This document shows, in pieces, positions 1 to 40,543 of a stretch of 40,543 nt of DNA. This stretch comes from Bacteroidia bacterium. Lineage in GTDB: Bacteria > Bacteroidota > Bacteroidia > Bacteroidales > JAPLDU01. The stretch's first letter is position 1, and every line of letters starts with the position of its first letter. The stretch is from NCBI GenBank assembly GCA_026391255.1, contig JAPLDU010000020.1, positions 1 to 40,543 of the forward strand. Direction: 5' to 3'. The notes under the pieces were generated by a model. That model had not been told where the DNA came from and did no database searches. It saw only the letters and a program-made list of their open reading frames with translations. The position numbers and the translations under genes were made by a program.

Positions 1-194
1 ATAAACACATTCACTCTTTTGCAATTGAGCTTAAGAGACTGAATGGATTTGAAATTTTTTATTTCAAGTTGCTCAATCATATACTGATCTATTTATTAAT
101 CACTGCAAAATTAGTTAATAATATCCTTATTTTAAAACACTTCCTTAATATCGATTCGATACTGATTCATAAACAGTAAATTGTCACTTCATCA

Positions 195-332
195 CTATCT
201 TCCTTTGAGTTTTCCGTCAATAATATCCATGCCGCCGGGAGTGACTTCAACCTTAATCAGGTCGTTCGTCTATCCCAGGCTCAAAAGAGCAGGGTCAATC
301 AGGTCACGTCTTGTCTGAGCTTCGTTTCGCAT
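195..332 (-). pseudogene. Fossil N-terminus of type I restriction subunit HsdR
   Basis: Read on the minus strand from the ATG at 332-330, this stretch gives MRNEAQTRRDLIDPALLSLG, then an in-frame TAG (272-270), then TNDLIKVEVTPGG and MDIIDGKLKGR before the stop at 197-195. The opening NEAxTRRDLIDPxL...GW and the later VEVTPGGxDIxDGKxxxR match the start of EcoEI-type restriction (R) subunits, where a Trp normally sits at the TAG (TGG to TAG is one base). Only about 45 codons remain, and the helicase and nuclease parts are absent. No hsdM or hsdS is visible. I infer a relic of a lost restriction-modification locus in a decayed island. Confidence 0.6.
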
Positions 333-401
333 TCAGGAAATAAAGTTCAAAAGTAGGGAAAATTCTTGGAGTTAATTTTATTCTTGATCTTGATGGTTTT
401 C

Positions 402-1271
402 TCAAGTCTTCTTGTTATTAGTTTCATTTATTGCTTCAACATTATTATCCTTACTATCATTCATAAATTTATAATAATTTCTCACACCATATAAAATATA
501 TACTAAATCAAGAATCAAAATAAAAATAAATATTGACCCGAAAGGATTTTCTTGAATCCAAAATAAAATTCCTTTAGCTGGTATAGATTTTAAAACTGTA
601 GGTACTATGAATCCATTATTAAAAGTGTATTTTATTTTTTTATAGTATTTTAAATCTAACTCACTCACAAAATCAAATGACCAAATCTTTAAAGAAATAG
701 TATTAGATGGTCTTATCTCATCAAGTGATATAAAGTCTTGAAAATTACCATTTTTTATAAAATTATCATTGTCATATAGTTCATAATATCCATTTGCAGG
801 TATCTCAAATCTTAATTCTTTAACAATATGATCACATTTATTTTCAATACTCGATTCTACATAATATCTGGTAAGTCTAACTGGATATGTCTTATCAAGA
901 ATTAATGAATCTATACTATGAACCAATATATTATGATCAATTTGTCTCGGAATAGCATTTATAATATTATCAGCTAAAATTGATTTATTTATATGTGATA
1001 ATGGTTTGAAAATCAATAATGAATCTGCGATATTATAAGAAAGAAAAAAAGGATCAATCGATTGGGGTACAATTTTTTCTATATCTTCGCGATATACTGC
1101 TCTATATTTTTCAATTGGTAAATTGAATTTAATTATGGAAATGTCAGAATTGAACTTTAATTTATCAGAAAAGAAGTAGGCAAATATCTGATAAAAAAGA
1201 TAAAGTCCTCCTATAATCCCAAATATAATTGACACTTTAGTTGCAAAGTCCCACTTAAATAGTTTTTTCAT
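402..1271 (-). CDS. Hypothetical two-helix membrane protein
   Basis: This 289-residue protein of unknown family has a hydrophobic helix near the N-terminus (about residues 12-33) and a second near residues 243-264, with a roughly 200-residue polar domain between them. The basic N-terminus (MKKLFKWDF) suggests N-in topology with the middle domain outside the cytoplasm. The C-terminal tail is short, polar and Asn/Lys-rich. The gene is markedly AT-rich compared with the housekeeping genes further right, as expected for acquired DNA near an integrase. No catalytic motif was recognised. The start has no convincing Shine-Dalgarno site, which is common in Bacteroidetes. Confidence 0.6.
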   Translation of the reverse strand: MKKLFKWDFATKVSIIFGIIGGLYLFYQIFAYFFSDKLKFNSDISIIKFNLPIEKYRAVYREDIEKIVPQSIDPFFLSYNIADSLLIFKPLSHINKSILADNIINAIPRQIDHNILVHSIDSLILDKTYPVRLTRYYVESSIENKCDHIVKELRFEIPANGYYELYDNDNFIKNGNFQDFISLDEIRPSNTISLKIWSFDFVSELDLKYYKKIKYTFNNGFIVPTVLKSIPAKGILFWIQENPFGSIFIFILILDLVYILYGVRNYYKFMNDSKDNNVEAINETNNKKT

Positions 1272-1571
1272 TTAATATTTTTAATTCTGTGATTATTCAA
1301 AATGACTGGTACTTCCAATCTATTCCGTTTTTGCTTATCTAATTTAACATTTTATTATATTCCAATTCAATGTAATGCAAATGTACAAAACCTATCATAA
1401 CTTGTTCTCATATAACATAAATTAAGCATATTAATCGAAAATTAACCGCATAATACGAATTTAAATGAACTAACCACCGACCGGCTTTTATGCCAGGGAA
1501 AGCCATTTTTTACCAAATAAGGTCTATCGCTGGAATGTCTGCCACTTGATTGATTATCTACCGAACGATTA
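1272..1571. other. AT-rich intergenic stretch, no gene seen
   Basis: About 300 bases between two minus-strand genes. It contains no convincing open frame, tRNA or terminator hairpin. Confidence 0.4.
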
Positions 1572-2042
1572 TTACATTATCCATTCAATCTTATTATATT
1601 TCTCTTTCATCTTATCCCAAAATCCATCACTCCAGTCCAAAACAACTGCTGGTTGCCAATCATCAGGAAAATCTTTCAAAATTGCATCAACCATTTTACT
1701 TCCGTTTCCTTTTACTGGTGAGTTAATTTCGTAGAAATTGATGGTCTTATATGATGGACTGTATAGTATCTGAACTCCTGTTGCTGTTTCATGATCCAAT
1801 TGAGTAACCGGAACCTGTGGTCTTTTTGGATAATTTTCGCTTGAAGCCGCCAGTGTTTCATCGCAAATTCTAATGTAATTGATAAAATTCAACTCAGCTA
1901 ATCTGATTGCCATTTTCACAATTTCAGAAGGTAATTGTCTGACCCTGTTGATCACGCAAATTTGCTTCCCCTTCCCTTTATACGGCAGGAACAATTCTTC
2001 AAATTCCCGTTTATTTAACCAATCACTCATTTGCCACAACAT
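1572..2042 (-). CDS. Putative GNAT-like acetyltransferase
   Basis: A 156-residue soluble protein. The C-terminal third contains YEINSPVKGNGSKMVDAIL followed by a helix, a short strand (AVVLDWS) and DGFWDKM. This resembles acetyl-CoA-binding motif A of GNAT N-acetyltransferases (xxGxG/A then a helix) and the later strand and helix of the fold. The usual Gln/Arg three residues before the first Gly is replaced by Pro. The N-terminal half has no clear motif. The ATG at 2030 (MSDW) is an alternative start. It stands alone between the membrane protein and the broken integrase. The family is suggested by motif shape only; the substrate is unknown. Confidence 0.45.
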   Translation of the reverse strand: MLWQMSDWLNKREFEELFLPYKGKGKQICVINRVRQLPSEIVKMAIRLAELNFINYIRICDETLAASSENYPKRPQVPVTQLDHETATGVQILYSPSYKTINFYEINSPVKGNGSKMVDAILKDFPDDWQPAVVLDWSDGFWDKMKEKYNKIEWIM

Positions 2043-2159
2043 GAATTTATTTTTTTTGCCTGTTTATTAATTTCTTCAATCATATTTCATTCAATTTATT
2101 TAAAAGTTGACGAATACGAATGTATGAACAATTTAACAAATTATTCTATCCTTTTCCTA

Positions 2160-3385
2160 TTATCTTTTCACTGAAAGAAATGCCGCATCCTGCTGTTCTC
2201 CATTCTTTGCATTGATCAGCTTCTCCCTAAGCGCAGCCATATCCTGGCTGACTTTCTTTTCCACCACCTTTGAGTAGATTTGGGTTGTCTTTATGCTGGT
2301 GTGACCGAGCATGGAGCTGACAGATTCGATGGGAACCCCATTTGTTAAAGTAACAGTAGTGGCAAAAGTGTGCCGTGCTAAATGGAAGGTCAGGTTTTTG
2401 GTGATACCGCAAATATCGGCAAGTTCTTTCAGGTAGGTGTTCATTCTCTGGTTGCTGGAAACGGGAAGAAGCTGTCCTTTTGGGTTGGCTTCGGAGTAAT
2501 CCTGGTATTTTGCAAGAATCTCAAGTGCTTTCGGGAGCAGGGGAATGGCCGACTTGGTTTCTGTTTTGGTACGGTGAATGTTGATCCACATCAGTCCGTC
2601 GATACCTTTATATATATGGTGTGAAGTCAGTTTGGCGGCATCAATGTAGGCCAGCCCTGTATAGCACGAAAACACAAATATATCCCTGACTTTATCGAGA
2701 CGGGGAATGCAGATTTGTTTTCCCTCTATGGTTGCCAGTTCTTCACTGGTGAGGGCTTCTCTTTCAACTGCCTTGAGTTTACCTGAAAAGACTGCAAAGG
2801 GATCATTTTCCAGCCAGCCGTGTTTCATAGCAAAATTGATCACTTTCCGGAAATTCTTGATATATTTGATCGTTGAGTTATGCGCACAGTTCCGGGTGGT
2901 TTTCAGGAAATATTCAAATCCGGTGATAAACTCAAATTTCAATTCAGACAAAAACATATCATCCCGTTTATAGTGCAGCTTCATATACTCTTTGATATGT
3001 TTGCGGGTGGTATCGTACCGGTCTGTATTTGCTGGTTGTGAAAATCAAAAACTTCAAATATGGATTTGCTTATCCTGTCTCTTCCCTGGAAACGGTTTTT
3101 AATCTGATCTGCAGTAGGTAATTCGTTTCTGTCGGCAAAATCCTGCTGGATTTTATATACCCTTGATCTCAGGCTGAGCATGTATTCCTTCAACTGGCGG
3201 GAATCAGGCTTATTCCCGGAAGGCTGACCGTTTTCCCAACGGTTTATGTCAAAGCGACGGTTTATAGCGATCTCTGCCCTCTTGCCATTTACGGTTACCC
3301 GCATGTACACCGGGGCAGTTTTGTCTTTATTTGCCTTGTCATTACGTAAATAGAATGATAATGAGAAAGTTGACTTTGTTACCAT
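2160..3385 (-). pseudogene. Frameshifted tyrosine recombinase (arm-binding, Bacteroides type)
   Basis: Two overlapping minus-strand frames make one integrase of about 410 residues. The first part, from the ATG at 3385-3383 (MVTKSTFSL), holds the arm-type DNA-binding domain and the beginning of the core-binding domain, ending after TIPPANISKSI at 2981. The continuation is in another frame, readable from DRYDTTRKHIKEYMKLHY near 3025, and holds the catalytic domain: HLARHTFATT (H-x-x-R), GHTSIKTTQIYSKV (H and the nucleophile Tyr). The first catalytic Arg position reads TGLAYIDAAKL, with Ala for Arg, a substitution of the kind known in CTnDOT-like integrases. The frame break lies around 3015-3040. 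It is adjacent to tRNA-Ser, consistent with island integration there. Probably inactive unless the break is a sequencing error. Confidence 0.8.
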
Positions 3386-3551
3386 AGTTGTTCGATTTAA
3401 TTTATTTCTGTTCAAATGATCAAAATTGTGTTCAAAATGTACAAAACATGCAAAAATCAGGTATATTTGAAGCAAAAATAAGCTAATTATGACAAATTTA
3501 CAAGAGAGATAATATTTTTATATGTACAGAAAATCAAATATATACGATTAC

Positions 3552-3591
3552 ATAGGTTACCTCATGAGTAAAAAAGTAACAGGTAACCTAT
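3552..3591. repeat. 11-bp inverted repeat upstream of the integrase
   Basis: ATAGGTTACCT at 3552-3562 and its exact reverse complement at 3581-3591, separated by 18 bases. It lies between the integrase start and the tRNA-Ser terminator. It could be a recombinase or excisionase binding site or an operator; this is inference from position and symmetry. Confidence 0.5.
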
Positions 3592-3645
3592 CAGGTGTCC
3601 GAAAATATGAAAAAAGGTGAATAAATTTGAAAGAATCTGAAAAGA

Positions 3646-3679
3646 AAAAGGTCTCAACACTTTCATATTGAGACCTTTT
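3646..3679 (-). terminator. Rho-independent terminator of tRNA-Ser
   Basis: A perfect 12-bp stem (AAAAGGTCTCAA at 3646-3657 with TTGAGACCTTTT at 3668-3679) and a 10-base loop. On the minus strand it is followed by a T-rich run (complement of 3640-3649). It lies just downstream of the minus-strand tRNA and would end its transcript. Confidence 0.75.
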
Positions 3680-3701
3680 GAAATTTACTGTTTCTAATTT
3701 G

Positions 3702-3789
3702 CGGAGAGAATGGGATTCGAACCCATGTTACCCTTTTGGGGTAAACACGCTTTCCAGGCGTGCCTCTTAAACCTCTCGAGCATCTCTCC
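3702..3789 (-). tRNA. tRNA-Ser (anticodon GGA)
   Basis: Minus-strand class II tRNA of 88 nt. The acceptor stem GGAGAGA (3789-3783) pairs with TCTCTCC (3709-3703), and the discriminator is G at 3702. The anticodon loop CTGGAAA gives GGA (reads UCC/UCU). There is a long variable arm (TTTACCCC...GGGTAAC), and the T arm TGGGTTCGAATCCCA is intact. CCA is not encoded. The 3' end faces the broken integrase, the usual orientation for an integrase-targeted tRNA gene. I found no second copy of the tRNA 3' end in the window. Confidence 0.95.
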
Positions 3790-3841
3790 GGATTAAGGGG
3801 CGCAAATGTAGTTAATTTTACATAATCGCAAAAAGGGTAAC

Positions 3842-3858
3842 AGGTATCAGGTATCAGG
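3842..3858. repeat. Heptamer array (AGGTATC units)
   Basis: Two full AGGTATC units plus a partial one, in the intergenic gap upstream of tRNA-Ser. The same word recurs at 5078, 9183 and 31250, so it belongs to a dispersed family of short tandem repeats. Confidence 0.6.
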
Positions 3859-3958
3859 ACTAAGGTTTTTAAGATATGAAAATATGAAAATGTAAGATTA
3901 TTAATTGACCTCAACTCTACTCATCACTCATCCTGATTCTTGAAACCTGATACCCCTT

Positions 3959-3986
3959 GCGACTTACGACTGTTGACTTACGACTA
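3959..3986. repeat. Heptamer array (GCGACTT/ACGACTG type) reaching the asparaginase stop
   Basis: Four 7-bp units: GCGACTT, ACGACTG, TTGACTT, ACGACTA. The last unit contains the asparaginase stop codon (TAG, complement of 3984-3986), so the array runs up to the very end of that gene. Related to arrays at 29122 and 30364. Confidence 0.6.
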
Positions 3987-5021
3987 AAAAACGCTGATTT
4001 CCCCACTGATCGATCTGTTCAGACAGGCAATGATCTCTTCCTTTCGGGATTTGTTTCCTAAAAGGAACATCAGTTTGGTGAGCATGGCTTCGGTAGTGCT
4101 GTCATAACCACTGACCACACCTGCATCCCGAAGGGCAATGCTGGTGTCATACCTGCCCATGTCGACCATACCAGCATCGCATTGGGTCACATTTACAATG
4201 ATAAGACCATTTGCAATTGCTTTTTTGATAAGTTCCACAAACCAATCACTCGTTGGGGCATTACCGGTACCAAAGGTTTCGAGTACAATTGCTTTTAATC
4301 CACTGATATTCAATATTGCATCGGTCACCTGTCTTGTAATACCCGGGAAAACTTTCAGTACGGCAACATTAGTTTCTAATCTTGTATATATTTTCAGTTT
4401 GAGATGTTTGTCCGGATTATGAATTGCCCCGTAATTATAGCGGAGGTGTATGCCGGCATGGGCAAGAGCAGGATAATTGTCGGATGTGAATGCATTAAAA
4501 TGATCAGCATTGTGTTTACGTGTACGGTTTCCCCTGAATAATTTGTTCTCAAAATATATACAGACCTCCGGAACAATGGAATATCCATTATGTTTTGCCG
4601 CTGCAATTTCGATGGCGGTAATAAGATTTTCTTTACCGTCGGTTCGTAGTGTACCAATCGGTAGTTGTGAACCCGTGAAAATAACAGGTTTGTACTGGTT
4701 CTCAAGCATAAAACTCAATGCCGAAGCAGAATACGACATGGTATCAGTTCCGTGAAGCACCACAAATCCATCGTATAAGTGGTAATTTTCGTTCAGGATA
4801 TTTGCCAGTCTTATCCAGGCTTCGGGGTTAATATCCGATGAATCAAGAGGAGGATCAAACGAAATGGCATCAAGCTGGAAACCGAACTTATTCAATTCCG
4901 GCACTTCGCGGGATATGTGGCTAAAATCAAGCGGAGCCAGTGAGCCTGTTTCCGGGTTGGTTACCATACCAATGGTTCCACCGGTATAAATGATCAGGAC
5001 TGAGGGTTTTTCAGCAGGCAT
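3984..5021 (-). CDS. ansA: L-asparaginase, type I (cytoplasmic)
   Basis: This 345-residue enzyme hydrolyses L-asparagine to aspartate and ammonia. The first catalytic motif YTGGTIG places the nucleophile at Thr13. The second, HGTDTM (residues 90-95), supplies Thr92 and Asp93, and the Lys of the charge relay lies in FRGNRTRKHN. The length and lack of a signal peptide fit the type I cytoplasmic family (about 340 residues). The gene stands alone and is divergent from the symporter. A plausible Bacteroidetes -7 box (TAATTTTG on the minus strand, complement of 5042-5049) lies about 20 bases before the start. Family assignment is firm; preference for Asn over Gln cannot be judged from sequence. Confidence 0.93.
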   Translation of the reverse strand: MPAEKPSVLIIYTGGTIGMVTNPETGSLAPLDFSHISREVPELNKFGFQLDAISFDPPLDSSDINPEAWIRLANILNENYHLYDGFVVLHGTDTMSYSASALSFMLENQYKPVIFTGSQLPIGTLRTDGKENLITAIEIAAAKHNGYSIVPEVCIYFENKLFRGNRTRKHNADHFNAFTSDNYPALAHAGIHLRYNYGAIHNPDKHLKLKIYTRLETNVAVLKVFPGITRQVTDAILNISGLKAIVLETFGTGNAPTSDWFVELIKKAIANGLIIVNVTQCDAGMVDMGRYDTSIALRDAGVVSGYDSTTEAMLTKLMFLLGNKSRKEEIIACLNRSISGEISVF

Positions 5022-5077
5022 ATTTATTTTTCTGTCAGGTGCAAAATTACGAATTTGATTTATCTTTAGCCCTGAAA

Positions 5078-5130
5078 AGTATCAAGCATCAGGTATCAAA
5101 TAGTGAGTAGTGAATGGTGAGTAGTGAATG
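5078..5130. repeat. Two adjacent heptamer arrays
   Basis: First AGTATCA, AGCATCA, GGTATCA (5078-5098), then GTGAGTA, GTGAATG, GTGAGTA, GTGAATG (5103-5130). Both have exact 7-bp periodicity with small unit variation. They fill the gap between the divergent asparaginase and symporter genes. Confidence 0.7.
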
Positions 5131-5167
5131 ATGCCAAACAAACGAACAAAACGAATAAAATAATAAA

Positions 5168-5223
5168 CACATTATCACATTATCACATTATCACATTATC
5201 ACATTATCACATTATCACATTTT
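5168..5223. repeat. Octamer array (CACATTAT) directly before the symporter start
   Basis: Six perfect copies of CACATTAT (5168-5215) and a partial seventh, ending only five bases before the ATG at 5229. There is no room for a promoter between array and start, so the promoter must lie in or upstream of the array. Copy-number change would alter leader length. Confidence 0.85.
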
Positions 5224-5228
5224 AAAAA

Positions 5229-7025
5229 ATGCATTTACATCTGATAGACTGGATAATTGCAGTTTCTGCATTGTTAATTTGTTTTGTGCCCGCATTGTTT
5301 TTTGGCAAACGGGCAGGGAAAAGCACTTCCGAGTTTTTTGCTTCAGGCCGCTCTGTTCCATGGTGGCTGGCCGGTTTGTCAATGGTAGCCACGACCTTCA
5401 GCAGCGATACACCCAATCTGGTAACTGATATTGTACGAAGGCAAGGTGTGGCAGGCAACTGGTGCTGGTGGGCCTTTGTGCTTACAGGTATGCTCACGGT
5501 TTTCTTCTATGCCCGCCTGTGGCGCCGTTCCGGTGTGATGACCGATCTGGAATTCTATGAATTACGTTATTCCGGAAAAGCGGCCAGCTTTGTCAGGGGT
5601 TTTCGTTCTGTTTACCTGGGACTCTTCTTCAATTGTATGATAATGGCAACTGTGAACCTTGCAGCATGCAAGATAGCAGGCATTCTCTTCGGCATGGAAC
5701 GCTGGCAGACCCTTATATTCGTGGGTCTGCTTAATGTTGCATTTGCTACTCATTCAGGTTTGTGGGGAGTGCTGGTGATCGACATGGTACAATTTTTTAT
5801 TAAGATGACGGCTGTGATCGCCGCTGCCTATTTTGCCCTCAAACTGCCGCAGGTCGGCGGATTGCACGGTATGGTCACAAAGATTTCTGCTCTGAAAGGA
5901 CCAGGCGGACTTCATTACTTGAATATACTTCCTGATTTTTCAAATAACTGGGACATGGCCATAGCAGTTTTCGTCATGCCTATTGCTGTTCAGTGGTGGG
6001 CTGTGTGGTACCCGGGGGCCGAGCCAGGAGGCGGCAGTTATATTGCCCAGCGAATGCTTGCTTCAAAATCTGAAAAACATGCCCTGGGTGCAGTATTATT
6101 CTTTAACCTTGCCCATTATGTGCTTCGTCCCTGGCCATGGATACTGGTAGCTCTTTGTTCAATTTTAGTATATCCTCAGTTATCTGATATCCAGCATGCA
6201 TTTCCCCATCTCGATCCTCACCTCCTTGGAAATGATATTGCCTACCCGGCCATGCTCAAATTCCTGCCAATTGGCTTTATCGGTCTAATGGTCGGTGGGC
6301 TCATTGCGGCAAATTCCTCGACCATCCTGACCCACCTGAACTGGGGCGCTTCTTACCTTGTGCATGATTTCTACAGGAGGTTCATCAGAAAGACTAAGTC
6401 TGAAAAGCATTATGTATTGGTTGGACGTCTTACCACCATCGGGTTATTCATATGCGCCTCTCTGACGGTCTATATTCTTGATTCGGCAAAGGATGCTTTT
6501 GATATTATTTTGCAGGTGGGAGCCGGAACCGGTTTGCTATACCTTGCCCGATGGTTCTGGTGGAGGGTGAATGCCTGGTGCGAAGTCACCGCGATGGTCA
6601 GCTCATTTCTTATTTCTATCATTTTCCTGATTTTGAACAAGAACGGGATGCAAATCAGTACACATATTGCCCTTATTGTCACCATTGGCTTTACTTCAGT
6701 TTGCTGGATCACCACCGCATTTGTAGCTCCCGAAACCGATATGAATGTGCTGATCGCATTTTATAAAAAGGTCCACCCCTTTGGACCGGGTTGGGAGAAG
6801 ATTCGTATTGAAGCCGGCATTGAGAAAGATGAGGTAAGGATGAAACGGGAGAATATCCCGCTCGGGTTGCTTGGCTGGTTTGCCGGATGTACTACGATAT
6901 GGTCATCACTTTTCACTATTGGCAATTTCCTTTATGGTCGGACAAATTTCGCATATATCCTGCTGGCAGTGTTTGTGATAAGCGGTACAGCGCTAGTCTG
7001 GGTGGTAAACAGGTTGTGGAGGTAA
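5229..7025 (+). CDS. Sodium:solute symporter family transporter
   Basis: A 598-residue integral membrane protein of the SSS family, which couples sodium entry to uptake of sugars, amino acids or similar solutes. The N-terminal helix HLIDWIIAVSALLICF is followed by the family-typical segment SEFFASGRSVPWWLAGLSMVATTFSSDTP (about residues 35-63, sodium-site region). About a dozen further hydrophobic segments follow, with GLMVGGLIAANSSTILTHLNWGASYLVHDFY in the second half. The substrate cannot be assigned. The start is the first ATG after the CACATTAT array. It is divergent from the asparaginase and convergent with the branching enzyme. Confidence 0.88.
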   Translation: MHLHLIDWIIAVSALLICFVPALFFGKRAGKSTSEFFASGRSVPWWLAGLSMVATTFSSDTPNLVTDIVRRQGVAGNWCWWAFVLTGMLTVFFYARLWRRSGVMTDLEFYELRYSGKAASFVRGFRSVYLGLFFNCMIMATVNLAACKIAGILFGMERWQTLIFVGLLNVAFATHSGLWGVLVIDMVQFFIKMTAVIAAAYFALKLPQVGGLHGMVTKISALKGPGGLHYLNILPDFSNNWDMAIAVFVMPIAVQWWAVWYPGAEPGGGSYIAQRMLASKSEKHALGAVLFFNLAHYVLRPWPWILVALCSILVYPQLSDIQHAFPHLDPHLLGNDIAYPAMLKFLPIGFIGLMVGGLIAANSSTILTHLNWGASYLVHDFYRRFIRKTKSEKHYVLVGRLTTIGLFICASLTVYILDSAKDAFDIILQVGAGTGLLYLARWFWWRVNAWCEVTAMVSSFLISIIFLILNKNGMQISTHIALIVTIGFTSVCWITTAFVAPETDMNVLIAFYKKVHPFGPGWEKIRIEAGIEKDEVRMKRENIPLGLLGWFAGCTTIWSSLFTIGNFLYGRTNFAYILLAVFVISGTALVWVVNRLWR

Positions 7026-7037
7026 CCGGTAAATGCA

Positions 7038-7088
7038 GTAGAGACATGGCATGCAATATTGTAGAGACATGGCATGCCATGTCTCTAC
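7038..7088. repeat. REP-like palindrome with a half-copy, overlapping the glgB stop
   Basis: A perfect 28-bp palindrome spans 7061-7088 (left arm GTAGAGACATGGCA). A direct half-copy, GTAGAGACATGGCATGCA, lies at 7038-7055. The TAG that ends the branching-enzyme gene lies inside the palindrome (complement of 7085-7087). The position between two convergent genes suits a bidirectional transcription end. The arm sequence resembles palindromic repeats seen in many genomes; that is recollection, not a search result. Confidence 0.8.
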
Positions 7089-9145
7089 ATAATGTCATTT
7101 CCAACATTTTTCATTACCATAGCCGTGCGGCAGGTATTGTAAATCCTGAGTCTCCATGATTTTGTTTCTTTATCATAGTAAGTCGGGTAAGAGATCAGAT
7201 CGTCAACCCTTTCATGACCACCAAATGATGCATGGTCTGTACTCAGGATGATGCGGTAATCTCCCGGTTGAGGAACCATAAATTCATATCCCGGAATGGA
7301 ATGATTCGGATGAAAATTGAACAGGAAAATCAATCCACCACGCTCAAAGACGATGGTCTTGTTTACCTCATCCATATTGAGTTGACGGGGGAAGCCAGCA
7401 TTCATAATTTTGTACTTCCCTGCAATCAGAAGCATTTCATGATCAAAAGCTGCCAGGTAGTGATACTTTAATTTGATATCATCAGCCAGTGACCATTGCC
7501 GGCGGGCATGCTGATAGCTCCAGTTATTTCCCTCCCTCGGAAAATCAATCCATTCAGGGTGCCCGAATTCATTTCCGATAAAGTTCATATAGGCATTTCC
7601 CCCGAGGCTGATGGTAAACAAACGTAACATCTTATGCAGGGCAATGCCTCTGTCAATTATCGGATTGTTATCATTGATCTGCATGTGAAAGTACATTTCC
7701 TTATCCATGAGCCAGAAAGCAAGAGTTTTGTCACCGACCATGGCCTGGTCGTGCGACTCTGCATAAGCCACTGTTTTAACTCCGAAATTACGGTCTGTGA
7801 CTGTTTGCCACATTTCATGAATGTTCCATTCCTCGTCAGGTTTCTCTTTCAGTAACCTGATCCAATAGTCGGGGATGCCCATTCCGAGCCGGTAGTCGAA
7901 TCCTAAACCGCCATCATCCACAGAACTGGTCAGGCCTGGCATTCCGCTCACTTCTTCAGCAATAGAGAGAGCATGTGGATTGACAGCATGAATGAGATGA
8001 TTGGCCAGCATCAGGTAGGTAATTCCATCGTATTCAATCCCCTGCCGGAAATATTTTGCAAGACTCCCGAAAGGAATATCATATCCGTGATGGAAATAAA
8101 TCATGGAAGCTACACCGTCAAAGCGGAAACCGTCGAAATGGAATTCTTTAAGCCAGTACTTTAAATTTGACAGCAGGAAACGTTTTACTTCAGTCTTGCC
8201 ATAGTCGAACAGGCGTGAGTCCCACATCGGGTGTTCGCCTCTTTCTCCTGGATGAAAATACTGGTTATCAGATCCGTCAAAACGGTTCAGCCCTTCGTTG
8301 ATGTTTTTTACGGTGTGTGAATGAACAATATCCATTACTACAGCAATACCCATGCTATGGGCTTTTTTTATCAGTTCTTTCAGTTCTTCAGGAGTACCAA
8401 AGCGGGAACTGGGTACAAAAAAATTTGAAACATGGTATCCAAATGATCCGTAGTACGGATGTTCGGCAATGGCCATGATCTGAATGACATTATATCCCGC
8501 AATTTTAATGCGTGGTAGGATATTTTCAGCAAATTGCCTGTATGTCCCGATCCCCGGAAATTCCTGGGCCATCCCGGTATGACATTCATAAATAAAGGGG
8601 CTTTCGATTGATGAAGCATCAAAATGATCATCTTCCCAGTTGAATTCATCAGGCAGCCAGACCACCCCGGTAAAATCCAGTGTTTTCATATCCTGCACAA
8701 CATAGCGGATATAAGCGGGTATGCGTTCTCGCCAACCGTCCGGTGAATGTACCAGTACCTTGATTTTACTGCCATGAACGAAAGTATTATGATAATCTTC
8801 CCGGGAAAGGAATATCTCCCAGATACCAAAATCATTCATGGTGAGCCTGTGGGTATCTCTTTTCCACCCGTTAAAATCACCGGTCAGGAACAGATCAAGC
8901 GCCTTGGGAGCCCATTCGCGGTAAGTCCATCCATTCCGGGTAGTATCAAAATTAATTCCGAAGTAATGATAAGCATCCGCAAACTGTTCAAGGTTGCCAA
9001 AATCATGCTCAATTTCCCGAAGTGCATCCGAATAACGGAGCCACCTGTCATAAACCTCCACAGCAACAGGTTCCAGCCATGGGTCATTTTTTACAATTCC
9101 CATGATTCCTGGTTTAGATGTTTGATTCTGTTTCTTCGGGGACAT
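7085..9145 (-). CDS. glgB: 1,4-alpha-glucan branching enzyme (GH13)
   Basis: This 686-residue enzyme makes alpha-1,6 branches in glycogen. An N-terminal CBM48-like domain (about residues 60-140, with WAPKALDLFLTGDFNGW) precedes the GH13 barrel. Visible conserved regions are VVMDIVHSH (about 269-277), GFRFDGV with nucleophile Asp343, AEEVSG with acid/base Glu397, and AESHDQ with Asp466. The C-terminal beta domain is complete. The layout fits the eukaryote-like GH13_8 branch common in Bacteroidetes. The last codons are overlapped by a 28-bp palindrome, so the final residues may reflect insertion of that repeat. No other glycogen genes are in the window. Confidence 0.93.
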   Translation of the reverse strand: MSPKKQNQTSKPGIMGIVKNDPWLEPVAVEVYDRWLRYSDALREIEHDFGNLEQFADAYHYFGINFDTTRNGWTYREWAPKALDLFLTGDFNGWKRDTHRLTMNDFGIWEIFLSREDYHNTFVHGSKIKVLVHSPDGWRERIPAYIRYVVQDMKTLDFTGVVWLPDEFNWEDDHFDASSIESPFIYECHTGMAQEFPGIGTYRQFAENILPRIKIAGYNVIQIMAIAEHPYYGSFGYHVSNFFVPSSRFGTPEELKELIKKAHSMGIAVVMDIVHSHTVKNINEGLNRFDGSDNQYFHPGERGEHPMWDSRLFDYGKTEVKRFLLSNLKYWLKEFHFDGFRFDGVASMIYFHHGYDIPFGSLAKYFRQGIEYDGITYLMLANHLIHAVNPHALSIAEEVSGMPGLTSSVDDGGLGFDYRLGMGIPDYWIRLLKEKPDEEWNIHEMWQTVTDRNFGVKTVAYAESHDQAMVGDKTLAFWLMDKEMYFHMQINDNNPIIDRGIALHKMLRLFTISLGGNAYMNFIGNEFGHPEWIDFPREGNNWSYQHARRQWSLADDIKLKYHYLAAFDHEMLLIAGKYKIMNAGFPRQLNMDEVNKTIVFERGGLIFLFNFHPNHSIPGYEFMVPQPGDYRIILSTDHASFGGHERVDDLISYPTYYDKETKSWRLRIYNTCRTAMVMKNVGNDIM

Positions 9146-9182
9146 ACTGATTCAATTTGGTCACAAAATAAGAAAATAAAAT

Positions 9183-9262
9183 GGTATCAAGTATCAGGTA
9201 TCAGGATAGTAGTCACTTATAATTATGAGTGATGAATTATGAGTTATGAATTATGAGTGGTG
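9183..9262. repeat. Two heptamer arrays upstream of glgB
   Basis: GGTATCA, AGTATCA, GGTATCA at 9183-9203, then six units alternating AATTATG with AGTGATG or AGTTATG at 9221-9262. Strict 7-bp periodicity. They lie in the gap between the divergent glgB and glyS genes. Confidence 0.7.
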
Positions 9263-9330
9263 ACATGAAATCTGTTCGCCTGGTCATTTCATTACTATCT
9301 TAATTCACAAGCTCCATTTGTTGCTGTTTT

Positions 9331-9412
9331 TGTTCGTTTGTTCAAATGTTCGTTTGTTCGATTATTCGATTGTTCCTGAAACTCATCACTCATAATTCAT
9401 AACTCATCACTC
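9331..9412. repeat. Octamer array then heptamer array upstream of glyS
   Basis: Six 8-bp units of the type TGTTCGTT (9331-9378, variants TGTTCAAA, TGTTCGAT, TATTCGAT). Then four 7-bp units (ACTCATC, ACTCATA, ATTCATA, ACTCATC; 9381-9408). The second array is close to the reverse complement of the ATTATGAGTG words at 9221-9262. The arrays end about 19 bases before the probable glyS -7 box. Confidence 0.7.
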
Positions 9413-9430
9413 CTTCTGAGACTTTTTCCA

Positions 9431-9438
9431 TACATTTG
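9431..9438 (+). promoter_or_regulatory. Candidate -7 box of glyS
   Basis: TACATTTG fits the Bacteroidetes sigma-ABfr -7 consensus TAnnTTTG and lies 29 bases before the glyS ATG. No clear -33 TTG lies at the ideal distance, so this is a weak prediction. Confidence 0.4.
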
Positions 9439-9466
9439 CCAGCCAATTTCAAATTTATCTGAAAAT

Positions 9467-11017
9467 ATGATACAGGAAGATTTCTTAAAGAAACTGATTT
9501 CACATTCAAAGGAATATGGTTTTATTTTCCCGTCAAGTGAGATTTACGACGGATTAAGCGCAGTATACGATTACGGTCAGTATGGCGTTGAGTTGAAGAA
9601 TAACATCAGGCAATACTGGTGGAATGCCATGGTAAGACTGAATGAGAATATCGTGGGTATTGATTCGGCAATATTCATGCATCCGACTATCTGGAAGGCA
9701 TCCGGGCATGTTGGTGCTTTTAACGATCCGCTCATTGATAACAAGGATTCGAAAAAACGTTACCGTGCCGATAACCTGATAGAAGAATACAGGGATAAGT
9801 TACAGGATAAGATTGATAAGGAAGTGGACAAAGCCCATAAACGCTTTGGTGAATCATTTGATAAAGAGATGTACCTGTCAACAAACCCGAAAGTACTGGA
9901 ATACCAGTCAAAAATTGATGTTGTGAATACCAGGCTTGTCAATGCTCTTAAAAATGACGATCTGAACGAGCTAAGGCAGATCATCATTGATTGTGAAATT
10001 GTATGCCCGGTATCCGGAACACGCAACTGGACAGAAGTGAGGCAGTTCAACCTGATGTTTGAAACAAAGATGGGTTCTGTTGACCAGGAAGCCAGTACCA
10101 TCTACCTGCGACCGGAAACAGCCCAGGGAATATTTGTGAATTTCCTGAATGTTTATAAATCAGGCAGGATGAAGATACCTTTTGGTATAGCCCAGACAGG
10201 AAAAGCTTTCCGCAATGAGATCGTGGCACGACAGTTCATTTTCCGCATGCGTGAGTTTGAACAGATGGAAATGCAGTTCTTCGTCCGTCCCGGTGAGGAA
10301 CTCAGCTGGTTCGAATACTGGAAGGAGAAACGTATCCGCTGGCATAAAGCGCTTGGATTTGGCGATGATAAATACCGTTTTCACGTTCACGACAAGCTGG
10401 CACACTATGCCAATGCCGCCGTGGATATTGAATTTGACTTCCCAATGGGTTTCAAGGAAGTGGAAGGTATACATTCACGGACCGATTTTGACTTATCACA
10501 ACACCAGCAGTTTTCAGGAAAGAAAATGCAGTATTTCGATGCTGACCTGAATCAGAACTATATCCCTTATGTAATTGAAACTTCTATCGGCCTTGACCGA
10601 ACTGTATTACTTGTTTTATCGGCATCGTATGCTGAAGAAAAAGTGACAAACAAAGACGGATCTGTCGAAGAACGCGTGGTAATGAGATTTCCGCCAGCTT
10701 TGGCACCTGTCAAGCTTGCAATACTGCCGCTTGTAAAGAAGGACGGACTGCCGGAGAAAGCCCGTGTCATTATGGACAGCCTGAAACTCGATTTCATTTG
10801 CCAGTATGATGAAAAAGATTCGATCGGACGACGTTACCGCCGCCAGGATGCCATCGGCACTCCTTATTGTGTAACCATTGACCACGATAGCCTTGAAACT
10901 GATACTGTGACTATCCGCGAACGGGACAGCATGCTGCAGGAAAGGGTACCTGTTAACGCTGTTCGTGATATTATTGCAGAAAATGTGAACATGAGAAGCC
11001 TGCTGGAAAAAGTATGA
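9467..11017 (+). CDS. glyS: Glycyl-tRNA synthetase, homodimeric type
   Basis: This 516-residue class II synthetase charges tRNA-Gly. Class II motif 2 is visible in GKAFRNEI (following YLRPETAQGIFVNF and IPFGIAQT) and motif 3 in IETSIGLDRTVLLVL. A C-terminal anticodon-binding domain begins near FPPALAPVKLAILPL and includes YRRQDAIGTPYCVTID. The single-chain alpha2 type is the one expected in Bacteroidetes; the bacterial alpha2beta2 enzyme is not related in length. The start gives a full N-terminus (MIQEDFLKKLISHSKEYGFIFPSS). It is monocistronic as far as can be seen. Confidence 0.95.
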   Translation: MIQEDFLKKLISHSKEYGFIFPSSEIYDGLSAVYDYGQYGVELKNNIRQYWWNAMVRLNENIVGIDSAIFMHPTIWKASGHVGAFNDPLIDNKDSKKRYRADNLIEEYRDKLQDKIDKEVDKAHKRFGESFDKEMYLSTNPKVLEYQSKIDVVNTRLVNALKNDDLNELRQIIIDCEIVCPVSGTRNWTEVRQFNLMFETKMGSVDQEASTIYLRPETAQGIFVNFLNVYKSGRMKIPFGIAQTGKAFRNEIVARQFIFRMREFEQMEMQFFVRPGEELSWFEYWKEKRIRWHKALGFGDDKYRFHVHDKLAHYANAAVDIEFDFPMGFKEVEGIHSRTDFDLSQHQQFSGKKMQYFDADLNQNYIPYVIETSIGLDRTVLLVLSASYAEEKVTNKDGSVEERVVMRFPPALAPVKLAILPLVKKDGLPEKARVIMDSLKLDFICQYDEKDSIGRRYRRQDAIGTPYCVTIDHDSLETDTVTIRERDSMLQERVPVNAVRDIIAENVNMRSLLEKV

Positions 11018-11075
11018 GGTATAAAGTATTTGGTATCAGGATATTGATCAGTGATTTGTTACTCGTGACTTTTGT

Positions 11076-11110
11076 TTAACCACAAAGGAACACAAAGGAT
11101 ATCACGAAGG
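11076..11110 (+). repeat. Left arm of long inverted repeat around the GxxExxY gene
   Basis: The arm opens TTAACCACAAAGGAACACAA and runs 35 bases. Its reverse complement returns at 11540-11575 with only three differences and one indel. Arms lie 37 bases before the start and 20 bases after the stop of the enclosed gene. Confidence 0.8.
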
Positions 11111-11147
11111 TAAACTAATATAAGACAATTATTGAATTGATAAAATA

Positions 11148-11519
11148 ATGACAACAGAAGAAATTTTTAAGAAAATACTGGATTGTTCATTTACGGTACA
11201 TACAGCTTTAGGGCCCGGTCTTTTAGAAAGTGCATATGAAGAATGTCTGTTTTACGAACTTAAATCATCAAATTTTAAGGTTGAAAAACAGAAGCCCCTT
11301 CCGTTAGTTTATAAAGAAGTAAAATTAGATGCAGGCTACCGGGTGGATTTGATTGTTGAAAACCAGATAATAATTGAAATTAAATCCGTTGAATCTTTTA
11401 CTGATGTTCATTTTGCCCAGGTTTTAACATATTTGAAATTATCAGGATGCAAACTTGCTCTCCTGGTAAATTTCAATGTTGCTGACTTAAAAGATGGATT
11501 AAAAAGAATGATATTATAA
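11148..11519 (+). CDS. GxxExxY protein (PD-(D/E)XK nuclease fold)
   Basis: A 123-residue protein with the family signature GLLESAY (Gly24, Glu27, Tyr30). A PD-(D/E)XK-like core follows: Asp67 in YRVDLIVENQ, then IIIEIKSVE with Glu77 and Lys79, and a helix with Gln (HFAQVLTYLKL). The family is widespread in Bacteroidetes and other environmental bacteria; its biological role is not established. The gene is enclosed by near-identical 35-bp inverted arms, suggesting it may travel as a small cassette. It is more AT-rich than the neighbouring glyS. Family assignment is strong; nuclease activity is inferred only from the fold. Confidence 0.88.
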   Translation: MTTEEIFKKILDCSFTVHTALGPGLLESAYEECLFYELKSSNFKVEKQKPLPLVYKEVKLDAGYRVDLIVENQIIIEIKSVESFTDVHFAQVLTYLKLSGCKLALLVNFNVADLKDGLKRMIL

Positions 11520-11539
11520 TCTGATATTTAACTTTGTGT

Positions 11540-11575
11540 CCTTTTGTGACATCCTTTGTGTCCCTTTGTGGTTAA
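11540..11575 (-). repeat. Right arm of long inverted repeat around the GxxExxY gene
   Basis: On the minus strand this reads TTAACCACAAAGGGACACAA and onward, matching the left arm at 11076-11110 almost throughout. With the GxxExxY gene inside, the unit spans about 500 bases. No target-site duplication was clear. Confidence 0.8.
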
Positions 11576-11606
11576 GAAAATTACTTTTAATTTACCTTTT
11601 TTCAAA

Positions 11607-12647
11607 ATGAAATTAATCAATACCACTCTCAATTATGCGATTGGAAAAGCCAAACGCAGCAAATTGATGCAATCGCTTTTTGAAGCGCCAATTGATATCG
11701 CAGCCCTGCCGGAAATGGGCCGGTTTACTGACAGTTTCGGGAATGATCATGTATTATACAGCGGGTTTAGAAACCGTATCAAACCAGGCTGGGAGAGAAT
11801 GCTGAACCGATCCGATACATTCATTGGTGAGCCCGATTATGATAAGGTCGCTGTTGAAGGAAAGTCAAATTTTTCCAGGATTCAAGCTATTGCAAAAGCC
11901 TATGGTATCAGTATAACTGAAGCAAACATCCTTGAAATCGGTTGTCACCTGGGAGCTGTCTGTTACTCATTTGCAGAAAATGGTTGCCAGGCAACAGGAA
12001 GCGAATTTACAGGATATAAAGTCAGTGCACTTGACTCTGAAGGTTCAGCCCGCAAACTGGAGCAGGTCAGCAGCGCACTCACAAAACAACGGATAACACT
12101 TGGACAGAAATTCAGAAATACCGGGAATGTTACCTTTACAGAAGATGATATTTGCAATTCATCCTTACCAACCGGGCAGTTCGATCTGGTAATAAGTTTC
12201 GACGTACTTGAACATTTGCATGATCCAGGTGCAGCATTCGTGCATATTCAGCGTATACTGAAAAAGGGAGGGATTGCCATTCATGAATACAATCCATTCT
12301 TCAGCCTGAATGGGGGACACAGTCTTTGTACACTGGATTTTCCATGGGGACACTGCCGTCTGAACAAACCCGATTTTGAAAGATATATCCGTGAAATTCG
12401 TCCTCTTGAAATTGGACCTGCCATTTCCTTTTTTAATGAAGGACTGAACCGTATGACTCAATTACAGATGGAGAACCTGACAGTGAAAGCAGGGCTCGAA
12501 GCTGCCGGCATCATCCGCTATTCAAAAGAACAACATGTACGTATGGTTACAAAGGAAATATTAGAACAATCTTCTTCAATCTATCAGGGTCTGACAATTG
12601 CCGACCTGGTATCACCTAAAGTAATGGTGATCCAAAGAAAATACTGA
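11607..12647 (+). CDS. Class I SAM-dependent methyltransferase
   Basis: A 346-residue protein. SAM-binding motif I is ILEIGCHLGAV (about residues 108-118). The acidic end of strand 2 is in ATGSEFTGYK. Motif II/III is FDLVISFDVLEHLHDP, followed by ILKKGGIAIHEYNPFFS. This pattern is typical of Methyltransf_11/25-type enzymes that act on small molecules, lipids or sugars; the substrate is unknown. The ATG at 11607 (MKLINTTLNYAIGKAKRSKL) is preferred over the longer frame from 11556, because the extra codons lie in and after the inverted-repeat arm and look non-coding. No operon partner is evident. Confidence 0.8.
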   Translation: MKLINTTLNYAIGKAKRSKLMQSLFEAPIDIAALPEMGRFTDSFGNDHVLYSGFRNRIKPGWERMLNRSDTFIGEPDYDKVAVEGKSNFSRIQAIAKAYGISITEANILEIGCHLGAVCYSFAENGCQATGSEFTGYKVSALDSEGSARKLEQVSSALTKQRITLGQKFRNTGNVTFTEDDICNSSLPTGQFDLVISFDVLEHLHDPGAAFVHIQRILKKGGIAIHEYNPFFSLNGGHSLCTLDFPWGHCRLNKPDFERYIREIRPLEIGPAISFFNEGLNRMTQLQMENLTVKAGLEAAGIIRYSKEQHVRMVTKEILEQSSSIYQGLTIADLVSPKVMVIQRKY

Positions 12648-12665
12648 TGCAGATAATTTATAGTA

Positions 12666-13592
12666 TCAATAAGCCCGAACACCACGTACATAGTACGAGC
12701 TTAATTTACTTTGGGAGTTATTAATAGTACCATAACCAAATCCGATGTACCAGGCATAATTTGCATCGGTCTCAGTTGATGACCAATAATGGTTTGCCTC
12801 GATTTCTTGTGCACCACTTGTTGCATTCAGGGTTTTATTTACATCAAATAAATTAATCCAAAGCAAATTTAATTCCTGGATAGACGGTAAATACCAGTCA
12901 GTCTGACCTCCGGAACAGGATGCATTACATAACCCTGCGGCATCATTTGCCAAGCCTCCGGCAGAAATTATTGAACTGGTATTTGCTGCACCATTCCAGA
13001 TACTTTCACAGTTAGGAACATCCGTTCCATTTAATCCCCATTCTGCTCCCGAACTCAGATCATTAAGGGAGACGATCAACCCATGTTCATTCCCGTTATT
13101 ATCTTTATAAACATGAAATACAACTCCCCCGCCATATAATTCCCCAATATAATGACTGCTGCTGGTACTGCATTTTTCTGCGAAAAGAGCATAAGGTACA
13201 CTCATTAACTGGGAAACTCCTGTGAGGGTATAATTGGTACCTCCGAGAGGGTCAGTTTCATTTTTGACAAAATATGGACCATTAGCCCAGTTTATCGTAG
13301 AGAAAACACCAGACACAGGTGTGCCATTACCAATTTCAATGGTCACCAATCCGTTTGCATTTGTTTGAGCTGTATGTGTTTCAGCATATATTGCCGTACC
13401 TGTCATAGAACCTTGTAATATGCTTATCTTCATACCAATTGGGGCATCGGTAACCAACTGGTTTGAAGAATTACGGATCACTGCCTGGTAGCTCATAATC
13501 TGGGGTGACTGACCCATAGCTGTTAAAGCAATCAATACCTGTACAAAAAGAATGGTTATCATCAGTGAATATTTGAAAAAATAAGTTTTCAT
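12666..13592 (-). CDS. Secreted protein with C-terminal Lcl/DUF1566 domain
   Basis: A 308-residue protein. A hydrophobic signal peptide (about residues 1-28, ending ALTAMGQS) is followed by a domain common in Bacteroidetes surface proteins (SYQAVIRNSSNQLVTDAPIG through LMSVPYALFAEK, about 33-135). A C-type-lectin-like DUF1566/Lcl domain follows (GGGVVFHVYKDNNG, WYLPSIQELNLLW, HYWSSTETD, VRGVRAY). This fold is a typical ligand-binding module. It has no T9SS tail. It is followed on the same strand by nothing in operon range and preceded by the T9SS-tailed gene 19 bases away, so the two are probably co-transcribed. Function beyond surface binding is unknown. Confidence 0.8.
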   Translation of the reverse strand: MKTYFFKYSLMITILFVQVLIALTAMGQSPQIMSYQAVIRNSSNQLVTDAPIGMKISILQGSMTGTAIYAETHTAQTNANGLVTIEIGNGTPVSGVFSTINWANGPYFVKNETDPLGGTNYTLTGVSQLMSVPYALFAEKCSTSSSHYIGELYGGGVVFHVYKDNNGNEHGLIVSLNDLSSGAEWGLNGTDVPNCESIWNGAANTSSIISAGGLANDAAGLCNASCSGGQTDWYLPSIQELNLLWINLFDVNKTLNATSGAQEIEANHYWSSTETDANYAWYIGFGYGTINNSQSKLSSYYVRGVRAY

Positions 13593-13611
13593 AATAATTA
13601 TTTTTAGTTAT

Positions 13612-14090
13612 TTATTTATTGATCTTGATTATTTTAAAAGTTTTTACCTGGTCATTATTAGCAAAAACCCTTAGAAGGTATTCACCCGGAATAAACTTTT
13701 CCATATTAACAGTAGTACCTGAATTTTTTAATACGTCTCCGGCAAGAAGTTTACCTTGAAGGTCGTACAGACGGTAACAATATTCATATATTGGTTTTTC
13801 TTTAAAATTAATCTGAACTGACAATAACGTTGGATTGGGAAATACCATTAGTTCAGGGCAATTATGAACTTCATCAACTTCATTCACTAATATCTCCCAT
13901 GGTTGTTGAAGTCCTTGTGTGATTGTCCCCGGGATGCCGCTGATGGTAATGTAATCTGTCTGTCCGATGGAATAACTTATGTTGCCCCCGGCACCAGTGC
14001 CCTGTCCACCTGAAGCAACTATGCCCTGCTGGGCCAATATACCGGGTAAATAACAGGTTAAAAAGCAACAACTAAAAATAAAATTTTCAT
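13612..14090 (-). CDS. T9SS-sorted secreted protein, frameshifted in signal peptide
   Basis: The coding frame ends in a type A T9SS sorting domain (PNPTLLSVQINFKEKP, YDLQGKLL, PGEYLLRVFANNDQVKTFKIIKINK) and begins after QQGIVASGGQGTGAGGNISYS, a segment typical of short Bacteroidetes secreted proteins. The natural start is the ATG at 14090-14088, which reads MKILFLVVAF then stops. One extra T in the T-run (complement of 14060-14064) would give MKILFLVVAFLTCYLPGILA joined to QQGIV, a perfect signal peptide. So the gene carries a -1 change in a 5-base homopolymer. This may be a mutation, a slippage-controlled switch or a sequencing error. Without it, translation could only begin at the TTG at 14037. 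Confidence 0.75.
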
Positions 14091-14321
14091 ATTAATAGTT
14101 ATTTAATGATGTTTTTCGACTACTCTTTTTTATTCGAATTATGCAAATTGTAATTTGAAATACAAATGTACAGATATTTATCTTTTGTTTAGTATTCACA
14201 AATTTTTTAAAAATAATAATGTATGGGCAGTAAATTAAAAAGAACACTTTGATTATTGTTTAAATGCGTAGGTATGTAACTAATATATAAAGTTATACGA
14301 GGATATTTTCATAATTGGCAC

Positions 14322-14340
14322 GGAAAAATAAAAACGATAC
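14322..14340 (+). repeat. Left 19-bp inverted repeat of the phage element
   Basis: GGAAAAATAAAAACGATAC. It matches the reverse complement of 22407-22425 at 18 of 19 positions. It lies outside the repressor gene, where transposase-binding sites of Mu-like phages are expected. Confidence 0.7.
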
Positions 14341-14410
14341 AAAATGACCATTTCGGGTAATTTTGGGTACATGTAAAGCTATTAAATGATTATTTGAGAG
14401 GCACAAATTA

Positions 14411-15079
14411 CTATCCGTTCTTAAAAACATCTGCATGAAAATGAAGTACAAGGCTATCTAAGTTAAATAATAGTTTATACATTTCATTTTCAATTCGATA
14501 TAAGAACATCGACTTATCGTACAAGGTAATTCCTTCCTGTTTGATGTTCTGATACTCTTCATTTAACTGGTTATATATGAAGTATATATAAATATCTTCC
14601 GCCGGATTAATTTTACCAGGACAGTTTTTTATATATAACTCGCTGATTCTCATAATTATCTTTTCAATTTTAAATATGTATTTCATACATTCATCAATAG
14701 ATTTAGCAATCCGATATTTATTTATTCCAATAGCTTCTATATTTCGTCTTATCTCACGTAACTTATCAAATTCAGGGACATAATCAGGGTCATTATCACG
14801 GACATGAATATTTTTCAATACTTCATCTTTAATATTAATATCTCCTAAAGTAAATTCATTTTTGTACTTGTCAAGTTCTTCGTCATGAAATATTACATGT
14901 GGGTTAATATCCAATAGATTAACAATTCTTGCTAATGTCTCAAAAGTTGGAGAACTCTTTCCACTTTCAATTTGTGATAATAAGGATTGTCCGATACCTA
15001 ATTTATTTGACATTTCTAATTGGCTCATTTTCTTGAGCTTTCTCATTTCTTTTATAATAACACCCAAATTTTTTTTCAT
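14411..15079 (-). CDS. XRE-family repressor of the phage element
   Basis: A 222-residue protein with an N-terminal XRE/Cro helix-turn-helix (about residues 5-60; SQLEMSNKLGIGQSLLSQIESGKSSPTFETLARIV). The remaining 150-residue helical region has no recognised domain and no Ser/Lys peptidase dyad, so it does not look like a LexA-type self-cleaving repressor. It is divergent from the early operon with palindromes in the shared 99-base gap. It occupies the position of the Mu c repressor, so I infer that it keeps the element silent. Confidence 0.82.
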   Translation of the reverse strand: MKKNLGVIIKEMRKLKKMSQLEMSNKLGIGQSLLSQIESGKSSPTFETLARIVNLLDINPHVIFHDEELDKYKNEFTLGDINIKDEVLKNIHVRDNDPDYVPEFDKLREIRRNIEAIGINKYRIAKSIDECMKYIFKIEKIIMRISELYIKNCPGKINPAEDIYIYFIYNQLNEEYQNIKQEGITLYDKSMFLYRIENEMYKLLFNLDSLVLHFHADVFKNG

Positions 15080-15099
15080 AAAACGATTTCAACAAATTG

Positions 15100-15118
15100 T
15101 TAATAAATTTTTTATTAA
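15100..15118. promoter_or_regulatory. Candidate operator in the repressor/early gap
   Basis: TTAATAAA and TTTATTAA form a perfect 8-bp inverted repeat with a TTT centre, 21 bases before the repressor start. AT-rich, so chance is possible, but the position fits autoregulation. Confidence 0.4.
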
Positions 15119-15122
15119 TATT

Positions 15123-15153
15123 ATTGATAATATCAATTTAACTAATATCTTTG
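15123..15153 (+). promoter_or_regulatory. Early promoter with overlapping operator
   Basis: The -7 box TATCTTTG (15146-15153) fits TAnnTTTG. A TTG at 15124-15126 lies 19 bases upstream, as expected for a -33 element. That TTG is inside a perfect 7-bp palindrome ATTGATA-A-TATCAAT (15123-15137). A repressor bound there would block the promoter. A further inverted pair AATATC/GATATT (15144-15149, 15157-15162) spans the -7 box. Confidence 0.6.
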
Positions 15154-15178
15154 ACGGATATTTTACAAATATAGAAAA

Positions 15179-15403
15179 ATGAAATCGAGAACAAGCGACG
15201 TGATTAAAATTATTGACGAAGCCCTACCAAGGGGATATAAAACACAGATACAAAAACTCGCAGGGGTATCAAGGCCAACGGTTGTTAGCTTCTTTCAGGG
15301 TAAAAACGTTAACAAAAAGGTGCTTGAGGCTACTATAACCTACTTCATTGAGTATAAAAAGGAACAGCAAAGCTATCTGGACAGGATTAAAGCCATTAAT
15401 TAA
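15179..15403 (+). CDS. Small HTH regulator (Ner-like position)
   Basis: A 74-residue basic protein. A helix-turn-helix is visible in TQIQKLAGVSRPTVVSFFQGKNVNKKVLEATITYF (about residues 22-56), with the SRPTV recognition helix typical of LacI/Cro-like DNA binders. It is the first gene of the rightward operon, 11 bases before the transposase ATG, the place of Ner in phage Mu. By analogy it would turn down early transcription or repressor expression. The start ATG follows the promoter by about 25 bases with no strong Shine-Dalgarno site. Confidence 0.75.
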   Translation: MKSRTSDVIKIIDEALPRGYKTQIQKLAGVSRPTVVSFFQGKNVNKKVLEATITYFIEYKKEQQSYLDRIKAIN

Positions 15404-15413
15404 TTCAATAATT

Positions 15414-17222
15414 ATGGAACGTTACGGCTATAATGAAGTATCAATATCAGTTGATGAACTTAACAGTAAATATGGTATTCATAAAGACACCATTTTTACT
15501 GGTATCAAACGGAATAAAGCAGGAAAACAAAAGTCATGGCAAAGCATATTCAATGTGTCTGATAAGAGCAAACGTGATATTTTACTAAGCACCATACCAA
15601 AGTCAACGGTAAAAAAATACGGTCTTCCGACCATTGAGCAGGCACAAGCTATGATCAACGGTGAGATCAGCCTAAAGAAAGCTGACGATAAGCAAAAAGT
15701 AATTGACAGGGAACACTCACTTATTAAAAACAGCCTGATAGAAGCTATCGAAAATGATTTTACACCATATATAAAACAATACAACGACATTTTTCCGGCT
15801 AATCATAAAAAAGCTATTCAACAGGCTCAGGTTCATTCATTATTTATTGCAATAATTAAGCTAAAATACAACAGGACAGGCCTTAAAAAAATATGGAATG
15901 TCTGCAAGGAGGTTTTAGGACTACATCCAAATATCACGTTGAAGGTGAATAACTACTCCCACTTTTGCCTGAACATTTCTAATGCCGAGGCCGATTTTAA
16001 AGCGGATAAGTTACTTTTTACGCATGGTCGTTTAAACAAGATAATGCCATACAAAATGACCAGTTTTCATAAAAAACGTGCCATGGCATATTTCTGTGAA
16101 CCGAATTCGCAATTATATACTTTTGAATACATCACCAACCGTATTAATAATGATGCAGAAAACAGCAATAAGGAAAAAGGAACCGATTATAAACCTATAA
16201 GTGTCCGTACTGTTCAAAATTTCCTGAAAACACCTGAAATATACAATTCCTGCATTAAATACCGCAATCCGGAACTGGAACAGAAACTTAATGGACTGTT
16301 TCTTCGCAGACATTTAAAGGACTTACAATATGGACAGTTAGCCAATATGGACGGTACACAGCTTAATCTTATTAAGGTGTGGAATGAAGACCATACTAAG
16401 AAAATATCACCTAATATATTTTGGATAATTGATGTTGCAAGCCGTAAAATAACAGGGTTTTGCGTATCAGAAAATGAAGACCGTCACGCTGTTTTCCAGA
16501 CACTTCATATGTCAACGCTTTTGGAAGGTTGCACATATCATGAAATTGTACGTGATAATGGAAGCTGGGCAAAAACTGAGGAATTCAAACAATTAGAAGA
16601 ATCCATGTTTTTAAGGGGCGTAACATTTCGTGCTGCTTCACCTGGTAACGCAAAGGACAAAACATACATTGAGCGGGCTACCGGCACGTTTCAAGGCAGA
16701 TTTTTATCTATGTTAAGCACTTATCTGGGTGAAGGGATCAGAAGCAAACACGAAAACAGGCCAGCCCTGGAAGCCTTAAAAATGGCAATAAAGGACAACG
16801 CTGAACTTAACATAAAGCATATTTACAACGCTGTAGCAAAACTGATAAGCATTTACAACGAAACACCACAGAACGGTAAAACACCGTCAGAAAAGGCACA
16901 TAACAAAGAATCAGCTATTAAAATCAGGAGTGAAGAAACCGCCCTGATGTTCTGGAAATCTACGCTGATAACCGTTCGTAATGGTGAAGTTAGGTTTAAT
17001 TTCAGGAATATACCATATATATATGATGTTTACGACCATAACCTAAAACTACGATTAAATGGGCAAACTATAAGGGTTTATTATGATGAATATAACATTG
17101 AGACCATTCATGTTTTCGACGAAAAGAACCAAAAATATATATGTGAACTAAGGCTAAAGAAATCTTTACCAGTGGCAGCCTGTAACCGTACCGAAACTGA
17201 TAACCTCGAAATGCAAAAGTAG
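15414..17222 (+). CDS. Mu-like DDE transposase (A protein)
   Basis: A 602-residue protein. Start is the ATG at 15414 (MERYGYNEVSISVDEL); the longer frame from 15348 overlaps the upstream gene. The N-terminal region has an HTH-like segment. The rve/RNase-H core carries Asp313 (NMDGTQ), Asp381 (VRDNGSW) and Glu420 (KTYIERATGTF), a complete DDE triad. After the core lies the beta-barrel Mu-transposase C-terminal domain (IPYIYDVYDHNLKLRLNGQTIRVYYDEYN). It catalyses transpositional integration and replication with the ATPase encoded downstream. The frame remains open for 139 codons after its TAG stop (see the next entry), so the native protein may have been longer. Confidence 0.9.
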   Translation: MERYGYNEVSISVDELNSKYGIHKDTIFTGIKRNKAGKQKSWQSIFNVSDKSKRDILLSTIPKSTVKKYGLPTIEQAQAMINGEISLKKADDKQKVIDREHSLIKNSLIEAIENDFTPYIKQYNDIFPANHKKAIQQAQVHSLFIAIIKLKYNRTGLKKIWNVCKEVLGLHPNITLKVNNYSHFCLNISNAEADFKADKLLFTHGRLNKIMPYKMTSFHKKRAMAYFCEPNSQLYTFEYITNRINNDAENSNKEKGTDYKPISVRTVQNFLKTPEIYNSCIKYRNPELEQKLNGLFLRRHLKDLQYGQLANMDGTQLNLIKVWNEDHTKKISPNIFWIIDVASRKITGFCVSENEDRHAVFQTLHMSTLLEGCTYHEIVRDNGSWAKTEEFKQLEESMFLRGVTFRAASPGNAKDKTYIERATGTFQGRFLSMLSTYLGEGIRSKHENRPALEALKMAIKDNAELNIKHIYNAVAKLISIYNETPQNGKTPSEKAHNKESAIKIRSEETALMFWKSTLITVRNGEVRFNFRNIPYIYDVYDHNLKLRLNGQTIRVYYDEYNIETIHVFDEKNQKYICELRLKKSLPVAACNRTETDNLEMQK

Positions 17223-17639
17223 GTTGCACATAATAAGACGTACAAAAATGCCATCGATAATAAGATTATCGAATATATGGATAAGGATAAAGATTCAGAT
17301 GACGATTCAATATACACTGTAATTGATCCCATGATTCATGAAAAGGAGAAACTAAACACAGCAGAACATAATCAATTAATGATGTACCTGAGAGACCGGG
17401 AACTGATTGACGAAACAAAGGAAATAACAAGGCCAGCATATAAGACACCTGCCAATACACCAGATTTTAACAAACCAAAAGAGACCAACATCACAAGACC
17501 TAAGAGAACGGCAAAAAAAATGGTCTATGCCGGAATCACTGAAACTTACCAGGACAACAAGACAAAAGATTATACAAGTAATGTATATTACCCAAAGGAA
17601 AGCTCAAGTTTGAAACCTCTTGAACCTGTTGAAAAATGA
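17223..17639 (+). pseudogene. In-frame continuation of the transposase after an amber codon
   Basis: After the transposase TAG (17220-17222) the same frame continues without a stop as VAHNKTYKNAIDNKIIEYMD to PVEK, ending at 17639. The composition (many Lys, Asp, Thr; RPKRTAKKMVYAG) resembles a disordered tail. An internal ATG at 17277 would give an independent 120-residue protein. MuA ends in a domain that contacts MuB and ClpX, so a tail of this kind is reasonable. I read it as the transposase C-terminus cut off by a nonsense change, readable only by suppression; a separate small gene is the alternative. Confidence 0.5.
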
Positions 17640-17669
17640 AAAAGCCTCCCCGACCAAAGGAAGGCTTTT
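17639..17669 (+). terminator. Possible terminator after the transposase region
   Basis: AAAAGCCT (17640-17647) pairs with AGGCTTTT (17662-17669), partly extended by CC/GG. The T-run is short (four), so termination may be partial, lowering expression of downstream genes. Confidence 0.5.
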
Positions 17670-17775
17670 CAGAACGTTACGAAATTAATTGCTATAAAGA
17701 AAGGCAAAGATAAACAGACAAAAGTAAAACACATAATATATAAGCTACGAAATTTAATGATAAGGAGAAATTTTG

Positions 17776-18444
17776 ATGAAACCAATTGAAAAACAGAACA
17801 AAAAGGAATTTAAAATAGTGATCACTCCAAATTTTGAGGCGGTCACTAACACATGTAAGCTCGCCCAGGATCACCACCGGCTTGAGTGCATTGTAGGTTA
17901 TCCGGGTGCAGGTAAAACAACGACGCTGACAGCTTACTTTAACCGCAACCAAAAGGTTTATTACGTATCAGCAAAGAACATCATGAACCGCAAGCAATTT
18001 TTCAGTGAGGTTCTTTCTAAACTGGGAATTGATTTTGTGGGTACGGTTTATGAAATGGTACAGGTAATTTGCCAACACCTGAATAAAAACTCAGGCAGCT
18101 TATTGATAATTGACGAGGCCGGGAAACTTAACAACGGGCTTTTGCTTGACCTTCACGACCTGAGAAATGAAACTGACCAGACAACAGGCATAATAATGGC
18201 CGGGTGCGAATATTTTAAGAGTAACATTGAAAGATCAGTTGCCAGACAAAAACAAGGTATACCGGAATTTTACAGCCGTATTGTTGGCTTTCTCCATTTG
18301 AGACCTCCTACAAAAAAAGAAATAGGGAGTATTTGTGAAATAAACGGAATAACTGACAGCAATGTGATCAGTGGACTTTATGGTATCGCTGATTACCGCA
18401 AGTTGTACAATTCAATTATGAATCACTTATTGTTAAATTCTTAA
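17776..18444 (+). CDS. MuB-like AAA+ ATPase
   Basis: A 222-residue protein with Walker A GYPGAGKTT (residues 41-49) and Walker B LLIIDEAG (108-115), followed by a sensor-like segment TGIIMAGCEYF. It belongs to the MuB/TniB-type family that binds target DNA and activates the transposase. AAGGAG at 17762-17767, 8 bases before the ATG at 17776, fixes the start. It is the partner of the transposase encoded upstream. Length is shorter than Mu B (about 312), lacking an N-terminal HTH domain. Confidence 0.88.
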   Translation: MKPIEKQNKKEFKIVITPNFEAVTNTCKLAQDHHRLECIVGYPGAGKTTTLTAYFNRNQKVYYVSAKNIMNRKQFFSEVLSKLGIDFVGTVYEMVQVICQHLNKNSGSLLIIDEAGKLNNGLLLDLHDLRNETDQTTGIIMAGCEYFKSNIERSVARQKQGIPEFYSRIVGFLHLRPPTKKEIGSICEINGITDSNVISGLYGIADYRKLYNSIMNHLLLNS

Positions 18445-18455
18445 TACTTAAAGAT

Positions 18456-18719
18456 ATGGTAAATTTTACAAATAACAACATAGTAATTACTATTAAAAAC
18501 AGGACGATTGAAGACCTGTTTAATTATCAGCGTTCAATGTTACATCTTATAGAACGGGCTTCACGTGACATTAATGCTGGTGAAGACGTTTCGGAAATCT
18601 ATTTTGGTTCAGATATATTGGAACACATGTTCTTAGACATTGACCAAATGAAAGCAGCCCTGGAGAACACAAAAGAAACCGTATTAAACACTTCAAACAA
18701 TGGAAAAGAAAAAGAATAA
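18456..18719 (+). CDS. Hypothetical phage protein
   Basis: An 87-residue acidic protein with no recognised motif. Mostly helical in appearance (TIEDLFNYQRSMLHLIERASRDI, DIDQMKAALENTKET). It starts 11 bases after the ATPase stop and its last 20 bases overlap the next gene, so it is translated within the early operon. A role in replication or host takeover is possible by position only. Confidence 0.6.
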   Translation: MVNFTNNNIVITIKNRTIEDLFNYQRSMLHLIERASRDINAGEDVSEIYFGSDILEHMFLDIDQMKAALENTKETVLNTSNNGKEKE

Positions 18720-19167
18720 CGTCAACAAAATTGACATAATGGAAATACTCCGGTTTGACAATGCGGCTACATCAATTATCAAAAAATGGTTTAACTGGAG
18801 TGATTATGATTACAATTTCAACATGTTTGAAAACGGCTCACGTTTTTTAATCGGCTACTTTCATAAGGATAAAAAGTCCATAAGTGAATATGAGAAAAAC
18901 TCAATGTTTTGGTTGTGGATGGAACAGGTAACCAAGTGGGTTGATTTAATCATGGTAAATACAATATCTTTCAGTCCCACAATTCTACAGGAACATAAGA
19001 TAAGTGATTTAATTTGGAATTACAATGTCCGCTTTCTGATGTTTGAAGTAAACTTTGAAGAATCATTAAATGAGTTCCAAAACCATTTAGCCCAAAACGT
19101 GCCATTACAGACACGAAAGAAAACAACTAAGGAACAGCACGAACCTGTTATAGATCGTTCAAATTAA
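18700..19167 (+). CDS. Hypothetical phage protein, Trp-rich
   Basis: A 155-residue soluble protein with eight or so Trp residues in the first two thirds (KKWFNWSDYDYNFN, FWLWMEQVTKWVDLI, LIWNYNVRF) and a basic, low-complexity tail (TRKKTTKEQHEP). It overlaps the preceding gene by 20 bases, the usual sign of translational coupling. No family recognised. Confidence 0.6.
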   Translation: MEKKKNNVNKIDIMEILRFDNAATSIIKKWFNWSDYDYNFNMFENGSRFLIGYFHKDKKSISEYEKNSMFWLWMEQVTKWVDLIMVNTISFSPTILQEHKISDLIWNYNVRFLMFEVNFEESLNEFQNHLAQNVPLQTRKKTTKEQHEPVIDRSN

Positions 19168-19212
19168 ATTCGTTTAAACGGTATTTAAACGGGGTTTCTA
19201 ATATCAGATAAT

Positions 19213-19473
19213 ATGAAAATGAAAAAAGGCAGATCAAAAGACCTAGTAAAAAACAGGGATATTAACCTGGTTGCACGTTTCTATTATTGGAATGAATTAA
19301 AGCGAATAAGGTTTGACGACTGTATTAACAATCTGTTGAACGAATTCTATATTACTGAACAAACCATTCTTTTAATAATAAAAAGGAACGAAAATGAACT
19401 TACCAGGTTAAGGAATTCCAAAACAAAAGAATCAGACCTTAAAAAGCTGAATAAGTCATTTAATTGGAAATAG
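19213..19473 (+). CDS. Small basic phage protein, possible HTH
   Basis: An 86-residue basic protein (MKMKKGRSKDLVKNRDINLVARFYYW...). The helices RFDDCINNLLNEFYITEQTILLIIKR resemble a helix-turn-helix, and similar short proteins with a KGRSKxLVxxRDxxL opening are common in Bacteroidetes Mu-like prophages as far as I recall. It could act as a late regulator. It lies between the early genes and the first virion gene. Confidence 0.6.
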   Translation: MKMKKGRSKDLVKNRDINLVARFYYWNELKRIRFDDCINNLLNEFYITEQTILLIIKRNENELTRLRNSKTKESDLKKLNKSFNWK

Positions 19474-19507
19474 CAGAAAATAAGACATTTGTATAAAATA
19501 CATAAGT

Positions 19508-20068
19508 GTGGAAACAAAAGAAATATTAAGGGAAATAACCAAAAACAGACATGAAATATTTTGTGTTGTTGGTAAAGTAATATCTGTAAATGAGACAGAA
19601 CGAACATGTGATGTAAAACCCATAAACGGAGATGCAATAATATACAGCGTAAGATTACAGGCTGATATTATAGGTGAAGGTGAAACCGGAACCGGATTCT
19701 GGTTAATGCCCAAAACGGGAAGCAATGTTATAGTTGCTTTTCTTAATGATAATGTGGCTGTTATTGTTCTTAGTACTGATATTGACAAATTAGAATGTGC
19801 TATTGAAGGCATTAGTATTTGTATGACAAAGGACGGTCTTGTTTTTAATGGTGGAAATCTTGGTGGATTGGTCAAGGTAAAAGCCATTAAAGATCGATTA
19901 AATTCAATTGAACAAGCATTTAATAACCATATAACAGAATTTAATACACATATACATGCTGGTATGGTTGTTTCACCTCCTGCTACCGGATCAACGACGC
20001 CTCCATCTACTTTGAATATTCAACCGACTTCATTAGAAGACATTGAAAACAACCAAATAATACAATAA
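19508..20068 (+). CDS. Phage baseplate assembly protein V / spike-like
   Basis: A 186-residue protein with probable GTG start. Residues 20-95 form an OB-fold-like region (VGKVISVNETERTCDVKPING, GFWLMPKTGSNVIVAFLNDNVAVIVL). A helical linker follows (VKAIKDRLNSIEQAFNNHITEFNTHIH) and a Pro/Thr-rich HxH-type end (AGMVVSPPATGSTTPPSTLN). This arrangement is that of gpV/gp45-like spike proteins of contractile-tailed phages. It lies 7 bases before the protease gene. In a complete phage it would sit with other baseplate genes, which are absent here. Confidence 0.72.
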   Translation: METKEILREITKNRHEIFCVVGKVISVNETERTCDVKPINGDAIIYSVRLQADIIGEGETGTGFWLMPKTGSNVIVAFLNDNVAVIVLSTDIDKLECAIEGISICMTKDGLVFNGGNLGGLVKVKAIKDRLNSIEQAFNNHITEFNTHIHAGMVVSPPATGSTTPPSTLNIQPTSLEDIENNQIIQ

Positions 20069-20075
20069 TTGATAT

Positions 20076-21137
20076 ATGAAAAAATTAGTAATGTTAAATT
20101 TAACTGACGAAACGACTATTTACCTTTATGGTGAAATTGGATCTGACAATGGAATTACAGATAAGGATTATGTATCTCAATTGGACACATTGCCTGTGAA
20201 CACTAAGAAAATTAATTTAAGAATTAACACACCAGGTGGTGACATATTCCAGGGATATGCAATCTATAATTTAATAAAGGCCAGTAAGGTTCCTGTTGAT
20301 TGTTATGTAGATGGGATTGCATCCTCAATGGGTTCTATCATTGCCTTAGCCGGACAAAAGACATATATGTGCCAAAATTCAATGTTCATGATCCATAACC
20401 CGGCATCTAAGATTGAAGGCACATCAGACGAAATGATTAACCAGGCAAACATACTTGATAAGATCAAAAATCAGGTTGTCTCTATTTATTGTGACAAAAC
20501 AGGTTTGTCGGCAAATGTGATAACAGATATGATGAACAAAACAACCTGGTTAAATGCAGAAGAGGCACTGAATCTTAAATTCATTGACGAAATTGTCCCG
20601 GACGTTCTGTCTATTAATTCCAGTGCTGCTGAATTTAAAAATTTAATGCCATTAGAGGCATTCAATAAAATCAATACTTGTAATCTTAATAAAAGCATAA
20701 TTATGAATGATAAAATGATTTTGAAAGCATTACAGCTTACTGATAATGCTACAATGACCGATGTTCAGGAAAAGATAATTGCCCTGATTGAGGAAAACAG
20801 GACATTGAAAGAAAGGTTTAAAACAAGTGAAGACAAAGCAATTGACGACCTTGTAAATAATGCTATTTTCAATAAGAAAATAACATTTGCACAAAAAGAG
20901 GCCTTCATTAACCTTGCAAAAAAGGACTTTGAAACGACAAGTCAGGTATTAAAAAGCCTGCCTGAATACAAGTCCTTAATGCATTTCATTAAAGAATCAA
21001 ACGACCAAGAAAACAAAAAAAAGAATAAAACTGACAAACCAAGGTCTGAATGGACATTGACTGATTACAGGAAATTTGATCCTAAAGCCCTTCAAAATGA
21101 TGAGCTTTATAATAGATTAATCAAAGAAGAGAAATAA
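20076..21137 (+). CDS. ClpP-like prohead protease with scaffold-like C-terminus
   Basis: A 353-residue protein. The N-terminal S14/ClpP domain (residues 15-185) has the oxyanion region NTPGGDIFQGY, nucleophile Ser84 in GIASSMGS and His107 in FMIHNPA. The second part (about 210-353) is Lys/Glu-rich and coiled-coil-like (EKIIALIEENRTLKERFKTSEDK), as in fused protease-scaffold proteins of Mu- and lambda-type phages. Met210 (ATG at 20703, MNDKMILKALQL) could start a separate scaffold, as in Mu I/Z and lambda C/Nu3. It lies 34 bases before the capsid gene. Confidence 0.85.
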   Translation: MKKLVMLNLTDETTIYLYGEIGSDNGITDKDYVSQLDTLPVNTKKINLRINTPGGDIFQGYAIYNLIKASKVPVDCYVDGIASSMGSIIALAGQKTYMCQNSMFMIHNPASKIEGTSDEMINQANILDKIKNQVVSIYCDKTGLSANVITDMMNKTTWLNAEEALNLKFIDEIVPDVLSINSSAAEFKNLMPLEAFNKINTCNLNKSIIMNDKMILKALQLTDNATMTDVQEKIIALIEENRTLKERFKTSEDKAIDDLVNNAIFNKKITFAQKEAFINLAKKDFETTSQVLKSLPEYKSLMHFIKESNDQENKKKNKTDKPRSEWTLTDYRKFDPKALQNDELYNRLIKEEK

Positions 21138-21171
21138 ATATTTATAATTCAATAACTTAATACATTTTTTT

Positions 21172-22053
21172 ATGCCTACATTAAATAAAACCGTCTGGAC
21201 AACTCAGTTAATGGAGAAGTTCTATCCGGATGATTCGTTTTTATCTTATGCACGTGACTTCTCTGAATTTGTGAATAATGACACTATTATTATTGGTGAG
21301 GCCGGAATAGACCCAAATGTGCTTGTCAATAATGATATGTATCCGATCAATGTGACATTAAGGTCAGATACACCCTATGCTTTTGTTCTGGATCAGTTTG
21401 ACACAGAAAATACACTCGTTTTAAATGCTGAACAGGTCGAAAGAGCTTATAATATGCTTGAAAGCCATATTTACGGCCACAGAAACCAGTTAAGAAAAAC
21501 AGTTGCCATAAGGGCTGCTTATGCATTTACACCTTCGGCAAACGGAGCCAACACCCCTGTTGTCCCTACGACGGGTTCAACAGATGGCAATGGTAAAAAA
21601 GCATTGACTATTAATGACATTCTTAATATCAAGGCTGTTTTTGACAACAATGACTATCCAACTGATAAAAGGGTTCTGGTATTACATCCCCGTCACGTTC
21701 GTGATCTGTTGCTCATTGACTTATTAACCTTTAAAGACATTGCAGACCTGAAAGAAGGCAAGCCTTCAAAATTTGCAGGGTTCAATATTTTGCAATTTTC
21801 ACAAACACCGACTTTCAACAAATCTACACAAGTAAGAGCGGCATATGGAGCTGCCGCCGTTCCTTCGACTGATACGTTCTGTTCATTTGCATTTTATGGA
21901 GATGAAATGATGAAGGCAGACGGAACTATTCAATTGTTTGAAAAGGTTGACGACCCAATGTTCAGAGGCACAATAATAGGCTTCCAGAAACGCTTTATTG
22001 CTGCGCCTATCAGACTTAAAGGAATGGGAGCAATTGTCAGTGTTGACGCTTAA
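21172..22053 (+). CDS. Major capsid protein (HK97-fold, Mu-like order)
   Basis: A 293-residue protein. The early segment includes SEFVNNDTIIIGEAGIDPNVLVNN and TPYAFVLDQFDTENTLVLNAEQVERAYNMLESH. The middle has DILNIKAVFDNNDYPTDKRVLVLHPRHVRDLL and the end contains IIGFQKRFIAAPIRLKGMGAIVSVDA. These patterns fit capsid proteins of Bacteroidetes tailed phages, and its place right after a prohead protease supports this. A terminator hairpin follows, so it is the last virion gene of the transcript. Identification rests on context and general resemblance. Confidence 0.75.
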   Translation: MPTLNKTVWTTQLMEKFYPDDSFLSYARDFSEFVNNDTIIIGEAGIDPNVLVNNDMYPINVTLRSDTPYAFVLDQFDTENTLVLNAEQVERAYNMLESHIYGHRNQLRKTVAIRAAYAFTPSANGANTPVVPTTGSTDGNGKKALTINDILNIKAVFDNNDYPTDKRVLVLHPRHVRDLLLIDLLTFKDIADLKEGKPSKFAGFNILQFSQTPTFNKSTQVRAAYGAAAVPSTDTFCSFAFYGDEMMKADGTIQLFEKVDDPMFRGTIIGFQKRFIAAPIRLKGMGAIVSVDA

Positions 22054-22076
22054 ATTCTTTTTGATTGCATGTATTA

Positions 22077-22103
22077 AGCACCTCACCTGGGGTGCTATTT
22101 TTA
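22077..22103 (+). terminator. Rho-independent terminator after the capsid gene
   Basis: AGCACC (22077-22082) pairs with GGTGCT (22091-22096), extended by a T-G wobble, followed by ATTTTTAT. It closes the rightward phage transcript. Confidence 0.7.
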
Positions 22104-22143
22104 TGAAATTATCCTATTTTTACGACTTAATTATTTTCGTATT

Positions 22144-22419
22144 ATGATTGAAACATTATCAATAATACTCTTTATAATAGGCATTTATGTAATACTTAAA
22201 TTCGTATTAAAGATGTCTGCAATTACTATCCTTGCTGTTCTTAAAGGCATTTTCATGTCAATCAGATACCCGCTTATCGGGCTTTTTATTATTGCTTCCG
22301 TTATTTTCATTGTTGTTTTTTACTTCAATTATGGAATAGGTGGCCTTTTATTTGCATCTGCTATCATTGGTATTGTTTTGGCCACGCTTAAAAAATTCTT
22401 TAATTCGTATCGTTTTTAA
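22144..22419 (+). CDS. Small three-helix membrane protein at the phage right end
   Basis: A 91-residue, very hydrophobic protein with about three membrane helices (TLSIILFIIGIYVILKFVL; YPLIGLFIIASVIFIVVFYF; GLLFASAIIGIVLATL) and a basic C-terminus. The last codons lie inside the right 19-bp inverted repeat. It could be a holin-like or superinfection-related gene of the element, but no family was recognised. It has its own start after the capsid terminator. Confidence 0.6.
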   Translation: MIETLSIILFIIGIYVILKFVLKMSAITILAVLKGIFMSIRYPLIGLFIIASVIFIVVFYFNYGIGGLLFASAIIGIVLATLKKFFNSYRF

Positions 22420-22425
22420 TTTTCC
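22407..22425 (-). repeat. Right 19-bp inverted repeat of the phage element
   Basis: On the minus strand GGAAAATTAAAAACGATAC, matching 14322-14340 at 18 of 19 positions in opposite orientation. Confidence 0.7.
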
Positions 22426-22431
22426 TAAAAT

Positions 22432-22447
22432 GTTGTTTTTAATTTCG
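22432..22447 (-). repeat. Degenerate second copy of the right-end repeat
   Basis: On the minus strand CGAAATTAAAAACAAC, offset 23 bases outward from the copy at 22407-22425 and in the same orientation. The spacing recalls the abutting 22-bp R1 and R2 sites of phage Mu. Confidence 0.45.
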
Positions 22448-22626
22448 TGATTATAAATGGTATAACAATCATTTTTTTATTGTCATAAGATTATCCTTAC
22501 TTTCTACCTATCTGTTATGTTTAATAACATTACCATAAATGATTATGATTTTAAGACAAGAAAAAAATTATTTATTTTTGAAAAATATAGTCATTATTTG
22601 ATTTTAGAATATTTAAAGATGTTATT

Positions 22627-24174
22627 ATGAAAAATGCAGTTATTTTATTCTTTTGTATGGTACTATTCACCTCCTTAGTTCAGGCCCAGCCTGGAACTAT
22701 ACATAGTTATCAAAAGATCAGCGATACCCAGGGTAATTTTACGGGTATTCTGGATGATGATGATGAGTTTGGTGTCACTGCCGTTATCGGGGATCTTAAT
22801 GGTGATGGGATTACTGATATTGCCGTTGGTTCAAGGTACGACGACGATGGCGGTACTAACAGAGGTGCTGTATACATAATGTTTATGAATAGTGACGGAA
22901 CTGTTAATCATTATCAGAAAATTAGCAGCGTACAGGGTAATTTTAATGATAGCCTTATAGATGGAACATATTTCGGATGGTCGGTTACAGGTATCGGGGA
23001 TCTGAATGGCGACGGGCATCCGGACATTGCCGTGAGTACTTATACAGTTCCCATGGTTTGGATATTATTTCTGAATGCCGACGGTACAGTTCAGTCCTAT
23101 CAGAAAATTGGTGAAGGATTGGGAGGATTTCCTTCAGGAATACTGTCCTCAGGTGGTCAATTTGGAATATCTGTCAGATCATTAGGCGATTTTAACAATG
23201 ATGGAATGCATGAAATTGCGGTTGGCGCGAGCCAGGATGATGACGGAGGGCCAAGCCGCGGGGCATTTTATATTTTATGCCTGAACAACACAGGATTCGC
23301 TGAGTCTTATCATAAAATAAGCCAGACTTATGGGAATTTCACTGCATCACTTTCAGATGATTGCAGATTTGGAAGAACGATAGCGCCGATTGGTGATTTA
23401 AATGGCGATGGCGTGACAGATCTCGCCGTGTCATCAATTTATGATAATGACGGAGGTATTCAAAGAGGTGCGATTTATATTTTATTTATGACTCAGGATT
23501 ACACTGTAAAATCCTGGCAAAAAATAAGCAACACTCAAGGTAATTTCACCGGAGTTCTGGATGATAATGATCAGTTCGGGATAGGACTGAGCGGAATCAG
23601 CGATATTAATGGTGATGGTATTCAAGATATTGCAGCCGGCGCAAACGCTGATGATGACGGAGGACAAAACAGAGGTGCAGTCTGGATATTATTTATGAAT
23701 ACTAATGGCACAGTGAAAGCTTATCAGAAAATAAGCAGTACAACCGGAAATTTCAATGCGGTTCTTGATGATGGCGATGGTTTCGGGGGGTTTGTCAATC
23801 TTCTGGGAGATTATAATAATGATGGCTATCCTGAAATAATAGTCGGTTCACCCCACGATGATGACGGCGGTTTAGACCATGGTGCAATCTATATTCTTTC
23901 ATTAAATTATTTGGTTAATGGTATTTCAGGAATTGAATATGAAAATTCAATATCTGTATCTCATGGCTCTGCAGGAAATAATTTTATATTAAAGATGCCT
24001 GCTGAAACAAAAGATATTAAGATTTATAATGCTACAGGACAATTAGTTCATGAATTAAAAACAAGCATGAAAACCACACTGGATATTACAATTTCCATAT
24101 CTGGAATATATTATATCAATGTTATTTCTGACCGGTTTTCTATTACTAAAAAACTTGTAGTAACCGGAAAATAG
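22627..24174 (+). CDS. Secreted FG-GAP beta-propeller protein with T9SS tail
   Basis: A 515-residue protein. The signal peptide (MKNAVILFFCMVLFTSLVQA) precedes six FG-GAP repeats of about 60 residues, each with a DxNxDG calcium-loop (GDLNGDGITDIAVG, GDFNNDGMHEIAVG and so on), a DDDGG turn, an ILF strand and a YQKIS...GNF linker. The type A T9SS sorting domain is at the end (KDIKIYNATGQLVHEL, SGIYYINVISDRFSITKKLVVTGK). I infer an exported surface or extracellular binding protein. It is the upstream member of a tandem pair with the next gene. It begins about 180 bases beyond the phage right-end repeats. Confidence 0.87.
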   Translation: MKNAVILFFCMVLFTSLVQAQPGTIHSYQKISDTQGNFTGILDDDDEFGVTAVIGDLNGDGITDIAVGSRYDDDGGTNRGAVYIMFMNSDGTVNHYQKISSVQGNFNDSLIDGTYFGWSVTGIGDLNGDGHPDIAVSTYTVPMVWILFLNADGTVQSYQKIGEGLGGFPSGILSSGGQFGISVRSLGDFNNDGMHEIAVGASQDDDGGPSRGAFYILCLNNTGFAESYHKISQTYGNFTASLSDDCRFGRTIAPIGDLNGDGVTDLAVSSIYDNDGGIQRGAIYILFMTQDYTVKSWQKISNTQGNFTGVLDDNDQFGIGLSGISDINGDGIQDIAAGANADDDGGQNRGAVWILFMNTNGTVKAYQKISSTTGNFNAVLDDGDGFGGFVNLLGDYNNDGYPEIIVGSPHDDDGGLDHGAIYILSLNYLVNGISGIEYENSISVSHGSAGNNFILKMPAETKDIKIYNATGQLVHELKTSMKTTLDITISISGIYYINVISDRFSITKKLVVTGK

Positions 24175-24304
24175 AATTTTATAACGACATTACTTACATC
24201 CTGTCATTTAAAAATAGATTGCTTATATTTGGTCAACAGGATTTTATTGCCACCTGAACATTTTATTGGTTTCGCAGATATTCAGAATAAATTAATAATA
24301 TATT

Positions 24305-26932
24305 ATGAAATTTTCATTTCAGTTTTTATTAATGATGTTACTAAATGTCGCTTTTATCAAGGCCCAGCCAGGCATGGTATATAGTTATCAGAAAATCAGC
24401 GATACCCAGGGTAATTTTACAGGTATTCTGGACAATGATGATGAGTTTGGTGTTCCGGCAAATATAGGGGATATTAATGGTGACGGTATTACTGATATTG
24501 CTGTTGGCTCAAGGTATGACGACGATGGAGGCACTGACAGGGGAGCCGTTTATATCATGTTTATGAATAGCAACGGAACCGTTAACAGTTATCAGAAAAT
24601 CAGCAGCACCCAGGGTAACTTTTGTGATCCTCTGGCAGATTACTCGTATTTCGGATGGTCAGTTACCGGTATTGGAGACCTGAATAGTGACGGGATTCCT
24701 GATATTGCGGTGAGTTCTTTCAATGTTTCCCTGGTATGGGTATTATTTCTGAATGCAAATGGGACCGTTCAATCATGTCAGAAAATTGGGAATGGATTGG
24801 GAGGAATGCCTGCAGGTGTGATCTCCGGAGGTGACTTCTTCGGAGTTTCAGTCAGATCAATAGGTGATTTTAACAATGACGGGAAACAGGAAATTGCTGT
24901 TGGAGCTGAGAGAACCGATAACCTAGGTGCATTTTATATTTTCAATCTGACCAGTGCTGGGATGGTTCAATCTTATTATATGATCAGTACAACAACCGGA
25001 AATTTCACGGCAACCCTTACTCCTGATTGCAGGTTCGGAAGGGTGGTAACTCCCTTGGGTGATATGAATAATGATGGTGTAATTGATCTTGGTGTGTCTG
25101 CCATTTATGACAATGATGGCGGAACACACCGCGGTGCATTTTACATTTTATATATGAACCAGAATTATACCGTTAACTCATGGCACAAAATCAGTGATAC
25201 TCAGGGCAATTTTACAGGTCAGCTGGATGATTATGACCAGTTTGGGTTAGGACTTTGCGGAATTGGTGATATTAATGGCGATGGTATTGCTGATATTGCT
25301 GCCGGAGCAAACGGTGATGGTGACGGAGGACCAGCCAGAGGTGCCGTCTGGATTTTATTTATGAATTCAAACGGAACTGTGAATTCTTACCAGAAAATAA
25401 GCAATACATCCGGAAATTTCACCGCAGTCCTTGATGATGGTGATCGCTTCGGGGGTATCATCAGTAATCTCGGGGATCTTAATAACGACGGCCATCCTGA
25501 AATCGTTGTGGGTGCTCCATATGATGATGATGGAGGTTATAATCACGGGGCTGTCTATATTTTATCTTTAAATTCAGAGTGTATTCTTAACATGGATTTG
25601 GGAAATGACCAGACAATCTGCCAGGGACAAAATGTGACCCTGAATGCAACCCAACTGGGAGGAAACTATCTATGGTCAAATGGCCAGACCAATTCTTCGA
25701 TACAGGTTGCCACAAGCGGCACCTACTCAGTTACAGTGACAAATTCCTGCGCGACAGCAAGTGATTCTGTTCATGTGGAGGTAAACTCTATTCCAGTTAT
25801 CAATCTTGATTCAACGTTTAATTTGTGTACCGGTCAGACAGTTATTCTGGATCCTGGAACTTGTGTTTGCAGCTACCTTTGGTCAGACGGGTCTACCACC
25901 GGTTCAATATCAGTTAGTACTGCCGGTACTTATGATGTAACGGTGACTAACCTATGTGGTTCAGTTTACGGCCAGACGCAGGTTATTACCTCGGACAATC
26001 CTTTAATTCATATGGGTTCAAGTGGTTCAACCTGTGCCGGCGATACACTTGTTTACAGCACTTCAGGGACCGATCAGTACCTGTGGAGCACAGGATCCAC
26101 CTCATCGTCACTTTCAGTTACTCAAACAGGGGTATATGGACTAACTGTAACTAACTCAAATGGGTGTTCCACCTCAACTGTTGTTACTGCATATTTTTAT
26201 CCTTTGCCGATTATAACGCTTGGAAATGATACTTCTTTATATCTTAACCAATCATTGGTACTTAATGCCGGAACAGGTTATCCACATTATATGTGGAATA
26301 ATGGCACGAATAATCAGACTTTATCAATTAACAGCGGAATATTACAAAATGGCCTGAATAATTTTTGTGTAACTGTAACGGATAATCATACCTGTCATAG
26401 CAGCGACTGTATCAATATTATTTACTATCCTTTTAATCTTACTGACCAACAAAACATAAACATTTCTATCGGTTGGAGTATAATTTCAACTTATATACAA
26501 CCTACCAACCCATCCATAGTAAGCGTATTTTCGGTTATTACGGGTCTTGTTATTGTAAAAAACGGAAGTGGACAAATCTATTGGCCACAGTATGGAGTAA
26601 ATAACATCGGTAATCTGATAGTCACCCAGGGTTACCAGGTAAAAATGTTGCAACAGCAGGTACTTCAGGTCGTCGGAAATGCAATTGTTCCTCAAAACAC
26701 ACCAATCAGTTTACCAACCGGATGGAACATCATTGCCTACCTGCGTCATAGCCCCGGTTTGATATCCTCAATGCTTGGCGGAATTGCTGTTAGCATCCAT
26801 ATTGTTAAAAATGGTGCGGGCCAGATTTATTGGCCCTATTACGGATTAAATACTATTATGAATATGAATCCAGGTGAAGGATACCAGATAAATACCACTG
26901 TACCTGAAATTTTAACATATCCGCCAAATTAG
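24305..26932 (+). CDS. Secreted FG-GAP plus Ig-like repeat protein
   Basis: An 875-residue paralogue of the preceding gene. The signal peptide ends near FIKA, and the first 420 residues are six FG-GAP repeats with near-identical words (YQKISDTQGNFTGILD). Four Ig-like domains follow (about 430-715; pattern LWSNGQTNSSIQV...GTYSVTVTN). Then come two copies of a Trp-containing module (GWSIISTYIQP...IVKNGSGQIYWPQYG and GWNIIAYLRH...IVKNGAGQIYWPYYG). Such modules usually lead to a T9SS sorting domain, but the frame stops after TYPPN without one. So it may be truncated or sorted another way. Extracellular by inference. Confidence 0.83.
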   Translation: MKFSFQFLLMMLLNVAFIKAQPGMVYSYQKISDTQGNFTGILDNDDEFGVPANIGDINGDGITDIAVGSRYDDDGGTDRGAVYIMFMNSNGTVNSYQKISSTQGNFCDPLADYSYFGWSVTGIGDLNSDGIPDIAVSSFNVSLVWVLFLNANGTVQSCQKIGNGLGGMPAGVISGGDFFGVSVRSIGDFNNDGKQEIAVGAERTDNLGAFYIFNLTSAGMVQSYYMISTTTGNFTATLTPDCRFGRVVTPLGDMNNDGVIDLGVSAIYDNDGGTHRGAFYILYMNQNYTVNSWHKISDTQGNFTGQLDDYDQFGLGLCGIGDINGDGIADIAAGANGDGDGGPARGAVWILFMNSNGTVNSYQKISNTSGNFTAVLDDGDRFGGIISNLGDLNNDGHPEIVVGAPYDDDGGYNHGAVYILSLNSECILNMDLGNDQTICQGQNVTLNATQLGGNYLWSNGQTNSSIQVATSGTYSVTVTNSCATASDSVHVEVNSIPVINLDSTFNLCTGQTVILDPGTCVCSYLWSDGSTTGSISVSTAGTYDVTVTNLCGSVYGQTQVITSDNPLIHMGSSGSTCAGDTLVYSTSGTDQYLWSTGSTSSSLSVTQTGVYGLTVTNSNGCSTSTVVTAYFYPLPIITLGNDTSLYLNQSLVLNAGTGYPHYMWNNGTNNQTLSINSGILQNGLNNFCVTVTDNHTCHSSDCINIIYYPFNLTDQQNINISIGWSIISTYIQPTNPSIVSVFSVITGLVIVKNGSGQIYWPQYGVNNIGNLIVTQGYQVKMLQQQVLQVVGNAIVPQNTPISLPTGWNIIAYLRHSPGLISSMLGGIAVSIHIVKNGAGQIYWPYYGLNTIMNMNPGEGYQINTTVPEILTYPPN

Positions 26933-27007
26933 CGTTTGTAATTAAAGTCAGTACTTTTTGATTTATGAATTAAGTATGCTGATTTGTAATTTACGAAAAA
27001 TGCGTAA

Positions 27008-28216
27008 TTATCTTACCATAATCTTACCTGATCTGCTGGCCTTATCCGAAGTAACCATGTAAATATACAAGCCAGGTAATAAATCACCTGTGTTTATTAT
27101 TCTTTCATACAATCCTGGAGTCTGTTGCTTATGAATTGATGATAATACAACTTTTCCTGAATAATCATAAATATTATATTTTAGCAGACATGGCTGAACA
27201 ATTTTGTAATGTACTGTCAGGTATTTTTGTATGTCATTATAAATTACTGATAACTCATTTTCATTCATCAATTGTGGGACATTGTCAGGAAGCGAGTATT
27301 TTAGTATCATACCACTGCTGCCCACCGCCCACCCAAGGTTTTCGTTAATAAAACTTACTGAATAAATACTCTGATTTGTAATAGGTTGTAATATTGTCCA
27401 TGATTCTCCTCCGTTTGTGCTGTGGGCAATCAACCCTTCGTAACCAACCGCCCAGCCATTTAAATTATCAGTAAAAAAAACAGATTTGGGAATATTATTT
27501 GTTCCTCCGCAAAGAACATCTGTCCAGGAATAACCATCGTATTTACAAACCACTCCGAACAGACTGTTGGTTCCGGCAGCCCATATGTGAGTATCATCTG
27601 TTAAAAAAAACCTTTCTAAAAGCAGTGCATCCGGTATTCCATTCACTAAATTCCATTCAGATCCATTGTAATGGTAAATCCGGTTCGCTCCTCCTGCAAT
27701 CCATCCGCTGCTGTCTGATGTAAATTTTACAGCAGACAGATCATAAGAAACAAAATTATGTAATGTCCAGATTGAATTAGTATAATGCAGTGTAGTCCCG
27801 GTTTTTCTTACTGCCCAGCCATTATCTGCCGATATCATATTAACAGATAATAAATCCTTAGTTACACCGGATGATTGGGCTATCCAATTGTTTCCACCAT
27901 CTGTGGTATGAATAATTAAACCATCGTTTCCAGCCACCCAGCCATTCAGGGTATCGACAAATGAAACTGAATTAAGATCATTTATTATTCCGCTAACCTG
28001 GCTGATCCAATTGGTTCCGTTATATTTGATAATATTTCCGGTCATTCCGACTGCCCATCCATTGGTAGAATTAATAAATTTCATAGAATAAAGGCTTTGA
28101 GCAACAATACCTGGCTGAATCATCCATTCCTGACCAAGAATGTTTGCCTGGTGAAATAGAAATGAGTGAAAAAACATTCCTGAAAAACAAAAAATGAATA
28201 ATGTGATTTTTTGCAT
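27008..28216 (-). CDS. Secreted YCF48/BNR-type propeller protein with T9SS tail
   Basis: A 402-residue protein. After the signal peptide come repeated blades of the YCF48/BNR pattern (NGWAVGMTGNIIKYNG, NGWVAGNDGLIIHTTDGGNNW, NGWAVGYEGLIAHSTNGGESW, LGWAVGSSGMILKY), about seven in all. A type A T9SS sorting domain ends the protein (YNIYDYSGKVVLSS, PGLYIYMVTSDKASRSGKIMVR). Homologous blades in plants and cyanobacteria serve photosystem II assembly, but here the fold is a generic extracellular propeller. It is convergent with the FG-GAP pair. Confidence 0.85.
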   Translation of the reverse strand: MQKITLFIFCFSGMFFHSFLFHQANILGQEWMIQPGIVAQSLYSMKFINSTNGWAVGMTGNIIKYNGTNWISQVSGIINDLNSVSFVDTLNGWVAGNDGLIIHTTDGGNNWIAQSSGVTKDLLSVNMISADNGWAVRKTGTTLHYTNSIWTLHNFVSYDLSAVKFTSDSSGWIAGGANRIYHYNGSEWNLVNGIPDALLLERFFLTDDTHIWAAGTNSLFGVVCKYDGYSWTDVLCGGTNNIPKSVFFTDNLNGWAVGYEGLIAHSTNGGESWTILQPITNQSIYSVSFINENLGWAVGSSGMILKYSLPDNVPQLMNENELSVIYNDIQKYLTVHYKIVQPCLLKYNIYDYSGKVVLSSIHKQQTPGLYERIINTGDLLPGLYIYMVTSDKASRSGKIMVR

Positions 28217-28290
28217 ATTCAGATATATAGCATTAGTTGGACGAACATGCCTTTAGAAACTTTACTACTTTTTACTTTATAAACTCTTTA

Positions 28291-29058
28291 TTAAACTTCA
28301 ACAAGACGAATCATCCAAAAGTCATCTGACAAATTCTCTTCTGTCAGGTATTCGTAAGGCATGGTGAAATAACCTTTTAATCCCCAGCCTGAACCCCAGC
28401 TATTACGTATAATAAACCGTTTTGCGGCATCATCATATCCCACCGCAAGCACTGCATGTCCACCAAGAACGCCTTCATTTTTCTTTGGCATATTCAACTT
28501 GCCGGTCTTAGCTACAGTAGTGCTTTCAAAAGAATCATAGACTGTAAAACCCAAAACAAACGGATAACCATCCGCCAGGCAGCCTTTCATCTGATCAGAC
28601 GAACGCAGAATACGATGATAAGAAAGCACCTGATGTTTCAGTGCTTCTTTATAACAGGCAGCGCCAGGTTTTACTGCAAACTTAGCAATATCGTAAGGCA
28701 GCATTTTTTCAGGACATACCCCTTGTTTATTCACACTCTTGATTCCGTCACGTATTTCTGCACCGCTGTCAGTATTCACGGTACCTTCCATTGACCTTTC
28801 GTTATAATAAATAAACAGACGGGCAGGTACAAAATCACTTGCTTTTGCCTGTTTCATTAATTCAAATTCAAACGCAGCGCCAATCGCGTTCGCAGTGCAG
28901 CTGCCCAAATGTCCCTGGTTATATACCGGGGGACAGAGTTTTCGTAAATCAACTTTAGGCGGTAATTTTTTCAAAAGAGCCTTTGGCGCTGCGTACATTA
29001 AATCACGATGATCAGGCAAATCCGGTTGCCACCCGTACCATTTAATATTATGTGCCAT
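28291..29058 (-). CDS. Papain-like C1 family cysteine peptidase
   Basis: A 255-residue protein with a complete papain triad: oxyanion Gln48 and nucleophile Cys54 in YNQGHLGSCTANA, His201 in GGHAVLAVGYDD and Asn219 in IIRNSWGSGWGLKGYF. The N-terminus (YGWQPDLPDHRDLMY...LPPKVDLR) matches the short C1 peptidases of bacteria that carry no propeptide inhibitor. There is no signal peptide, so it is either cytoplasmic or exported by an unrecognised route. Substrate unknown. No neighbour suggests a pathway. Confidence 0.9.
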   Translation of the reverse strand: MAHNIKWYGWQPDLPDHRDLMYAAPKALLKKLPPKVDLRKLCPPVYNQGHLGSCTANAIGAAFEFELMKQAKASDFVPARLFIYYNERSMEGTVNTDSGAEIRDGIKSVNKQGVCPEKMLPYDIAKFAVKPGAACYKEALKHQVLSYHRILRSSDQMKGCLADGYPFVLGFTVYDSFESTTVAKTGKLNMPKKNEGVLGGHAVLAVGYDDAAKRFIIRNSWGSGWGLKGYFTMPYEYLTEENLSDDFWMIRLVEV

Positions 29059-29121
29059 TATATCGAAGTTATTATATTATTTGCCTACTCTGTTCAGGAT
29101 TTTCGGCTGATTCCGTTATAT

Positions 29122-29156
29122 AGTCGATAGTCGCAAGTCGACAGTCGTAAGTCATA
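29122..29156. repeat. Heptamer array (AGTCGTA type)
   Basis: Five 7-bp units: AGTCGAT, AGTCGCA, AGTCGAC, AGTCGTA, AGTCATA. It lies upstream of the peptidase gene in a gap of about 550 bases and is the reverse-complement relative of the array at 3959. Confidence 0.7.
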
Positions 29157-29359
29157 ATATTTACGACATCATTTTTATCCATTCCTAAAGTTCATTATTC
29201 ATATTTCAATGCATTTAATTTTACCTCAATACAATCAATTTAATACAAAGATAAATCAAAAAATATGATGGTTGTATTTTAACCTGATTAATTCAAAGGC
29301 TTTGTGATTTTCATGTGTAATAGTCAAATGTAGCAAGCAGATTCCTTCAAATATTAAAA

Positions 29360-29600
29360 CTCCGAAGGAGATAATATTTATATGCCTATTGCGCCGGCTT
29401 CACTGTATGATGGTTGTTTCAAAACAACATTTTACTGGCGAAGCCGGAAACCAATGGGAGCGGTCATATCAACCCCAGGTTACAAACATGTGACCTCTAC
29501 GAGGTCAGCGGATCAGCTGGGGGCAATTGACCGCATGCGCATACTTGGTTTCGCCCGGGGCTATTCAGCTTTAAGTCCTTCAGGCTTTTTTCAGTGTACC
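29360..29600. repeat. GC-rich multi-hairpin intergenic element
   Basis: About 240 bases clearly richer in G+C than the flanks, with nested inverted repeats. These are CTCC-GAA-GGAG (29360-29370), CCGGCTTC/GAAGCCGG (29394-29401, 29440-29447) enclosing GTTGTTT/AAACAAC (29413-29419, 29422-29428), and TGACCTC-TAC-GAGGTCA (29491-29507). It ends in CTTCAGGCTTTTTT. A 77-codon open frame crosses it but looks like a by-product. It may be a structured RNA or a dispersed repeat; I could not tell which. Confidence 0.5.
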
Positions 29601-29607
29601 CGAATTA

Positions 29608-30216
29608 TTATTTGAAATTCAGGATTAGTGAGATATTATGAAAATATAATGATCGCATTGAAGGTTCTTTATTTATATTCAATAATCCATAAGAATATCT
29701 AAGTTCCGGAGCAAAAATACAATAGGGGTTGAGGTTTTCAAACCCAATTCCAAGGTCTATTGCCAGATCGGGATTTGTGGTATAGCCTGAACCTGATTTT
29801 TTCAAAGATGACCTGAAATCCGGTCCAATGAGAATATATGGATTAATCTTACCATCATTTATTTTGTACATCAAATGTGTTATAAATTCTTCGCTGACCT
29901 GGAATATCTTATATGTAGTTACTGAATTATCTGTGTTTGAAAATTCAACTTGTGCTTTATTGAAGGATATTTCGGCTTGTGGGGAAATGATCCAATGTTT
30001 TGAAATAGAATAATCCATTAATATTCCAATACTGAACCCTGAACCATCAGATATTTTAGCATTAACAGGTAAAGGATCCTTAGAATATAGATACGAGTAG
30101 TTTACACCTAAATTAAACCCAAACCTCAACTTACTTCCTGAATCATTATTTTCAGTTTGTGAGAAAACAACAACAGAAACAATCAGCATAACTGCCAATA
30201 AAACAACTTTTTTCAT
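29608..30216 (-). CDS. Porin-family outer membrane beta-barrel protein
   Basis: A 202-residue protein. The signal peptide MKKVVLLAVMLIVSVVVFSQ is followed by alternating amphipathic strands (LRFGFNLGVNYSYLYS, GFSIGILMDYSISKHWIISPQAEISFNKA, NPYILIGPDFRSSL) and a final strand ending in Phe-Lys (YFHNISLILNFK). This is the pattern of the OMP_b-brl_2 (PorT-like) barrels of Bacteroidetes, probably eight strands. Location is the outer membrane. Function unknown; many family members have no assigned role. Monocistronic. Confidence 0.8.
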   Translation of the reverse strand: MKKVVLLAVMLIVSVVVFSQTENNDSGSKLRFGFNLGVNYSYLYSKDPLPVNAKISDGSGFSIGILMDYSISKHWIISPQAEISFNKAQVEFSNTDNSVTTYKIFQVSEEFITHLMYKINDGKINPYILIGPDFRSSLKKSGSGYTTNPDLAIDLGIGFENLNPYCIFAPELRYSYGLLNINKEPSMRSLYFHNISLILNFK

Positions 30217-30363
30217 ATTTTCACTTTTAAAAGGTTAACAGAAAATAGTTGTATTTCATGCAGTATTTATTGATTCTAAATAGAAACATGCTTCCCTGTT
30301 TTTTATTGTGGATTGAAAACTTGTAATAGAATTGTGAGCGAGATGAACGATCGAACATTCTTT

Positions 30364-30384
30364 GCGACTCTTGACTTGTGACCC
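30364..30384. repeat. Short heptamer array (GCGACTC/TTGACTT)
   Basis: Three 7-bp units: GCGACTC, TTGACTT, GTGACCC. Same word family as 3959-3986. It lies between the barrel protein and the lipoprotein. Confidence 0.45.
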
Positions 30385-30455
30385 TTATCCTGTTACATGG
30401 TATCTTTTTTACCTTCACTCATGATGCAAGATGAAGCCGGTAAAAAACCGAAACT

Positions 30456-31184
30456 TTATTTTTTTTGCAATGAAGTGTTTATATCATTTATTATTTCCTC
30501 AATACATTGTTTTGTGCTCAGCGAAAGAGATTCGACCAGATTTACAGTGTAATCATACCTCATCTGATCCACACTTTCAGAACCATTAAATGAAAATGGC
30601 AGCGTCTTTTTTATATCATATGATTTTTCTGCAATTAATCTATCCCCTTTCTTTAATCGGGTCGACACCTGCAATTCTGTCTCTGCATCAGATCCGGTTT
30701 CATTAAAATATGTTGAATATACAAATAATAAAAATATAACTGTAGTACTTCGTTTATATTTTGATTTTGTAATACAGGTATCGATCCTGATATCCAGGGT
30801 GTACATTGAATCATCCGAGATTTTATCACTGATACCGAAACATGCTGTTCTTCCGCTCTCATCCATGAATGAGCCGGCAAAGAAATCATTGTACTTTTCC
30901 CGGATGGAGCTTTGCCCGAGTTTCACAAGCATATCAATCTCGAAATAGTTTAACATAATGAATGGAAGAACCAATCTTTTAACCTTTGACACCCTTGTAA
31001 TACTATCCAATGGTTCATAATTCAGCCTGACAATCAACGAATCAGTTTTCGGGCAATTTTTTATTTCGCTGTCATGGATATAACCGATCGGTACATTATA
31101 ATTTCTTAGACTGTTCTGGAGAATCCTGGATTCCGAACAGGAAATAGTTACAATTGAAATAATCAAAATATAAGCAAAACGCAT
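30456..31184 (-). CDS. Hypothetical lipoprotein
   Basis: A 242-residue protein. The N-terminus MRFAYILIISIVTISCSESR has a lipobox-like end with Cys16 as the likely lipidated residue. The body mixes beta strands and a C-terminal helix (VNLVESLSLSTKQCIEEIINDINTSLQKK) and contains a patch TVIFLLFVYSTYFNE. No family recognised. It is divergent from the large Asp-box protein across a gap full of tandem repeats. Confidence 0.65.
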   Translation of the reverse strand: MRFAYILIISIVTISCSESRILQNSLRNYNVPIGYIHDSEIKNCPKTDSLIVRLNYEPLDSITRVSKVKRLVLPFIMLNYFEIDMLVKLGQSSIREKYNDFFAGSFMDESGRTACFGISDKISDDSMYTLDIRIDTCITKSKYKRSTTVIFLLFVYSTYFNETGSDAETELQVSTRLKKGDRLIAEKSYDIKKTLPFSFNGSESVDQMRYDYTVNLVESLSLSTKQCIEEIINDINTSLQKK

Positions 31185-31249
31185 TTTTAAATTTTTACCG
31201 GTTAATCATAATAACGCAAATAAGAATGATGAATTATGAATGGTTATAA

Positions 31250-31292
31250 AGTATCAGGTATCAAGAATCAAGTATCAAGTATCAGGTATCAG
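31250..31292. repeat. Heptamer array (AGTATCA/GGTATCA)
   Basis: Six consecutive 7-bp units: AGTATCA, GGTATCA, AGAATCA, AGTATCA, AGTATCA, GGTATCA, and a partial unit. Longest member of the GTATCA family in the window. Confidence 0.75.
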
Positions 31293-31330
31293 GACAACAT
31301 ACAATCAATAGAACACTTTAATAATCGACA

Positions 31331-31370
31331 TTTTCAAATTCTCAAATTCTCAAATTTTCAAATTCTAAAA
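31331..31370. repeat. Octamer array (TTCTCAAA) next to a promoter
   Basis: Five 8-bp units: TTTTCAAA, TTCTCAAA, TTCTCAAA, TTTTCAAA, TTCTAAAA. It ends five bases before a TATCTTTG -7 box, so it occupies the -33 region of that promoter. Confidence 0.75.
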
Positions 31371-31374
31371 TATC

Positions 31375-31382
31375 TATCTTTG
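31375..31382 (+). promoter_or_regulatory. Candidate -7 box of the Asp-box protein gene
   Basis: TATCTTTG fits TAnnTTTG and lies 26 bases before the ATG at 31409. The -33 position falls in the TTCTCAAA array and has no TTG. Confidence 0.5.
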
Positions 31383-31408
31383 ATTTTTAATTCAAAATTT
31401 ATCAGGAA

Positions 31409-34400
31409 ATGATCATTCAGAATTTATGTAAAAAGATTGCAGCAATAATTATCGTAACATGTACGGTATTGCACCAGCACAACATCATTGCGCAGAACAA
31501 CAAAACAGGTAAGGAAGAAAAAGGTAAAACAGCATCATTCAGCGGGCTGAAATTCCGGAGCATCGGGCCGGCTTTTGCAAGCGGAAGAATTGCTGACATT
31601 GCCGTAAATCCTAAGAATCACAGCGAATGGTTTGTGGCTGTGGCATCCGGGCATTTATGGAAAACAATAAATTCCGGCATAACCTGGCAGCCTGTTTTTG
31701 ATAACTATGGCGCTTATTCCACAAGCTGCATCAAATACGACCCTAATAACCAATATGTTTTGTGGCTTGGCACGGGCGAGAATAATCATCAGAGGGCGCT
31801 GGGCTACGGAAATGGCGTTTACAAAAGCACCGATGGCGGACAATCATGGAAGAACATGGGATTAAAAGATTCGAGACAAATCGGAAATATTGTGATCGAT
31901 CCCCGCAATTCAGATGTTGTTTATGTAGCCTGCGAAGGTTCCGTGTGGGGGCCTGGTGGCGACAGAGGATTATACAAATCCGCAGATGGTGGGAAAACCT
32001 GGAATAAAATTCTGAATATCAGCGAAAACACCGGTATCAATAACATTCTATACGATCCGCGGAACCCTGATATTCTTTATGCTTCTTCAGAACAACGACG
32101 TCGTCATGTGTTCACAAAGATTGGCGGCGGACCTGAAACAGCCATTTTCAAATCGGTCAATGCCGGCGCCACATGGGATACTTTAAAAACCGGCCTGCCT
32201 ACTGAAAACATGGGAGGAATTGGTTTGGCCATTTCATCCGCGAATCCTGATATTGTTTATGCTATCATTGAGGCAGCCAATAAAGCCGGTGGATTTTTCA
32301 GAAGCACCGACCGTGGCGCTTCATGGAAAAAAATGAGCGATTATACCTCACTTGGACAATATTTTAACAAGATATTCTGCGATCCATACCTTGCCGATAA
32401 AGTATTTTCGGTGGAGACTGTTTCAAAATACACGCTGGATGGCGGTAAAACATGGAATAATGTTGGTAATAACAAACGCCATGTCGACGATCATACAATG
32501 TGGATTGACCCGGAAAACACATCACATTTTCTTATCGGTGGCGATGGCGGCCTGTATGAAACATATGATAACGGGGCAGAATACAGATTTGTATCAAACC
32601 TCCCTGTTACTCAGTTTTACAGGGTTCAGACAGATAATTCATTGCCATTCTATTATGTTTATGGCGGCACCCAGGACAACAACAGCATGGGAGGGCCTTC
32701 CCAGAATACAACCAATGCTGTTGTCAGCGACGACTGGTTTATCACTCAGGGAGGAGATGGATTCTGGAGCCAGATTGATCCTCAAAATCCGGACATCGTT
32801 TATTGTGAATCGCAATACGGCGGAATGGCCCGATACGACAGGAAAAGTGGTGAGTCGACCGATATACGTCCTGAACCCGGTAAAGGGGAACTTTCATTCA
32901 AATGGAACTGGAATACTCCGTTAATTATAAGCTCTCACGATAATAAACGCTTATTTGTTGCCTCACAAAAAATATTCAGAAGCGACGACCGTGGGAACAG
33001 TTGGACAGCAATCAGCGATGACCTGACTGCAAAAATCGACAGAAATTCTTTCCCGGTGATGGGTAAATACTGGAGCATTGATGCCGATATGAAAGATGTC
33101 TCAACTTCACAGTACGGTGAAATCATTTCTCTTGAAGAATCTGCTGTTAAAGACGGGTTAATCTATGCAGGTACCGACGACGGGGTTGTGAGTATCACCG
33201 ATGATGGAGGCAAAAGCTGGAAACAGGTCAAGACATTCCCCGGAATCCCCCAGTACACCTATGTAAGCGATATATTAGCTTCCCGGTTTGATGAGAATAT
33301 TGTGTATGCATCCTTTGATAATAATTTAAGAGATGATTTTAAACCCTATTTAGTGAAAAGCACTGATAAAGGGAAAACCTGGGAAAGTATTTCATCAAAC
33401 CTGCCGGAAAATGGAGCTGTTCATGCTATTCAGCAGGATCATGTGAATCCCGACCTGCTGTTTGCCGGAACTGAATTCGGGGTTTATTTCACTACTGACG
33501 GAGGTAAAAAATGGATGCAGATGAAGGGTGGAATACCCGATGTCAAAATCTGCGACATTCAAATCCAAAGGAGGGAGAATGACCTTGTGGTGGCTACTTT
33601 CGGCAGGGGTATCTATATCCTGGATGACTATACTCCTCTCAGAACTTTCAGCAAGGATACAACAGGCAGGGAAGCAATTATTTTTCCTGTAAAAGATGCA
33701 TTATTATATACAAGAACAGGTATTAAAAATGAGCAAGGATCAACCTATTATAAATCTGATAATCCGCCTTTCGGAGCCACTTTCACTTATTATTTTAAAA
33801 AAGCTCCCAAGACATTAAAAGATATGAGACATAAAAAGGAAGCAGTTTTATTCAAGGCAGGCAAACCAATTCCACAGCCAACCACAGAGCAGCTCAGAAT
33901 GGAAGATATTGAAGTTGCACCTTATCTTACTTTTACAATTACTGCTGATGATGGGTCAATCATCAGATCACTCAATGCAAGTCCAACGGAAGGAATGAAC
34001 CGCGTAACCTGGGATTTGCGTTACAGTTCACCTGGCATGGTCGATGCCGATAAATTCAATCCCTTAGCACCTGCCTCGGGTATTATAGTAACACCGGGCA
34101 ATTATTATATGTCTATGTCTGTTACATGCCGCGATACTACCAAAGAACTTGTAAAACCTGTTTCATTTCATGTGATCCCCCTGAATAATACTTCCATCCC
34201 GCCATCAGACAGAAAAGCAATTGTTGATTTTTATAAAAAAGCCGCTGAACTTGACAGGATATTTGAAGGCACCCAGACAACCGTCAGATCACTGAAAAAA
34301 GAAATTTCAAGTATCATGACCGCACTTCAGAGAAGCACCAGGGATACTCAGAAAGAAATGAAATCAACCGAAGACATTAACAAAAAACTGGATGAAATCA

Positions 34401-34687
34401 TCTTTGCATTTTACGGGAAGAAATACGGTGCCAGTGATGAAGAAAATCCACCGATGGAAGTCACATTGCAACAGAGATTTGAAAAATTATCAGTACCGTA
34501 CTCTTCAAATACAACGGACCCAACAGCAGAACAAGTCAAGGCATACAATATTCTTAAGGATGAGTTATCAAAAGTTTACGACCAGACAAAGCAAATCATG
34601 GAAGTTGACCTGGTAAGTTTACATAAAGCCATTGACGCTCTCGGGATACCGGCAACTCCTTACCGCTTGCCCGATTGGAAAAAGTAA
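31409..34687 (+). CDS. Large secreted Asp-box (BNR/sortilin-like) propeller protein
   Basis: A 1092-residue protein. A signal peptide (to about residue 29, HNIIAQ) precedes two propellers marked by some nine Asp-boxes of the form SxDxGxxW (STDGGQSW, SADGGKTW, STDRGASW, TLDGGKTW, SDDRGNSW, TDDGGKSW, STDKGKTW, TTDGGKKW). The region after residue 750 holds a beta-sandwich (ATFTYYFKKAPKTL, GMNRVTWDLRYSSPGMV) and a C-terminal helical segment. Bacteroidetes proteins of this architecture are often named glycosyl hydrolase or VPS10-domain protein, but no sialidase catalytic residues are apparent, so enzymatic function is unproven. A terminator follows at 34824. Confidence 0.85.
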   Translation: MIIQNLCKKIAAIIIVTCTVLHQHNIIAQNNKTGKEEKGKTASFSGLKFRSIGPAFASGRIADIAVNPKNHSEWFVAVASGHLWKTINSGITWQPVFDNYGAYSTSCIKYDPNNQYVLWLGTGENNHQRALGYGNGVYKSTDGGQSWKNMGLKDSRQIGNIVIDPRNSDVVYVACEGSVWGPGGDRGLYKSADGGKTWNKILNISENTGINNILYDPRNPDILYASSEQRRRHVFTKIGGGPETAIFKSVNAGATWDTLKTGLPTENMGGIGLAISSANPDIVYAIIEAANKAGGFFRSTDRGASWKKMSDYTSLGQYFNKIFCDPYLADKVFSVETVSKYTLDGGKTWNNVGNNKRHVDDHTMWIDPENTSHFLIGGDGGLYETYDNGAEYRFVSNLPVTQFYRVQTDNSLPFYYVYGGTQDNNSMGGPSQNTTNAVVSDDWFITQGGDGFWSQIDPQNPDIVYCESQYGGMARYDRKSGESTDIRPEPGKGELSFKWNWNTPLIISSHDNKRLFVASQKIFRSDDRGNSWTAISDDLTAKIDRNSFPVMGKYWSIDADMKDVSTSQYGEIISLEESAVKDGLIYAGTDDGVVSITDDGGKSWKQVKTFPGIPQYTYVSDILASRFDENIVYASFDNNLRDDFKPYLVKSTDKGKTWESISSNLPENGAVHAIQQDHVNPDLLFAGTEFGVYFTTDGGKKWMQMKGGIPDVKICDIQIQRRENDLVVATFGRGIYILDDYTPLRTFSKDTTGREAIIFPVKDALLYTRTGIKNEQGSTYYKSDNPPFGATFTYYFKKAPKTLKDMRHKKEAVLFKAGKPIPQPTTEQLRMEDIEVAPYLTFTITADDGSIIRSLNASPTEGMNRVTWDLRYSSPGMVDADKFNPLAPASGIIVTPGNYYMSMSVTCRDTTKELVKPVSFHVIPLNNTSIPPSDRKAIVDFYKKAAELDRIFEGTQTTVRSLKKEISSIMTALQRSTRDTQKEMKSTEDINKKLDEIIFAFYGKKYGASDEENPPMEVTLQQRFEKLSVPYSSNTTDPTAEQVKAYNILKDELSKVYDQTKQIMEVDLVSLHKAIDALGIPATPYRLPDWKK

Positions 34688-34767
34688 ATTATATAAAACC
34701 GAAATTAATTTATTACATAAATTTTGATTAATCCACGAAATATAATTTGATTTTATTCTAAAATCGT

Positions 34768-34782
34768 TCCGCCTCCGGCGGA
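34768..34782. repeat. GC-rich palindrome
   Basis: TCCGCC-TCC-GGCGGA in otherwise AT-rich DNA. A similar TCCGCC...GGCGGA word occurs near 40485. Probably a dispersed repeat. Confidence 0.5.
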
Positions 34783-34823
34783 TCGTAATTCTATAATTAA
34801 TATCATTCTCTGTTTGATCAGAA

Positions 34824-34862
34824 AATATGCCTGATAGTTTTCATTATCAGGCATATTTTTTT
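34824..34862 (+). terminator. Strong Rho-independent terminator
   Basis: A perfect 13-bp stem (AATATGCCTGATA at 34824-34836 with TATCAGGCATATT at 34845-34857), an 8-base loop and a T-run to 34862. It ends transcription of the Asp-box protein gene. Confidence 0.85.
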
Positions 34863-35488
34863 GCACCTCTCCCTTCTGTTGAGTTATATGCCAATCGCTA
34901 AAGATGCGAATGACACAATCCTAAGAACTCCTTACTTCATTCCTGGTAATTAAGCAGATATTAATAAATATTCGCAGATTATAAGTGAGTAATTTGACTC
35001 TGTGGTTTTCTGTGCCTTCTATGTGATACTCTGTGTTACAATTAATTACACAGAGGAAGTCAGGAGTAACCACTGAGTTACACAGATAATTCACGACATT
35101 ATATTTTACGACGGGTCAGGGGTTCTGATCCTATAGAACCAAGCTGTGAAAATTTCAAACCTTAACATTAATGAATATAAGCAAATATCATACGCTGTTG
35201 ATATTTAGATATTTGAATAAATGTACATGCTTCCTGCACGCTGTTATTTAAGAATATGATTAATTTTTATACAGGCGCATAATAACTTTACACTATTCAT
35301 ATATAATAGAAATACAGCCACTTATATTTGATTGAAAATATAGTGTTTAATAATTATACACTATAATTGCATAAAACTTTAATGAATTTAATTATAATGC
35401 ATTGATATACTTGATTTTATAATCAACCATTTCGCTTTGGCACTATTGTTGGGTCATTTATGTAAAGAACAAACAAAGCCTGTTAAAC
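34863..35488. other. Long gene-free leader before the redox operon
   Basis: About 620 bases without a supported gene. It holds nested inverted repeats at 34997-35079 (separate entry) and a TATATTTG word at 35323-35330 that could be a -7 box, without a clear -33. No riboswitch or tRNA was recognised. Confidence 0.4.
34997..35079. repeat. Nested inverted repeats of the CTCTGTGG/ACACAGAG type
   Basis: The inner pair CTCTGTGT (35029-35036) and ACACAGAG (35048-35055) is perfect. The outer pair CTCTGTGGTT (about 34999-35008) and AACCACTGAG (about 35069-35078) has one mismatch. The wording resembles the arms around the GxxExxY gene (CCACAAAGG, CCTTTGTGG), but no gene is enclosed. Confidence 0.5.
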
Positions 35489-35509
35489 ATGAATATAAAT
35501 CATATAGTT

Positions 35510-37192
35510 ATGAAAAACACAATCATATTAATCTTAGGTTTATTAGCGCTGAATAACACTTATATTTCCGGCCAGGTAACTGAAGGTAAAAACAAGACTC
35601 CACTGGAAGGTTCAATAAATATTATGAGTTCTCCTGATCTTTATAATATTACGACAAAGTGGGCCGGGGAATTCTTCAAATTAAATCCTTACTTAAAAAT
35701 CAAGGTGATTAATCTTAAGGACGTAAATTCTGCCAGGTTATCAGAGGCTGATAAATATATAAAAATTATTCCTGATAATTATCTTGCTGACTTTAATGCA
35801 GAGCAAGTGAGGAAATTAACCCTTGGACGTGATGTTATTGTACCGGTCTTTAATTCGGAAAATCCATACTTAACTGAGATTTATCAAAAGGGAATATCAC
35901 CTGAAAATTTAGCCCTGTCACTTACCCTCGATGGAAAGCAGAATTGGGGAACCTTGCTGAAAAACAATCAGAATACTCCTGTTCATTATTATATGATCAG
36001 CGATAAATCAGTAATATCAAGTGTTACTAACTTTCTGAATGCAGGTAAAACTGCGCTTGCAGGGATCATTGTTCAAAATGAGGAAGAAATGACAGGAGAC
36101 ATTCTGAAGGATCCTTATGCTATCGGTTTCTGCAGACTGACAAACATTGTTGATGTCACAAATCAGAACATAATGGATAAGTTCAGATTGTTGCCAATTG
36201 ACAGGAATGGAAACGGCAGGTTGGATTACATGGAAAAAATTTATGATAATGTGAATACCTTTTCCAGGGGAGTATGGATCGGAAAATATCCCAAAACCTT
36301 ATTCCATAATATTTATTCTGTATCTTCCTCACAACAGGCCAATGAAAATGAAACAGCATTTTTAAAATGGATTCTGACAGATGGACAGCAATATTTGAGC
36401 ACAAATGGTTTTTACAATCTTGCATATAGCGAAAAACAAGTTCAGTTGGACAATTTAAATGATTTTCTGATTTCAGCAAACAAGCCTCAGGAAGCAGATT
36501 CCAAAGTGATATTTTTCCTGTTGTTTCTCTTAGGAATTGTTATTACCGGATTTATCGTGAACAGCGTATATCAGCATATAACTTATGTTAAGGACCTGGC
36601 TCCGGTTTCAGTAAATCAGGTGTTTTTTAATGCAGATTCCGTAGTTGTCCCCAAAGGACTTTTTTTTGATGTGACCCATACATGGGCATTCATGGATGAA
36701 ACCGGTGTAGTAAAACTGGGTATTGACGATTTTCTGCAGCATGTCACGGGAACTCTTACACGTGTCGAAATGAAAAAACCAGGTGAAAGTATAAAAAAAG
36801 GGGAACAGCTGTGCACCCTTGTTCATAAAGGCAAACAGTTAAATATTTATGCCCCGGTTTCAGGAACCATTATTGAAAAAAACGAAGCACTTACAGGAGA
36901 TTCATCTTTGATAAATGATTCTCCATATGCCGACGGATGGGTGTATAAGATAGAGCCGGTAAACTGGCCAAGAGAGATGATGTTTTTAATTATGGCCGAA
37001 AAATATAAGGACTGGCTGAAAAACGAATTCAAACGGCTGAAGGATTTCCTGTCAGATTATATAAAGTACGACACCTCGTTTGCTCATGTCATACTACAGG
37101 ATGGCGGAGAAATTATTGACAATACTCTTGCAGATTTTGCTCCAGAAGTATGGGAAGATTTTCAGAATAACTTTATTAACAAAGCTCGTTGA
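35510..37192 (+). CDS. Periplasmic-binding-like / GcvH-like transmembrane fusion protein
   Basis: A 560-residue protein; the ATG at 35510 gives a clean signal peptide (MKNTIILILGLLALNNTYIS), and 35489 is an alternative start. Residues 33-320 resemble a PstS-like substrate-binding domain (GSINIMSSPDLYNITTKWAGEFF). Inside it lies a complete EF-hand loop, DRNGNGRLDYME (231-242). One membrane helix (about 332-352) leads to a GcvH-like domain (378-485; THTWAFMDETGVVKLGIDDF, YAPVSGTIIEKNEAL, SPYADGWVYKI) and a C-terminal extension. The usual ESVKA lipoylation context is replaced by HKGKQL (439-444). By topology the binding domain faces the periplasm and the GcvH-like domain the cytoplasm. First gene of a four-gene operon. 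Function unknown. Confidence 0.75.
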   Translation: MKNTIILILGLLALNNTYISGQVTEGKNKTPLEGSINIMSSPDLYNITTKWAGEFFKLNPYLKIKVINLKDVNSARLSEADKYIKIIPDNYLADFNAEQVRKLTLGRDVIVPVFNSENPYLTEIYQKGISPENLALSLTLDGKQNWGTLLKNNQNTPVHYYMISDKSVISSVTNFLNAGKTALAGIIVQNEEEMTGDILKDPYAIGFCRLTNIVDVTNQNIMDKFRLLPIDRNGNGRLDYMEKIYDNVNTFSRGVWIGKYPKTLFHNIYSVSSSQQANENETAFLKWILTDGQQYLSTNGFYNLAYSEKQVQLDNLNDFLISANKPQEADSKVIFFLLFLLGIVITGFIVNSVYQHITYVKDLAPVSVNQVFFNADSVVVPKGLFFDVTHTWAFMDETGVVKLGIDDFLQHVTGTLTRVEMKKPGESIKKGEQLCTLVHKGKQLNIYAPVSGTIIEKNEALTGDSSLINDSPYADGWVYKIEPVNWPREMMFLIMAEKYKDWLKNEFKRLKDFLSDYIKYDTSFAHVILQDGGEIIDNTLADFAPEVWEDFQNNFINKAR

Positions 37193-37241
37193 CCTTTATT
37201 TATTCAACCCGTAGTTTGATTAGTACTCAATTCACAAAATA

Positions 37242-38120
37242 ATGAGCTTAGATCGCAGAAAGTTTTTTAAGGTGCTTGGGGTCACCGGAATTACCCTTGC
37301 AATAGGTAAAGAAGCTGGTGCAAATCAGGCAATAGTAAGTGAAACTGAATTTTCCGGGGTATTATTTGATGCTGTACGTTGCAAGGGTTGTCATGGTTGC
37401 GAATACGATTGTGCAGATGCTAATAATTTACCTGATCCGTCGGAGAGTATCCTTAAAGCAGAAAAGACAGGGATGAAACGAAAAACAGATGAATCAAGAC
37501 GAACCGTTGTGAATGGTTATCAGACTTCAAAAGGGGAAGTTTTTTTAAAGACCCAGTGTATGCATTGCAATGAACCCGCCTGTGCTGCTGCATGTCTTAC
37601 TCAGGCAATGTATAAAACAAAAGAAGGTCCTGTAACCTGGAGAACTGAAAAATGCATGGGATGCCGTTATTGCATGGTCTCCTGTCCGTTTGATATCCCA
37701 AAATTCGAATACCACAGTCCAAACCCTAAAATTCAGAAGTGTACAATGTGCTACGACCGGCTTAAGACAGGCGAATTACCGGCTTGTGTGGCAAACTGTC
37801 CGAATGATGCCCTGATGTTCGGTAAACGCAGGGAACTGATTAAAGAAGCACGAAAAAGAATTTACGAAAAACCTGAAATATACGTGGATCAGATTTATGG
37901 TGAACATGAAGCAGGTGGAACGGACTGGTTATATCTTTCACCGGTACCGTTTAATGAACTGTTATTAAAGACCACAATCCAGAATTCATCTTATCCTCAG
38001 TTAACAAAAGGATTTCTTTATAGTGTACCATCAGTATTTGTTCTGGTTCCTGCGCTCTTATTAGGCATTCAGAAAGCAACGGCAAATATTCATAAAATTA
38101 GTGAATCTGATGATGAGTAA
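37242..38120 (+). CDS. Tat-exported 4Fe-4S ferredoxin subunit, HybA-like
   Basis: A 292-residue protein. The twin-arginine signal DRRKFFKVLGVTGITLAIG points to folded export. Sixteen Cys form four cluster motifs: C47/50/53/57 (CKGCHGCEYDC), C106/109/114/118, C138/141/144/148 (CMGCRYCMVSCPFDIPKF) and C167/170/182/186. A C-terminal membrane helix (about 257-275) anchors it, as in HybA. It would pass electrons in the periplasm between a partner and the quinone-reactive subunit encoded next. The gene lies 49 bases after the fusion gene and overlaps the next. No hydrogenase, formate dehydrogenase or reductase catalytic subunit is nearby, so the redox partner is unknown. Confidence 0.88.
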   Translation: MSLDRRKFFKVLGVTGITLAIGKEAGANQAIVSETEFSGVLFDAVRCKGCHGCEYDCADANNLPDPSESILKAEKTGMKRKTDESRRTVVNGYQTSKGEVFLKTQCMHCNEPACAAACLTQAMYKTKEGPVTWRTEKCMGCRYCMVSCPFDIPKFEYHSPNPKIQKCTMCYDRLKTGELPACVANCPNDALMFGKRRELIKEARKRIYEKPEIYVDQIYGEHEAGGTDWLYLSPVPFNELLLKTTIQNSSYPQLTKGFLYSVPSVFVLVPALLLGIQKATANIHKISESDDE

Positions 38121-39342
38121 TATTTATTCTGTGAAAGTGGATCATGGTGTTACTACCACCTGGAAGTTTTTCCTGAGTGAAATTAAACCAAAGGGAAAAT
38201 TACTGACCCCATTTAATATCATTTCCATTCCGATAATATTGCTGGGACTGGGAATTATTGTGATCCGGTTCTGGAAGGGACTGGGTTCGGTAACTAACCT
38301 CACTCAGGAAGTTCCATGGGGTTTGTGGATCGGTTTTGATGTTGTCACGGGAGTTGCTTTCGCAGGAGGGGCTTATGTAATTTGTTTCATGGTCTATATA
38401 CTTAACATGCAAAAGTATCATTCCATTGTCAGAATAACAGTTTTGAACGGCTTCCTTGCATACGTTTTCTATGCAGGCGCATTACTTTTAGATCTTGGAC
38501 GTCCCTGGAATGTAATTAACCCCATCATAGGTAATAATTTCGGAACCAGTTCGGTACTTTTCCTGGTTGCATGGCATTTCCTTCTTTATATGATCGCACA
38601 GTTGATTGAGTTCTCTCCCGCCATTGCAGAATGGCTGGGAGCCCGGCGCGCACATAAAATACTTTCAGGCATGACAATTGCCGCTGTTATTTTCGGTATC
38701 ACATTATCCATACTTCACCAATCGGGATTAGGTGCACTTTTCCTGATGGCAAAAGAAAAAATTCACCCGCTCTGGTATTCGGAGTTTATTCCTTTGTTGT
38801 TTCTGGTTTCCAGTATTTTTGCCGGGCTTTCTATGATCATATTTGAAGGATCGATCAGCCATAAAGTGTTTTTCAGCCAGATAAGTGAAAAAAATCACCT
38901 GGCACATAAGAGTATTATGCATGGCTTGTCAAAAATATGTACAGGAACCTTGTTTGCTTATTTTTTCCTCCAATTGCTCGTTTTTATTCACGGGAAGCAC
39001 TGGAATATGATAAACTCCCCTTATGGCTATTGGTTTCTGTTCGAAATGACAGGCTTTGTTCTTATGCCTATGTTCTTGTATTTCATCGGTTACAGAAAAA
39101 ATAATATTTTAATGATCAGAATTGCAGCCATCATCACCATGCTCGGAGTAATCCTGAACAGACTGAATGTAACTGTAATAGGCTTCAGGTGGTACGATCA
39201 TATCAGATATGTTCCGTCATGGATGGAAATTGTGGTTACTTTGGCAGTAATATTTACCGAAATATGGGTATTCAGGTGGGTCATTAACCGTATGCCGGTA
39301 TTAAGGGAATCACCAATATGGGTAAAAAAGATTAATAATTAA
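38110..39342 (+). CDS. NrfD/HybB-like quinone-interacting membrane subunit
   Basis: A 410-residue integral membrane protein with about ten helices, starting at the ATG at 38110 (MMSNIYSVK); a GTG at 38101 is less likely. Conserved-looking features are VPWGLWIGFDVVTGVAFAGGAYV, YHSIVRITVLNGFLAYVFYAGALLLDLGRPWN and LHQSGLGALFLMAKEKIHPLWYSEFIPLLF, typical of HybB/NrfD (polysulfide reductase C) proteins that exchange electrons with menaquinone without heme. It overlaps the ferredoxin gene by 11 bases, showing translational coupling. With that ferredoxin it forms the minimal HybAB-type module. Confidence 0.88.
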   Translation: MMSNIYSVKVDHGVTTTWKFFLSEIKPKGKLLTPFNIISIPIILLGLGIIVIRFWKGLGSVTNLTQEVPWGLWIGFDVVTGVAFAGGAYVICFMVYILNMQKYHSIVRITVLNGFLAYVFYAGALLLDLGRPWNVINPIIGNNFGTSSVLFLVAWHFLLYMIAQLIEFSPAIAEWLGARRAHKILSGMTIAAVIFGITLSILHQSGLGALFLMAKEKIHPLWYSEFIPLLFLVSSIFAGLSMIIFEGSISHKVFFSQISEKNHLAHKSIMHGLSKICTGTLFAYFFLQLLVFIHGKHWNMINSPYGYWFLFEMTGFVLMPMFLYFIGYRKNNILMIRIAAIITMLGVILNRLNVTVIGFRWYDHIRYVPSWMEIVVTLAVIFTEIWVFRWVINRMPVLRESPIWVKKINN

Positions 39343-39385
39343 CCAGCATTCACCCATCTAAAGGTGATTGCACAAAATAAAAAAA

Positions 39386-40105
39386 ATGGATGGATTTACC
39401 TACACAAATATTTTTGAGACAAAAGGTTTCGAATACCTTATCATTATTGCATTTCTTGCATTATTGGTACCCTTTTGGTTTTTCCTGAACAGGAAGGGGA
39501 AAATGACCAAACAAATTCAAAAAGCTTTTGGAGTACTTTCAAGGGATATTTTAAAGATCCCGCAAGGTATATTTTACAGCCCAAATCATACCTGGGTTCA
39601 TTTAGGAAAATGCGGTGCAGCAGAGGTCGGACTGGATGATCTCCTGCTTCATCTGATAGGAGATGTGAAATTAATAAAACTTAAAAACCAGGGTGATGCC
39701 ATCAATAAAGGAGAGTTAATGGCAGAAATTGCACAAAAGGGAAAGGTTCTCAGGATATTTTCTCCTTTATCCGGTAAAATTGTGACAACTAATCCATTTA
39801 TCCTTGAAAGCCCCGGAATTATGAATGATGACCCATATGGGAAAGGTTGGATTTATCAAATCAAGCCAAATAACTGGGCAGAAGAGACGAATTCATACTA
39901 CCTGGCCGAAGATGCAACAAAGTGGACAGGTTGGGAGTTGAACAGAATTAAAGATTTTCTGGCTGTTTCAATTCAAAAATATGCCCCCGGGACTTCAGGA
40001 ATCAGTTTGCAGGAAGGAGGTGAAATTTGCGACCATGCTCTTAAGGAATTGCAAAATGAAGTATGGCAGGATTTTCAAAAAGAATTTTTAAATCCTATCC
40101 AATGA
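39386..40105 (+). CDS. Membrane-anchored GcvH-like protein
   Basis: A 239-residue protein starting at ATG 39386 (MDGFTYTNIFETKG); the TTG at 39368 is an unlikely longer start. One helix (about 15-35) is followed by basic residues (NRKGKMTK), so the rest should be cytoplasmic. The GcvH-like domain (about 58-165) has NHTWVHLGKCGAAEVGLDDLL, FSPLSGKIV and DPYGKGWIYQIKP. The lipoylation site region reads QKGKVL (117-122). The C-terminal extension ends LQEGGEICDHALKELQNEVWQDFQKEF, closely matching that of the fusion protein (LQDGGEIIDNTLADFAPEVWEDF), so the two arose by duplication. Last gene of the operon. Function unknown; a redox or acyl-carrier role is only a guess. Confidence 0.75.
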   Translation: MDGFTYTNIFETKGFEYLIIIAFLALLVPFWFFLNRKGKMTKQIQKAFGVLSRDILKIPQGIFYSPNHTWVHLGKCGAAEVGLDDLLLHLIGDVKLIKLKNQGDAINKGELMAEIAQKGKVLRIFSPLSGKIVTTNPFILESPGIMNDDPYGKGWIYQIKPNNWAEETNSYYLAEDATKWTGWELNRIKDFLAVSIQKYAPGTSGISLQEGGEICDHALKELQNEVWQDFQKEFLNPIQ

Positions 40106-40118
40106 AGAGATTAATATG

Positions 40119-40145
40119 AAACCGGTTTACATCACCGGTTTTTTT
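40119..40145 (+). terminator. Rho-independent terminator of the redox operon
   Basis: AAACCGGT (40119-40126) pairs with ACCGGTTT (40134-40141), with a 7-base loop and a T-run to 40145. It lies 14 bases after the last stop and fixes the operon end. Confidence 0.85.
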
Positions 40146-40543
40146 GTAATTTTGCAGGAAATGAAAGAAGATTTGAATTTTTACCATATGATTTTCTGTG
40201 TTTTTTTCTTCTTACTTTTTGTCGTCACAAAAAGTAAGCAAAAAAGACTAACGTCCGCCACGGCGTTCGCCAAGGCGAAGAACTCGTTCCGTCTCGGTAT
40301 TCGGCAAGCTCAGACACCATCCTCGACTTCACTCAAACAGCAATTCGTTGATATGGAATTTTATATTTTATGCTTCGCACTCAATTTATTATGAAAAACA
40401 TATAAAAAATTGACTTTCCCCATTTTTATTTTACATAAATGTGACCATGAAAGCCCTGTGCGTTGGACATCCACGAATGGTGTGTCCGCCGTGGCGGATA
40501 CAACATGCCATTTCGACAGGCTCAATGGCCGGTTGCCAAAAGA
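40146..40543. repeat. Intergenic repeat region at the window end, no gene
   Basis: It opens with a perfect 12-bp hairpin, CTTACTTTTTGT (40211-40222) with ACAAAAAGTAAG (40227-40238). GC-rich short palindromes follow (TTCGCC-AA-GGCGAA near 40267; TCCGCC-GT-GGCGGA near 40485) and the word TTCGACAGGCTCAATGG. An open frame of 92 codons crosses it, but its content looks non-coding. The words recur in many Bacteroidetes intergenic regions as far as I recall. Confidence 0.5.

Follow-up and report, generated by a model that had tools for sequence, protein, structure and literature searches.

A conserved seven-gene cassette of Bacteroidota combining an HmcBC-type quinone module with a heme-motif histidine kinase and a sigma-54 activator

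Two adjacent genes resembling HybA and HybB, set between two membrane proteins with domains like the glycine cleavage H-protein (GcvH), raise the question of which system such a redox pair serves. They lie in the analysed window, the whole stretch of 40,543 bp that makes up the complete contig C77 of a Bacteroidia genome. An earlier note on this DNA had read them as a closed four-gene operon carrying an orphan HybAB-type module. The four genes instead open a conserved unit of seven genes that is cut by the contig end. This unit probably represents a redox-sensing system of bacteria not described so far, rather than an orphaned part of a hydrogenase. Its features are as follows.

35342..35362, + strand: palindromic operator (UAS) AGTGTTTAATAATTATACACT, beginning 96 nt upstream of the -24 element
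35438..35452, + strand: sigma-54 (-24/-12) promoter TGGCACTATTGTTGG, score 12
35510..37192, + strand: gene 1, a PstS-like extracytoplasmic domain, one transmembrane (TM) segment and a cytoplasmic GcvH-like domain without the lipoyl lysine
37242..38120, + strand: gene 2, an HmcB/HybA-type ferredoxin, Tat-exported and C-tail-anchored, with four [4Fe-4S] cysteine sets
38110..39342, + strand: gene 3, an HmcC/HybB/NrfD-type quinone-interacting membrane subunit with about ten TM segments
39386..40105, + strand: gene 4 (G2), an N-terminal TM segment and a cytoplasmic GcvH-like domain without the lipoyl lysine
40118..40142, + strand: terminator-like hairpin (-10.6 kcal/mol) between gene 4 and the kinase gene
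40491..40543, + strand: 53-nt contig-end overlap, an exact reverse-complement match to the end of contig C145 (L082)
L082:4778-6448, - strand: histidine kinase gene on C145
L082:3425-4768, - strand: NtrC gene on C145
L082:2740-3291, - strand: archaemetzincin gene on C145

The contig end and the seven-gene unit

The four genes have the strand and order given in the earlier note, with the start of gene 4 placed by alignment of relatives at ATG 39386 and not at the TTG (39368) chosen by the ORF caller. The operon is not closed, as C77 simply ends 438 nt after gene 4. The 53-mer of the overlap is present in this genome at the ends of C77 and C145 only, and beyond it C145 encodes a histidine kinase, an NtrC-type sigma-54 activator and an archaemetzincin (M54), the rest of the cassette. 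The joined contigs reproduce the gene order found in relatives, and the last three genes are missing from C77 only because the contig ends; where a contig breaks off, assembly alone can make an operon look orphaned. The terminator at which the operon was said to end does exist as a hairpin, but terminator-like sites are no commoner than chance (5 in the scanned stretch versus 4.0±2.0 in shuffles). Gene 4 and the kinase gene are 791 nt apart here, with the hairpin between them, compared with a median of 180 in relatives.

A single-sequence scan of GTDB contigs with gene 1 gave no relatives, and an alignment scan gave 236. The carriers are uncultured Bacteroidales together with other classes of the phylum, in which a version of the cassette without the PstS domain keeps the gene order. 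Among 55 named Bacteroidota loci with enough downstream sequence, 46 contain the complete seven genes in order; individually, the kinase is present in 53, NtrC and M54 in 52 each, HmcC and G2 in 50 each and HmcB in 49. The module is hence no orphan, its constant neighbours being the heme-type histidine kinase, the NtrC/sigma-54 activator and the archaemetzincin. Six loci have lost exactly HmcB-HmcC-G2 while retaining the promoter and the fusion-kinase(-NtrC-M54) genes, which links the fusion to the kinase and G2 to HmcBC. Searches of a literature library found no description of a system with such a composition.

Kinase, activator and operator

The kinase encoded on C145 has periplasmic CXXCH and CX4CHAH heme motifs, which are found in 66/66 and 62/66 kinases, respectively. 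Its sensor region is predicted to adopt a Cache fold, with GSU0935 (a top match) and WalK as structural matches to a model of modest confidence (pLDDT 65). The NtrC orthologues of two related loci (L036 and L071) contain receiver, AAA+ sigma-54 interaction and Fis-type HTH domains according to Pfam, and the copy on C145 carries GAFTGA. The archaemetzincin has an HExGH-x5-HC zinc motif and a C-terminal CxxC in 56 of 56 sequences, and the L071 copy scores 159.6 bits against NF033823 (cut-off 145). This protein is without a place in the mechanism proposed below.

The "600 gene-free bases" that had been noted ahead of gene 1 are 822 nt without genes, but they hold the operator and the sigma-54 promoter. 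A promoter of this type with a score of at least 11 lies upstream of gene 1 in 72 of 77 loci, compared with 2.7% of mononucleotide shuffles. A 21-bp palindrome of the class AGTGTTGAATnATTCAACACT accompanies all of 76 promoters versus 8 of 76 shuffled sequences (at least 70% match within 250 nt upstream). It is positioned mostly at -95/-96 or about -184, the distance being fixed in nearly all loci, and the operator in the window matches at 17 of 20 positions. The whole genome contains two operator sites at up to two mismatches, the other being on contig C24 within a coding sequence and without a sigma-54 promoter. Operator matches in four relatives likewise mark their own promoter only; those elsewhere occur only where a sigma-54 promoter is lacking, and additional sites in one genome (G400) are unconvincing. 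A regulon search of the window's genome with a strict sigma-54 pattern gave 8 matches versus 7 for a reversed control. Since the operator marks essentially one operon genome-wide, the regulator looks dedicated to its own cassette, and on this sequence evidence the activator appears to switch on this unit alone.

A candidate redox-signalling mechanism

We lean towards the view that the seven genes encode a self-regulated redox-signalling two-component system built on the HmcBC quinone module. In order, the cassette comprises a PstS-GcvH membrane receptor, HmcB, HmcC, a membrane GcvH-like protein, a heme-c Cache-type histidine kinase, an NtrC-type sigma-54 activator and an archaemetzincin. We propose that the periplasmic iron-sulfur protein HmcB, together with HmcC and its quinone site, would exchange electrons with the menaquinone pool, and that the kinase would sense their redox state through its periplasmic heme domain, the PstS-like domain serving as a co-receptor. 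The kinase would then phosphorylate the NtrC protein, which would bind the operator and drive sigma-54 transcription of the cassette itself, an autoregulation that may form a positive or a homeostatic loop. The GcvH-like domains may be docking domains that carry no lipoyl group and face the cytoplasm, with one assigned to HmcBC and the second to the kinase branch.

From gene order and co-variation we infer a putative coupling of HmcBC to the kinase. Co-variation was calculated as the partial rank correlation of distances over 47 loci. The known partners kinase core and NtrC, as a positive control, score 0.47, and the kinase sensor and HmcB are second only to them at 0.41, followed by HmcC-G2 and NtrC-M54 (both 0.36) and PstS-kinase sensor (0.27). 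The obligate contact pair HmcB-HmcC scores just 0.22, so distance co-variation is weak evidence, and it hints at a link between HmcB and the kinase heme.

The best reading is that of a redox-sensing cassette analogous to the HoxBC-HoxJ-HoxA regulatory hydrogenase system of Ralstonia eutropha (PMC6978683). There, a histidine kinase reads out a redox complex and acts in turn on a DNA-binding activator; for the cassette, gene order and co-variation suggest a similar chain. Unlike the Hox system, the cassette has no hydrogenase, its redox module is membrane-bound and periplasmic, its regulator appears confined to its own operon and its kinase has heme motifs of its own. In the cassette, a respiratory quinone module is paired with a two-component system of its own; if the coupling is true, this would allow direct reading of the quinone redox state and give non-lipoylated GcvH-like domains a signalling role. 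With the operator sequence and the promoter known, the model can be tested directly.

In distant relatives, receiver domains are fused to GcvH-like domains and adjoin HmcBC and a heme kinase. A more speculative reading, which we hold tentatively, is that of a new redox-sensor class in which HmcBC might connect the membrane quinone pool with the periplasmic kinase heme by relaying either electrons or a conformational signal, with the non-lipoylated GcvH-like domains, receiver-GcvH fusions included, as an unrecognised cytoplasmic signalling adaptor.

Alternatively, the kinase could be an independent NO, redox or ligand sensor of the heme-Cache type with HmcBC-G2 as its regulated respiratory output, a small signal-induced quinone oxidoreductase passing electrons to or from other periplasmic partners. 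We consider this possible, though doubtful. Heme-c Cache domains fused to signalling modules act as NO sensors (sCache_heme, GSU0582/GSU0935; PMC12889525), and the kinase shares with them a periplasmic Cache-like CXXCH sensor fused to a histidine kinase, its model resembling GSU0935 and Cache domains. However, the families matched by 16 kinase sensors at E≤1 do not include PF11845, the model by which the NO-sensing family is defined, and the kinase differs in having a second site, CX4CHxH, and one more cysteine that is nearly invariant. Control of just the cassette operon by the operator fits an independent sensor, as does the persistence of the kinase branch at the six loci with no HmcBC in the neighbourhood, which counts against the main reading. 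On the other side stand the rank of the sensor-HmcB co-variation and the placement of HmcBC, which is flanked on both sides by a GcvH-like protein; one of these two is retained where the kinase occurs alone.

GcvH-like domains, PstS-like domain and HmcBC pair

The GCV_H domains of gene 1 (Pfam 2.4e-26) and gene 4 (1.4e-23) are supported as cytoplasmic and the binding-protein domain of gene 1 as extracytoplasmic, as had been suggested, the TM segment of gene 1 lying at about 327-357. The model of the gene 1 fusion is of modest confidence (pLDDT 68, pTM 0.44), and domain-level matches alone were therefore used; these confirm the GCV_H fold (TM-score with H-protein structures about 0.9). The fold would also suit functional H-proteins or lipoate carriers that feed dihydrolipoyl electrons into HmcBC, and a Gly-Lys at the hairpin is invariant (81/81 fusions), but every one of the 81 has Gly in the lipoyl-lysine column, with the Lys displaced by one, and several members of the wider family have R, N or H at that position. 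We regard such a role as very unlikely. The "H-protein-like" label holds for fold and not for chemistry, because the lipoylation lysine is absent, and the proteins further differ from GcvH in being membrane-anchored and in ending with an additional helical tail that bears a QDGG motif.

Phosphate sensing or uptake, with a phosphate-binding PstS domain and a PhoR-like kinase, agrees with the PstS family fold but is highly improbable: the phosphate-loop motifs RSDxxGAAE and GGAGKG of stand-alone PstS proteins are lost in the fusions, while the stand-alone PstS of the same genome keeps its phosphate-binding motifs (RSDACGAAE), and the cassette contains no Pst transporter.

A HybAB-type assignment of genes 2 and 3 is justified by real similarity (PRK10882 HybA, 214 bits, cut-off 263; HybB, 251 bits) but outscored by HmcB (NF045715, 335 bits, cut-off 420) and HmcC (NF045714, 393 bits, cut-off 550), the closest families, although neither gene reaches the Hmc equivalog cut-off. 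Gene 2 has a C-terminal TM segment (256-281) and gene 3 an NrfD match (Pfam 9e-15); the quinone-linked electron path envisaged earlier is supported. That the pair is the electron-transfer module of a split or orphan hydrogenase with catalytic subunits encoded elsewhere, for which speak the HybA/HybB similarity and PF00374 genes elsewhere in some carriers, is already largely refuted and merits scarcely any credence, given that no [NiFe]-hydrogenase large-subunit motif pair occurs in 80 homologue neighbourhoods (1.34 Mb), that two of eight carriers, both 97-98% complete, have no PF00374 match, and that the genome of the window has only a contig-edge fragment. The earlier note had named hydrogenase genes adjoining most homologous loci as grounds for rejecting its own view, and the neighbourhoods do not show them.

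The Desulfovibrio Hmc complex (HmcABCDEF) provides the nearest named families and the same arrangement, in which a HybB-like quinone subunit follows a C-tail ferredoxin (PMC10924467). In place of the 16-heme HmcA, HmcE and HmcF, none of which is a constant partner in the operon and the 80 neighbourhoods, the cassette has GcvH-like proteins, kinase, NtrC and archaemetzincin; ORFs with at least three CXXCH motifs occur at three places only in the 80 loci. Stand-alone quinol oxidase modules of C-tail ferredoxin and HybB-like subunit also have the tandem ferredoxin-NrfD pair without a hydrogenase, but they come with a cytochrome c, octaheme or other, and their flanking genes are not conserved (PMC10924467), whereas the cassette has a fixed regulatory set. 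An HmcBC pair also occurs with a formate dehydrogenase in L074, a locus of the same order, and L075 is alike by gene sizes; the formate dehydrogenase-linked pairs are a different system.

Gene content and continuation of the cassette

The four genes near the right end of the window are present and of the types that the earlier note had described:

35342-35362, 21-bp palindrome of the form AGTGTTGAATnATTCAACACT (motif match)
35438-35452, sigma-54 promoter (TTTGGCAYN5TTGA) upstream of gene 1 (promoter score)
35510-37192, gene 1, PstS-like/TM/GcvH-like fusion
37242-38120, gene 2, Tat-signal C-tail ferredoxin (HmcB)
38110-39342, gene 3, NrfD-type membrane subunit (HmcC)
39386-40105, gene 4, second TM-GcvH-like protein (GcvH2), start corrected by comparison

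Genes 2 and 3, formerly called a HybAB-type pair, do resemble HybA and HybB (214 and 251 bits), but the HmcB and HmcC family models are closer (335 and 393 bits); the scores lie below every equivalog cut-off.

The operon is not closed, as had been supposed, but is truncated where the contig stops. The window is all of C77, one of 161 contigs in its genome, and the cassette goes on at a second contig, C145, which encodes homologues of the relatives' kinase and archaemetzincin. When reverse-complemented, the final 53 nt of C77 match the right end of C145 exactly, and this 53-mer has no other site in the genome. From this overlap and synteny we infer that the contigs join, giving the order fusion, HmcB, HmcC, GcvH2, kinase, NtrC, archaemetzincin, with a hairpin in the 791-nt gap between GcvH2 and kinase. 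An inverted 12-nt repeat (TCCGCCACGGCG / CGCCGTGGCGGA) at 40254-40265 and 40487-40498, close to the contig end, is possibly part of a repeated element behind the assembly break. Near the archaemetzincin end, C145 (also L082) has two genes that look by eye like a binding protein and a permease of the molybdate/tungstate type (L082:2-634 and L082:1562-2551, both minus strand); they were not seen as constant cassette neighbours.

Conservation and catalytic partners

Scanning GTDB contigs with an alignment of the fusion yielded 236 relatives; 80 loci were kept, all from MAGs and all Bacteroidota by name. At 55 of them 8.5 kb or more of downstream sequence is available, and 46 of these 55 hold the full seven-gene set (by gene: kinase 53, NtrC 52, archaemetzincin 52, HmcC 50, GcvH2 50, HmcB 49). 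The cassette, or the part their contigs hold, occurs in 8 of 10 order-mate genomes with a good HmcC match (the window's own excluded), one having a separate GcvH-like gene without a PstS domain. The remaining two have HmcBC in another context, shown for one to be formate dehydrogenase. In order-mate locus L074, HmcB/HmcC adjoin an alpha subunit of formate dehydrogenase, and the genes of L075 are of equal size; the order thus also has forms of the pair with a catalytic partner.

That the cassette lacks a hydrogenase partner was borne out: the [NiFe] large-subunit motif pair was not found in 1.34 Mb of neighbourhoods around homologues, where a single locus has a molybdopterin enzyme, several kb off. 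PF00374 was absent from 2 of 8 carriers. On membership tests the cassette is neither an Hmc complex, although it contains an Hmc-like pair, nor a hydrogenase-2. A lone orphan HybAB module is not new, because C-tail ferredoxin-HybB pairs unlinked to hydrogenases have been described (PMC10924467). For the fixed set of HmcBC, GcvH-like proteins, heme kinase, dedicated sigma-54 activator and archaemetzincin, we found no description in the openly licensed literature.

Other classes of the phylum have a version without the PstS domain, in the order GcvH-like, HmcB, HmcC, four-Cys GcvH-like, heme kinase, NtrC, archaemetzincin. At the gene 4 position in L035-L051 an N-terminal CxWMxAGxxxYKLCDxxxxCxxC motif replaces the TM anchor, and the HmcB-like ferredoxins of the wider family (L035-L052) keep the C-tail anchor and lack the Tat signal. 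In two more genomes receiver-GcvH proteins come after HmcB-HmcC-13-heme cytochrome-heme kinase; such fusions lie at L052:11037-13047 and L054:9742-11780, beside HmcBC, the 13-heme cytochrome and the heme kinase, and in L054 14- to 19-heme cytochromes adjoin too. Some cassettes (L087, L102, L104, L108, L123) have two tandem heme kinases, not one.

Promoter, operator and co-varying parts

Of 77 loci, 72 reach a sigma-54 promoter score of 11 or more; among shuffles 2.7% do. The operator palindrome lies within 250 nt before the promoter in 76/76 tested loci; in most of them it begins 95-96 nt ahead of the -24 element or at about -184. Its match level is partly circular, since these loci also supplied the seed; its fixed position and absence elsewhere are not. 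At up to two mismatches in eight genomes, four (G387, G393, G302, G317) have it only at their own promoter, the window genome's one further site falls within a coding sequence, G400 has further sites without sigma-54 promoters, and two carriers have no site. From this distribution the NtrC regulator seems to serve its own operon alone.

In six loci exactly the HmcB-HmcC-GcvH2 block is missing, and the fusion adjoins kinase, NtrC and archaemetzincin; at one of the six the contig stops inside the kinase. Partial rank correlation of pairwise distances over 47 loci, which is only suggestive of partners, was 0.47 for kinase core-NtrC (expected partners), 0.41 for kinase sensor-HmcB, 0.36 for both HmcC-GcvH2 and NtrC-archaemetzincin, and 0.27 for PstS domain-kinase sensor, positive across the 5-95% range of 60% subsamples; HmcB-HmcC gave 0.22. 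The archaemetzincin tracks NtrC and kinase in both presence and co-variation.

Proposed working and domain chemistry

The best supported reading is that the cassette is a self-contained redox-sensing unit. HmcBC would be in communication with the quinone pool. The heme kinase would take redox state from HmcB, by electron or conformational transfer, or would respond directly to a gas or ligand, and expression of the cassette would be tuned by NtrC and sigma-54. Of this scheme, the sequences show the make-up and order of the unit, its promoter and operator and the dedication of its regulator. In HoxBC-HoxJ-HoxA a kinase likewise reads a redox complex (PMC6978683); the cassette is alike in working but not a member.

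CXXCH occurs in the sensor of all 66 kinases and CX4CHAH in 62 of the 66. The sensor does not match PF11845; its model (pLDDT 65) is Cache-like, and one of the best structural matches is the heme sensor GSU0935. According to a preprint (PMC12889525), NO is bound by heme-c Cache domains of signalling proteins. The GcvH-like domains, which may serve docking, retain the H-protein fold; the lipoyl-lysine column is Gly in 81/81 fusions, and the next position holds an invariant Lys, which the wider family does not retain. The PstS-like domain lacks the phosphate-loop motifs that stand-alone PstS, including the window genome's own, possesses, and retains a DxNGNGxxDxxE loop. Fusions and stand-alone PstS proteins of Bacteroidota alike conserve this EF-hand-like loop (DRNGNGRLDYME, gene 1 residues 231-242, about 36200-36235).
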